Source: a virus
IMG/VR virus record: IMGVR_UViG_3300025325_000055
Location: 1 to 41,844 of that record
Length of the DNA: 41,844 nucleotides
Reading direction: 5' to 3' (one strand)
The position numbers were made by a program, and so were the translations under genes. The stretch's first letter is position 1. Each line of letters begins with the position of its first letter. Positions 1 to 41,844 of the stretch are shown here, one piece after another. The notes under the pieces were generated by a model. It was not told the DNA's origin. It made no database searches and saw nothing but the letters and a program-made list of their open reading frames with translations.

Positions 1-1
1 C

Positions 2-196
2 TATGACACTCCACTGGGCCCGGGACCGCACCCAACTCCCTACGTCTACCACGTCAAGGCCTGCGCACGCTGCCGCACCCCCCAAGCTGTCATTGACACC
101 GACCTGGTCGATCTCTCTGCCATGATCTCGCCAGAAGAGGTAGAGACACTGATCCGCGTAGGACAAGCCGTGCCAATAGCACGAAAAGATCCCTAA
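2..196 (+). CDS. C-terminal fragment of an unknown protein, cut by the window edge
   Basis: An open frame runs from the window edge to a TAA at 194-196, giving the last 64 residues of a plus-strand gene whose start lies outside. It contains one CxxC pair (residues Cys-Ala-Arg-Cys about 21-24 of the fragment) followed by an acidic helix-like stretch, so it may be half of a zinc knuckle or ribbon. It points the same way as the resolvase group that follows. I do not recognise the family. The amino-acid make-up is protein-like and there is no competing frame, but the fragment is too short for a functional call. Confidence 0.45.
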   Translation, partial: YDTPLGPGPHPTPYVYHVKACARCRTPQAVIDTDLVDLSAMISPEEVETLIRVGQAVPIARKDP

Positions 197-362
197 GGAG
201 TACTTGTCTATAGCCGGAACCATCTGCTATAGTAGGCAGCGGAATCGGTACGGGTAGCACCGTCTCCACGTCGGCACCCGAACCGTCTTCCCTCACCTCT
301 CTCGGGGGCGGATCGATCAGCACAAGATCCGCCTCTTCTCATTTTTGACACCAAACGCGTGA

Positions 363-665
363 TTGGTGCATCCTTATACCAGAATGATACCGAACACAGC
401 CCAACTCCTACGCAGCTTGCCTATCTATGTATATACAGAACACAAGATGATCTGGTCCAGCTGCAGGTTCACACACAGGGATGCCTACATCTTCGATCTG
501 ATGAATCGCATAGCGCCTCTGACTGACGGAAGGATAGACCTAGATGCACTGGCAGCACTGATCGGACGCGAACCCATGGAGATCGCATTACGTCGCCACA
601 TATGTATTCGAGAAGAGGTCGCGCTGGGACGCCCAGTTCTAGGAATCATGATGGAGGAGCTGTAG
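363..665 (+). CDS. Small hypothetical protein upstream of the zinc-ribbon and resolvase genes
   Basis: This is an open frame of up to 100 residues ending at TAG 663-665, two bases before the next start. The second half (from about residue 38) is convincingly protein-like: a predicted helical stretch, Asp-Leu-Asp-Ala-Leu-Ala-Ala-Leu, and an acidic end. The first 30 residues are less certain. The TTG at 363 and the ATGs at 384 and 447 all lack a clear ribosome site, and a second frame beginning with GTG at 359 is also open for 55 codons. The gene probably forms a short plus-strand operon with the next two. Function unknown. Confidence 0.5.
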   Translation: MVHPYTRMIPNTAQLLRSLPIYVYTEHKMIWSSCRFTHRDAYIFDLMNRIAPLTDGRIDLDALAALIGREPMEIALRRHICIREEVALGRPVLGIMMEEL

Positions 666-667
666 GA

Positions 668-865
668 ATGACAAGAGCTACACCTCTGTATCCAATCAGG
701 ACTGATCTACCAATCAAGTGTCCCGAGAGCTGTGCGCACTGCGGAGGATCAAACATTATCACAGAAGCAGATCAACACGGTTCCTACTTCTTCTGCCTGT
801 CCTGCGGCTGGAGCGTAGACCGCGGAGAGGCACAAGCGAACCAAGAGGCAGAGTGCGATACATAG
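668..865 (+). CDS. Small zinc-ribbon protein
   Basis: The ATG at 668 follows a good ribosome site (GGAGG at about 653-657, and AGGA closer in), so I prefer it to an upstream in-frame ATG at 602. The 65-residue product has two cysteine pairs, CxxC near residues 22-25 and CxxC near 43-46, separated by an aromatic strand (SYFFCLSCGW). That is the usual layout of a zinc ribbon. Such small proteins are common near phage replication or recombination genes and may bind nucleic acid or a protein partner. Its last 13 bases overlap the start of the resolvase gene, so the two are probably translated together. Confidence 0.7.
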   Translation: MTRATPLYPIRTDLPIKCPESCAHCGGSNIITEADQHGSYFFCLSCGWSVDRGEAQANQEAECDT

Positions 866-1401
866 GCATCGATGTCGGCTTAGCCGGAGCAGTAGCTATA
901 CTGCCAGATCTGATTGTCACAGATACCCCAGTGGCTGTAGTGACAAAGGGAAAGACAACCCGTCGGGTCTACTTGGAAGCTGCAATGGCAGATCTCCTAC
1001 GTCCACATGCGGCCGGTCCTTGTCACGCAATCTTGGAGGCTGTACACTCCATGCCCAAGCAAGGATCGAAGTCGGTGTTCTCCTTCGGAGAGGGATTCGG
1101 GATCTGGAAGGGCATACTTGCGGGCTTAGGAATACCCTACACCCTGGTTGATCCCTCACAGTGGAAGAGAGCTATGATTCAGGGCGTAGGACGAGACAAG
1201 GATGCTTCCAGAATAAGAGCTCAGCAGCTCTTTCCTGGCACGGCTAGGATCCTAATTCGCAAACAGGATCATGGGAGAGCTGAAAGTCTGTTGCTGGCTG
1301 CCTATCTGGAGAGACTGGTAGGTGGTATCAGGCGAGGCTACCAACTACCTGACGACCCCCCCGACGTCGTGGCAAGCGTGGCAGCAGCCCTCTCTGCCTA
1401 A
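853..1401 (+). CDS. RuvC-like Holliday junction resolvase
   Basis: This is a phage-type RNase H-fold endonuclease expected to cut branched DNA, for example recombination intermediates or branches that would block packaging. With the GTG at 853 (preceded by AAGAGG) the protein is 182 residues, a normal size. The longer frame from 718 would run through the zinc-ribbon gene and adds an arginine-rich nonsense-like N-terminus, so I reject it. Visible motifs are IGIDVG with Asp7, AILEAVH with Glu62, and DHGRAESLLLA with Asp139/His140 and Glu144, which together supply the metal-binding acids. It is the last plus-strand gene before the minus-strand virion module, and its 3' end overlaps a convergent frame by 74 bases. 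Confidence 0.85.
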   Translation: MRYIGIDVGLAGAVAILPDLIVTDTPVAVVTKGKTTRRVYLEAAMADLLRPHAAGPCHAILEAVHSMPKQGSKSVFSFGEGFGIWKGILAGLGIPYTLVDPSQWKRAMIQGVGRDKDASRIRAQQLFPGTARILIRKQDHGRAESLLLAAYLERLVGGIRRGYQLPDDPPDVVASVAAALSA

Positions 1402-1681
1402 GATTGTCCTTGGTAGGCTTCGTCCAGACGTGCTCCCTATCCGGTAAGCGCTCGAAGTAGCAGTTGCTACGGATACAGTCGAAACAGTTGGTAGTGGAGA
1501 ACCCCTGCTTTTGACAAAAGGCCGGAGGCGCCATCGGCACCATTGGTATTTCCCAGTTCTTGGCACCGTTACCATTGCGATCCGGTACAGCTATCTGTCC
1601 TAAGGGCGCTCCTTGTATGGGACGATCGAGAGGAAATACGTAGTCGTCGTCTTCGTAGAGTCCGTAGCTATCAGTGGACAG
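1328..1681 (-). CDS. Cysteine-rich small protein frame with an interrupted N-terminus
   Basis: The minus strand is open from 1681 down to 1328. The frame has good composition: an acidic start (YEDDDY), then a cysteine cluster (C, CFDC, C) that could bind zinc. The only ATG is late, at 1543, and would discard the upstream half. A strong ribosome site (GGAGGAGGT, 1723-1715) sits before an in-frame GTG at 1702, but a TAA (1684-1682) interrupts six codons later, directly before the CTG at 1681. Options are a CTG start, re-initiation, stop readthrough, or a nonsense mutation. The C-terminal 25 residues are antisense to the resolvase gene. Function unknown. Confidence 0.45.
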   Translation of the reverse strand: MSTDSYGLYEDDDYVFPLDRPIQGAPLGQIAVPDRNGNGAKNWEIPMVPMAPPAFCQKQGFSTTNCFDCIRSNCYFERLPDREHVWTKPTKDNLRQRGLLPRLPRRRGGRQVVGSLA

Positions 1682-1759
1682 TTAGCTTAGGCGACTCAGC
1701 ACCTATTCGCCCTGACCTCCTCCGGATAGCTATGATTCGCAGGCGACCGTCCCCTCACC

Positions 1760-1987
1760 CTAGCCCTCTCTTGCCCCGAAGAAGGCGCCGACCAGACGTC
1801 CAACATTGCCACGGAAGACTGCAAGAGCAATCCGGGCCAAAGAGGCACCGGCCGTCACCAGCCAAGCCTCTGGATCCGCCAAGACATCATCAACGCTGCT
1901 CTGACTCAGCATCTGGGCAGCCTCTGTCACAACTGCCACCGCCACGATCCAGCCCAGTTCCGCTAGCGGTTTGAACTCATAACGCAT
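1760..1987 (-). CDS. Small protein with hydrophobic helices, possible membrane protein
   Basis: The frame is open from 2017, but the GTG there has no ribosome site. The ATG at 1987 is preceded by GGAGGT with eight bases of spacing, so I use it (75 residues). The protein has one strongly hydrophobic stretch near residues 10-25 (LGWIVAVAVVTEAAQML) and a second weaker one near 45-70. It belongs to the run of tiny genes downstream of the fibre cluster. In many phages this position holds holins or other lysis proteins, but I see nothing diagnostic, and one or two amphipathic helices would look the same. Confidence 0.6.
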   Translation of the reverse strand: MRYEFKPLAELGWIVAVAVVTEAAQMLSQSSVDDVLADPEAWLVTAGASLARIALAVFRGNVGRLVGAFFGAREG

Positions 1988-2032
1988 CTGCTCGTACCTC
2001 CAACCAGCTTTCGTCACAATGAGTATAAGATA

Positions 2033-2095
2033 CTATGTCAAGTAGAGCCAGCCCATCCAGAACACCGCGAGCGGATAGGGAAAGCCAAGAGACAT
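2033..2095 (-). CDS. 20-residue membrane peptide candidate
   Basis: The ATG at 2095 lies three bases after the TGA of the preceding 29-residue frame, so it would be read by translational coupling; it has no ribosome site of its own. The product is 20 residues, almost entirely hydrophobic and aromatic (about FPYPLAVFWMGWLYLT), the right length for a single membrane span. Too short for homology-based naming. A chance open frame remains possible. Confidence 0.3.
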   Translation of the reverse strand: MSLGFPYPLAVFWMGWLYLT

Positions 2096-2098
2096 GGC

Positions 2099-2188
2099 TC
2101 AAACAGAAGCTTGTGAATACTTGTTCTTCTCCATCTGTTCGATTTCGGGAACAGCATTGACAAGGGCTGGTTCTGCTGCGTCAAGCAT
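2099..2188 (-). CDS. 29-residue small protein candidate
   Basis: The ATG at 2188 overlaps the TGA of the upstream 113-residue gene and is preceded by AAGGAG with six bases of spacing, a strong initiation signal. The product has 29 residues and is acidic in the first half with an EIEQMEKNK helix-like stretch. It sits in a chain of overlapping small genes. Function unknown. The initiation signal is the best argument that it is translated. Confidence 0.5.
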   Translation of the reverse strand: MLDAAEPALVNAVPEIEQMEKNKYSQASV

Positions 2189-2522
2189 TGTGGTCTCCTT
2201 TCGCCTGAGCTCCGTCCAACGCCGTTAGGAGGGCAGCCCTCCCCAGGTTCGTCAGCATCGTGTCTTTCGTCACCGCTTCCCGGACCAGCGCGAAATCAGC
2301 GTCCTCCAAATCGACCGACTTCTCGGAGTGGACGCGCATCGCTATCATCATCGCCTGGACAGCGTCCGAAGACTGACCGCGAGCTAGCACGTTCGCCAGG
2401 GTCTTCCCGATGGTTTCAGGGACAAGAATGGGTGTTCCGTCGGGGTGCGTGCCCACCTGGTTCATCAGTGGTTGCCCGTCCAACCCAAGAAGGGGGTTGG
2501 TGAGGCTGTTCAATTTCTTCAC
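2181..2522 (-). CDS. Conserved-looking small phage protein of unknown function
   Basis: This 113-residue protein starts at a GTG (2522) behind GGAGA with six bases of spacing. The N-terminus reads LTNPLLGLDGQPL and is followed by a mostly helical body with a DLEDADFALVREAV segment and a final LLTALDGA helix. I recall the same arrangement (LLGLDGQP, then a helical DDADFxLL region) in small phage proteins found near tail genes, but cannot attach a function. It lies directly downstream of the last fibre gene and overlaps the next small frame by eight bases. Confidence 0.7.
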   Translation of the reverse strand: MKKLNSLTNPLLGLDGQPLMNQVGTHPDGTPILVPETIGKTLANVLARGQSSDAVQAMMIAMRVHSEKSVDLEDADFALVREAVTKDTMLTNLGRAALLTALDGAQAKGDHNA

Positions 2523-2551
2523 GGCAATTCTCCGTTCATGTTGCCCTGTGC

Positions 2552-3811
2552 TTAGTAGAATCCGCAGTCCGCTATGTAAGGCTGTTGGAACAGCACCATC
2601 GCGTAGATGTTTGAGACCTTACGGTTGGTCGCACTCGCTCCACTGGCTGTCACTCCCGCCTCCAGATTGTCCAGCTTCTCCGGCGTCCAGCGGGTAGGTA
2701 TAGCCTCAGGTGTCTGCTTGTGCCACCAGAAGTTGTCGTTGCTCTTGAGAGGGGTAGAGTCCGGCACGGCCGAGCCAGCGACAGCAGTCTCACCGCTGAT
2801 TCGCAGGGTGGGAAGGATATCCGCCGTGATGGAGCCTTGGTCTGCGTGCCGTAGGACGTAGGCCACACCCTCAATGAGCCGCGCCTTGCCAGAGTTGGTG
2901 ATGTTCCCGACCCCTCGGTTAGCTAAGCAGTCGACCATCTCAGCGCTGCCCTGCATCGTTGACATCTGGCGGTCCGTGCCACCAGTGTCGGGGCTCTGGT
3001 TGAAGGTCGAGTCAGTGGCAGGGATGTTGTTCCACTGAGCATAGTCGCCATCGTCTGACCCGCCGGCAACGGAGTCCTCCCAATCGTTATCGGGAGCCCC
3101 CACGTTCCCGTTTGCCAGGGAGCACAGCACTCCCAGCCGTGCCACGGGCGCATCGAGGGCCACTGCATCGTCCATGATACCCGCCCAAGCAGGCGGACTC
3201 TTGCCGCCCGAGATGATGTTCGCCTCTACGTCAAAGCGGTCTATCGTGCTGATGTCGCTGGCGGAGGTGTAGACCAGCCTGGCGTGGTCCTTGGGCGTCC
3301 GCTCCAGGTAGCTATTGTCGTCGGTGCCGGTCACTCCGGTTGAATCCATATGGAAGATGTCGATGACGTGGTACTCAGGCGCCGTGGCCTTGAACTGCCA
3401 GATGATGTACCAGATGTCGTTCAGCAAAGTCCCACGGGGGACGGTCACGGAAGCAAGGGAGTTGTTGCTGGCGTCGTAGAGATGCCAGGTATGTTTTAAG
3501 GTGGCCCGGATGAACCCCAAGCGGCGCTGAAAAATCCCTGCCTTGACCAGCTTGCCGCACATATGCTTGTCCGCGCTGCTGCCCGCTGTGTCGAAGTCAA
3601 CCATAAACTGGATGACGCTCCAGTCCTGGTTGAAGCCAGGGTCTTTGGAGATACAGGTGGCGCCAGAGAGTTTCTTCCGGCGTGCTCCCGACCCTATCAG
3701 GGCCTCAGTGGTCTGGTAGGTGCCCCCTGTGTCGGTCGCCCATTCGTGCCCAACAGCCCCCGCCTCGAAGCCGGTGAACCAGTAGATGTTGGCCGGGGAG
3801 ACGTAGGACAC
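2552..3811 (-). CDS. Probable tail or fibre structural protein
   Basis: This 419-residue protein starts with GTG 3811, immediately after the TAG of the preceding gene and behind GAGGGAG. It opens with an aromatic strand (IYWFTGFEAG) and is rich in Gly, Ser, Thr and Asp throughout. That pattern resembles the beta-sandwich, lectin-like proteins that phages carry at tail tips or on capsids. A C-terminal segment (RWTPEKLDNLEAGV) is helical. There are no enzyme motifs. It is the most downstream of the row of fibre-like genes, so a receptor-binding or accessory virion role is likely by position. Confidence 0.6.
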   Translation of the reverse strand: MSYVSPANIYWFTGFEAGAVGHEWATDTGGTYQTTEALIGSGARRKKLSGATCISKDPGFNQDWSVIQFMVDFDTAGSSADKHMCGKLVKAGIFQRRLGFIRATLKHTWHLYDASNNSLASVTVPRGTLLNDIWYIIWQFKATAPEYHVIDIFHMDSTGVTGTDDNSYLERTPKDHARLVYTSASDISTIDRFDVEANIISGGKSPPAWAGIMDDAVALDAPVARLGVLCSLANGNVGAPDNDWEDSVAGGSDDGDYAQWNNIPATDSTFNQSPDTGGTDRQMSTMQGSAEMVDCLANRGVGNITNSGKARLIEGVAYVLRHADQGSITADILPTLRISGETAVAGSAVPDSTPLKSNDNFWWHKQTPEAIPTRWTPEKLDNLEAGVTASGASATNRKVSNIYAMVLFQQPYIADCGFY

Positions 3812-4567
3812 CTAGATAACTCCCTCGGCCTTCAGCCGGAGCAGCACGGCGTCGTAGTGCTCTATCAGGTTGGGCCACGGCCCCAAGATGCGGCGCATCA
3901 TCTCGTCGAAGCCGGCAAACCCGAACTCGGTAATCATCTTCTTGCTTACGTCATACCAAGAGTGGAAGTACCTCTTGCCGTCCTCAATCCCCTCAACCCA
4001 GGAGAGCGTCTTCAGCATCGCGTTCCGGACTCTCGTCTTGATGTTGTTCGGCAGTCGCTGGTAGCCCTGCCGGAACGCCTCCTCAACCATCCCATACAGA
4101 TCGGGCGGAACCTCGGATGGGAGCGTGCAGCCTGCAAAGCTGGTGTTGTGGGCCTGCACCAACGTCAGCTTGCCGGTGAACACGGCCCCGTCGCAGCTCG
4201 TGTCCACCAGGTCAACGTAAGTGAGGTTCCCGATAGTGGCCCCCGAGAAGTTGCAGCCGCTCGCGTAAACGTTCGCCCTGTTGCCCAGATTGCCGCTGGA
4301 GGTGAGCCCGTTCAGGTAGGCCCGCGCGGGCAAAGTGGGCGGACGTTCGATGAACTCACCCCGGAAGAACGGGCCGAGCTCCACGATGAGCAGCGGCCCC
4401 ACCTCCTCCGGTAGTTGGGAGGCGATGGTCAGCCGCGCCTCCTCTCTGTCCCAGGGTCGCAGGAGACTGGTCGCGATGACCTGAGTGTCAATTCGCACCT
4501 CACCAAGTTGGGCCTCTCTCAGGACGATGACATTACCTTCTATCTCCAGACTCGTAATAGCGGCCAT
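3812..4567 (-). CDS. Tail-cluster protein with pentapeptide-like repeats
   Basis: I use the ATG at 4567, which shares one base with the TGA of the preceding fibre gene (TGATG) and follows AAGGAA; the longer frame to 4663 runs back through that gene. The 251-residue product has a mixed N-terminal domain, then about 55 residues (roughly 100-155) in which small hydrophobic residues recur every five positions (SGCNFSGATIG, SCDGAVFTG, TSFAGC). This is the signature of a pentapeptide-type right-handed beta helix. The C-terminal 90 residues are helical and aromatic. Coupled translation with the large fibre suggests a partner or chaperone role for the fibre, but this is inferred. Confidence 0.6.
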   Translation of the reverse strand: MAAITSLEIEGNVIVLREAQLGEVRIDTQVIATSLLRPWDREEARLTIASQLPEEVGPLLIVELGPFFRGEFIERPPTLPARAYLNGLTSSGNLGNRANVYASGCNFSGATIGNLTYVDLVDTSCDGAVFTGKLTLVQAHNTSFAGCTLPSEVPPDLYGMVEEAFRQGYQRLPNNIKTRVRNAMLKTLSWVEGIEDGKRYFHSWYDVSKKMITEFGFAGFDEMMRRILGPWPNLIEHYDAVLLRLKAEGVI

Positions 4568-7500
4568 CAGTCCCAGGTTCCTTTCGCTACGACCACCCAA
4601 CCCATCGCTGCAGAGTTGTTGATCGTCGTGATGTCCAGCGTCAGATACTCGCTCTGCACCCATGCCCTGTTCGAGCCCAGAGCGGCGGCGGCGTATTGCG
4701 CGTCGGCGGCTATCGTGAACGATTCTCGCCAGACCAGCGTCTTGATCTCGTAGACTGTCGCTACAGTCGTCACCGTGCCCATCTTGACACGCACCCAGAA
4801 GAGACTAGCGGTCGAGCCGCCTGCATCCTTGGTGAGCGCGACTGCCGCCCAGTCTCCGGGTGGCGTCCAGGTCACCTGCCCATCCACGGAGAAGTTTGAT
4901 GTCCCGTCCGTGACGGTCAGGCTAGCCCAGGCTGCCCCGTTCCAGTATTCCCAGGTGGGAGTGGCGTAGCTGCCAAGGGTGCTAAGGTCGAACTGGAGGC
5001 CGACAAACGCAGAGACGTAGCCGAAGCAGAAGTAGTCCGTGGAGTCCTCCAGCAGGTTGAACGCCGTCCCGATCTGAAGCCCCGCCTCAGTCGTATTGTC
5101 GGTGTTTACCTGCCCATCGCCGTCAGAGTCGAGCCAGGCTCCGTCCAGCTCGGCCATGTTGGTGATTCGCAGGGTCATGCTGCCGTTGTCGGTCAGCCTA
5201 CCCCTGGCCTCGTAGTTCGTGAGGGTGATAGCCCCGCCAGGGTTGGGGACATGCAACGAGAGATCGTTGGCAGCGACAGAGGGCATGTAACCAGGCACGA
5301 CCAGAGTGGCGGCGACAGCACTGGAACCGCCGCCACCGCCCGCAGCCTCCCAAGCTGCGCCCCCCAAGCCGTCAGAAGTGAGAACCTGTCCGTCTGTGCT
5401 CGCGCCTGAGCCTAGGCTTGCAGCATCCAATTCATCGGCAGCGTTCTCGGCGTGGGATGCAGCGTGGGCCTCGGCGTGTAGTTCAGAATCCAACGCCACC
5501 TCGCCAGAGGCGTCAGGGAAACTGATAGCCCTATCGGCGGTCTGGGCCGCGTGAGGGGTGAGCCTCAATGTGCCGGCGCCGCCGACGACGTAATCCAGCG
5601 CCAGGCCCGCGCCGATGCCCGGATAAACCAGAAGTTCCGTCACGTCCGCACGAAGCTTGCCCGCACCGTTGTGCTGTATTCCCGCATCCGGGGCAATGGC
5701 CCCAGACCCGAACTTCATAACCCCAGCTGTGGCTCCGGCCTGCATCGTAAAGGATGGCTGCGCCAACCCGGCCCTCTGCACCTGGAACTTGGCGGAACCG
5801 GACGCTTCATGGACGACCTTGAATATGTCTACGTCATCTACCAGCAGGTCGCCTTTGGTTGCGTGGCTGGTAGGGATGAGGATTAGGTCATCGCCTGGCC
5901 CCGTGCCGCCAGTAATAGTGGACCCCCCGGCAGGACCAGTGATGCTTAGAACACCCGTGATGTTCCCGGAAGCGTCACACACGACGACCGAGTTCTTGAT
6001 GAGCCTGCCCGTAACACCATCGTAAAGCGCGACGGCCATATCGGTGGCGCTCGCGGGGCCAACTACATCACCAGAGCCGCCGCCCGCGCCATGGACTGTC
6101 TCCGCGCCTGCATCGTCCTTGGAGGCGATCGAGCCGTCCGTCTTCGCATAAAGTCGCACATGGCCTGCCGGTGGAGTCCCAGGAGCGGCGCCCTCGTCGA
6201 AGTCCTGATACAGAACATTCTCGATCGCGTTGCCGTCGGCATCGATGTCGACGAACGGGGATAGACGCAGGTCGCCTGCAACCGTGGACAGGATCGTTTC
6301 CCGCTGATAAGCGACAGTGAGGATATCACTGGCCACAGACCAGATAATCTGGTCTGCGAGGCTGAAGCCACCGGTAGCAACCATCCTGAGCTTCATCTGG
6401 GTTCCCCAGACCGCGCCCCAGTTCTCCGATGCCTCAAAGACCAGCTGCCCGCCTGTCGCGAAGGCCCCAGTCCTGTAGCCTACGGCCTCCACAACAAGGA
6501 TATCGTCGCCGGACAGAAGGACTGTGGGAGTGGCCTCGCTTCCCCTCGCGTGGCGCCCCACGAATTGCGCCCCACTAACCGAGTCCTGGTAGCGTGTGAC
6601 GTAACTCCCCGCCGCACCGCCATCTCGTATGACACTAAAAATTCCCGTTGCCGGCCGGGTTATCTGGTCACCCGCCGCCGTGTCGAGCGAGGCAACTCGG
6701 AGTGTGTTCGCCAGAACGTCGATGTTACCGGCCGGATCAAGCGTTAAGTCGCCTGCAACTGTCGAGAGGATCGTCGCGCGCTCATGGGCGACGGTAATCA
6801 CGCCGCCGGCGACAGACCAGATGATTTGGGTGCCGTTGCTGAAGGTTCCAATGGGCACCAGGAGAAGCCGCATCTGGGTTCCCCAAGCAGCCCCTGCCCA
6901 GTTCTCGGCCGCCTCGAAGACCAGCTGGCCACCTGTTACGAAGGCACCTCCATGATGACCAGACGCCTCGATAACGACAAGGTCGTCGCCAGACAGGACA
7001 GCAGTCGGAAGGGCCTCAGTCCCGCGGGCGTGAAGGCCCTCAAACCAGGCTCCAGCGGTTCCGTCCTGATAGCGAGTGACGCGCATGCTCGCCGCACCGC
7101 CATCGTGTATGAGATCGATCACGCCGGTTGCTGGCCTGACTAGCAGATCACCTGCTGCCGTGTCGATGTTCTTGAGACGGAGCGTGTCGTCTGCCGCAAG
7201 AGCCAGCACGTTGGCCGCAGCCCGCTGAAGCACGACATCGGCGGCTCCGCTACCACTCCCCCATTCCAGCTTGCCGTCTCTGTAGATCGACAGACGAGGA
7301 GCGGCGTCGCCGCTCTGCTGGAACCAGAGGAGGCCGTAGTCCGTAACACCCTCAAGGGTGACCGGTAAGCCGCTGTCGACGGTGATGACGCGACCAGCTC
7401 CTACGCCACCAAAGTCGTAGGCGTCATTAAGGGTGCCGCCAGCGCCACCAACGGATCCACCAATCATCACCCACTTCGATAGCACACCATCATAGAAGCC

Positions 7501-7839
7501 TAGTGCGAAATCGTCTTGGCCCGACAGCACAAAGTCTGAGCCACCCGAGACTAGAATGTTCCCGACATTGTGCTTGATCGTGATCGTGTCGGCAGCATCT
7601 TCGCAACGCAGCAGGATGATAGAACGAGCCGAAGGTGCGGCTATGGGCGTAATTGTCGCGAGATCGTCTGCGGTTCCAGTCTGGGGCTGCAGAACATGGT
7701 AGACCGTCGTCTGTGTGAATGCGTCAGAGGCAAGTGTCTTGGAGACGGGAGTGCCGACATCGATATCGATGAAATCGTAAATCTTGAAGGCGTTGGCTCC
7801 CGCAGAAGGAGTGAAGGATCCAGTGATGTCGATAGGCAT
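4567..7839 (-). CDS. Large tail fibre with internal duplication
   Basis: This 1090-residue protein begins at ATG 7839, one base after the stop of the previous gene. The N-terminal 210 residues are beta-rich. Residues about 220-379 and 380-539 are two copies of one 160-residue unit (shared elements DTAAGD, RPATG, DGGAA, VTRYQD, SGDD, GGQLVFEA, ENW, QIIWSV, ILSTVAGDL). Then comes a linker with His and Ala (HAEAHAASHAENAADELDA) of the kind seen in trimeric fibres, and a glycine run. The C-terminal part has the motif EYWNGAAW...VTWTPPGDW, which I associate with phage and archaeal adhesion domains. It is a likely receptor-binding protein. Confidence 0.75.
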   Translation of the reverse strand: MPIDITGSFTPSAGANAFKIYDFIDIDVGTPVSKTLASDAFTQTTVYHVLQPQTGTADDLATITPIAAPSARSIILLRCEDAADTITIKHNVGNILVSGGSDFVLSGQDDFALGFYDGVLSKWVMIGGSVGGAGGTLNDAYDFGGVGAGRVITVDSGLPVTLEGVTDYGLLWFQQSGDAAPRLSIYRDGKLEWGSGSGAADVVLQRAAANVLALAADDTLRLKNIDTAAGDLLVRPATGVIDLIHDGGAASMRVTRYQDGTAGAWFEGLHARGTEALPTAVLSGDDLVVIEASGHHGGAFVTGGQLVFEAAENWAGAAWGTQMRLLLVPIGTFSNGTQIIWSVAGGVITVAHERATILSTVAGDLTLDPAGNIDVLANTLRVASLDTAAGDQITRPATGIFSVIRDGGAAGSYVTRYQDSVSGAQFVGRHARGSEATPTVLLSGDDILVVEAVGYRTGAFATGGQLVFEASENWGAVWGTQMKLRMVATGGFSLADQIIWSVASDILTVAYQRETILSTVAGDLRLSPFVDIDADGNAIENVLYQDFDEGAAPGTPPAGHVRLYAKTDGSIASKDDAGAETVHGAGGGSGDVVGPASATDMAVALYDGVTGRLIKNSVVVCDASGNITGVLSITGPAGGSTITGGTGPGDDLILIPTSHATKGDLLVDDVDIFKVVHEASGSAKFQVQRAGLAQPSFTMQAGATAGVMKFGSGAIAPDAGIQHNGAGKLRADVTELLVYPGIGAGLALDYVVGGAGTLRLTPHAAQTADRAISFPDASGEVALDSELHAEAHAASHAENAADELDAASLGSGASTDGQVLTSDGLGGAAWEAAGGGGGSSAVAATLVVPGYMPSVAANDLSLHVPNPGGAITLTNYEARGRLTDNGSMTLRITNMAELDGAWLDSDGDGQVNTDNTTEAGLQIGTAFNLLEDSTDYFCFGYVSAFVGLQFDLSTLGSYATPTWEYWNGAAWASLTVTDGTSNFSVDGQVTWTPPGDWAAVALTKDAGGSTASLFWVRVKMGTVTTVATVYEIKTLVWRESFTIAADAQYAAAALGSNRAWVQSEYLTLDITTINNSAAMGWVVVAKGTWD
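6223..6702 (-). repeat. Fibre repeat unit, copy 2
   Basis: This covers the codons for residues about 380-539 of the large fibre, the second member of the tandem pair. It is directly adjacent to copy 1 and of nearly equal length, which points to an in-frame tandem duplication followed by divergence. Confidence 0.75.
6703..7182 (-). repeat. Fibre repeat unit, copy 1
   Basis: This covers the codons for residues about 220-379 of the large fibre. It aligns over its whole length with the next 160 residues, with matching landmarks DTAAGD, RPATG, VTRYQD, SGDD, GGQLVFEA, ENW, QIIWSV and STVAGDL. The boundaries are judged by eye. Confidence 0.75.
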
Positions 7840-7840
7840 G

Positions 7841-9811
7841 TTACGTTACCGTGATATTCGTCCCCGATGGGAAGATGCCAGTGTTCGTGGAGCGCCAGCG
7901 CCGATAGGTCTCTTGGTATCCCCACTGGTTAGTATGCACAATATCAGACTGGTAGGCTCCATCAATACCAAAACCAGTCGCGTCATCCTTGATAGTCGCC
8001 AAGTCTGGGACGCGATCTGGATGGCAGAACCAGAGGTATTCCCCAGCCTCAATCTTGATGGCTGTGTATGTCCTTGCCACGCTCGATGAGACAACAGACT
8101 CCCCATCCACCGTATCGTCAAGAGTCAGTATCTGCGCATCGGTGATGTCCGCTCCTGTGTGCGGTCCCATGTAGATGCGATTGTTAGGCTGTGACGTCTG
8201 GGTAACTACTGTTACAGCGCCTAGATTTTGATTGGCAGAACGCCACTCGTGGAATGTCTCACCCCCTGCAGGACCATTAAAATCGTTGGTGAATCCTGCA
8301 AGAGTAGATAGATCATTGAAAGCTACTATCTCAGAGGCGATGGCAAAGTATAGGGTACCGGTCACTGCCTCACGGTAGGCAAACCAGCAGTACTCGCCGG
8401 CACCTATCGTTACTGCAAAGCTGCCGGATCTGCTATTAGTAAGATCCGAAACCCCACCCGCCCCATCCAAGGCTCGAACCTGCGCCACGGATAGCAGCGT
8501 TGCCTGTGCATTGGGCCCCATGTAACGACGCTGATTGTAGGTGATAGTAACTGTTCGTTGCAATCCTCCCTGCCCCGCCACCGTTGCAGTTGCTGTGAAG
8601 ATCCTAGTGCTGCCAACTGTCGTACCACGATAGAAGTTCGGAGAATCGGCATACGCAAGAAATGGGGTGACAAGAGAGATAGGGTAGTCTGCTCCGCTTA
8701 CCTCTCCCCCACTGATGTCAATAGAGCAAGCTGATGGTGTTCCCACATAAGTTAATGCATGGTCATGTAGTGTGGGAGCGGTCTCGAGCTCGCTCGCTCC
8801 GCCCACCTCATGTGTAGCCGACGAGAAACCGTCGACTGTATAACCAGAAATCGAAGGTGTGAAAGTCTGCGGATTGAGAAGGTACTGCTCGATCCAGAAC
8901 CCTATCGTCGCATCGTAAATCAGCTTCATCGTCCCACCTGGCTGGATAGTCAGAGTGTTTGCTGTCAGACGAAGTAGGGATCCGCCGAGAGCATTGACAT
9001 CCTGCAGGGTGATATTGAATGAGCCTACATTTTTAAGGAATGCTGCTTGGCCGTCGCGCCCCGCAGCAATAGTTGGTTGGGAAGTGAGAGTATAGGCTGC
9101 ATTGGCCGAGAGGAGACGATAGGGCGAACCATCCGTAACTGTAATGGTATCCGAAGCTGCCGTGATATTCTGGACAGACTGCTTCGTATACAGTTCGGTG
9201 ATGCCGCCGGCGCCGCCAGGAAGATTCCCGACTTGCACCCGCTTCTTGACGTTCCCCGCCGCTGAGTCCTCGACGACAACCAAGTCCGCAGCGACAGGCG
9301 TCACCTTCTCGGCAATAGCCGCAATCTCCCCCGCTACGTCAACATGGATAGCATCAAGATCATTACCAGGATCGCCAGGGTGGCTGTGTAGGGTAGTTGC
9401 ACCTCCACTTACCAGCTCGTCCAACTGACCCCCACCAGCACCTGTGTCTGTGTGTGAAGCAAGAGTGTGGCCTACTAGGGGTACACCGCCACCAGGCAAA
9501 AATGCAGGACGATAGGCCACAATGCGAAGGATGTCCTCAGTGCCCTTTTGAGCAGTAAATGTCACCCGTCCGGTAAGGTAATCAAACGTGTATCCAGTTG
9601 CTGGTAATCCGGACTCTGTGATTACTGCAACATAACCGCTTCCGTGGCCGGGATGGAGATAGTTGTCAAGAACAATGTCATTCCTAACAACAACCCAGAC
9701 AAATCCACCAGGGTTATCCGGGTCGATCACGAGAAGCTGATCCACCTTCTCGATGATCGTGGTGGACTCCGTCGGAGGAGCTGCCGATATTGGTACCAGC
9801 CAGACGGCCAC
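7841..9811 (-). CDS. Tail fibre with duplicated C-terminal domain
   Basis: This 656-residue protein starts at GTG 9811 behind AGGGGA. Residues 1-110 look like a fibre attachment domain (VWVVVRNDIVLDN, then a TGYTFDYLTGRVTF strand pair). Next is a histidine-containing linker (HTLASHTDTGAGGGQLDEL, LHSHPGDPGNDLDAIH) typical of trimeric fibres with bound metal. The middle is beta-rich. Residues about 430-540 and 547-656 are diverged copies of one domain (YMGP, then ITDAQ or LSVAQ, AGEYxWF, and FHEWRS or YRRWRS near each end). The last domain ends the protein, so it is probably the host-contact tip. Confidence 0.75.
   Translation of the reverse strand: MAVWLVPISAAPPTESTTIIEKVDQLLVIDPDNPGGFVWVVVRNDIVLDNYLHPGHGSGYVAVITESGLPATGYTFDYLTGRVTFTAQKGTEDILRIVAYRPAFLPGGGVPLVGHTLASHTDTGAGGGQLDELVSGGATTLHSHPGDPGNDLDAIHVDVAGEIAAIAEKVTPVAADLVVVEDSAAGNVKKRVQVGNLPGGAGGITELYTKQSVQNITAASDTITVTDGSPYRLLSANAAYTLTSQPTIAAGRDGQAAFLKNVGSFNITLQDVNALGGSLLRLTANTLTIQPGGTMKLIYDATIGFWIEQYLLNPQTFTPSISGYTVDGFSSATHEVGGASELETAPTLHDHALTYVGTPSACSIDISGGEVSGADYPISLVTPFLAYADSPNFYRGTTVGSTRIFTATATVAGQGGLQRTVTITYNQRRYMGPNAQATLLSVAQVRALDGAGGVSDLTNSRSGSFAVTIGAGEYCWFAYREAVTGTLYFAIASEIVAFNDLSTLAGFTNDFNGPAGGETFHEWRSANQNLGAVTVVTQTSQPNNRIYMGPHTGADITDAQILTLDDTVDGESVVSSSVARTYTAIKIEAGEYLWFCHPDRVPDLATIKDDATGFGIDGAYQSDIVHTNQWGYQETYRRWRSTNTGIFPSGTNITVT
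7844..8524 (-). repeat. Diverged tandem pair of C-terminal fibre domains
   Basis: Residues about 430-546 and 547-656 share YMGP at the start, IGAGEYCWFAYR versus IEAGEYLWFCHP in the middle and an aromatic-Arg-Trp-Arg-Ser motif near the end. Identity is much lower than in the neighbouring fibre's duplication, so the copies are older or under strong selection for change. Confidence 0.65.
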
Positions 9812-9814
9812 TAT

Positions 9815-10804
9815 CTATCCCCTAGCGCCCCAGAACCCGACCCAATCAACGAGCCACGATCTGTTAGCCGAACCCTGATTCGTCAGACGCAGCGTGAATC
9901 CCAAGTTACTCGTAGGTAGGGTGACCGAGTGGGTTGCCTTGAGAACATCATCGATGTAGAACTTGACTTCTGTTGTCGACATGATCTCTATCGACAAGAG
10001 GTTCACCCCAGTGAAGACAATCCCTGTATCAGTATTGACGAGATCGGCACCACCGGATCGTGTTATAGCGTGCCAGTTGCCGTCTGTTTGGCCATCAGCA
10101 AAGAAGAAGATACCGGAGGTAGGCTTAACCGCCCCTCCCGGATACGTGTCCACCAGCCCGGTGTAGGCCCACGTAGAGCTTGTGGCATTGATTTGTATGC
10201 TCCTTGCCCGGATAAGAGCCGGGACATTAGCGGCCCCAATGGCATAGAAGTTGCTGGTTCTGACGAAAATAGAGCCACCAGAACCGGCACTAGTGACGAG
10301 AGATGCCTGCGACCTACTCGTATCTCCAATGTCAAACGTGCCACCAAGACTTGTGATCCAGCGCCAACCGGATTGCCCCCCACTGCCAGCATCGGAACCT
10401 CCTTGCAATAGAGGAGAAGGACCAAGGAAGTCATCGAAGAAGTGCTCACATGCCTCCGGGTTGTGCCCTATAAGGCGCCACTTACTACCGTCCCAGAGAA
10501 ACTCGGCACCTAGGTCAGTCGTGTACCACCGCAGACCTGCCAGGGCAGGAGAAGAGGCTAGCATGGACGCATATGTGCCTTGAGCAAACAGCTCAGTGAA
10601 CTGCTTACCCTCGAACTTATCCGCATCCAAGCCACTGGCAGCACCCTGCGGAGAGATACTAGCCGGAGGGATCAGCCTGCCATCCTCGGCCGCGCCGCCG
10701 TGTCTGTGACCTGTAGAGACATTCAGGACGTCGGCACGGAGGTTGTTGTATTGGCTGTCTAGGATATTGTCGCCAGCGCTGACTGGACTGCTGATTGGTG
10801 GCAT
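9815..10804 (-). CDS. Tail fibre with lectin-like C-terminal domain
   Basis: This 329-residue protein has an N-terminal segment (SAGDNILDSQYNNLRADV, then STGHRHGG) that I recognise as the usual opening of phage fibre proteins which attach to the tail tip. A short region follows (YTTDLGAEFLWDGSKWRL) and then about 190 residues of beta-rich sequence ending FYIDDVLKATHSV and WLVDWVGFW. That pattern fits a concanavalin or laminin-G type jelly roll, which often binds sugars. No catalytic residues are apparent. It lies 11 bases downstream of the next gene in the same transcript. Confidence 0.7.
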   Translation of the reverse strand: MPPISSPVSAGDNILDSQYNNLRADVLNVSTGHRHGGAAEDGRLIPPASISPQGAASGLDADKFEGKQFTELFAQGTYASMLASSPALAGLRWYTTDLGAEFLWDGSKWRLIGHNPEACEHFFDDFLGPSPLLQGGSDAGSGGQSGWRWITSLGGTFDIGDTSRSQASLVTSAGSGGSIFVRTSNFYAIGAANVPALIRARSIQINATSSTWAYTGLVDTYPGGAVKPTSGIFFFADGQTDGNWHAITRSGGADLVNTDTGIVFTGVNLLSIEIMSTTEVKFYIDDVLKATHSVTLPTSNLGFTLRLTNQGSANRSWLVDWVGFWGARG

Positions 10805-10815
10805 CTGATCTCTCC

Positions 10816-12405
10816 CTAGTCCTCTCCATATACGTAGAATCTACCCAAGGCGTAGAGTGCTGCGATCTCAGCATCAGACAGGACTCTGCTGAATGCCAAG
10901 GCAGGTCCTAGCTTGGCATTTGTAGTTACGAGACCGCTCCCCCCTCCCCATGTGGGTTGAGCAGTTATGGCACTGATGAGAGTGGCGATCGCAACCTTGG
11001 ACATCGCAGCACCATTAAGACTGAGACCAAGGCCATTGACATCCCAGCCAACAACCAAGAAGGCGTAGTCATTGTTCGTCGGTGTGTCACCAGCTGTCCT
11101 AGTCACTGTCACACCACTACGCGTATACACCGCAGTCCATAGATTGCTAGCACTATCCCAATACAAGCTGATAGTGTTACTGCCGTCTTGGCGCCAGTCG
11201 AAGACCAGCGCTCCATTGGATGGTTCCACTGCCCCAAATCGAGCCCAGACAGCGATACACCCGGCCTGCGAGTCCAACGCCAACAGACCACCAGTCATGT
11301 AGCCAGAAGCTGCTGGGAGCCACATTGAGGTGTAGGTCCACGGATGGCTTGTTACCGCAGGGAATGTGCCAGCGCCGGTCTCGGCTAGTTGAGCTGTCAC
11401 GTCGGCGCTTACTGCCTGATCGTCATCCCCCTCCCACAAGAACGTATTGATCTTGGATTCGTAGTCTGGACGTATGGTCCACGTGATGTTGAGCACACTA
11501 CCTATCTGCTTCGTAAAGGCAGGTGTCAGCTCTGCCCGGGCGAGACCTGTCCCTGCCGGTTTGAAGGTTCGCAGGTTATCGATGCGAACAGTGACGGGGT
11601 GAGTCTTCGTGACAGATAGCTCGAAGCGAACGATGGCGGTCTTGTCCGGGCTACCGGTGATTGTGGCCGCTGTCAGATCTAGATCGAAGTAGTTCCAACC
11701 ATTCACCAAGCCGGAAGCTGCCACCGTCCATGCCCACTGGTGCTGTCCGGTCGTGATGCTGGACGATAGCTGTATGGCAATATTCCCAGAGAGCTTGGTC
11801 TTGTCATCGACATAGAACCAGACCTGCAGAGCCGTGTCAGCCAAGGAGATATCGGCAGAGAGCGTGGTCTTCTTGAAAGTCAGATCAGCTGGTCCAGCTC
11901 CTGAGCTAGCAGACTCCAAGCTGCCCGTCCCCTGCATCCTGTCCGAAGTCTCCACAGATAAGGTTTGACCGGCGCCGGTGCTCCAACCAGTTATTGCATC
12001 GAGAGCGTCAAGGATTACAACAACTGCATCGGCACTGAAGAGCATGACCTCTTCAATATCCCCTGCGATCTCAGCCGCACCAAACACTGCTCGGTACCGA
12101 GTCCCATCGGACAGTACCTGTGGGGACGTAGCCAGATCCTTCCGGAAGAACTCGTCCACCATCTCAGTCACTGTCTTCTGGTTCACGCTGGCAGCCTCTT
12201 GGCCGGCACCGATAGCCAAGAAGCCAGGCAGTACGGAACTCTGCCCTGCCAGCCACTTGGATATCTCGTTGCGGAAGGCGTATGTCACCACGTTGTCTAG
12301 CACTCTGGTCGTACGTAGAATCAGTCCCCCCGCAGTAACCTCCTCCAGCTCCAGTTCTATGGTGCCGCGGGGACGAGAGAGAGCTATCTGATCCGTTATT
12401 GCCAT
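10816..12405 (-). CDS. Tail-tip or fibre protein with laminin-G-like domains
   Basis: I choose the ATG at 12405, preceded by GAGAAGGTG, over the extended frame to 12468, which would overlap the previous gene more. The product has 529 residues. The first 130 look like a tail-attached domain (TYAFRNEISKWLAG, MVDEFFRKDLA). Residues about 135-290 form a first beta-sandwich (SLESASS, VWFYVDD, GWNYFDLDL, VRIDNLR), and about 360-525 a second (AVWARFG, ISLYWDSASNLW, AFLVVGWDVNGLGLSLNG) ending in FSRVLSDAEIAALYALG, a typical laminin-G domain end. It probably binds polysaccharide at the cell surface. Confidence 0.7.
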   Translation of the reverse strand: MAITDQIALSRPRGTIELELEEVTAGGLILRTTRVLDNVVTYAFRNEISKWLAGQSSVLPGFLAIGAGQEAASVNQKTVTEMVDEFFRKDLATSPQVLSDGTRYRAVFGAAEIAGDIEEVMLFSADAVVVILDALDAITGWSTGAGQTLSVETSDRMQGTGSLESASSGAGPADLTFKKTTLSADISLADTALQVWFYVDDKTKLSGNIAIQLSSSITTGQHQWAWTVAASGLVNGWNYFDLDLTAATITGSPDKTAIVRFELSVTKTHPVTVRIDNLRTFKPAGTGLARAELTPAFTKQIGSVLNITWTIRPDYESKINTFLWEGDDDQAVSADVTAQLAETGAGTFPAVTSHPWTYTSMWLPAASGYMTGGLLALDSQAGCIAVWARFGAVEPSNGALVFDWRQDGSNTISLYWDSASNLWTAVYTRSGVTVTRTAGDTPTNNDYAFLVVGWDVNGLGLSLNGAAMSKVAIATLISAITAQPTWGGGSGLVTTNAKLGPALAFSRVLSDAEIAALYALGRFYVYGED

Positions 12406-12647
12406 TTGGCACCTTCTCCCCAGAGAACGTTGTTGGAGACTCTTGACCATGTAGTTACAGCACCCCACTTCGGCGTCAAGGAGGGCTGGGTGTCATCCAT
12501 CACAACCCTGTCAGCTGTAGGCGGCTGCTCTGGCAAGTCCCTAATACGCACAGTCGTGGAGTGAGGAGAGCGTTTGAAGGTCCGGTTATGACGATCAAAC
12601 AGCTCTCTCAGAATTCTTGTCAGTTCGGAAGTACCACGAAGAGACAT
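12396..12647 (-). CDS. Small tail-module protein of unknown function
   Basis: This 83-residue frame starts with ATG 12647 behind AGGTGA and overlaps the next gene by ten bases. The N-terminal 30 residues are a basic amphipathic helix (LTRILRELFDRHNRTFKR); the rest is polar and ends in a Trp-rich tail. The tight fit between hub and fibre genes, with overlaps on one side and a seven-base gap on the other, argues for a real structural or assembly gene. I do not recognise the family. Confidence 0.65.
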   Translation of the reverse strand: MSLRGTSELTRILRELFDRHNRTFKRSPHSTTVRIRDLPEQPPTADRVVMDDTQPSLTPKWGAVTTWSRVSNNVLWGEGAKWQ

Positions 12648-12654
12648 AGTTCAC

Positions 12655-14049
12655 CTATCCCATAATTGCCCTGTTGGCAAACTCAACGATAGTCTCGAAG
12701 ACAACACCGTCTGGCTGATCCTCGGCTGGGAGAACCTGCTTGGTTACTTGCTGTACCCAGACTGGTATGTCCACCTTCACTGCTGTCTTCCAGAATGTCT
12801 CTGCATCGAAGAGATCACGCTTGGATGACTTCAGGTCAAAGGTCTGTCCAGCTTTCCAACCCTTCAGTTGCTGCGTGCGAAATGTGCCTGTAACCTCAGG
12901 CCAAGCTGTCTGTGTCAGTAGTATCAGCCCATAGGCCTCAGCTGACTCTTGGCTACCGAGCCTGGCACCATCCAAGGATTCCATGTGTTCGTATATGCCG
13001 GCGGTGCCTTGACCCCATGTCAGGCCCTCCCTGTCCGCCATCATCTTCTGGCTGTCGATGTCCTCAACCATGAAGACGATGTCCTCGCGCATAGGCTTGG
13101 TGGTCACCTCGATGATCTCGTTGGGTTCGAGCACGACCTTGTCCTCTGAGTCGAGAGGAAATCTGATACCAACGTTGAGCAAACAAACGTAAACTGTGTC
13201 TGGATCCCCACGCAGAGTGCCCTCAGCCGCGTCCAGAGGGTCAAGAGCGGGGTTCCACATCTTGGTGCTACCATCAGGCTTCTTGGAGACAACACTGGTG
13301 GTCCCTACGCCCTCAGGCTCTTGGAAGAGGGAGAAGAACGAGGCGACACCGTCACTGATAAAGGTGTCCTGCCTGCTGTCCGCGTCCGGTACAACCCCAT
13401 CCTTGAGGAAGATCCTGTTCTTGACTTGGCTGGCATCTTCCTGCCACGCCATGTCTCCTAGCTGCAGGTCGGTGTCCACATCGTACTGATTACCAGTCAG
13501 GGGAGAGATGAAGTCTGGAGGAGGGATGAAATGCAGGACTTTGTCCACATCGATGTACCAGACGTAGCCGCTGAGAGTGGCCAGCTGGTCTAGGATGGAT
13601 GACACGGTCGAGTAGTCATACTGCTGCTCCGGGATCAGCACCCCGTCTTGTATCTGTGTTAGATCCACGGCGAACTCTGGTGCGAAGTCGCCAAGCACCT
13701 CTTTGACGATGTCGCCGGCCAAGCTGGGGCCAATCTCTTGGATTACGACAAGCTGTCTGTCGAGCCGTCTGCTCCAATCGTTGCAGGTTATCTGGTAAAG
13801 ATAAGCATCAGGGTTGATGAGACGAACCTCTTGGGCTGTTGTCACCTCTCCTGCGAACTCAATGGAGCCGTCGACGTCAATGGAGACCTCGTTGCCAGAC
13901 ACCGGCCGATTGGCTATATCTGCAGAGAGGATGATCATATCGAACTGAGCCGTATCCATACGGGCAGGGATGGAGTCTCGGATCTCAATAGTCTCCATCC
14001 GCACCCTCAAGGTTTGATCCACCCCATCGATGGTAATCGTGACAGGCAA
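12655..14049 (-). CDS. Tail hub (baseplate) protein, gp27-like
   Basis: This 464-residue protein lies directly downstream of the tape measure gene, the usual place for the siphovirus tail hub. It starts at a TTG (14049) nine bases after AAGGAG, with no better alternative nearby. The first 100 residues have the pattern of the hub beta-barrel (ITIDGVDQTLRV, IEIRDSIPARMDTAQFDM, EFAGEVTTAQEV, YQITCNDWSRRLDRQLV). They are followed by a segment around SILDQLATLSGYVWYIDVDKVLHF that is characteristic of gp27/Tal-type hubs. The C-terminus (VDIPVWVQQVTKQ...VVFETIVEFAN) closes the fold. It should form the trimer at the tail tip that closes the tube and carries the fibres. Confidence 0.75.
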   Translation of the reverse strand: MPVTITIDGVDQTLRVRMETIEIRDSIPARMDTAQFDMIILSADIANRPVSGNEVSIDVDGSIEFAGEVTTAQEVRLINPDAYLYQITCNDWSRRLDRQLVVIQEIGPSLAGDIVKEVLGDFAPEFAVDLTQIQDGVLIPEQQYDYSTVSSILDQLATLSGYVWYIDVDKVLHFIPPPDFISPLTGNQYDVDTDLQLGDMAWQEDASQVKNRIFLKDGVVPDADSRQDTFISDGVASFFSLFQEPEGVGTTSVVSKKPDGSTKMWNPALDPLDAAEGTLRGDPDTVYVCLLNVGIRFPLDSEDKVVLEPNEIIEVTTKPMREDIVFMVEDIDSQKMMADREGLTWGQGTAGIYEHMESLDGARLGSQESAEAYGLILLTQTAWPEVTGTFRTQQLKGWKAGQTFDLKSSKRDLFDAETFWKTAVKVDIPVWVQQVTKQVLPAEDQPDGVVFETIVEFANRAIMG

Positions 14050-14172
14050 TTAAGGAAACTCCTTGAGGCCTGTAGAGGCCACCAGAGGGCCGTAGGACAA
14101 CAGAGGGCCACTCCACCTATCGGCTGTGATAAAGACGCCCGTATCGTCGCACTCAGCTCGTCTGGGTAGCAT
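14050..14172 (-). CDS. 40-residue protein between tape measure and hub
   Basis: ATG 14172 follows GAGGAG with eight bases of spacing, right after the tape measure stop codon, and the TAA at 14052-14050 abuts the hub's TTG. The 40-residue product is polar with an ADRWSGPLLSYGPL core. It fills exactly the space between two essential tail genes and has one of the better ribosome sites in the window, so it is very likely translated. A tail-tip accessory role is inferred from position only. Confidence 0.6.
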   Translation of the reverse strand: MLPRRAECDDTGVFITADRWSGPLLSYGPLVASTGLKEFP

Positions 14173-14175
14173 CAA

Positions 14176-17100
14176 CTAGCTCCTCACGAACCCTCTTCTG
14201 TACGTGCCGCGGAAGACTCGCATCTGGTGCTCGGTGACGATCTCAGCCAGCTGCTTCATCCCACCCTGGCCTACAACGTTGCCAATCTGGTAGGTGTTGA
14301 CGAAGGTGACCGGAGCTTGGGCTCCAGTGTTGCCGGCAAGAGTACCCATCAGGCCCCTTGTCTGCTGATTGCTGAGCACGCGGCTGCCTGTAGGAACAGC
14401 GACAATCTCCTCGCCCTGCTCACCCACCTTGATGAGACCGCCAGCTAGACCACCCAGTGCCTTGCTCTTCAGCCCCTCAAGCGACTTGATAGCAGTATCC
14501 AAGTTGGGGATTCCGATAGCACCCAAGATAAACTTGGTGAAGAAGCCACCCGGTATCTTGTTGAGAACCTTCAGCAGCCCAATGACTGCATCTAGCAGGG
14601 TGTTCTTAATAGACTTAACGGCACTACCAAACCCGCTGGCGATAGCACCCCCTAGACTGGATCCAACACCACTGAGTGTAGTCACCACACTACTTACCTT
14701 ACGCGCCGTGCCTATGACAGCTACCTTGGCCGCATTCAGAGCCGCGACAATCACTGCTCCCAAGTCTCCGAGACCTGACTTGAATCCGCCCAGCACCTTG
14801 CCTCCAAGCGTTACCGCTGTGTTGTAGACATCGGTGAACTTGTCCTTCATCCCTTGGATCAGCCCGGCAACCTTGCCCGTAGCCCATGTCAGGAGATTGC
14901 CTACACCGGAGGCGAGACCAGACACGATCTTTCCTCCTAGTGTTACTGCTGCCGTGAAGACTGCGGCCACGGCGCCGGTAATCGCAGAGATGATCTTACC
15001 CATGGCAGTAGTTAGCAGAGCCAATAGCTTCTGCGGCAGCTTGGCGAAGTAACCGACGATATCATCGATCAGGTCTGGAATGATGGAGGCACCCACCAGC
15101 TCCCTTGCCAGCATCTTGAAGAAGTCGATTACAGCGTCAACCAGCTCAGACACGTAACCAACAACCTTGCCTGGGAAGTCCTTGAAGTAGCCAAGAGCCG
15201 CATCGAGAGTGTTCGTAACTATTGCGACAAGGCTTCGGCGGAAGATATCCCAGACTGCCTCGATGTTATTGAGCCCTATCTCAAAGACGCCGGTTATGAC
15301 ATCCATGAACCCCGAGACCGTACGCTCTACCATGCGTAGGGGAGTAGTCACGAGACGGACGAAGTCTCTCCAAGCCCTTCCCCACTCACCACTGAGCAGG
15401 TGTCCGACCAGCGAGACCATGGCTGCCAGGCCCTCCCCAAGGGCTATGATCGGAGCCATAGCGACCTTGAAGAGTCCCCTAAGAACTTTCAGGGCCGGGG
15501 CCAGTGAGCTGGAGAGGAAGTCTACCAGCTCTTCGAATGCGATCACTACAACATCGTTGACTGTCTTCGCTAGTAGTCTAAAGAGTACTATGTGGAAATC
15601 GAGTACGGGCTGAATCTCTGCCTTGAAGATCCTAGCTAGCCCGCCCAATGCAGCAATCAGGATTGGCAGCACCGGCCCCTTGCTGAAGTCGCTGATTCCC
15701 TTGAACAAGACACCGAACGAGGACAAGAGTTCAGATGTAGCCCCGCCCAAATCACGCAGTGGTCCGAGGAAGCCAGAAAGTACACCCAACGAAGGACCCA
15801 GATCGGGCAGAGTCAGAGATGGCAGTGCCAGAGAGGGCAAGCTGATACCGCTTAGAGCCTCACGCAGCTGAGCCGGAAGCAATCCCTTCAAGAAGCTCCC
15901 TAGCTTTCCCACGCCCTCTGTGAATGCTTTCTTCACACGGTCGTCAAGGAAGATGTCCAAGGCCACGGAGGCAATAGCTCCGATTATGGCACCGGCGACG
16001 GCGCCTACGACGGTACCGACACCTGGGAATACCGCGGACCCAACAGCAGCCCCAGCCAACGCCCCACTGATGGCTCCGAAGATAACATCGGAGACGATCA
16101 GGGCCAGTCCTTGGAACTTACCCGGTACGAAAGCTTCAATCATGCTGCGAGTGAAGATCTCAGCTATCAGCAGACCTATGTTCAGCTTGGTGAACACGGC
16201 CCTCAGCATGGTCGGGATGTCCCGTATGACTAGCATCAGGCCAGCCTTCAGGCTGGAGCCGAGGATACGGAACGGGGTGGTAATCGGTGCCATCGCCAGT
16301 CGGCCGGGAGCAGTCATGCTTTTGAGGATCGTCTCGATGAGAGTGTCGGATTCTTCCTTTGCTATCTTGGAGATGACGCGCAGGCGGAGCAGGTCACCCA
16401 GAGGATCAGTGAAGTCCTTCGTAAAGAACCTAACGACTCCCTTGCCTAGACGCCCCGCGGCCGCTGCCCAGCGTCTGAGTCCACTCTCAGCTACCTCGTC
16501 GGCACTGGTACCAAACATCCGCGCCATGTCGTCAGTAAACTGACCGATAGCCCTTGCTGCTGGATTCAGTGCTCTCCCTATACGTCTGCCAAGAGCACTA
16601 CCACCAGCTCCCACGAACCCCTTCACGAAGTCGGCGAAGGCCAAGGTCACAGCGTGCAGTCCAATGACCGCCAAGTGCGAAGGCTTGCCCAAGGAGAGCA
16701 GACCATCTGCCAGGTCGACAGCGAAGTTCTTCAGCTTGGCGAACTGACCGCCGAGGTTCAAGGACTTGAGCATCTGAGCAAGAGCCCGGAGCTGGTCGAT
16801 AACGGGCTTGATAAGTTGGAGGAAGCGGCGGAAGGCGCCGGCAGCCAGATGGATGAAGGCAGCTAGCTTGACGAGAGCTGCCGACAGCAGCACTGCCAAC
16901 TTCAGCGCTAGCAGAAGGCTGCCCACTACCAGAACTCCAATCGTCTTGCCAAACTTCTCTGTGTCAGGAACAAGGAGCTGCATGGCCGTACGCATGTTGG
17001 TAAGGAACTTGTTCCACAGCCTCTGCGCCGGCTCGGAAGCCTTTAGGCCTCGCACGAGTAGGGAGACTGTATTGAGAAGGTTAGCCAGACCATTCATGGC

Positions 17101-19776
17101 CGGCGCCAGCACGTTCCTTGCGAACGGCTCAGTGACATCCCTGACGAAGCCGTTGAAGGCCTCCCTGACCCTGTTCAGTGCGCCTGGCAGCGTTCTTGCA
17201 TAGTCCTCAGCAGCACCCTTGTAGCGCTGAAGGAGGTTGATAACAAACTCAGCTCGCTCAGATCGGCTGGCCTCATTCAGCTTGTCCAGATTCTTGTTAA
17301 AGATCTCCGGGATGACACCCATGGTGTCACCAAGAGTCTCCAGTGATCCACGCTGACGTCCAATTGCACTGGTAAGAGTATCTGTGGCCTGTTCGAAGCT
17401 AAGGCTGAAGGTACGAGCAAAGTCGGCTACGAGGTCCCGGTTGGCAAGCAGCGGACCGAGACCCTCTCTTTGCATCTTCGTCAGACCGGATGTGGTGTCG
17501 TCCAAAGCGAAGCCGAAGCGTCGCACGAGCACCTCGGCGGCTCTGAAGAAGGCACCCACCTCCCGGGCACTCCCCAGCTGCCGCATCATCTGGAAGCGAA
17601 GCACCTGCATAGCAGCACCGGCCCCCTTGGCGCCAGCAATGAAGCCGGTCCAGAGCTTCATCACTCCGCCAAGAACAAAGGTCAGTGCGGTGAAGGCAAG
17701 CATCACCCGGACGACAGTGAAGCGCATGAAGATAAGGCCAAAGCCCGCAAACATGAGGTTACCGCGGAGAAGGGCCAGTGCTGTCATCACGCCCTGGGTT
17801 GCTGACTGGAGGAAGAGGAGAGCTTGGGCGCTAGTTCCCGTGTGCGAAGCAAAACCACGGTGGGCCATCTGTACTTCGCGCAGACGGTTCTTCTGTGCTT
17901 CCAGTAAATCACTGGTATCGGTCAGGATGGGCACCTGAGCAGCTAAGCTTGCTCGTACCCCAGCTGGCAGTCCTCTCTCCTGCGCCAGTCCCTGTGCTTG
18001 GGCTCGGAGACTCTCAACAGCCTCAGAGGAGATATCTCTACCTGACCGGGAGATCCTCTTGAAGGTGTTGTCCAGCTGAGTGAGAGGGGCAACAGCAGCC
18101 ATCGCCTCCTGAGCTGTCTTGGCTAGCTCACTCCCCATGCTTTGCATTGCCGGTAGGGACCGCCTAGAGACCTCAGTGCTAACGCTGGCCAGTTTCTGGG
18201 CCATGGTGTCGAAGTTGCTGGCTATCGACTCCAGTGCCGGCGCCAGTTCTGGCTCCACGCCGGCCAAATTGCGAAGAGACAGAGAGAGCTTCTCCAGAGA
18301 GCCTTGTGTCACCGACCCGGACTGCTCGATGCGAGATAGCTGCTGGGCGATGTCCTCAGCCATCTGCGCAGATTGTGGCGCCTCTGGCATAGAGATGGAT
18401 GCAGGCACCTGCTGTAGCAAGTCTCGAAGGGCCGTGACTTCCGGCCGGAGTGCGGCAAAGGCTCTGGTGCCGGCTCTGTTGAACCTCTCGACCCGGTTAC
18501 CAAGGAGATCTACATCCGCAGTCACTTGCTCGATCTCGCCAGAGACGCCTGCGAATTGATCCTCAGCCAAGCGGGCTAGGTTACCAAGTCCGGATATCTG
18601 GCTAGAGGAGACTCTGCCCTCTCGATTGAAGCCCCTCAGTATCTTCTCAGCAGAGGACAGCGTGTTGACATACGGAGCTAGAGCTTGGTGGGCACTCAGG
18701 AGAGATTTTATCTGGTCTTCAAGAACCGAAACGTTACGTCGATCCTCGTCTGTGAGTTGTCTGCCCGCTGTTGCAGCCGCATCCTGCTCATCTCGCAGAC
18801 GTTGCAGCTCGCCACCTAGAACTTGGATGCTGCGGGAGACAGTCCGGTACACAGCATCAAGCGTCTCCCCCGGCTGTGCGAGACTCTCTATGGACTTACG
18901 GACAGCATCAGCGTTGATCGCACGAGTATCTATCCTGAAGCCACCCAAGCCGGCACGCACTCGCTCTAGGCTCTCTATGATCGCAGGATCAGCAGGAACC
19001 TGCTTGAGGGCATCCACTATCTCTTCCAACGAGTCCCGTATCTCAACCGACTGCCGCCTCAGCTGCGGAGAGACGCGCTCGAGACCTCGTACGATATTAC
19101 GGCCCAGATCTGAAGCAGCACTCGCCAGATCTGGTCTTCCTAGCTCACGCAGCGACTGCTGCACGTTGGCGACCATCGCATTGACACGCTCGGCGAGTCG
19201 TGGAGAGACCTGCCCGCCGGCAGAGATCCTGGCAAGCTCTCTCTCAAAGGTGCGTATTGGGACAAGGGACTGCTTCAGTCGCGCAGCTTCCTCAGCCACG
19301 CTGGCAGCCATATCTCGTAGAGGCTGAACGATCCCACCCGCACCCGTGAGAGTGCCACGTGTCATGCTCACAAGCCCGCGGGCCATGCGCTGGGCATTCT
19401 GCTCGACATCTGTGCTTATTCTGTCAAGCTCAGAGGCCAGACGAGCACCGAGATCTCGGACACGATCAGCTGCTTCCTTGTTACCCAGCTGTAGAAGTGA
19501 CTGAACGATCTGTCCTGTCTGGGCCCTGACCTGCTCCGCTGTGCCTCGAGGGACAAGGCCCGTAGCAAAGATCCTGTTCAGGCGCCGCTGGAAGTCCTCT
19601 ACAGGAACTGCAGCGGTTGCCAGCCCAGCAGTCATCTTGGAGATGTTCACAGCAGGAGCAGCAAGCTTCTGCCTGCCGGCTGACTGGAAGGCACGGTTGA
19701 CGTTGAGGACCTCACGAGCCATAGCCCGGAGGTTCTCGAGACCAGAGACCTGTGCGCCTATACGAAAGTCAGGCAT
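14176..19776 (-). CDS. Tape measure protein
   Basis: This is the longest gene in the window at 1866 residues. Tape measure proteins set tail length and later help DNA enter the cell. Residues 1-640 are alpha-helical and coiled-coil-like with many Leu, Arg, Glu and Gln. Hydrophobic segments occur near 650-705 (LMFAGFGLIFMRFTVV, LAFTALTFVLGG), 945-985 (VLVVGSLLLALKLAVLL) and 1220-1275 (a glycine-rich run, AISGALAGAAVGSAV), and may insert into the membrane. Near 1590-1670 a short motif repeats (AVTLGGKI/VxxGxxSGxGxL). The end carries GEQGEEIVAVPTGSRVLS, the usual tape measure C-terminal motif. At about 0.15 nm per residue this predicts a tail near 280 nm. Confidence 0.9.
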   Translation of the reverse strand: MPDFRIGAQVSGLENLRAMAREVLNVNRAFQSAGRQKLAAPAVNISKMTAGLATAAVPVEDFQRRLNRIFATGLVPRGTAEQVRAQTGQIVQSLLQLGNKEAADRVRDLGARLASELDRISTDVEQNAQRMARGLVSMTRGTLTGAGGIVQPLRDMAASVAEEAARLKQSLVPIRTFERELARISAGGQVSPRLAERVNAMVANVQQSLRELGRPDLASAASDLGRNIVRGLERVSPQLRRQSVEIRDSLEEIVDALKQVPADPAIIESLERVRAGLGGFRIDTRAINADAVRKSIESLAQPGETLDAVYRTVSRSIQVLGGELQRLRDEQDAAATAGRQLTDEDRRNVSVLEDQIKSLLSAHQALAPYVNTLSSAEKILRGFNREGRVSSSQISGLGNLARLAEDQFAGVSGEIEQVTADVDLLGNRVERFNRAGTRAFAALRPEVTALRDLLQQVPASISMPEAPQSAQMAEDIAQQLSRIEQSGSVTQGSLEKLSLSLRNLAGVEPELAPALESIASNFDTMAQKLASVSTEVSRRSLPAMQSMGSELAKTAQEAMAAVAPLTQLDNTFKRISRSGRDISSEAVESLRAQAQGLAQERGLPAGVRASLAAQVPILTDTSDLLEAQKNRLREVQMAHRGFASHTGTSAQALLFLQSATQGVMTALALLRGNLMFAGFGLIFMRFTVVRVMLAFTALTFVLGGVMKLWTGFIAGAKGAGAAMQVLRFQMMRQLGSAREVGAFFRAAEVLVRRFGFALDDTTSGLTKMQREGLGPLLANRDLVADFARTFSLSFEQATDTLTSAIGRQRGSLETLGDTMGVIPEIFNKNLDKLNEASRSERAEFVINLLQRYKGAAEDYARTLPGALNRVREAFNGFVRDVTEPFARNVLAPAMNGLANLLNTVSLLVRGLKASEPAQRLWNKFLTNMRTAMQLLVPDTEKFGKTIGVLVVGSLLLALKLAVLLSAALVKLAAFIHLAAGAFRRFLQLIKPVIDQLRALAQMLKSLNLGGQFAKLKNFAVDLADGLLSLGKPSHLAVIGLHAVTLAFADFVKGFVGAGGSALGRRIGRALNPAARAIGQFTDDMARMFGTSADEVAESGLRRWAAAAGRLGKGVVRFFTKDFTDPLGDLLRLRVISKIAKEESDTLIETILKSMTAPGRLAMAPITTPFRILGSSLKAGLMLVIRDIPTMLRAVFTKLNIGLLIAEIFTRSMIEAFVPGKFQGLALIVSDVIFGAISGALAGAAVGSAVFPGVGTVVGAVAGAIIGAIASVALDIFLDDRVKKAFTEGVGKLGSFLKGLLPAQLREALSGISLPSLALPSLTLPDLGPSLGVLSGFLGPLRDLGGATSELLSSFGVLFKGISDFSKGPVLPILIAALGGLARIFKAEIQPVLDFHIVLFRLLAKTVNDVVVIAFEELVDFLSSSLAPALKVLRGLFKVAMAPIIALGEGLAAMVSLVGHLLSGEWGRAWRDFVRLVTTPLRMVERTVSGFMDVITGVFEIGLNNIEAVWDIFRRSLVAIVTNTLDAALGYFKDFPGKVVGYVSELVDAVIDFFKMLARELVGASIIPDLIDDIVGYFAKLPQKLLALLTTAMGKIISAITGAVAAVFTAAVTLGGKIVSGLASGVGNLLTWATGKVAGLIQGMKDKFTDVYNTAVTLGGKVLGGFKSGLGDLGAVIVAALNAAKVAVIGTARKVSSVVTTLSGVGSSLGGAIASGFGSAVKSIKNTLLDAVIGLLKVLNKIPGGFFTKFILGAIGIPNLDTAIKSLEGLKSKALGGLAGGLIKVGEQGEEIVAVPTGSRVLSNQQTRGLMGTLAGNTGAQAPVTFVNTYQIGNVVGQGGMKQLAEIVTEHQMRVFRGTYRRGFVRS

Positions 19777-19779
19777 TGT

Positions 19780-20757
19780 CTACCTGCGCCTCCGCGGACG
19801 TAGCGCGGTTCTTACTGCTCGTATCGCCTCTCGCTCGCGTCTCGTACCTCGTACAGCAGGAGCAGCTATACCCTCACGAGCAACACGTCTGGCTGCTCTC
19901 CGACGGATAGCAATAGCAGCTATGGCGGCCGCACGACGCACTGCCTTGGGAACCACAAGCTCGGCTGCATGTGCCCGTTCGAACTCCTCATTGATACGCT
20001 GGTAAGCCTGGCGCCTGCGCTGGATAACAGGCTCAACACCTTGCGCCAGCTCACGCCACTCTTCATCCGGCGGGGGAGGGATGAGAGCAACCAGCTCGCG
20101 CTCCAAGACACGCTCTGCCTCTTGGATCAGCCTTTGTGCTTCAGGCGTATCGGGAGACACCTCAGAGAGGAAGTCGTGAGGGGCCACGCCATCCCGGACT
20201 ATCTTTCCGTAAATACCCCTGATGTGCTTGGCCCCCTCGGGGCTCGTGAAGTCAATATTCAACTTGTTCGCAGCCCAGTAGGCAATGCGAAGGAAGGGGG
20301 GCTGGCTGCCCTTGGCATACGGCGCTGTTCCGTAGAGGATGGGATAGACATAGCTAACAGGAGCACGTATAGCTTCTGTCTCCACTCCAGCCTCGCCTGG
20401 GAAGGAGCCCACAACAAGGTCAGGAATGGTAACGCCACCCACTTGGGTAGATCCAGGCACGAGCCGGTAGTCTATAGTCTGCTGCAACTGACCGGTGAAG
20501 ATGAGATCCATGTCCTCCATCTTCTGCCGAATGAGGCCAACGTAGATCTTGCCGAGAGAAGTGAGGAGGCCTTCTATCGCACTCCGAACCTCACCGGGAA
20601 CAAAGTCGAGCAGGCGGGCGTAGGCTTCGACACGTCCCAGCAGATCCTCATTGAGGGTGACTGAGATAGTCGGTGCCTCGAAGTCAACTGGTACCGGTAC
20701 TTGCGTACGACCGCCGGCGGCCAGACCACGACGTAGGATCTCGGAGGGCGCAGGCAT
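19780..20757 (-). CDS. Possible head-tail or tail completion protein with very basic C-terminus
   Basis: This 325-residue protein starts at ATG 20757, with GGAGGT ten bases upstream, between the tail chaperones and the tape measure gene. The central part (LGKIYVGLIRQKMEDMDLIFTGQLQQTIDYRL, quoted in pieces: LIRQKMEDM, FTGQLQQTI) resembles the TGxLxxSI region of gp10-like tail completion proteins. The last 90 residues are packed with Arg and Ala (RRAAAIAAIAIRRRAARR, ending RPRRRR), which suggests contact with nucleic acid or an acidic partner. It is larger than typical gp10 proteins and in an unusual position, so the call is tentative. A tape measure chaperone is another option. Confidence 0.45.
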   Translation of the reverse strand: MPAPSEILRRGLAAGGRTQVPVPVDFEAPTISVTLNEDLLGRVEAYARLLDFVPGEVRSAIEGLLTSLGKIYVGLIRQKMEDMDLIFTGQLQQTIDYRLVPGSTQVGGVTIPDLVVGSFPGEAGVETEAIRAPVSYVYPILYGTAPYAKGSQPPFLRIAYWAANKLNIDFTSPEGAKHIRGIYGKIVRDGVAPHDFLSEVSPDTPEAQRLIQEAERVLERELVALIPPPPDEEWRELAQGVEPVIQRRRQAYQRINEEFERAHAAELVVPKAVRRAAAIAAIAIRRRAARRVAREGIAAPAVRGTRREREAIRAVRTALRPRRRR

Positions 20758-20758
20758 G

Positions 20759-21405
20759 TTAGCCAGGACCTCCTACGACGCGTACAGTCGGCTTGGCTGG
20801 TTGGTAGCCCTCCTGCACCTTGGCAGACTTCTTCGAGAGTGTGTTGTAGACACCAATCTGCTTGATGAAGCCTACGGTGTTCTCTTGCAAGAACTCACGC
20901 TCCGTCCAGCCGAACTGTTCGCACATGTTGATCTTCATCATCCAAGCGGGAGCACCCTCACCACCCGACGCTAGGGCCGCGAGCGCCTGCTCCCTTTCGT
21001 AGGGGGGACGGCTTCTTCCTCCGCCCGCTTCATCGTGCTCTCCATCATGTAGTACAGAATCTCGAGTGGCAGCCGGCGCCAACCTGTGGCAGAGTCCTTC
21101 GGTGGCGCAAGTGGCTCACCCGTCTTAGGATCGGTGATGTTCCACTCTCCCGGGAAGAGACGGAGTACGAGTCTCTGCAGCTCGTCCATCATCCCCGGAT
21201 CCTGTGCCTTCTCCTGCATCACGCCGATCTCGTCGAGTTCTTCGACCATCAGGGAGTTGGCGTCAAGGGCGTCGTACCAGAGATCAGGCTGTCCGAACGA
21301 CTCAAGGGTGAGCCGAATCGTCTTCTCCTTGTACCAGCCACCGGTGGTCGGTCTACTGTTGCTGCTCCGTGCAGCAGCTCTTCTGGTCGGTCTGTTGCTA
21401 GGCAT
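20759..21405 (-). CDS. Tail assembly chaperone, frameshifted (GT-type) fusion
   Basis: A minus-one shift at the CCCCCCT site would join the first 135 residues of the G frame to 80 residues of the T frame, giving 215 residues. The T part (EREQALAALASGG, INMCEQFGWTEREFLQENTVG, then LSKKSAKVQEGY) has no plausible ribosome site of its own and starts within the G gene, as in other siphoviruses. The WTEREFLQE type of segment is typical of T-domain proteins. The fusion is made in small amounts in known systems. The shift itself is inferred from the sequence and not demonstrated. Confidence 0.75.
20971..21405 (-). CDS. Tail assembly chaperone, short (G-type) product
   Basis: This 144-residue protein starts at ATG 21405, eight bases after AAGGAGG, overlapping the end of the MerR-like gene. 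The N-terminus is basic; the middle has WYDALDANSLMVEELDEIGVM and LVLRLFPGEWNI, and the end is helical (LEILYYMMESTMKRAEEEA). Position upstream of the tape measure gene and overlap with a second frame are the classic features of the G/GT chaperone pair, which holds the tape measure protein during tail assembly. The zero-frame product ends nine residues after the slippery site. Confidence 0.8.
   Translation of the reverse strand: MPSNRPTRRAAARSSNSRPTTGGWYKEKTIRLTLESFGQPDLWYDALDANSLMVEELDEIGVMQEKAQDPGMMDELQRLVLRLFPGEWNITDPKTGEPLAPPKDSATGWRRLPLEILYYMMESTMKRAEEEAVPPTKGSRRSRP
21001..21007 (-). promoter_or_regulatory. Slippery heptamer CCCCCCT for minus-one frameshift
   Basis: Read on the minus strand in the G frame, the bases are C-CCC-CCT. 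After a one-base slip both tRNAs can re-pair, and the next codon is TAC in the T frame. The upstream and downstream reading frames overlap here and only here give two protein-like segments. It fits the XXXYYYZ rule with X and Y both C. Confidence 0.75.
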
Positions 21406-21766
21406 CTCTCATCTCCTCCTTGTGAACACGAACAACCAAGTCGCCATTACCGAGATGAATCAACGTATAGGCGCCACACTCCTCCTTGCTGACAATATTG
21501 CTCTGAACACGCTGCCCATCCAGCTCGTACACGTACAAGCCCAGAGGCACCGCATCCAGAACTGAGGAACCACCGTTACGCAAGACGTTGTCTATCACCT
21601 TCACCTTGTCAACCGCTTCTTCGTCCAGCTTCCCTGTAGGTCTTCCTGGACCCTCACGAACCGGTACTGGTGTAGGAAGCCATCCCTTGGAGATGTAATA
21701 CCGGAGCCTGCGGACTGAGACCCCGGTGCGGTGGCTGACCTCCTGCAAAGTGACAAGCATCGTCAT
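21398..21766 (-). CDS. MerR-like DNA-binding protein inside the tail operon
   Basis: This 122-residue protein has an N-terminal winged helix-turn-helix of MerR/excisionase type (residues about 3-32: VTLQEVSHRTGVSVRRLRYYI, quoted as LQEVSHRTGVSVRRLRYY, then SKGWLPTP). A GPGRPTGKLDEEAVDKVKVI stretch follows (quoted as GRPTGKLDEEA), and then a 50-residue beta-rich C-terminal part (GLYVYELDGQRV, LIHLGNGDLVVRV). The coiled coil of classical MerR proteins is missing, and I see no metal cluster of cysteines. The ATG has no ribosome site and sits six bases from a TANNNT box, so it may be leaderless. It lies between tail tube and chaperone genes and probably regulates late genes or itself. Confidence 0.7.
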   Translation of the reverse strand: MTMLVTLQEVSHRTGVSVRRLRYYISKGWLPTPVPVREGPGRPTGKLDEEAVDKVKVIDNVLRNGGSSVLDAVPLGLYVYELDGQRVQSNIVSKEECGAYTLIHLGNGDLVVRVHKEEMRDA

Positions 21767-21771
21767 AAACT

Positions 21772-21801
21772 ACAGTAGACGCTGGCTGGAAAAGGACGCA
21801 A
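21772..21801 (-). promoter_or_regulatory. Candidate promoter for a leaderless MerR-like transcript
   Basis: On the minus strand TACTGT (21777-21772) is followed by five bases and then the ATG. This matches the TANNNT-then-ATG arrangement of leaderless genes. A weak minus-35 (TTGCGT, 21801-21796) is 18 bases upstream. No Shine-Dalgarno sequence precedes the ATG, which supports the leaderless reading. Confidence 0.45.
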
Positions 21802-21812
21802 CTTCTGCTTCA

Positions 21813-21836
21813 TATACATGTACATATACATGTATT
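21813..21836. repeat. Two direct copies of a 12-bp unit, each with palindrome TACATGTA
   Basis: ATATACATGTAC is followed directly by ATATACATGTAT. Each copy contains the perfect 8-bp palindrome TACATGTA (21815-21822 and 21827-21834), and a TGTACA palindrome follows shortly after. The patch is AT-rich in a GC-balanced genome and lies upstream of the candidate promoter. It looks like a pair of operator sites for a dimeric DNA-binding protein, most simply the adjacent MerR-like one. Confidence 0.55.
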
Positions 21837-21840
21837 GTGT

Positions 21841-21877
21841 ACAAAGCAAAGCGATCGGCCCATTGCTGAGCCGACCG
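21841..21877 (-). terminator. Possible terminator after the tail tube gene
   Basis: On the minus strand TCGGC (21874-21870) pairs with GCCGA (21859-21855) around a ten-base loop, with two further pairs beyond a mismatch, and is followed by CTTTGCTTTGT. The hairpin is short and the T tract is broken, so it is a weak candidate. Confidence 0.35.
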
Positions 21878-21900
21878 CCAGAAGGAGATGAGGTGGTTGT

Positions 21901-22914
21901 CTACGAGCCGATGGTGTATGCGGTGGCCAGAGCATTGCGCATGCGCATGCGGATGTTGCTCTCTACAGAGGCCTTCCACGAAGAGGACGACGTCCCGATC
22001 AGACCGCGGAAGTTGTAGGCGATCGTCATGTTGTTGCCGCTCCTGTCGATCTCGGCCGGGCTGTCTCCATAGGAGGCCTTCGGGAACTCGAAGTCAATGG
22101 AGCGGGTTGCGGCGCCGGCACCGTAGGCGAACTCCAGGATCAGTGCCTCGTTGGTCAGTGCCCTGTACAGCTCCAAGTTGGCAAGGACGTCGAAGGAGGC
22201 TGTGAACCGACCCGTGACTGCGATAAGGCCCGGGATGAGCTTCACCGGGAACTTGTTGTTGTTGGCGACGTAGAGTAGCTCCGCATCGCGGGCGATGGCG
22301 ATCTCACCCTCGATCAGCCTGCCAGTGGCACCGGTGCCGAGGCCGGAGCTGGTGGCCACATTGGCGTGCCAACCGCGCAGAGGCTCGTCAGTGCTATCGG
22401 AGACGGCAGCCTGGGCAGTTGTGGTCACCATACCCTTGCCGAGGATGTTCGCCTCATAGGTGAGAAGGCCGGTAGATGAGTTGAAGCGGAAGGTCAGACC
22501 GGTTGCAACACAGCCTTGGTGGGTGTACGACTCGCCGCCAGCCAGCGCGTCGTCCAGAAGCTGGATCTGGAAGGAGCGGCCGCCGGCATCTGCCATGGAC
22601 TGGATGTCGAATACGTGAGCGTACGGTGCAGCAGTGCCAACAGTGTCAGCACCAATAATGCTGCGAATGAGGTGGCCGATCTCGTCCGGGTAGGCGGGAC
22701 CTCCGATCGAGAAGTCGGTCCTGTGAACACCCTCCAGTTGCCGGAAGCCAATGGCAGCTAGGCCGCGCCTGGCATCATCGAACAGCGTTTCGACCGTATC
22801 GACACCGGAGGTCGGATCGATCGGAAGCATCGCCCATGTCGGGGATGCTGGGAGCGACCCCCACGTTGCAGTTTCCGGGGTGATGAAGGCCTTAAAGCCT
22901 GCAGAAGTGGACAT
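21901..22914 (-). CDS. Major tail tube protein
   Basis: This 337-residue protein starts at ATG 22914, behind AGGAGGAG. It has the composition of a tail tube protein: beta-rich, Gly/Ala/Thr-rich and without cysteine clusters. The opening FKAFITPETATWGSLPAS and the internal GVHRTDFSIGGP and LGKGM strands resemble siphovirus tube proteins (for example the TubeD1/gpV fold). It sits in the canonical place between the tail terminator and the tail chaperones. Terminator-like hairpins lie on both sides, which suggests it can be made as its own abundant transcript. I see no added immunoglobulin-like domain at the C-terminus. Confidence 0.8.
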   Translation of the reverse strand: MSTSAGFKAFITPETATWGSLPASPTWAMLPIDPTSGVDTVETLFDDARRGLAAIGFRQLEGVHRTDFSIGGPAYPDEIGHLIRSIIGADTVGTAAPYAHVFDIQSMADAGGRSFQIQLLDDALAGGESYTHQGCVATGLTFRFNSSTGLLTYEANILGKGMVTTTAQAAVSDSTDEPLRGWHANVATSSGLGTGATGRLIEGEIAIARDAELLYVANNNKFPVKLIPGLIAVTGRFTASFDVLANLELYRALTNEALILEFAYGAGAATRSIDFEFPKASYGDSPAEIDRSGNNMTIAYNFRGLIGTSSSSWKASVESNIRMRMRNALATAYTIGS

Positions 22915-22961
22915 TGCTTGCTCCTCCTATTCAGTTACGGGAAGGCAGAGTACCGGAGAGT

Positions 22962-22997
22962 AAAAACACCTTCCTGAATCAGATTAAGGTTCAGGTG
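22962..22997 (-). terminator. Rho-independent terminator upstream of the tail tube gene
   Basis: On the minus strand CACCTGAA (22997-22990) pairs with the TTCAGG and AGGTG parts of the downstream arm, with one small bulge, and is followed at once by TTTTTACT. Stem, loop and T tract are in the right order and polarity. It would end transcripts arriving from the neck genes. Confidence 0.6.
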
Positions 22998-23012
22998 GCA
23001 ATGGCGGCAACT

Positions 23013-23534
23013 TTAGACCCCAGTCTTGATCTCCACAGTACGTCTCTCCCTGAAGTCCATACGTATCTCGCACGAGTGGCAGGCATACGGCCCCAGTGTC
23101 GCGTGCAGTATCGAAGTCACCTGTGGAGCACTGACTTCCACGATATCTGTCCTCGCTTCGGTAAGCTGTATCTCTGTCAGACCTTCAAGCTCTACAATCA
23201 CCTCGTCGATGAGACTCTGGAAAGTGTCCCACGTACCTTCGCCCATACCTAAGTAACCACGAACTACCATGTGGCTAACAACAAACCTCTGTTGCGGTGG
23301 TAGCTGCCCTCTCTCAATCGAGACCGACGTCCTACCCAGCTGCCACACGTTAACCGAGGCCTGCTGTTCAAGGACGTCGTCCTCCTCGCTGGGCTCGACT
23401 GCTAGCTCTGCCATCTCGAGCAGAGTACGTGCATCCTCCTCCCCGATGTAGACCTTACCTACCCCGTCTACCTGCTCCAAGAGAGAAGCGACCGCGGCCG
23501 CAGCAGCCATCCATTGGGGCATCGCATGGGCCAT
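23013..23534 (-). CDS. Probable tail terminator protein
   Basis: This 173-residue protein lies just before the tail tube gene, the normal position of the ring that ends the tail tube and joins it to the neck. It has a helical start (AAAAAVASLLEQV), strands around KVYIGEED and NVWQLGRTSVSIERG, a helix region (WDTFQSLIDEVIVELEG), and closing strands ending EIRMDFRERRTVEI. This alternation resembles gpU-type terminators. The family call depends mainly on synteny and pattern. It is separated by three bases from the connector gene upstream, so both are co-translated. Confidence 0.6.
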   Translation of the reverse strand: MAHAMPQWMAAAAAVASLLEQVDGVGKVYIGEEDARTLLEMAELAVEPSEEDDVLEQQASVNVWQLGRTSVSIERGQLPPQQRFVVSHMVVRGYLGMGEGTWDTFQSLIDEVIVELEGLTEIQLTEARTDIVEVSAPQVTSILHATLGPYACHSCEIRMDFRERRTVEIKTGV

Positions 23535-23537
23535 TGG

Positions 23538-24266
23538 CTACCTACCCAAGAACCGGCTCGTGCCTTGGCCATGAGTGAGTGGCGGCCTACCCCAGCTCAT
23601 TGTGTTAGGGATCTCGCCGGCTACTGAAGCTGCGGGCTGCCTAGAGTCTGCTGGCACCCCAAGAAGGTCGTAGAACATGGAGAGGTGCTGCTCGGCCACT
23701 CGGAGGTACTCGTTTGTCTGAGACCGAAAGCCTACAGGATCGTCTCTGATCGCAGAAGGAGTCAACTTCGCGGCCTCTGCCGCCATGCGCATAGCAAACC
23801 TGTGCGTAGCGAGATGGCCCAAAGCCTCCTTGTCACTATCAGCAATAGTTGTACCTGTAGCTTCTGTACCGAGAATGTGTAGGCGTGTGTAGGTGATCCT
23901 GGCAGTCTTCCCAGAGGCTGGAGTGGTTGATTGGAACCGAATGACCGTGCCACCCGTGTCGTCGTAGGCAGTGACCTCGAGCATATCCAAGAAGGTGGGA
24001 ATACGGTCACCCTGCGGATACTCGACACTCACTACAGCGCTGAAGCCATCTTGCCAGTCCGAGGGAACAGCAAAGTCATAAGCGGCACCATCACCCGCCT
24101 CGTCAAAGAACGCAGTGTCTGGCTTGATCAGACTGTAGAATGCGACAGCATCCTGGATCAGGGCCTCAAGGTCTGGATCCTCCACCCCTCCCATACGCGA
24201 GGGGATGCCATGGCTACCAAAGTGCGCCAGAACAAGCTCTTGGATTGAGGCAAGATCAAAAGACAT
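23538..24266 (-). CDS. Head-tail connector (neck) protein
   Basis: This 242-residue protein has an opening (LASIQELVLAHFGSHG, DLEALIQDAVAFYS) and later helix (EALGHLATHRFAMRMAAEAAKL, quoted as ALGHLATHRFAMRMAAEA) that resemble gp6/gp15-like adaptor proteins which sit under the portal. The middle part is a beta domain (FAVPSDWQDGFSAVVSVEYP). The order capsid, small protein, connector, terminator, tube is the standard one. The ATG is three bases after the previous stop with no good ribosome site, so translation is coupled. Confidence 0.65.
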   Translation of the reverse strand: MSFDLASIQELVLAHFGSHGIPSRMGGVEDPDLEALIQDAVAFYSLIKPDTAFFDEAGDGAAYDFAVPSDWQDGFSAVVSVEYPQGDRIPTFLDMLEVTAYDDTGGTVIRFQSTTPASGKTARITYTRLHILGTEATGTTIADSDKEALGHLATHRFAMRMAAEAAKLTPSAIRDDPVGFRSQTNEYLRVAEQHLSMFYDLLGVPADSRQPAASVAGEIPNTMSWGRPPLTHGQGTSRFLGR

Positions 24267-24269
24267 CGT

Positions 24270-24635
24270 CTAGGTTTTGCCTTCGTAGACCCCGTTGATA
24301 ACGATGCTAGGGGTGGCACCGGCAGGAGTGATCGAGACTCTGATGCGGCTTCCCAAGTTGTCTATGGTAACCATCTGCTTTTGGTTCTGGCCATCGCCGA
24401 GGGGACCGCCAGTAGTGGTAAAGGCAGACATTGAAATATCGCCGCGGTCAAACCACTGACCGGTCTTCGGGTCCTGCTGCTGAATCTTTGGTGTCCACGT
24501 ACCAGCAGAAACGTCGGCGTCGAGAAAGACACGGCCCTCGATGTGACTGCCGACTGGAATGGTGGCACTATCCGTAGTTTGGGTCAGCGTGACCCCATCC
24601 CAGAACTTCCTGGCGGACGTGACGTGTAGGGCCAT
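24270..24635 (-). CDS. Small beta-rich virion protein, possibly capsid decoration
   Basis: This 121-residue protein starts at ATG 24635 behind TAGGAGGT. It is almost entirely strand-forming, with a repeated polar pattern (HIEGRVFLDADVSAGTW, RIRVSITPAGATPSIVI). Its position immediately after the major capsid gene, behind a terminator-like hairpin, fits a decoration protein or a small head-completion protein. No sequence motif decides this. A similar but unrelated-looking small beta protein lies after the terminase at 37902-38219. Confidence 0.5.
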   Translation of the reverse strand: MALHVTSARKFWDGVTLTQTTDSATIPVGSHIEGRVFLDADVSAGTWTPKIQQQDPKTGQWFDRGDISMSAFTTTGGPLGDGQNQKQMVTIDNLGSRIRVSITPAGATPSIVINGVYEGKT

Positions 24636-24679
24636 GTCTCTACCTCCTACCTAGAGATTAAGGTCTAGCTGCCAGAGGA

Positions 24680-24725
24680 CACAAAATCCAAGAGGGGAGA
24701 CTGCCCCGCAACAGCCTCCCCCCTC
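24680..24725 (-). terminator. Rho-independent terminator after the major capsid gene
   Basis: On the minus strand a GAGGGG arm plus AGGCTG (with a two-base bulge between) pairs with CAGTCT and CCCCTC around a loop of about eight bases, and TTGGATTTTGTGT follows. The stem has about twelve pairs, the strongest terminator-like hairpin I found in the window. Confidence 0.65.
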
Positions 24726-24747
24726 GTACACCCCCCTAGAAGGACTA

Positions 24748-27714
24748 CTAGAGGCTAGAGAATGTGGCTCCGACCAACCCCCTGTGGTCAATTGGGTTCG
24801 CGCCCCAGAAGTGGCGGACCTTGTACGTGATGCGGTCGTTGGTGAACATCGCCCCGACCAGCTCCGTGCTCTGGTCCTGTGCGAAGATCTCGGGCTCCTC
24901 GCGGCCGTTCAGGAAGCCGACCTCGATCATCGGGATCTCGGTAGGACCTGCGGCCAGAACCCAGATGTTCTTCGGTGCTTGGGTGTCACCACCAGCGTTA
25001 CCACGATCGGCTGCTGTCTCCCAGTACGGGATGATGAGCAGCTCGAACATGCCACGGTGGATGTTCACCTCATGGCTTCCTGCGCCCACCTTCGTCTCGG
25101 AATTGAGCAGCGCGAGCCCCATGGCCCTGTTCGTCGGAGCGACGACCAGAGTCTTCGGAGAGCTCATGATGAAGCTGTGTGCGACAGCTCCAGAGTACGG
25201 CGCCGAAGCGCTGACCGCTGCCTGCTGGATCTGGAAGCGCATGAAGGCATCGGACAGGTTGGCATCGTTAAGGGCCACGATCGCGGACAGGATGCTGTGC
25301 GTGTCGGTCACGATGTTGCCCGGGGAGCGAGCAGCTGCCACATCGAACAGCCTGTCAGCGCCACCGCTGGTCAGGTAGGTGGACTCGGCAGGGTTGTCGA
25401 TGAGGAAGTCGAACACCGTGATGTAGATGGTACCGGCAGCCGCACGACCCAGCTTCTGGGGAAGCGCACGGAACTTGCCGATGTCATCGTTGATGATCAT
25501 CTCCAGGGTCAGGCTGGCCTGGCCGTGTGCCTTGACCGGCTGGTAGATGGCCTCCTCTTCCGGCAGCGCTGCACCGGTGAGGTCGGCGTAGGTGATGTCT
25601 TGGTTGGACGCACCCACACCACTCTCACGCTTCAGCAGGTAGAACTCGCCGAGGCGCTCCCTCTTCTGCTCACGCAGGTCGGAGGTAGGCGCCACAGTTG
25701 CGATCTTGCGCCAGTCCTGGAGCATCGGGTAGCGGTACTCTATGAGAGCCCGGCGCGTGATGCTATCGCCGAGGATCTTGCCGAAGTCGGAGGTCTTCAT
25801 CGCCGTGGCCTCTACGACCCGATCCAAGCCGCGGTTGGACACGCCGGAGTCGTAGCGCCCAGCGGACTCGAGGACTTCGTATCCGGTCAGGTCGAAGACG
25901 TGCGATCCAGTGATGACGCAGAAGGCTTCCTTCAGCGAGCGGAAGGCCTTGACGCCATCGACGTCCTCGCCCGCCAGAAGCCCGTCCATGGCCTTGACGT
26001 AGCGATCCTGTGGGGCGTCTGCCGCAGCAGCCCACGGAACTGTGGAAGGTGGCTGGGCCACCATCACGGCCGCCAGAGCAGCCTGCTGTGCGGTCACCTC
26101 TTCCTCGAGAGCGACTCGCTCGAAGATCTTGCCAGCCCAGCGGGCACGGATCATGTTCGCGATCGGCTCTGGGAGGCGACTCGCAGACAGGATCTCGTCC
26201 AGAGCGCGTGCGGACTGCTCGACAGCCCGCTCCTCTTGGATAGTTCGGAGAGACTCAGTGAGTTGCTGGATGCTCTCCGCAGAGGCAGCCTCAACTACTG
26301 GTGCCGGATCAGCAGCCGGTGCCGGACTTGGGTCCGGTGGCGCCGGTGCCGGGTCGGGAGCAGGTGCTGGGTCAGGTACTGGATCCGCTACCGGATCCGG
26401 GCTTGGGTCCCCTGCCGAGCTCGCGGCCGCCTCGCCGCCTGGTGCGAAGTGCGAGGCAAGAGCTTCTCTCACCTCAGGGCGCTCCGCGACAGCAGCTATG
26501 AACTCTTCAGGGGAAGCATTTTCTAGAGACATTAGAGCTTCCACCTCCTTGGTGTTTTTGTCCGAGGCGACCACTCGGTCTATTGAGCCGCCGGCGCTAG
26601 CCTCGGTGATAGCGTCAACGGAGTGGACCCTAACTAATTCGGAGATCTCTCGTACAAGGACGCCATCGATATACTTCGGCGAGTGCCGAGCACTCACGTT
26701 AACCGACAGCTGTACGAGATCCGGCTTGCCACGTGTGTGTGCTTCACGGACTATATCCGCTACTGGACCCTCAAGAAGGTGCATCTTGCCCTTCAGAGAG
26801 CCCCCACCCATCCCGTTCGGTACCCAGTAGACACCTTCGTACCAACCTACAATGTCCCTGACGGATCGCTCCGGTCGCTCTGCCATCTCCGTCTTGGTCG
26901 GGTGGTCGGCAAAGGCCCTGACCCCCTCGAACATCCTGGTGTTGCGCTCCAGCGTGTCCGGGCGCCAGTAGTAGCGGTTCTTGCTGCTACCGGACTGGAT
27001 AATGGTTGCCAAGTAGACGTTGGGCTCGGAGGGGAAGGCCTCTTCGATGATACCCATCGCCTCGGAGACAAAGGTGACTCCCTCGTCTGTCTCAACAGGA
27101 GCAGACTCATCTACGTGCTCATAAGGACAAGTGCCGTCCTCACATTCTCCGTGTCGATGATCCTCGGCTATACCCCCACGAGCAGCCTCGTGAGTCTTAC
27201 CTTGGCTCATCATCCCACGCAGGTGATTGCGAATCTGCGTGGCTTTGGCAGAGGAGATCTTGCCGCCACCCTTGAGCTTGATCTGATTCACCCGGGAGAG
27301 GGCCGACAGAAGATGCGGCATATCCACCTTGCCCTTGGCATCCTTGTAGGGCAGGTGTCGAAGACTACGTGGAGTTGTCTTTCCGTCCTTGTCCTTCTTG
27401 CCGCCGGGCTCGACAAAGGCAAAGCAGCTGTCAGGAAGGTTGTTGATCTCCTCGGCGCTCCACTCTGCCTCGACGATTACATCCGAAGAGCCGGTGCCAT
27501 TCCCATTGCTAGAGCTAATTGTCCCGATTGCAGATTGAAGGAGATCCGTTGCCTCTTCGGTCTTGCCCTCCTTGACAGCGATGAAGGCACTGCCAATGAT
27601 CTTCAGCGCCTCCTCCTCAACATCTTGGTTCAGAGCATCGGTAAGAAGCGCAGAAGCATAGTCGGTGTCGCCACTTCTTAGGCTGGTCAGAACGGACTCT
27701 AGTACGTCGCGCAT
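24748..27714 (-). CDS. Fused prohead protease, scaffold and major capsid protein
   Basis: This 988-residue polyprotein begins at ATG 27714 behind GGAGA. Residues 1-70 are helical. Residues 92-168 match the DUF6582-like pattern (SLRHLPYKDAKGKVD, LSALSRVNQIKL, AKATQIRNHLRGM). About 230-385 is a serine protease of the prohead type (FADHPTKTEMAERPERSV with candidate His271, and LVQLSVNVSA with candidate Ser337). About 435-475 is a Pro-Asp-Ala linker, 478-555 a coiled-coil scaffold, and about 560-988 a capsid domain resembling Mu gpT/HK97-fold proteins (RYPMLQDWRKIATV, then GQASLTLEMIINDDIGKF quoted as LTLEMIINDDIGKF). Self-cleavage should release the capsid subunit. The third catalytic residue is not identified. 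Confidence 0.8.
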   Translation of the reverse strand: MRDVLESVLTSLRSGDTDYASALLTDALNQDVEEEALKIIGSAFIAVKEGKTEEATDLLQSAIGTISSSNGNGTGSSDVIVEAEWSAEEINNLPDSCFAFVEPGGKKDKDGKTTPRSLRHLPYKDAKGKVDMPHLLSALSRVNQIKLKGGGKISSAKATQIRNHLRGMMSQGKTHEAARGGIAEDHRHGECEDGTCPYEHVDESAPVETDEGVTFVSEAMGIIEEAFPSEPNVYLATIIQSGSSKNRYYWRPDTLERNTRMFEGVRAFADHPTKTEMAERPERSVRDIVGWYEGVYWVPNGMGGGSLKGKMHLLEGPVADIVREAHTRGKPDLVQLSVNVSARHSPKYIDGVLVREISELVRVHSVDAITEASAGGSIDRVVASDKNTKEVEALMSLENASPEEFIAAVAERPEVREALASHFAPGGEAAASSAGDPSPDPVADPVPDPAPAPDPAPAPPDPSPAPAADPAPVVEAASAESIQQLTESLRTIQEERAVEQSARALDEILSASRLPEPIANMIRARWAGKIFERVALEEEVTAQQAALAAVMVAQPPSTVPWAAAADAPQDRYVKAMDGLLAGEDVDGVKAFRSLKEAFCVITGSHVFDLTGYEVLESAGRYDSGVSNRGLDRVVEATAMKTSDFGKILGDSITRRALIEYRYPMLQDWRKIATVAPTSDLREQKRERLGEFYLLKRESGVGASNQDITYADLTGAALPEEEAIYQPVKAHGQASLTLEMIINDDIGKFRALPQKLGRAAAGTIYITVFDFLIDNPAESTYLTSGGADRLFDVAAARSPGNIVTDTHSILSAIVALNDANLSDAFMRFQIQQAAVSASAPYSGAVAHSFIMSSPKTLVVAPTNRAMGLALLNSETKVGAGSHEVNIHRGMFELLIIPYWETAADRGNAGGDTQAPKNIWVLAAGPTEIPMIEVGFLNGREEPEIFAQDQSTELVGAMFTNDRITYKVRHFWGANPIDHRGLVGATFSSL

Positions 27715-27718
27715 GTCA

Positions 27719-27744
27719 CTATCTCCGAATACCCTCAGAGATAG
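27719..27744 (-). promoter_or_regulatory. Hairpin covering the ribosome site of the capsid gene
   Basis: On the minus strand CTATCTCTGAG and TTCGGAGATAG can form an 11-pair stem, two of them G-T pairs, closed by the tetraloop GGTA. The GGAGA Shine-Dalgarno sequence of the protease-capsid gene is inside the downstream arm, and the ATG is four bases beyond the stem. No T tract follows, so this is not a standard terminator. It could limit or time translation of the capsid polyprotein. Confidence 0.55.
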
Positions 27745-27775
27745 CGTAAGGGGTCAACTACGAAGGACGCAAAAT

Positions 27776-28741
27776 TTACTGCTTGCGCAGAGTGCGTAGG
27801 AGGCCTGTATGGGTCATGGAGCGGGACAGAGTACGGCCGGTTCTACGGTCTACCGCGTACCACTCGCTGCCCCTGCGGACAATGACTTCCCTTGTGTCGG
27901 CGCCGGAGAGCGGGACAACTAAGAAAGGAAACTTGGCGCTCTTCATGATCTCTGCCAACGTGGCCGGTCCAACCGCCAGCCGCGCCTCCATGTCTTCTAT
28001 CCCGACCCTCTCCTCAGTCTGTCCTATCCTCTCCACCAGCAGCTTCTCATCAGAGCTCGCCAAGACAATGCTGTCGATGGTGATAGGAACCGGATCCAGC
28101 CGGCTCACTGGACTAGCAGCTTCGGGATCAAGATAGGCCAAGGTCATGTGCGGGGTGAACCCATGCTCTTTGGAGATAGGGAAGCCGGCGAGCTCCAGAT
28201 CCTCCACTAGGGACTGGCGAAACTCTTCTAGGCGAGGAGCATCGACAGAGGCGTAGAGCACATCCTTGCCATCACTAGTAGGACTTCCCGTAAAGCGGCC
28301 AATGCCGCCAACAGTGCCCTCAAGGGGTCCCCCGTCTTGGCAGGCTCTGCGCATGCAGTCTCCCACCTGTTCCCGATCCAGAGCTTCTGCATCAGGGAAG
28401 AAACCCAAGGTGAGATGGAGCTCCTCAGGCGCTTCTCCCCCCTCAACAGCCAGTTGCTTGGCAACATCCTCAGGTGGGTACCAAGCGATCATCGCTCCCT
28501 TGCCATTGTAGGCTTCCTTGGTCCCAGAGGCAGCCTCGAAGCTACCACCGTGCTCTTTACAGTGGCTACGGGCTGCAGCCTCGGACCAAGAGTCAGTGGG
28601 ATAGCGATAGGCTTGGATCTTGGAGCCTCCCTTGCCAAAACCATAGATTCGATGCGGCCGCGTCTTGTTGCTTCGAGCGAAGCGCTGAAACGACGAGGGA
28701 TCCTCGAGTCTACATGCGTGCTCGTTGGGCATAGGAGACAT
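27776..28741 (-). CDS. Two-histidine phosphoesterase-domain protein in the head module
   Basis: This 321-residue protein has three parts. Residues about 28-72 form a short basic domain (RIYGFGKGGSKIQAYRY, SWSEAAARSHCKEHGGSF) that I know from the ends of phage head proteins. Residues about 82-245 are a 2H phosphoesterase/LigT-like domain with both HxTx motifs, HLTL at 109-112 and HMTL at 198-201, spaced normally. The third part (about 250-321) is small and basic. 2H enzymes cut or ligate 2'-5' linked RNA or cyclic nucleotides, and some phages use them against host defence (Acb1). The substrate here is unknown, and packaging inside the head is possible. Confidence 0.75.
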   Translation of the reverse strand: MSPMPNEHACRLEDPSSFQRFARSNKTRPHRIYGFGKGGSKIQAYRYPTDSWSEAAARSHCKEHGGSFEAASGTKEAYNGKGAMIAWYPPEDVAKQLAVEGGEAPEELHLTLGFFPDAEALDREQVGDCMRRACQDGGPLEGTVGGIGRFTGSPTSDGKDVLYASVDAPRLEEFRQSLVEDLELAGFPISKEHGFTPHMTLAYLDPEAASPVSRLDPVPITIDSIVLASSDEKLLVERIGQTEERVGIEDMEARLAVGPATLAEIMKSAKFPFLVVPLSGADTREVIVRRGSEWYAVDRRTGRTLSRSMTHTGLLRTLRKQ

Positions 28742-28782
28742 CGCACTACCAGCTTAGCCAGCACCCCAACATACTGGCAACT

Positions 28783-30102
28783 TTACTGCCGTCGGCCGCG
28801 GCGTATCGGTGTAGGCTCTGGCCCCTGTCCGGGCTGCCAGAGCTTGACTGGAGCAGCCTCCACGCCAAGGCCCTTGGCCAGCTCCTGCAGAAAGGATCTC
28901 CAGTAGGTAGTGATTACAGCGCGGACGTCGAACTTGGTGCCGAACTTGACAGCATCGATAGACAGACGCCTAGCCTTCTTCTCGTCGTGGAGCTCGTCGT
29001 AGGCCGTACACAGAGCATCAAGAAGTCCGGGCTGGTGGGTGACATGACCACAACTTTCGCAGGCCGAGTCCGAGCCCAACGGGTTGGCGAGGTACCACTG
29101 GGTATTCGTTGGCACAGCCACAGGTGCCAAGGGCGGTACTAGCCAGCCTACACCGACGTTCTCCGTCTGGGCCGTAGCCGCGTTGGCCACCACGGGAATG
29201 CCAGATGCTTGGGCCTCAATCAGAGGAACGTTGAATCCCTCGCCGGCGGACGGTGCAAAGTAGACATCCATCGCGTTGTAGGCCATCGCCATCTGTTGAT
29301 CAGAGATCCCCATCCTATCCATGTACGGATCCAGCACGATAACGTACTTGGCAAAATCGAGACCGTACATATCGCAGAGGGCGAAGACGTCAGCTGATTC
29401 GGGACCAACGTAGGGAAGAGCGTGCAGATACAGCCTAGCATCGGGGTGGATCTTAACAAACTCAGAGAAGGCTTTGATCGCCTCTGGGAAGCCCTTCCTT
29501 ACCACGGGGGAGTTCTGGGTGTTGGCTGCTACCATACCCACCAAGAAGCACTCCTCTGGGAAGCCAATCATCTTCTTGAACTGCTTCTTGTTCCCCAGCG
29601 GTCGGTAGATGGAGGTGTCTATACAGTGGGGGATGTAGGTGATGGGAATCTGGGGCAGCCTCTCCTCCATCGTCTTCTTCCCAAACTGGGACATGGCGAT
29701 GATCTGGTGGGCATTGACGAGGCGGGCTTGGGTCTGCCGGGAGAGTGGGTAGCCATCAATGGGCACGATAGGCACCCACTTGAAGTTACCACCGCCATTG
29801 GCAGAGGCGAATACCTGAGGCATTGGCCAAACATCCATCAGGCTGATGCAGACGTCGAATCCCATAGCTCTCATGTGAGCCGCGATCAGAGCATCTGATC
29901 CCTTCTCCACACCAAAGCCAGAGATGTGATCGACACCGTTGAAGTTGATTGTTCCCCACTCAAACCCGCCACTGCAAGCAACAGCTATACGCTCAACCTC
30001 GGGTAGTTGTTGGAGAGCCTTGACAGTGTAGTTCGTCTGCCGGCCGTAGCCAGACGCTCTCCACATGGGCGCCGCAGACAGCCAGAGTACCTTGAGTCCC
30101 AT
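28783..30102 (-). CDS. GT4-like glycosyltransferase
   Basis: I start at ATG 30102, which shares a base with the TGA of the preceding gene and follows GAGGTGG. The 439-residue protein has a GT-B fold pattern: an N-terminal half with SAAPMWRASGYGRQTNY (a glycine-rich acceptor loop) and IIAMSQFGKKTMEE, and a C-terminal half with FYMD-like regions and SAGEGFNVPLIEAQASGIPVVA (quoted as GEGFNVPLIEAQASGIPV), the nucleotide-sugar binding motif of GT4 enzymes, including the E-x7-E pair. A CxxC pair (CESCGH) sits in a late insertion. It is the last gene of the sugar cassette and probably adds a hexose-type sugar to a growing chain. Confidence 0.8.
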   Translation of the reverse strand: MGLKVLWLSAAPMWRASGYGRQTNYTVKALQQLPEVERIAVACSGGFEWGTINFNGVDHISGFGVEKGSDALIAAHMRAMGFDVCISLMDVWPMPQVFASANGGGNFKWVPIVPIDGYPLSRQTQARLVNAHQIIAMSQFGKKTMEERLPQIPITYIPHCIDTSIYRPLGNKKQFKKMIGFPEECFLVGMVAANTQNSPVVRKGFPEAIKAFSEFVKIHPDARLYLHALPYVGPESADVFALCDMYGLDFAKYVIVLDPYMDRMGISDQQMAMAYNAMDVYFAPSAGEGFNVPLIEAQASGIPVVANAATAQTENVGVGWLVPPLAPVAVPTNTQWYLANPLGSDSACESCGHVTHQPGLLDALCTAYDELHDEKKARRLSIDAVKFGTKFDVRAVITTYWRSFLQELAKGLGVEAAPVKLWQPGQGPEPTPIRRGRRQ

Positions 30103-31664
30103 CACACCACCTCTACGATCTTGTCACAGATATAGTCGACGTCGGGGATGTCCATACGGGTAGACATTGGCAGAAGAAGACCATTGTAGTGCCAAGCAGC
30201 CGCATTAGGAAGCTCCCGCTCGTCACCTTGACCAAACTGCCAGTTGAGAGGAGGCCACACCGGCCGAGTTTCGACACCGGCCATAGCTAGAGCATCCTCT
30301 ACTCTACCTCGGGAGGCTGAATCAGGGAAACGCACCAAGGCAAGGCTGGCAGAGCCATTGTCTATCTTTTGCACGACAGCTGTGTTCCACAGACGCTGCC
30401 GGTAGCGCTCCCAGATCCGCTCTCTCTTGAGTACCCTATCCGCGAGGCTGTCCAGCTGGCTGAGACCCATAGCTGCTTGGACATCTGTCATTCGCCCGTT
30501 CAGACCGGCCGTGAAGGCCCAGTAACGTTGATGCGCAACAGACTCTCCATGCTGGCGCAGGCTCTGCACCAAAGAGACGAGACTCTCCGGACCAATAACA
30601 GCCCCACCCTCGATCGTGGTAATGGTCTTGGCTGCATGGAAAGAGAGGGCAGCACGCAAGGACCCTCCCTTATCTTCTGGGCGAAGACAAAGATCTACCG
30701 CCTGAGCAGCATCCTCCCAAACAAATCTACCGCTTTCGTAGTGCTTCTGAAGCCAGCCCCGATCAACATGGGCACCACCAATATGAACGGCTAGCAGACC
30801 AGCATCCTCGTAGCGAGTAAGCAGGAAGTCAGCCTGCTCCCTGTCCATCAGGGCAGTGTCCAGATCCACATCGACATAGAGCGGCTCCAGCCCAAGGAAG
30901 AGAAGTGGCGCCGCGGTAGCTGCGAAGCTCAGCGCAGGGAGCACCACGCGCTTGCATCCTTGCATCTTGGCTACCTGTGCCATGAGGAGGAGGGCCATCG
31001 TCCCAGAGGAAACGCAGACTGCTCGGTTCTCAAACATGTGCTGGAGCCTATCCTCCAGCTCTCTCACCTTGCGACCTTGGGTGAGCCAACCAGAGGAGAG
31101 AACCTTGATGCCCGCCGCCGTGCCCTCACCCCAGTCTGGCTCGCACCACGCTATGTGCTTGCTAGGGCTGTCCTCCTCACGCAGGAAGCAAGACATCGAG
31201 AGAACATCCCGGTACTCTCCTACAGAAGTGATCTCCTCGTCCGTGAATACCCCCTCAACGGTAAACCCCAGCTTATCGTAGAGAGCAATGGCAGCATGGT
31301 TCTCACTGTGAACCGAGAGCCAAATCTTGTGCAGACTGAGAGAGCGGGCATGCTCCATCATCCTCCGGCACAGATCCTCTGCCCAGCCTTGCCGACGCGA
31401 GTTGGGACGCACGGCAACACCCAGCCTGGCTACGTGCTTCTTCGTCTCCCCGGGGAAGTACGTGAGGTGACCGAAAGCAAGAACACTGCGGTGGTCGTCG
31501 GTGAGCAGAAAGCAATCGCCAGGCCCTCCCCCGAGACGATCGTCCTCAAGGAAGGAGAAATGTTCTCGGTCCACAGCAGAGAGACTGTTTCTGAACTCCT
31601 TGAGCTGGGACAGCCACTGATGCCTGCAAACGGAGAAAGAGCAGACAGTTATCTCGGGTGCCAC
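30102..31664 (-). CDS. Fusion of GNAT acetyltransferase and DegT-type sugar aminotransferase
   Basis: This 520-residue protein starts at GTG 31664 behind GGAGGTGA. Residues 1-165 are a GNAT N-acetyltransferase (LGVAVRPNSRRQGWAEDL is the acetyl-CoA loop; NHAAIALYDKLGFTVEGV the following helix-strand). Residues about 185-520 are a PLP-dependent DegT/DnrJ/EryC1/StrS aminotransferase: SSGWLTQGRKVRELE opening, CVSSGTMALLL, VWEDAAQAVD with Asp318, and SFHAAKTITTIEGG with the PLP lysine at 346. The KTITTxEGG motif resembles perosamine synthetases. One polypeptide could therefore aminate a 4-keto sugar and acylate the new amine. It overlaps the genes on both sides. Confidence 0.85.
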   Translation of the reverse strand: MAPEITVCSFSVCRHQWLSQLKEFRNSLSAVDREHFSFLEDDRLGGGPGDCFLLTDDHRSVLAFGHLTYFPGETKKHVARLGVAVRPNSRRQGWAEDLCRRMMEHARSLSLHKIWLSVHSENHAAIALYDKLGFTVEGVFTDEEITSVGEYRDVLSMSCFLREEDSPSKHIAWCEPDWGEGTAAGIKVLSSGWLTQGRKVRELEDRLQHMFENRAVCVSSGTMALLLMAQVAKMQGCKRVVLPALSFAATAAPLLFLGLEPLYVDVDLDTALMDREQADFLLTRYEDAGLLAVHIGGAHVDRGWLQKHYESGRFVWEDAAQAVDLCLRPEDKGGSLRAALSFHAAKTITTIEGGAVIGPESLVSLVQSLRQHGESVAHQRYWAFTAGLNGRMTDVQAAMGLSQLDSLADRVLKRERIWERYRQRLWNTAVVQKIDNGSASLALVRFPDSASRGRVEDALAMAGVETRPVWPPLNWQFGQGDERELPNAAAWHYNGLLLPMSTRMDIPDVDYICDKIVEVV

Positions 31665-32392
31665 ACTATCACCTCCGGATCTACCCAGATCATATGGCCG
31701 CGGGCGGTAGCCATCTTACACAAGCCCACGATCGCCTCGTCTGATGTGAACCTGACACCTTCCCGAAGCGTGGCTGCTGGTATGAGCAGACAAGTGCCGG
31801 CAGAGTCTACTTCGAAGGGATTATCGAGGGAGACGCAGGGGTGATAGGGAGGCTCCCAGTTGAAGCAGCCAGGACCATACGTGCCGCCCTGCCTGTTGAC
31901 TTGCTCATACCCTTGGCGGAAGGCCCAGACATCGTAGAAGGTATCTGAGTCATGGACGAGAACGAGCGGGGCAGTGATGTCGCCATCTGAGAATATATCC
32001 TTGGTCTCCAGAAGATTCTGCAGGAGCTCAGATCCCCAGATCAGGTCAGACTCCAGCCAGAGGAAGTAGTCGCATGGTCCGTCGAGAAGCGCCATGTTGA
32101 TAGCCCTGTTCGCTACCACCGAGACCCGGGCCAGCCTCTCCGGTGTGATCTCCGCATAGCCAGAGGGGGCACGGGGAGCATCGAACTTGGCTACCTCCAC
32201 ATACGGCAACTCCGCAGCCATCTGCTGGAGACGCTGGAAGGTGTCATCGTCGCTGTTGCCCTCAACTAGACAGAAGCGCAGGTACTCGGCAGGGTAGTCT
32301 AGAGCCTTGGCCTGCTCGTAGTAGCGCCACAAGTCTCCACGCTTGGATGAGTTCCAGAACATGCTGCCGATGCAGACAGTGGGTGGTCTCAA
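31649..32392 (-). CDS. GT2/Anp1-like (GT-A fold) glycosyltransferase
   Basis: The frame starts at TTG 32392, which overlaps the previous TGA and is preceded by GGGAGGT at good spacing. The 247-residue protein begins with a strand-helix pattern (VCIGSMFWNSSKR, LRFCLVEGNSDDDTF) and carries LWLESDLIW near residue 112. This acidic turn takes the place of the DxD metal site in GT-A enzymes of the Anp1/GT62 or GT2 type. A region with HPCVSLDNPFEVDSAGTCLL follows, then a final IWVDPEVIVWHPR. It probably transfers one sugar in the cassette; donor and acceptor cannot be read from sequence. Confidence 0.7.
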   Translation of the reverse strand: MRPPTVCIGSMFWNSSKRGDLWRYYEQAKALDYPAEYLRFCLVEGNSDDDTFQRLQQMAAELPYVEVAKFDAPRAPSGYAEITPERLARVSVVANRAINMALLDGPCDYFLWLESDLIWGSELLQNLLETKDIFSDGDITAPLVLVHDSDTFYDVWAFRQGYEQVNRQGGTYGPGCFNWEPPYHPCVSLDNPFEVDSAGTCLLIPAATLREGVRFTSDEAIVGLCKMATARGHMIWVDPEVIVWHPR

Positions 32393-33453
32393 GTCAGATA
32401 CCTCCCGAAGAATCTACGCCAATCCTCTGTTACTACCTCACGGCCGAAGATCTCTGTGGCTCTCTTTCTGCCAGCTTCACCTATCCTCCGAGCAAGATCC
32501 TGATCATCAAGGAGCCGGCTAATGTCTGATTCGAGCTCACCCATGTCATCAGAGCAGAAGCCGTTGACACCATCCTCGATCAGCTCTGGAAGTTCGTAGG
32601 TGCCCAGTCCTCTCCATCCACCACGCTGCGGACCCACAGCAACTACCGGTGTACCGGTCATCCATGCTTCACGAAAAGTACCGGTATACGGCGCCGGCTT
32701 GGCATTGGCATCGAAGTAGACTCGGGCCTTCCGATAGTCGCGGCGGAGACGGTTGTACGTCCTTTGGCCTACAGGATAGAAACGACCATCACCATCATTG
32801 CCTGGACCAACAACGCGTACGGTGAATCTATCTGCAAGCTGAAGCACTTCCTCACACTGTCGATTGTCTCTGTTGATGCAGCGGCTTACGACAAGGACGT
32901 GCTTACCTGTTCCATCCCAACCCTTCCACTCGTTTGGATCCGTAGACCAGCGGATTACGGCATCTGTACCTATGTTGTGTGGGATGGTTCTCTCGGTCAC
33001 AGAACTTCGTACTACCTTCAACCCGCGCTGTCGGAAAAACCGCAGGTTGTAGTCCTGCCAAGGCATGCCTTCTCCGGAGCGCCAGATGATGAGCGGCCGC
33101 TTACTGTTCTCGGTCATGCTCGGCCAGTAGCGCACAACCCAGTTGCTGACTAGCAGAACAACAACGACGTCGAAGCCTGCGAAGAAGTCTGGTGGCAGGG
33201 CCAGCGGGGCACCATACTCGTCTAGACCTTTGTCCTGCAGGTACTCCTCTCGCGGCTCCCTGAGCCCTGGTATCCTCCGCATGATGTCTTGGAGGTAGGA
33301 AAACTCCTCTGGCTCCGCGATCTCTGGGCGGTGGATCAGCCAAGGCTGCCCGAGGCGCTTGAAGGGAGAGGCTACCTCGAAACCAAGATCCGTAAACAGG
33401 CGGTAATCGTCGTAGTGGGCAGCGGGGTTGCCGTAGAGCATTAGGAGCTTCAT
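32389..33453 (-). CDS. GT-B glycosyltransferase, paralogue B
   Basis: I choose ATG 33453, which overlaps the TGA of the methyltransferase gene (ATGA), over an upstream GTG at 33468. The 354-residue protein has a GT-B layout with C-terminal motifs PYTGTFREAWMTGTPVVAV, YELPELIEDGVNGFCSDD and a final RRIGEAGRKRATEIFGRE. This is the usual donor-binding half of GT4-type enzymes. The same blocks occur in the protein at 34052-35107 (also xxDAVIRxxxDPxxWxGW), so the two arose by duplication and then diverged, mainly in the N-terminal acceptor half. They may add successive sugars. Confidence 0.75.
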   Translation of the reverse strand: MKLLMLYGNPAAHYDDYRLFTDLGFEVASPFKRLGQPWLIHRPEIAEPEEFSYLQDIMRRIPGLREPREEYLQDKGLDEYGAPLALPPDFFAGFDVVVVLLVSNWVVRYWPSMTENSKRPLIIWRSGEGMPWQDYNLRFFRQRGLKVVRSSVTERTIPHNIGTDAVIRWSTDPNEWKGWDGTGKHVLVVSRCINRDNRQCEEVLQLADRFTVRVVGPGNDGDGRFYPVGQRTYNRLRRDYRKARVYFDANAKPAPYTGTFREAWMTGTPVVAVGPQRGGWRGLGTYELPELIEDGVNGFCSDDMGELESDISRLLDDQDLARRIGEAGRKRATEIFGREVVTEDWRRFFGRYLT

Positions 33454-34055
33454 TTGGCTGCCAACCACAGGTAGTCATCGTGGTGGGGAGTACCCTCGTC
33501 AAAGGCATAGCGAACCACCCGTGTACGATAGCCGTACTCTTCAAGCAGGGCTCTAACAGCTGGTACATTCCCGTGAGTCTCTATGAGCAGCTCGGGGTGG
33601 TGCGTAGCGAGAAGGGATCGAGCACCTTGCAGAATGCGCAGCTCCGCTCCTTCTGTATCCATCTTCACAAACGACACGTGACCATCGAAGGAAAGAACAT
33701 CTAGCGGAACAGCGGCCGTGTAGAAATTGCCGATGGGAGCCCCTCTCTCCACTCCTGGCAACACCGTGTCACTGGTCAATCCTGGACCATATAGGTACGT
33801 GTACAACCTCAGATAGCCATACTCAGACGAGAGGGCAAAGTTGCAGCGAATCACGTTGGCCTTCTGAGATGTGTTCTTGGTCAGCTGAACGAAGGCATCG
33901 GGATTGGGCTCAAACGCCCATACCTGCCGGTGAGTCCGAGCGAGACCAAGAGTGTAGATGCCCAAGCAGGCACCGATGTCCAGAGCAATGTCCCCCTTCT
34001 CAGGAAGCTCGGGAGCACACCAAGGCTCGTAGGGAATAACCTCATCGTAGCTCAT
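33450..34055 (-). CDS. FkbM-family SAM-dependent methyltransferase
   Basis: The ATG at 34055 overlaps the TGA of the previous gene (ATGA), giving 201 residues; the extension to 34085 lies inside the neighbour. Motif I, ALDIGACLGIYTLGLA, is followed by VWAFEPNPDAF (the acidic end of strand 2) and by VSFVKMDTEGAELRILQGA, the hallmark of FkbM enzymes. These usually methylate a sugar hydroxyl. The protein ends soon after the SAM fold, shorter than many relatives. In this cassette it may cap a glycan with an O-methyl group, as seen in O-antigens. Coupled with both flanking glycosyltransferase genes. Confidence 0.85.
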   Translation of the reverse strand: MSYDEVIPYEPWCAPELPEKGDIALDIGACLGIYTLGLARTHRQVWAFEPNPDAFVQLTKNTSQKANVIRCNFALSSEYGYLRLYTYLYGPGLTSDTVLPGVERGAPIGNFYTAAVPLDVLSFDGHVSFVKMDTEGAELRILQGARSLLATHHPELLIETHGNVPAVRALLEEYGYRTRVVRYAFDEGTPHHDDYLWLAAK

Positions 34056-35107
34056 GGCGCAAAGTGCTCGAAGAACTTCTGCCACTGCTGCTGGATCTTC
34101 TCCCTGCCGAAGACCTCAATGGCTCTTGCCCTACCAGCAGCACCAACCTTGGCAGCCAAGTCTGGGTCCTCTAGGAGACGTACAGCCGCACCTCGAAGCT
34201 TATTGAGATCATCAGACCAGAAGCCAGTGATGCCATCCTCAATCAACGTGTGTAGTTCATAGGTGTCCATACCTGGGCGATTTCCGTACTTAGGACCGAG
34301 GGCAACTACTGGTGTACCGGTCATCCATGCCTCGCGGAAGGTGCCAGTGTAGGGAGAGGGCTGTGTGTTGACCGCAAAGAAGACTCGAGCTCTACGATAG
34401 AGACGCTGCAGCTCTTCGAAAGAGACCGCGCCGCGGTTGTAGGCTAGACCTTCGTTGCCAGGACCATAGAGCACTCTGGGTAGGCCGTTGGTGGCCAGCT
34501 GGAACGCGTGCTGATTACATTCGACCGGACGGCCGGCCATCTTCGAACAGACACAGAGAACATGGCAGTCCTCGCCCGTCCAGCCATGCCAGTCTTCCGG
34601 ATCGTTGTAGCAGCGGATTACAGCATCGGCGCCTAGGTTAGCGCGACCGCCAATACCCAGCTCTGTGGGAGAGCAACGTACTATGAGAAGACCCTCGTCG
34701 CGTAGCGGCTGCAGCATCTTCTCGACAAAGTCTGCACTCTGCCCGTTGCAGCGCCAGACCACCTTCTTGCCTCGCATTGCCTTCCAATTGCCAGTAAGCC
34801 AATCGACAACCCCCAAGATGATAACCATGTCGAAGGGCTCGAAGACCTGTCTTGGCAAGGCATTCTGAGGATGGCGACGAGCCAAAGCTACGACATCTGC
34901 ATGACCGTTGTCCGGGAGCGGGGGACGGTATCCACCCTCTACCTCGGTCCACCAGCTCGGTCCCCAGCTCGGATGGTCCATGGGCTTTGGCCTCTCAGGA
35001 TCGCGGTAGACACCAAAGGGAGAGCAGACATCGACACCGATCTCCCTGAAGAGTTTCAGGTCCTCGTACTCGTTGATCCAGTGGCCGCCCAAGTAGAGGA
35101 TCTTCAT
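34052..35107 (-). CDS. GT-B glycosyltransferase, paralogue A
   Basis: This 351-residue protein starts at ATG 35107, overlapping the stop of the dehydratase gene (ATGA). The N-terminus is a strand followed by a loop (MKILYLGGHWINEYEDLKLF, quoted as KILYLGGHWINEYEDL). The C-terminal donor-binding region has PYTGTFREAWMTGTPVVAL, YELHTLIEDGITGFWSDD and ARAIEVFGREKIQQQW. It shares these blocks with the protein at 32389-33453. GT4-type donor binding fits a GDP- or UDP-sugar. Being directly coupled to the GDP-mannose dehydratase, it is a good candidate to use the deoxy sugar made by the cassette. Confidence 0.75.
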   Translation of the reverse strand: MKILYLGGHWINEYEDLKLFREIGVDVCSPFGVYRDPERPKPMDHPSWGPSWWTEVEGGYRPPLPDNGHADVVALARRHPQNALPRQVFEPFDMVIILGVVDWLTGNWKAMRGKKVVWRCNGQSADFVEKMLQPLRDEGLLIVRCSPTELGIGGRANLGADAVIRCYNDPEDWHGWTGEDCHVLCVCSKMAGRPVECNQHAFQLATNGLPRVLYGPGNEGLAYNRGAVSFEELQRLYRRARVFFAVNTQPSPYTGTFREAWMTGTPVVALGPKYGNRPGMDTYELHTLIEDGITGFWSDDLNKLRGAAVRLLEDPDLAAKVGAAGRARAIEVFGREKIQQQWQKFFEHFAP

Positions 35108-36129
35108 ACCGGCAAGTACTCGCCGCGGAGCTCGGCCTCTGCTATCTGCTGCTCGCTTCTTCCATGAAGACGATCTAGGTCAGCAGAGATCATGTGCCAG
35201 ACAAGCTCGGGTAGGAAAACCTCGGTCTGCCAGTCTAACTCAGAGGACAGGAGCGCAGGATCGGCTATTAGAGTGTCCGAGGGACGCATCAGTGATGACT
35301 CGGTCTTGACATGATCCCTGTAGTCCTTACCCACCAAGTTGAATGCTATTCGAAGCAGGTCCGCAATGGTATGACCGTGGCCAGTTCCAATAACCACATC
35401 CCGAGGTTCATCCGGCCAAAGAAGGAGACACATAGCCCGGGCGAAGTCGCCAGCGTAGCCCCAGTCTCGTACAGCTGACAGATCACCCAGCACCAGCTCT
35501 CCCTTGCCCTCCTTAGCAACACGAGCCGCGGCCATAGTTATCTTCCTCGTGACATAGCCAGAGGGTCTCCACACACTCTCGTGGTTGAAGAGGATTCCGT
35601 TCACACAGTAAAGGCCGTAGCGCTCTCGGTAGATGCGAACCATGTCGTGGCAAGTGGCCTTAATCAGACCATAGAAACTGCTGGGAACCCGTGGTGTCCG
35701 CTCTGATTGTGGCGGTGGCTCACTGCCGAAGATTGCTGCCGAGGAGGCATAGAACAGCCTTGCCTTGGGATTAACCTCCCGCATCCATTCCAGAACCAGG
35801 AGGATGCTGTCAACCGAGGACTGGAGAGAGAAGATGGGATGGCTCTCGGCCGCAGCAGGGGAACTGACAGCAGCTAAGGCGTAGATCTCGTCCGGGTTCA
35901 CCCCTACCAATGTGCGACGCAGCGAGATAGGATCTGCTACATCCGTAGGAAGAATGTGTAGGTTGGGAGCGCGTATGGAGGTTAGACTAGAGTCTTCGAG
36001 CGGATGTACGGTCCCCCATACCTCATACCCCTGCCCGTGCAGGTGATTTGCGAGGTACGGCCCGTCTTGACCTCCCGCTCCCGTTATCAGAGCGCAACGC
36101 TGGGACGACTGTGTCCTCTTCCCCCTCAA
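35104..36129 (-). CDS. gmd: GDP-mannose 4,6-dehydratase-like SDR enzyme
   Basis: The enzyme should convert GDP-D-mannose to GDP-4-keto-6-deoxymannose with bound NADP. The best start is TTG 36129, seven bases after AAGGAG, giving 341 residues; the frame is open to 36159. Visible are the nucleotide loop TGAGGQDG (residues 16-23), the FYASSAAIFG strand carrying the catalytic Ser/Thr, QSE with the catalytic glutamate, and YGLIK with Tyr153 and Lys157. GDLSAVRDWGYAGDFARAM is a strong GMD-type signature. The first 107 bases overlap the 3' end of the portal gene in another frame. No fucose synthase or rhamnose reductase gene follows. Confidence 0.85.
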   Translation of the reverse strand: MRGKRTQSSQRCALITGAGGQDGPYLANHLHGQGYEVWGTVHPLEDSSLTSIRAPNLHILPTDVADPISLRRTLVGVNPDEIYALAAVSSPAAAESHPIFSLQSSVDSILLVLEWMREVNPKARLFYASSAAIFGSEPPPQSERTPRVPSSFYGLIKATCHDMVRIYRERYGLYCVNGILFNHESVWRPSGYVTRKITMAAARVAKEGKGELVLGDLSAVRDWGYAGDFARAMCLLLWPDEPRDVVIGTGHGHTIADLLRIAFNLVGKDYRDHVKTESSLMRPSDTLIADPALLSSELDWQTEVFLPELVWHMISADLDRLHGRSEQQIAEAELRGEYLPV

Positions 36130-37429
36130 ATTCCATCTCCTTCTTGTCTGGTATCTCAAAGCCTAGGGAAGAGAGATAAATGTCCATGATGGCCCGAACT
36201 TCTTCTTTGCTGTAGATCTGTGCGACCTCTAGACCGGTGAAGAACTGACCGACTCGTGCCAACGCTCCTCCTGTGCGTTGGACATCCCTGATCGCAATAC
36301 GCGGCTTGATCACCTTGAACGATGTGTCTACATCCGAAGACAGCCGACCGCTAATGATCGCTTGGTCGATGACGAACTGGAAGACATCCGTAACGATGTT
36401 GCTGATCTCATCGGCCCGGCTGGAGAAGGTCTTGTAGAGAAGATCGATCTGCTCTGCTAGAGCAGTACGAGCTGCGGCGATGATACCTGTGGCCGTTGGT
36501 GGGATGCCGAAGCCGAACAGGATGTAGCCAAGCAAGTTAGCACCCTCAGCAGAGGCATCATCTGCCTGCGTATCAGGACGGACAGAGTCCCATTTGACCG
36601 CATCGTTATGGGCTCGTATGCTGCCCGGACCGAGCGGGTTCTTCTGCTGCGCTTGCAGGAACTTGACGATCTCAGCCTCGCCGGCGCCGGTGATCGTAAC
36701 ATCCCAGTTGTAGGTATTCCTCAGCTCAGCGTTGCGAGCCCGGGCATACATGAAGCGATCCAGCTGATCGATGAAGTCGTTGAGGGCAAACAGGTCAGAG
36801 ACACCACGAGTGCCACCGCTGACTCTGTTCACAGCCCAGAAGAAGACATCGCCAATGCGGCGCAGGAAGGTGGGACTAGCTGGATCCCTGTCCAGAGCGA
36901 TGACCCGCATCGTCACGTCATCCACGTACGGACCACCGCGGACGACAATGCTGCGCATCTTGTTGTTGTGGAACGGCTCGGCCATCGTGCTCTTAATGAT
37001 CTGCGGGTCGATCTTGCCCATGAGAGTGTCGCCCCGGCTGACCACAATGGGCATCACCAGCTCTCCGTCCTGGGAGAGATCTAGGATGTACTGTGGTAGG
37101 TGTCGCTTCCAGTCGTTCCAGGGGTCCTTCCAGTGTCGATCTATGACATCCTGCACACCTGGATCCTTGGCTCGGATCATGAAGCCTACATCTCCCCCCA
37201 TGATGTAGTCCCGCATGAGTTCGAGGAGACGGTGACCGACCGCGGTACGCAGATAGTTGAAGCGACCGATCTTGGACTGCATGATCTGATCAAGCGGGGG
37301 AAGATCCTGCTTGTTCTGCATGCCGTACGGGCGCCAGGCTGCCTCGTCGCTGTCCATACCAACAACTGCCGGTAGAGCCTCTCGGATATCTTCCGGCGCC
37401 TCTGCTGTGGACGAGCGTAGACGTGGCAT
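36023..37429 (-). CDS. Portal protein
   Basis: This 468-residue protein forms the dodecameric ring through which DNA enters the head. It has the expected alpha-rich wing and clip regions (GRFNYLRTAVGHRLLELM, VQDVIDRHWKDPWNDWKRHLPQ quoted as WKDPWNDWKRHLPQ) and a later stem and crown part (LGYILFGFGIPPTATGIIAAARTAL, quoted as GYILFGFGIPPTATG, then LLYKTFSSRADEI). The GxPPxxxG turn is typical of portals. Start ATG 37429 lacks a strong ribosome site but lies four bases from the preceding stop. The last about 35 residues are Ser/Arg-rich and overlap the dehydratase gene, so this tail may be recent. Confidence 0.8.
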   Translation of the reverse strand: MPRLRSSTAEAPEDIREALPAVVGMDSDEAAWRPYGMQNKQDLPPLDQIMQSKIGRFNYLRTAVGHRLLELMRDYIMGGDVGFMIRAKDPGVQDVIDRHWKDPWNDWKRHLPQYILDLSQDGELVMPIVVSRGDTLMGKIDPQIIKSTMAEPFHNNKMRSIVVRGGPYVDDVTMRVIALDRDPASPTFLRRIGDVFFWAVNRVSGGTRGVSDLFALNDFIDQLDRFMYARARNAELRNTYNWDVTITGAGEAEIVKFLQAQQKNPLGPGSIRAHNDAVKWDSVRPDTQADDASAEGANLLGYILFGFGIPPTATGIIAAARTALAEQIDLLYKTFSSRADEISNIVTDVFQFVIDQAIISGRLSSDVDTSFKVIKPRIAIRDVQRTGGALARVGQFFTGLEVAQIYSKEEVRAIMDIYLSSLGFEIPDKKEMEFEGEEDTVVPALRSDNGSGRSRRAVPRKSPARAGV

Positions 37430-37432
37430 TGT

Positions 37433-37897
37433 TTACTTACGAGCGTACAGCCTCCAGAAGACTGTCTTCGGCTTGCCTAGGACATGGCTGTAGAGGATTC
37501 TCACCCGGCCCGAGACCATCTGTTCCTCGAAGCTGATGCAGTCCTCCATGGGCCCAGAGTATTCCCTATCTATGAGTGGCGTCAACTTGTCATCATCGTC
37601 TCGGAGAGAAATGAGAACCTTGACCCGGCACTTATCACCGGCCACCAGATCGGTAGCATCAATGTGCCCACCGATCACGACGGGCTTGCGGAAGGCACGG
37701 TCGAGAATCTCGATCTCTTGGTCCACCGCCGGCCGGGCATGGTTCTCGTCGATGGGGTAGATATCAGAGGCCCAGCCCTCAGCAAGACGCTGGAGCTCCT
37801 TGTCCAGAGTCTTCTTGGTGCTGTTAGTGAAGGCAAGGAGTTCTGCCAGGGCTTGCCGGCGCACCCACACCCGAATCGCAGAGAGAGGGGTCCACAT
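37433..37897 (-). CDS. Hypothetical protein between terminase and portal
   Basis: This 154-residue protein has a helical start (RRQALAELLAF, KKTLDKELQRLAEGW) and then a beta-rich domain with an acidic loop (ISLRDDDDKLTPL) and a final VRILYSHVLGKPKTVFWRLYARK (quoted as SHVLGKPKTVFWRLY). The start ATG 37897 is four bases after the stop of the upstream gene, with only a weak purine-rich site (AGAGAG). Genes in this position often encode head-completion or minor head proteins, but I do not recognise the sequence. Confidence 0.6.
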   Translation of the reverse strand: MWTPLSAIRVWVRRQALAELLAFTNSTKKTLDKELQRLAEGWASDIYPIDENHARPAVDQEIEILDRAFRKPVVIGGHIDATDLVAGDKCRVKVLISLRDDDDKLTPLIDREYSGPMEDCISFEEQMVSGRVRILYSHVLGKPKTVFWRLYARK

Positions 37898-37901
37898 CTC
37901 T

Positions 37902-38219
37902 CTAGGACCACACGATGGTCAGGCTGCCAGGAGTGCCGCTGGCTGTAACCACATACAAGCCATCGGCAAGGGGAATCTCTAGGTCGAAAGTACCCTTCCC
38001 GTCCGCAGTTGCCCACGCCCAGACTTGGGCATTGGCAGCAGAGGGATCGTCATAGACGGCAAGGGTCCAGCCAGAGCCAGCATCCCAGACGATGACCCTG
38101 GCTAGCTTGCCAGAACCCTTCCTGAGAGCGAACGTGCCACTCTCTTCGATGACTGTGCGTGTATCACCTGCTCGAACGGTTTGCCCACCACCCATACCTG
38201 GCTTGGTGTTTGCGGCCAT
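37902..38219 (-). CDS. Small beta-rich protein after the terminase, possible capsid fibre or decoration
   Basis: I use ATG 38219, which follows AAAGGAG; the ORF extends to 38267 without ribosome-site support. The 105-residue product is strand-rich with a Trp-marked core (VIVWDAGSGWTLAVYDD, VWAWATADGKGTFDLEI) and looks like a single immunoglobulin-like or jelly-roll domain. A good sigma70-like promoter lies just upstream, so it may be the first gene of a separately expressed late transcript. A decoration or head-fibre role is inferred from composition and position only. Confidence 0.55.
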   Translation of the reverse strand: MAANTKPGMGGGQTVRAGDTRTVIEESGTFALRKGSGKLARVIVWDAGSGWTLAVYDDPSAANAQVWAWATADGKGTFDLEIPLADGLYVVTASGTPGSLTIVWS

Positions 38220-38237
38220 GTCCTCTTCTCCTTTACC

Positions 38238-38265
38238 GTTCCAGCTGTAGCTCCGTGGCTGGAAC
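38238..38265 (-). other. Perfect 8-bp inverted repeat next to the promoter
   Basis: GTTCCAGC and GCTGGAAC form a perfect inverted repeat with a 12-base spacer. One arm touches the minus-10 box and the other lies in the leader of the 37902-38219 gene. No T tract follows, so it resembles an operator more than a terminator. Confidence 0.4.
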
Positions 38266-38292
38266 AATAGACTAAAACTGGGCAGACGTCAA
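38264..38292 (-). promoter_or_regulatory. Candidate promoter at the end of the terminase gene
   Basis: On the minus strand TTGACG (38292-38287) and TATTGT (38269-38264) are 17 bases apart, the ideal spacing for a sigma70-type promoter; five and four of six bases match consensus. The minus-35 overlaps the terminase stop codon. Transcription would start near 38257 and give a leader of about 38 bases before the next gene. Confidence 0.5.
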
Positions 38293-40157
38293 CCCACTAA
38301 GAAGTGTCTCCTAATCCGCTCGAAGTCGCGGCCGCGGACATCTATGAGCTGGCGCCGGCTACATGCCCCGCAAACCGTACCCTCGCCACGTCTATAGAGA
38401 TTGTCTTCCGTTGCACCACACAGAGCGCAGGCAGGACCCTGCACTGCAGGAGCCAAGTAGATCTCCTTACCCGTTCCGTCCTCACCTTCCTTCTCCATTA
38501 GCCAAGCACCCTCGCTGGGATCGTAGACCATGTCTATGGGGGAGGCTCCGTAGGCTGCGGCCTTGAGCATGAAGTCGAGAGCGTCGAGGCAGTCATCGTG
38601 GTCGGTGGTGCGATCGCCGCGGAAGGTGGACCATTCGTAGAAGAGCGGGTCGAGAGAGGATACCGGCACGAGAAGGCCGTCATCCTGCTTGGTAGCAGCC
38701 AGACGGACACGGTGCATAGTGAAGTAGGTCGACATGTGGACAAAGCGTTGGGTCTTGCCGCCACTGGTGATGACCGGGTTGATGTTGAAGAACGTCTTCT
38801 CCTGCTGCTTCTTGACGAGGAAGGACTGGGCTGCGTTGGCTTCCATGTTGATCAGTGTTGGCTGCCAGCGCCGGGCGTGCATGGATACCATTTCCCAGAG
38901 ACGATCAGGATCAGCCCTCTCCCTGATCATGTCTACCACGTAGACGATGTTCTTGTCAGGATCCTTGAGACCGATACAGATGACAGCGAAGTCAGCCGTA
39001 GCAGAGTTGGACCAGCTCGGGTCCACCCCGAAGTAGACCAAGAACTTCGTAGCCGGCAGCAGAGGCTGGAGCGGATCGTAGCCCGGGATCTCATGGGTGT
39101 CGATGAGGTTCTCGTTGAGCCAAGCCAGCTGCAAGAAGGCCAGCGTGGTGTCGACCGGGTCGTTCTGCATCTGCTCGGCAAACTCGAGTGGCTTAGCCTC
39201 ACGCCAAGCAAGAAGGAACGGAACAGAGAAGCGCTCTGGCCATGCCGACTGCCACTCGTCCTTCTCATCCTTGTACAGAACAGGGAGGAGTAGGTAGCTG
39301 AACTCGTCTTTGTGCCGCTTCGACCACGTCTCCCTGAGTTCGGCATAGAGATCCTTGAAGTGGCGGCGAGTACCGACCACGCACATCTGACCAAGTGAGG
39401 TGTCCTCTACCGGCTCTTCTCCCTCTTCGCCCTGTCCCTCCGGCTCTACTGTTGGCTCCAGCTCCGTGAAGAACCAGGTGGACAGGTGACCGCGCTGAAT
39501 GACGGTAGCGCTGTTCTCCGCATCGACTACGTCGTCGGCGACAACCAGATCAGCCCTACGGCCGGCCACGGCACCACCGGTACCAATGGCGAAGAGAGTG
39601 AGACCTGTAGCAAACTCGGACCTGCCAGAGACAACCTTCTCTGTGTCGTTCCAGCGCTGTGTGCGGGGGGCCGGGATCAGGTTTCCGAAGATTTTGATGT
39701 ACGACTCTCTTGCCATGATCTGCACTACGCTATCCATCATCTCCTTGGCTAGCGACTCGTTCTTGCAGGCGATGATGACACGTATGTCACGGTTACAGCC
39801 AATGCGCCAAGCGACATAGGCCACGGTTATCAGGGTGCTCTTACCACCACCACGGAAAACGTTGACAACAAGCTTTCGCTTCTCCTTGAGCGCGGCGATG
39901 ATCCGATGGTGGACAGGCTGTAGCTTGAGCTTGCGGCCACGTTGGTCCCTGATGACCTCATCAATGAAGGCTTCGAAGCCATCCTCGCTGCGGATGAGAC
40001 GATAGAGATCACCATCCTGCGACGCACCTTCGGCCAGCCCCGTGAGGGGGGCCAAGGCTTGGGAAACCTCTGGTCTGACTTGAGTCACTACGCTGTAACC
40101 TCTGGGTCTAGTATCGGTGAGCCCGTCCTTCGGGGGCAAAATTACCAGCAAAGTCAC
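38289..40157 (-). CDS. terL: Large terminase subunit with C-terminal zinc ribbon
   Basis: This 622-residue DNA-packaging motor has an ATPase with Walker A FRGGGKSTL (101-109) and Walker B LVVADD (204-209), and an RNase H-like nuclease with Asp379 in FGVDPSW, Glu439 in INMEAN and DHDDCLDALDF near 519-529. An acidic insert (about 237-254, GQGEEGEEPVEDTS) lies between strands of the ATPase. After the nuclease there is an added zinc ribbon with cysteines at 577, 580, 596 and 599. The GTG at 40157 is one possible start; a TTG six bases later and a GTG at residue 24 are alternatives. No small terminase gene was identified in the window. Confidence 0.9.
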   Translation of the reverse strand: MTLLVILPPKDGLTDTRPRGYSVVTQVRPEVSQALAPLTGLAEGASQDGDLYRLIRSEDGFEAFIDEVIRDQRGRKLKLQPVHHRIIAALKEKRKLVVNVFRGGGKSTLITVAYVAWRIGCNRDIRVIIACKNESLAKEMMDSVVQIMARESYIKIFGNLIPAPRTQRWNDTEKVVSGRSEFATGLTLFAIGTGGAVAGRRADLVVADDVVDAENSATVIQRGHLSTWFFTELEPTVEPEGQGEEGEEPVEDTSLGQMCVVGTRRHFKDLYAELRETWSKRHKDEFSYLLLPVLYKDEKDEWQSAWPERFSVPFLLAWREAKPLEFAEQMQNDPVDTTLAFLQLAWLNENLIDTHEIPGYDPLQPLLPATKFLVYFGVDPSWSNSATADFAVICIGLKDPDKNIVYVVDMIRERADPDRLWEMVSMHARRWQPTLINMEANAAQSFLVKKQQEKTFFNINPVITSGGKTQRFVHMSTYFTMHRVRLAATKQDDGLLVPVSSLDPLFYEWSTFRGDRTTDHDDCLDALDFMLKAAAYGASPIDMVYDPSEGAWLMEKEGEDGTGKEIYLAPAVQGPACALCGATEDNLYRRGEGTVCGACSRRQLIDVRGRDFERIRRHFLVG

Positions 40158-40198
40158 CCCTCATATTATGCTAGGTGATAGGAGGGATGCATAAGCAC

Positions 40199-40624
40199 AT
40201 GGCTAATGAGGATGACGTGCCAAACGGCAAAATGGTCAACCAGTACGGCATGTCCGTGAAGGATCAGCTTTACAACCTGGAAAAGCTGTTCAACTCGGAG
40301 TTGTCCCGCCTAGAAGATGCTGTCCACCACGAGCGCGAGCTGAGGGAGCAGGCCTTCAAGACGATTGAGGCTACCATCGAGGTCGAGAAGGAGGCACAGG
40401 CGGTCAGAGACGAGAAACTGAATGACGTGCGTGTTCGGTTCGTGCCTCGTGAGGTGTGGGAGGCATTTGAGAAGTGGGTGAGTGATAAAACAGAGCAAAC
40501 AGAGAAGATGGTTGACACCCGGATGAACTACTTCAACCGACTGTTGGTAGGACTGCTCGTAGCTGTCATCCTAATGATGGCAGCTGGCATACTGAATCTG
40601 ATTGTAGCGGGGGGAGCGAAATGA
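40199..40624 (+). CDS. Coiled-coil protein with C-terminal membrane anchor, possible lysis protein
   Basis: The frame is open from 40175. The ATG at 40199 is 12 bases after GGAGGG and gives 141 residues; ATG 40187 is too close to that site. Most of the protein is a charged coiled coil (LYNLEKLFNSELSRLEDAV, ELREQAFKTIEATIEVEKEA), and the last 25 residues are one membrane span (LLVGLLVAVILMMAAGILNL). This layout occurs in XhlA-like and other phage lysis proteins, but also in unrelated membrane-anchored proteins. It is transcribed away from the terminase and overlaps the next small membrane gene. Confidence 0.65.
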   Translation: MANEDDVPNGKMVNQYGMSVKDQLYNLEKLFNSELSRLEDAVHHERELREQAFKTIEATIEVEKEAQAVRDEKLNDVRVRFVPREVWEAFEKWVSDKTEQTEKMVDTRMNYFNRLLVGLLVAVILMMAAGILNLIVAGGAK

Positions 40625-40701
40625 ACGGTAATATCTGGCTAGTCTTGATCGTCATCTTCATTGTGCTGGTGCTGGCAGGCTACGTATCGGTCGGGCGCTA
40701 G
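40621..40701 (+). CDS. 26-residue single-span membrane peptide
   Basis: The ATG at 40621 overlaps the TGA of the preceding gene (ATGA) and follows GGGGGGAG. The product has a short polar start (MNGN) and a hydrophobic span (IWLVLIVIFIVLVLAGYV), then a basic end (SVGR). The coupled pair of a coiled-coil membrane protein and a tiny membrane peptide suggests a holin-type or holin-helper unit. No endolysin gene is adjacent. Confidence 0.55.
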   Translation: MNGNIWLVLIVIFIVLVLAGYVSVGR

Positions 40702-40832
40702 TTGTAGCAGATGGCACCCTCGTCAACCTCCAAGACCTGGTCGTAGTCCGCGCGATCCGGAGGCTTGACGTAGTACAGACCGGCTACAAAGCCGCTCCAG
40801 AAACCGATCGCCAGTCCCCACCAGAAGAACAT
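40698..40832 (-). CDS. 44-residue membrane protein, convergent with the plus-strand pair
   Basis: ATG 40832 is 15 bases downstream of the previous minus-strand gene and has a purine-rich site (GGGGGTCGAAGGG). The first 22 residues are a hydrophobic span with aromatic residues (FFWWGLAIGFWSGFVAGLYY), followed by an acidic 20-residue cytoplasmic-type tail (DYDQVLEVDEGA). The stop codon shares the bases CTAG with the stop of the plus-strand membrane peptide. Function unknown; a membrane or lysis-related role is possible. Confidence 0.5.
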   Translation of the reverse strand: MFFWWGLAIGFWSGFVAGLYYVKPPDRADYDQVLEVDEGAICYN

Positions 40833-40847
40833 CCCTTCGACCCCCAA

Positions 40848-41393
40848 TCAGGCGTCTACCAGTTGACCATCTCTGAGCCAGCCATGGTAGAGCCACCCAC
40901 CATCAGGTGACTGCTTTCCAATCGACGGCGACGCTGTGGCGTTCGGAGGCACGCCGGATCGCTGCCAGCGCCCGCCCCCCGTTGCTGGCCCATCGATGCA
41001 CCAGTCGCCGCCGGGCGTCTTCACCATGAGGCAGCGCCCGTCCGGGCCAGCCCACTGCGGGAGCATCCAGTCGGCGTACCACATGGCTCCCACCGGGGCA
41101 TCGTCCAGCGTCAGCTCATCACCGGTGTCAACACGTCGGTAGATTGTCCTATGGAAGATCTGCCAGTTGTCGTCGTCTGCGAACGGCTCACCACACTCAC
41201 ACGCAGCGGGCCAGTGCTCATCCTGGTACTCATCCGGTTCCGCCGGCCTTGTTGGGCTCTTGGCAGCCGCGTCTCCGACTCTGGTCATCGCGGAGTGGTA
41301 GTGTGTCTCGCCGGCAGCAGTAGAGCGATACCGGCGTAGGTAGCGAGCCGCACGATCCGTAGGTTCGAGAAGAAAGCAGTCTATGGCTGTCAT
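40848..41393 (-). CDS. Conserved-looking phage protein with Trp-rich C-terminal domain
   Basis: This 181-residue protein starts at ATG 41393, seven bases after GGAGGT. The N-terminal 65 residues are polar and basic. A CxCxxPF-type cysteine pair (ACECGEPFADDDNW) follows, and the rest is rich in Trp, Gly, Pro and Asp (GAMWYADWM, PGGDWCIDGPA, GWLYHGWLRDGQL). I recall very similar C-terminal motifs (DWxIDGPAxN, YHGFL) in short proteins of unknown function from Actinobacteria phages. No catalytic motif stands out. Confidence 0.65.
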   Translation of the reverse strand: MTAIDCFLLEPTDRAARYLRRYRSTAAGETHYHSAMTRVGDAAAKSPTRPAEPDEYQDEHWPAACECGEPFADDDNWQIFHRTIYRRVDTGDELTLDDAPVGAMWYADWMLPQWAGPDGRCLMVKTPGGDWCIDGPATGGGRWQRSGVPPNATASPSIGKQSPDGGWLYHGWLRDGQLVDA

Positions 41394-41630
41394 CCCAGTG
41401 ACCTCCTTTCCTTACAAGAACAGTATATGTTTCGGGCGCCGGTGGTGGAAATTTTTAGAGCCCGGGCTAAATTTAGCCGAAGTCCTAAGTCGTTGTTGAA
41501 ACTGCCCGGCGGACTGCAATCGATCCGTTCTGCTCCACACCTATGTACGTGTACGTGTACGTGGCACTCCGGCTTCTGGCTTGCTTATGCCCGCAAGCTA
41601 GCGGCCCCAGTCTTCTGGCGTCTCTTTCTC
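41394..41630 (-). promoter_or_regulatory. Noncoding upstream region with promoter-like and palindromic elements
   Basis: I find no convincing gene in these 237 bases. On the minus strand TATACT (41427-41422) lies 28 bases upstream of the ATG at 41393 and could be a minus-10 box, but the minus-35 is weak. Further upstream are overlapping palindromes at 41459-41478 (AGCCCGGGCT and GGCTAAATTTAGCC, sharing four bases), three tandem TACGTG hexamers at 41546-41563, and a 6-bp hairpin (GCTTGC/GCAAGC) at 41579-41598. Together they look like a regulated promoter region. Confidence 0.45.
41459..41478. repeat. Overlapping perfect palindromes
   Basis: AGCCCGGGCT (41459-41468) and GGCTAAATTTAGCC (41465-41478) are both perfect inverted repeats and share the bases GGCT. 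The 14-bp palindrome is the longest perfect one I noticed in a noncoding part of the window and would suit a dimeric repressor or activator. Confidence 0.5.
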
Positions 41631-41804
41631 TCATGCTTCTGGGCGCAGCATAGATATGTTTCTCGACGCAGCAGAGATATCGCTGTGTGGCTTTCCAGCG
41701 GCCCCAACGTCTTCAGCCGGTGGGTACCCATCGCCAGGCGCGCACGGCGGCCCCTGGCGTGGTATCATGGTGTCATGAGGCGATGGCCTCTCCTGTACTT
41801 TCAC
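41631..41804 (-). CDS. 57-residue protein candidate at the right edge
   Basis: A GTG at 41804 is preceded by GGAG with five bases of spacing and opens a 57-residue frame ending at TGA 41633-41631. The frame stays open upstream to the window edge, so the protein could be longer. Composition is Pro-, Gly- and Ser-rich (PRQGPPCAPGDGYPPAED). A pair of near-identical 14-base direct repeats (41644-41657 and 41667-41680) lies in its 3' part. The opposite strand is also open here, so coding is uncertain. Confidence 0.35.
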   Translation of the reverse strand: MKVQERPSPHDTMIPRQGPPCAPGDGYPPAEDVGAAGKPHSDISAASRNISMLRPEA

Positions 41805-41844
41805 AACGTCTCCGCCGACTAGGGCGCGGAGTGCATATCGAAAG

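Follow-up and report, generated by a model that had tools for sequence, protein, structure and literature searches.

A stand-alone 2H phosphoesterase gene beside a phage capsid gene: a candidate head cargo enzyme with a head-protease-type N-terminal domain

Introduction

What is a gene for a two-histidine (2H) phosphoesterase doing among the head genes of a phage, directly next to the capsid gene? The question is raised by a 41,844-base IMG/VR virus record, referred to here as the window. The protein could be carried in the virion, act late in the infected cell or serve the head itself, and its substrate could be a signal nucleotide or RNA. Family conservation, gene context, domain architecture and fold comparisons were used to weigh these readings.

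Results

The ORF at positions 27776–28741 (minus strand) encodes a protein of 321 amino acids. It was matched by the Pfam models PF13563 (2_5_RNA_ligase2, E = 4e-12) and PF02834 (LigT_PEase, 1.4e-7), both above their curated cut-offs and confined to amino acids 107–232, and by phrog_14859, named 'RNA ligase', at 2e-20. Based on Pfam, the family alignment and a structure model that is confident across the domain, the 2H phosphoesterase domain was assigned to amino acids 77–250 (27992–28513, minus strand). The C-terminal extension that follows (amino acids 251–321; 27779–27991, minus strand) was modelled with low to middling confidence, and no relative of these 71 residues was found in phages or IMG/VR except in a sister contig (L002, IMGVR_UViG_3300025327_000039), where the DNA of the 2H gene is identical.

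For analysis of conservation, the window protein was aligned with 27 non-redundant IMG/VR members, which are 28–39% identical to it. As the earlier note on this DNA had stated, both HxT motifs are intact, and they are kept in all 28 aligned proteins: H109-L-T111 (28409–28417, minus strand) with His and Thr in 28/28, and H198-M-T200 (28142–28150, minus strand) with His in 28/28 and Thr or Ser in 28/28. The second motif was in the search pattern for many of the members, so its conservation is partly due to selection; the first motif, like the head-protein fusions described below, lay outside the pattern and is hence unselected. The ORF is a member of the 2H phosphoesterase superfamily, with two HxT/S motifs and an internally duplicated fold. 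A chance ORF is ruled out by the presence of both motifs throughout the alignment.

The position given in the earlier note, immediately upstream of the capsid gene, was confirmed. The next gene downstream (24748–27714, minus strand) lies across a gap of 61 bp and encodes a 988-amino acid (putative protease)-capsid protein, which carries a Phage_capsid_4 major capsid domain at its C-terminal end (amino acids 638–981, E = 7.9e-30). It was assigned to PF25209 and phrog_29592, the latter covering large parts of the protein, with a weak match to phrog_15531; amino acids 234–292 weakly match a head maturation protease. The gene looks fused, with a small N-terminal domain (amino acids 75–170), the putative protease (about amino acids 230–400), a linker and the capsid part, and a similar-looking small domain of the 'LPHHK' type is seen in other head proteases (L042, L100). 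Upstream of the 2H gene, the head module ends with a portal protein gene (36023–37429, minus strand; phrog_10963, 2.5e-16), and a terminase gene occupies 38289–40157.

Between the portal gene and the 2H and capsid genes, a seven-gene glycosylation cassette is inserted (28783–36159), comprising glycosyltransferases, an FkbM methyltransferase, a GNAT-DegT aminotransferase fusion and a sugar-nucleotide epimerase/dehydratase. Its products could add sugars to the virion or to a host surface. The window and the sister contig have 12,127 bases in common, with 66 differing positions that all fall within about 770 bases (33037–33808) of glycosyltransferase and FkbM genes, while the remaining 11.3 kb, including the 2H and capsid genes, are identical. 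Going by these sequences, the sugar-gene differences probably reflect local exchange or diversification. Elsewhere in the window, a putative tail or fibre protein (10816–12468) contains a Laminin_G_3/concanavalin-A-like domain.

At least 16 of the 27 sampled IMG/VR relatives are fusions of the 2H domain with a head protein. The partners are portal and/or MuF proteins (L006, L007, L008, L010, L056, L060, L063 and L067), Mu-like I proteases (L057 and L070) and S78 proteases (L059, L065, L071 and L073); in L072 and L076, 2H, S78 protease and HK97-type capsid form a single ORF, in the same order as the genes of the window. Stand-alone 2H genes adjoin head genes in L003 (portal-2H-protease-capsid), L061, L062 and L075. 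The 2H domain of L011 lies inside a long multidomain protein, the contexts of L058 and L066 were assigned to neither the fused nor the stand-alone group, and the jumbo phage L074 is an exception, its 2H not being seen with head genes. A scan of genome contigs gave no more than three loci, of which two are archaeal genes resembling LigT.

With tblastn, the 2H domain was matched to 266–270 phage records, nearly all actinophages, whose annotations range from 'RNA ligase' and 'aldolase class I' to 'head maturation protease', 'portal protein' and hypothetical. Of the isolated phages, 14 were inspected, and each has its 2H close to portal, MuF or protease genes: after the portal and protease genes or their positional equivalent (Salgado, Kovu and Ottawa), between MuF/protease and capsid (Mutzi, Jambalaya and Lilbeanie), inside a gene named protease, MuF fusion or 'portal' (Dexdert, ValentiniPuff, TurkishDelight and TP1604), or up to about five genes past the portal (DalanDe, Hanem, Tonenili and Phrappuccino). 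Both ends of the portal-to-capsid interval are annotated in 8 of these phages; all 8 have the 2H inside it, and the interval makes up 9–18% of the genome. The product over six different genera is ~5e-6, a rough figure, the phages being not fully independent. Non-structural genes are also inserted in 2H-bearing head clusters, namely thymidylate synthase in Tonenili and nucleases in Kovu.

Two further gene neighbourhoods were observed. In Gordonia phage Hanem (L087, 4743–6823), the portal gene is followed by a small gene, the 2H gene and then directly a gene for a VIP2-like ADP-ribosyltransferase, a class for which packaging has been proposed (PMC9503650); the adjacent 2H and VIP2-like genes are candidates for a pair of injected effectors. 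In T4, 57B (Acb1) adjoins ipI, an internal head protein gene (L081, 1092–1911).

The N-terminal part of the window protein (amino acids 7–71; 28529–28723, minus strand) forms a separate domain, labelled here the BRX-like 'EHACRL' head domain, which matches the N-terminal part of the Synechococcus phage S-CBS3 capsid protein. It was found at 33 IMG/VR loci at first pass and at 80 later, and bearers were counted as 72 non-redundant proteins of at least 160 amino acids. The head maturation protease family phrog_80 is matched by 61 of the 72 and Pfam S78 by 48; other bearers include two portal-MuF fusions, two XkdF-type proteins and one Mu-like I protease. Two bearers carry a Capsid_4 domain, and in L129 the N-terminal domain precedes protease-Capsid_4. 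The window protein is the only one of the 72 with a 2H domain. Since the bearers are chiefly head maturation proteases, the domain is read as a module of head assembly proteins, in agreement with the likeness to the ends of head proteins seen in the earlier note. Taken with the fusions, these data mean that each half of the window protein is found, in relatives, N-terminal to a protease-capsid polyprotein.

The predicted structure of amino acids 7–71 (pLDDT 83) is small and beta-rich and contains a single helix. No significant match to this model was obtained with Foldseek, and the best fold match obtained with VIA-align was the BRX domain of RLD2 (Z 3.8), too weak by itself. Pfam BRX (PF08381) was matched by 10 of 28 members of the N-terminal domain family, two of them above the curated cut-off of 24.5 bits (L043, 6001–6216, 33.5 bits; L048, 5850–6068, 28.4 bits) and the others at 12–24 bits, while none of 14 prokaryote control genomes gave a PF08381 match. 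PF08381 gave no score with the copy in the window, so that the BRX link runs through homologues in other phages. For the BRX-nearest subgroup, the best PDB profile match was again the RLD2 BRX domain (E = 0.011; 6l0v/6l0w), and this phage subgroup shares with BRX the motif L-x-x-[IV]-R-F-x4-[FY]-x4-A-x2-W. The phage domain and plant BRX, a domain described as plant-specific (PMC11165835), are probably distant homologues, on evidence that falls short of proof.

The catalytic type was then considered. The best fold match of the 2H model was the D. radiodurans CPDase (5h7e, Z 18.1 over 160 amino acids, rmsd 2.9), with LigT-type enzymes at Z 15–17 and Acb1 at Z 10–11 (10.2); profile searches gave E = 1.3e-8 for 5h7e versus 0.09 for Acb1. 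Likeness to LigT (ThpR) and the D. radiodurans CPDase (5h7e, 4qak and 5ldi; fold Z 15–18) extends to both HxT motifs, and an aromatic residue, Phe114, takes the place of LigT Phe48. LigT Arg130, which coordinates water and the product phosphate (PMC5283653), is by contrast replaced by Tyr203 (28133–28135, minus strand), Tyr in 27/28 members and Phe in 1/28.

With Acb1 (T4 57B; 7t26/7t27), the window protein shares the 2H fold, the HxT/HxT tetrad (Acb1 H44, T46, H113 and T115), a TPHxTLxY second motif and a Tyr at the Tyr203 position, and the family profile aligns with 57B across its second half. The aromatics compared for base stacking were Tyr12, Trp74, Phe107 and Trp147 of Acb1, of which Tyr12 and Trp74 are described as base-stacking residues (PMC9117128). 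The place of Tyr12 is taken by Met84 (Met in 25/28 members) and that of Trp74 by Thr151 or a neighbour, variable across the family and never Trp; Phe107 perhaps corresponds to Phe195, and the C-terminal lid with Trp147 is not recognisable, the region being not alignable. The family thus has a LigT-like body yet is distinct from LigT (at Arg130) and from Acb1 (at Tyr12 and Trp74), and owing to this difference from both the substrate is not readable from the sequence. A specific likeness to Acb1, the phage 2H enzyme named in the earlier note, was not supported, the nearest solved relatives being LigT/CPDase enzymes. Orthology with Acb1 was rejected because of profile, fold and residues, although the enzyme may act on the same substrates.

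Ligation at RNA ends, also considered earlier, would call for a partner enzyme. Neither PF09414 nor PF01139 (RNA_ligase, RtcB) was matched in the window or the sister contig, and RNA ligases were absent from 30 of the 31 2H-bearing records, which may be fragments; the one exception is jumbo phage L074, whose 2H was not seen with head genes. Repair of RNA through ligation is therefore disfavoured. Head-type 2H domains have been described as not in the company of RNA ligases (Iyer et al. 2017, PMC5512222), and the present count extends that observation to this record set.

Discussion

The reading that we favour, at roughly even chances, is that the 2H protein is a head cargo ejected with the DNA, cleaving oligonucleotide signals or RNA of the host. 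A metal-independent 2H phosphodiesterase of the LigT/CPDase fold would be produced as part of head gene expression and most likely enter the procapsid, with the N-terminal BRX-like domain, normally found in head maturation proteases, acting as docking module. Ejected alongside the DNA into a newly infected host, the enzyme would hydrolyse a nucleotide target, for which a short immune-signalling oligonucleotide (2'-5'-/3'-5'-linked or cyclic) is the likeliest candidate, followed by RNA ends or RNA itself. CBASS is a possible target. Packaging, ejection, substrate and benefit are what we infer; head association is likely because of the head-cluster location and the head-type N-terminal domain, and packaging is the natural reading because, in relatives, the 2H domain forms one polypeptide with portal, MuF, protease or capsid proteins. 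Against this reading, no report of a 2H protein in virions was found in PubMed Central, and the pairing of the BRX-like domain with 2H is known from this phage alone. A bolder reading, less likely than not, is that head maturation proteases own a transferable tag for docking in the procapsid, namely the 65-amino acid domain, behind which an enzyme has here been placed as injected counter-defence cargo, and that plant BRX has a phage (prokaryotic) relative.

Rather less likely is that the head-borne enzyme acts on host RNA instead of signal nucleotides, as an RNase or by cleaving tRNA or other RNA ends; variants would be Usb1-like trimming, or opening of 2',3'-cyclic phosphate ends made by defence nucleases. 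Its nearest relatives in fold and sequence are the LigT/RNA 2',3'-cyclic phosphodiesterases, and RNase action or 2'-5'A degradation was favoured by Iyer et al. (2017, PMC5512222), but repair is unlikely with the ligase partner missing from nearly all records, and the LigT Arg that contacts water and product phosphate is replaced by Tyr.

An unlikely alternative is a protein that is not packaged at all. It would work late in the cytoplasm, in counter-defence or tRNA maintenance, its gene would be no more than a passenger of the head operon, and its N-terminal domain would bind protease or scaffold only in passing. Head-cluster position by itself suggests late expression and not packaging, the gene stands alone, and non-structural genes sit in the 2H operons of Tonenili and Kovu, as sugar genes do in the head operon of the window; these points are set against the portal, MuF, protease and capsid fusions in the majority of the sampled relatives and an N-terminal domain of head-protease type.

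A true Acb1-type anti-CBASS nuclease is quite improbable: Tyr203, the TPHxTLxY motif, the alignment with the second half of 57B and the fold match at Z 10.2 are outweighed by the far stronger LigT/CPDase matches and by the absence of Tyr12 and Trp74, with no recognisable Trp147 lid. Head proteins can take on enzymes as structural components, but a degenerate or purely structural domain is very improbable indeed given that the catalytic His and Thr positions are kept in every member despite the low identities.

If the favoured reading is true, the heads of many phages come loaded with an enzyme that cuts nucleotide signals or RNA, so that protection would precede the expression of any phage gene, and the names 'RNA ligase' and 'aldolase class I' are wrong for a large gene family. 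Head-cluster 2H genes are also swallowed into 'portal' or 'protease' names, and for them the 'RNA ligase' label is misleading. The window gene offers a directly testable case, since it stands alone and its candidate packaging tag is compact, and the BRX likeness of that tag would place a 'plant-specific' domain outside plants.

The window protein differs from the LigT/CPDase enzymes in its viral head context and its extra N- and C-terminal regions. One of its closest counterparts among known systems is the head-fused 2H group of Iyer et al. (polyvalent, MuF and portal proteins), in which 2H domains are likewise tied to head proteins without an RNA ligase partner, and packaging and injection were proposed for the 2H-MuF/portal fusions of that group (Iyer et al. 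2017, PMC5512222; 2022, PMC9503650), so that the idea of head cargo is itself not new. What this analysis adds is a 2H gene standing alone with a head-protease domain, the protease and protease-capsid fusions, the check for RNA ligases and the BRX-like domain. Whereas that group comprises fusions to polyvalent, MuF and portal proteins, the 2H of the window is encoded by a gene of its own directly upstream of a protease-capsid gene, and its relatives also show S78 protease and protease-capsid polyprotein fusions. Lying beside the capsid gene and bearing a head-protease domain, the window 2H fits the head-fused or head-encoded group of phage 2H proteins.
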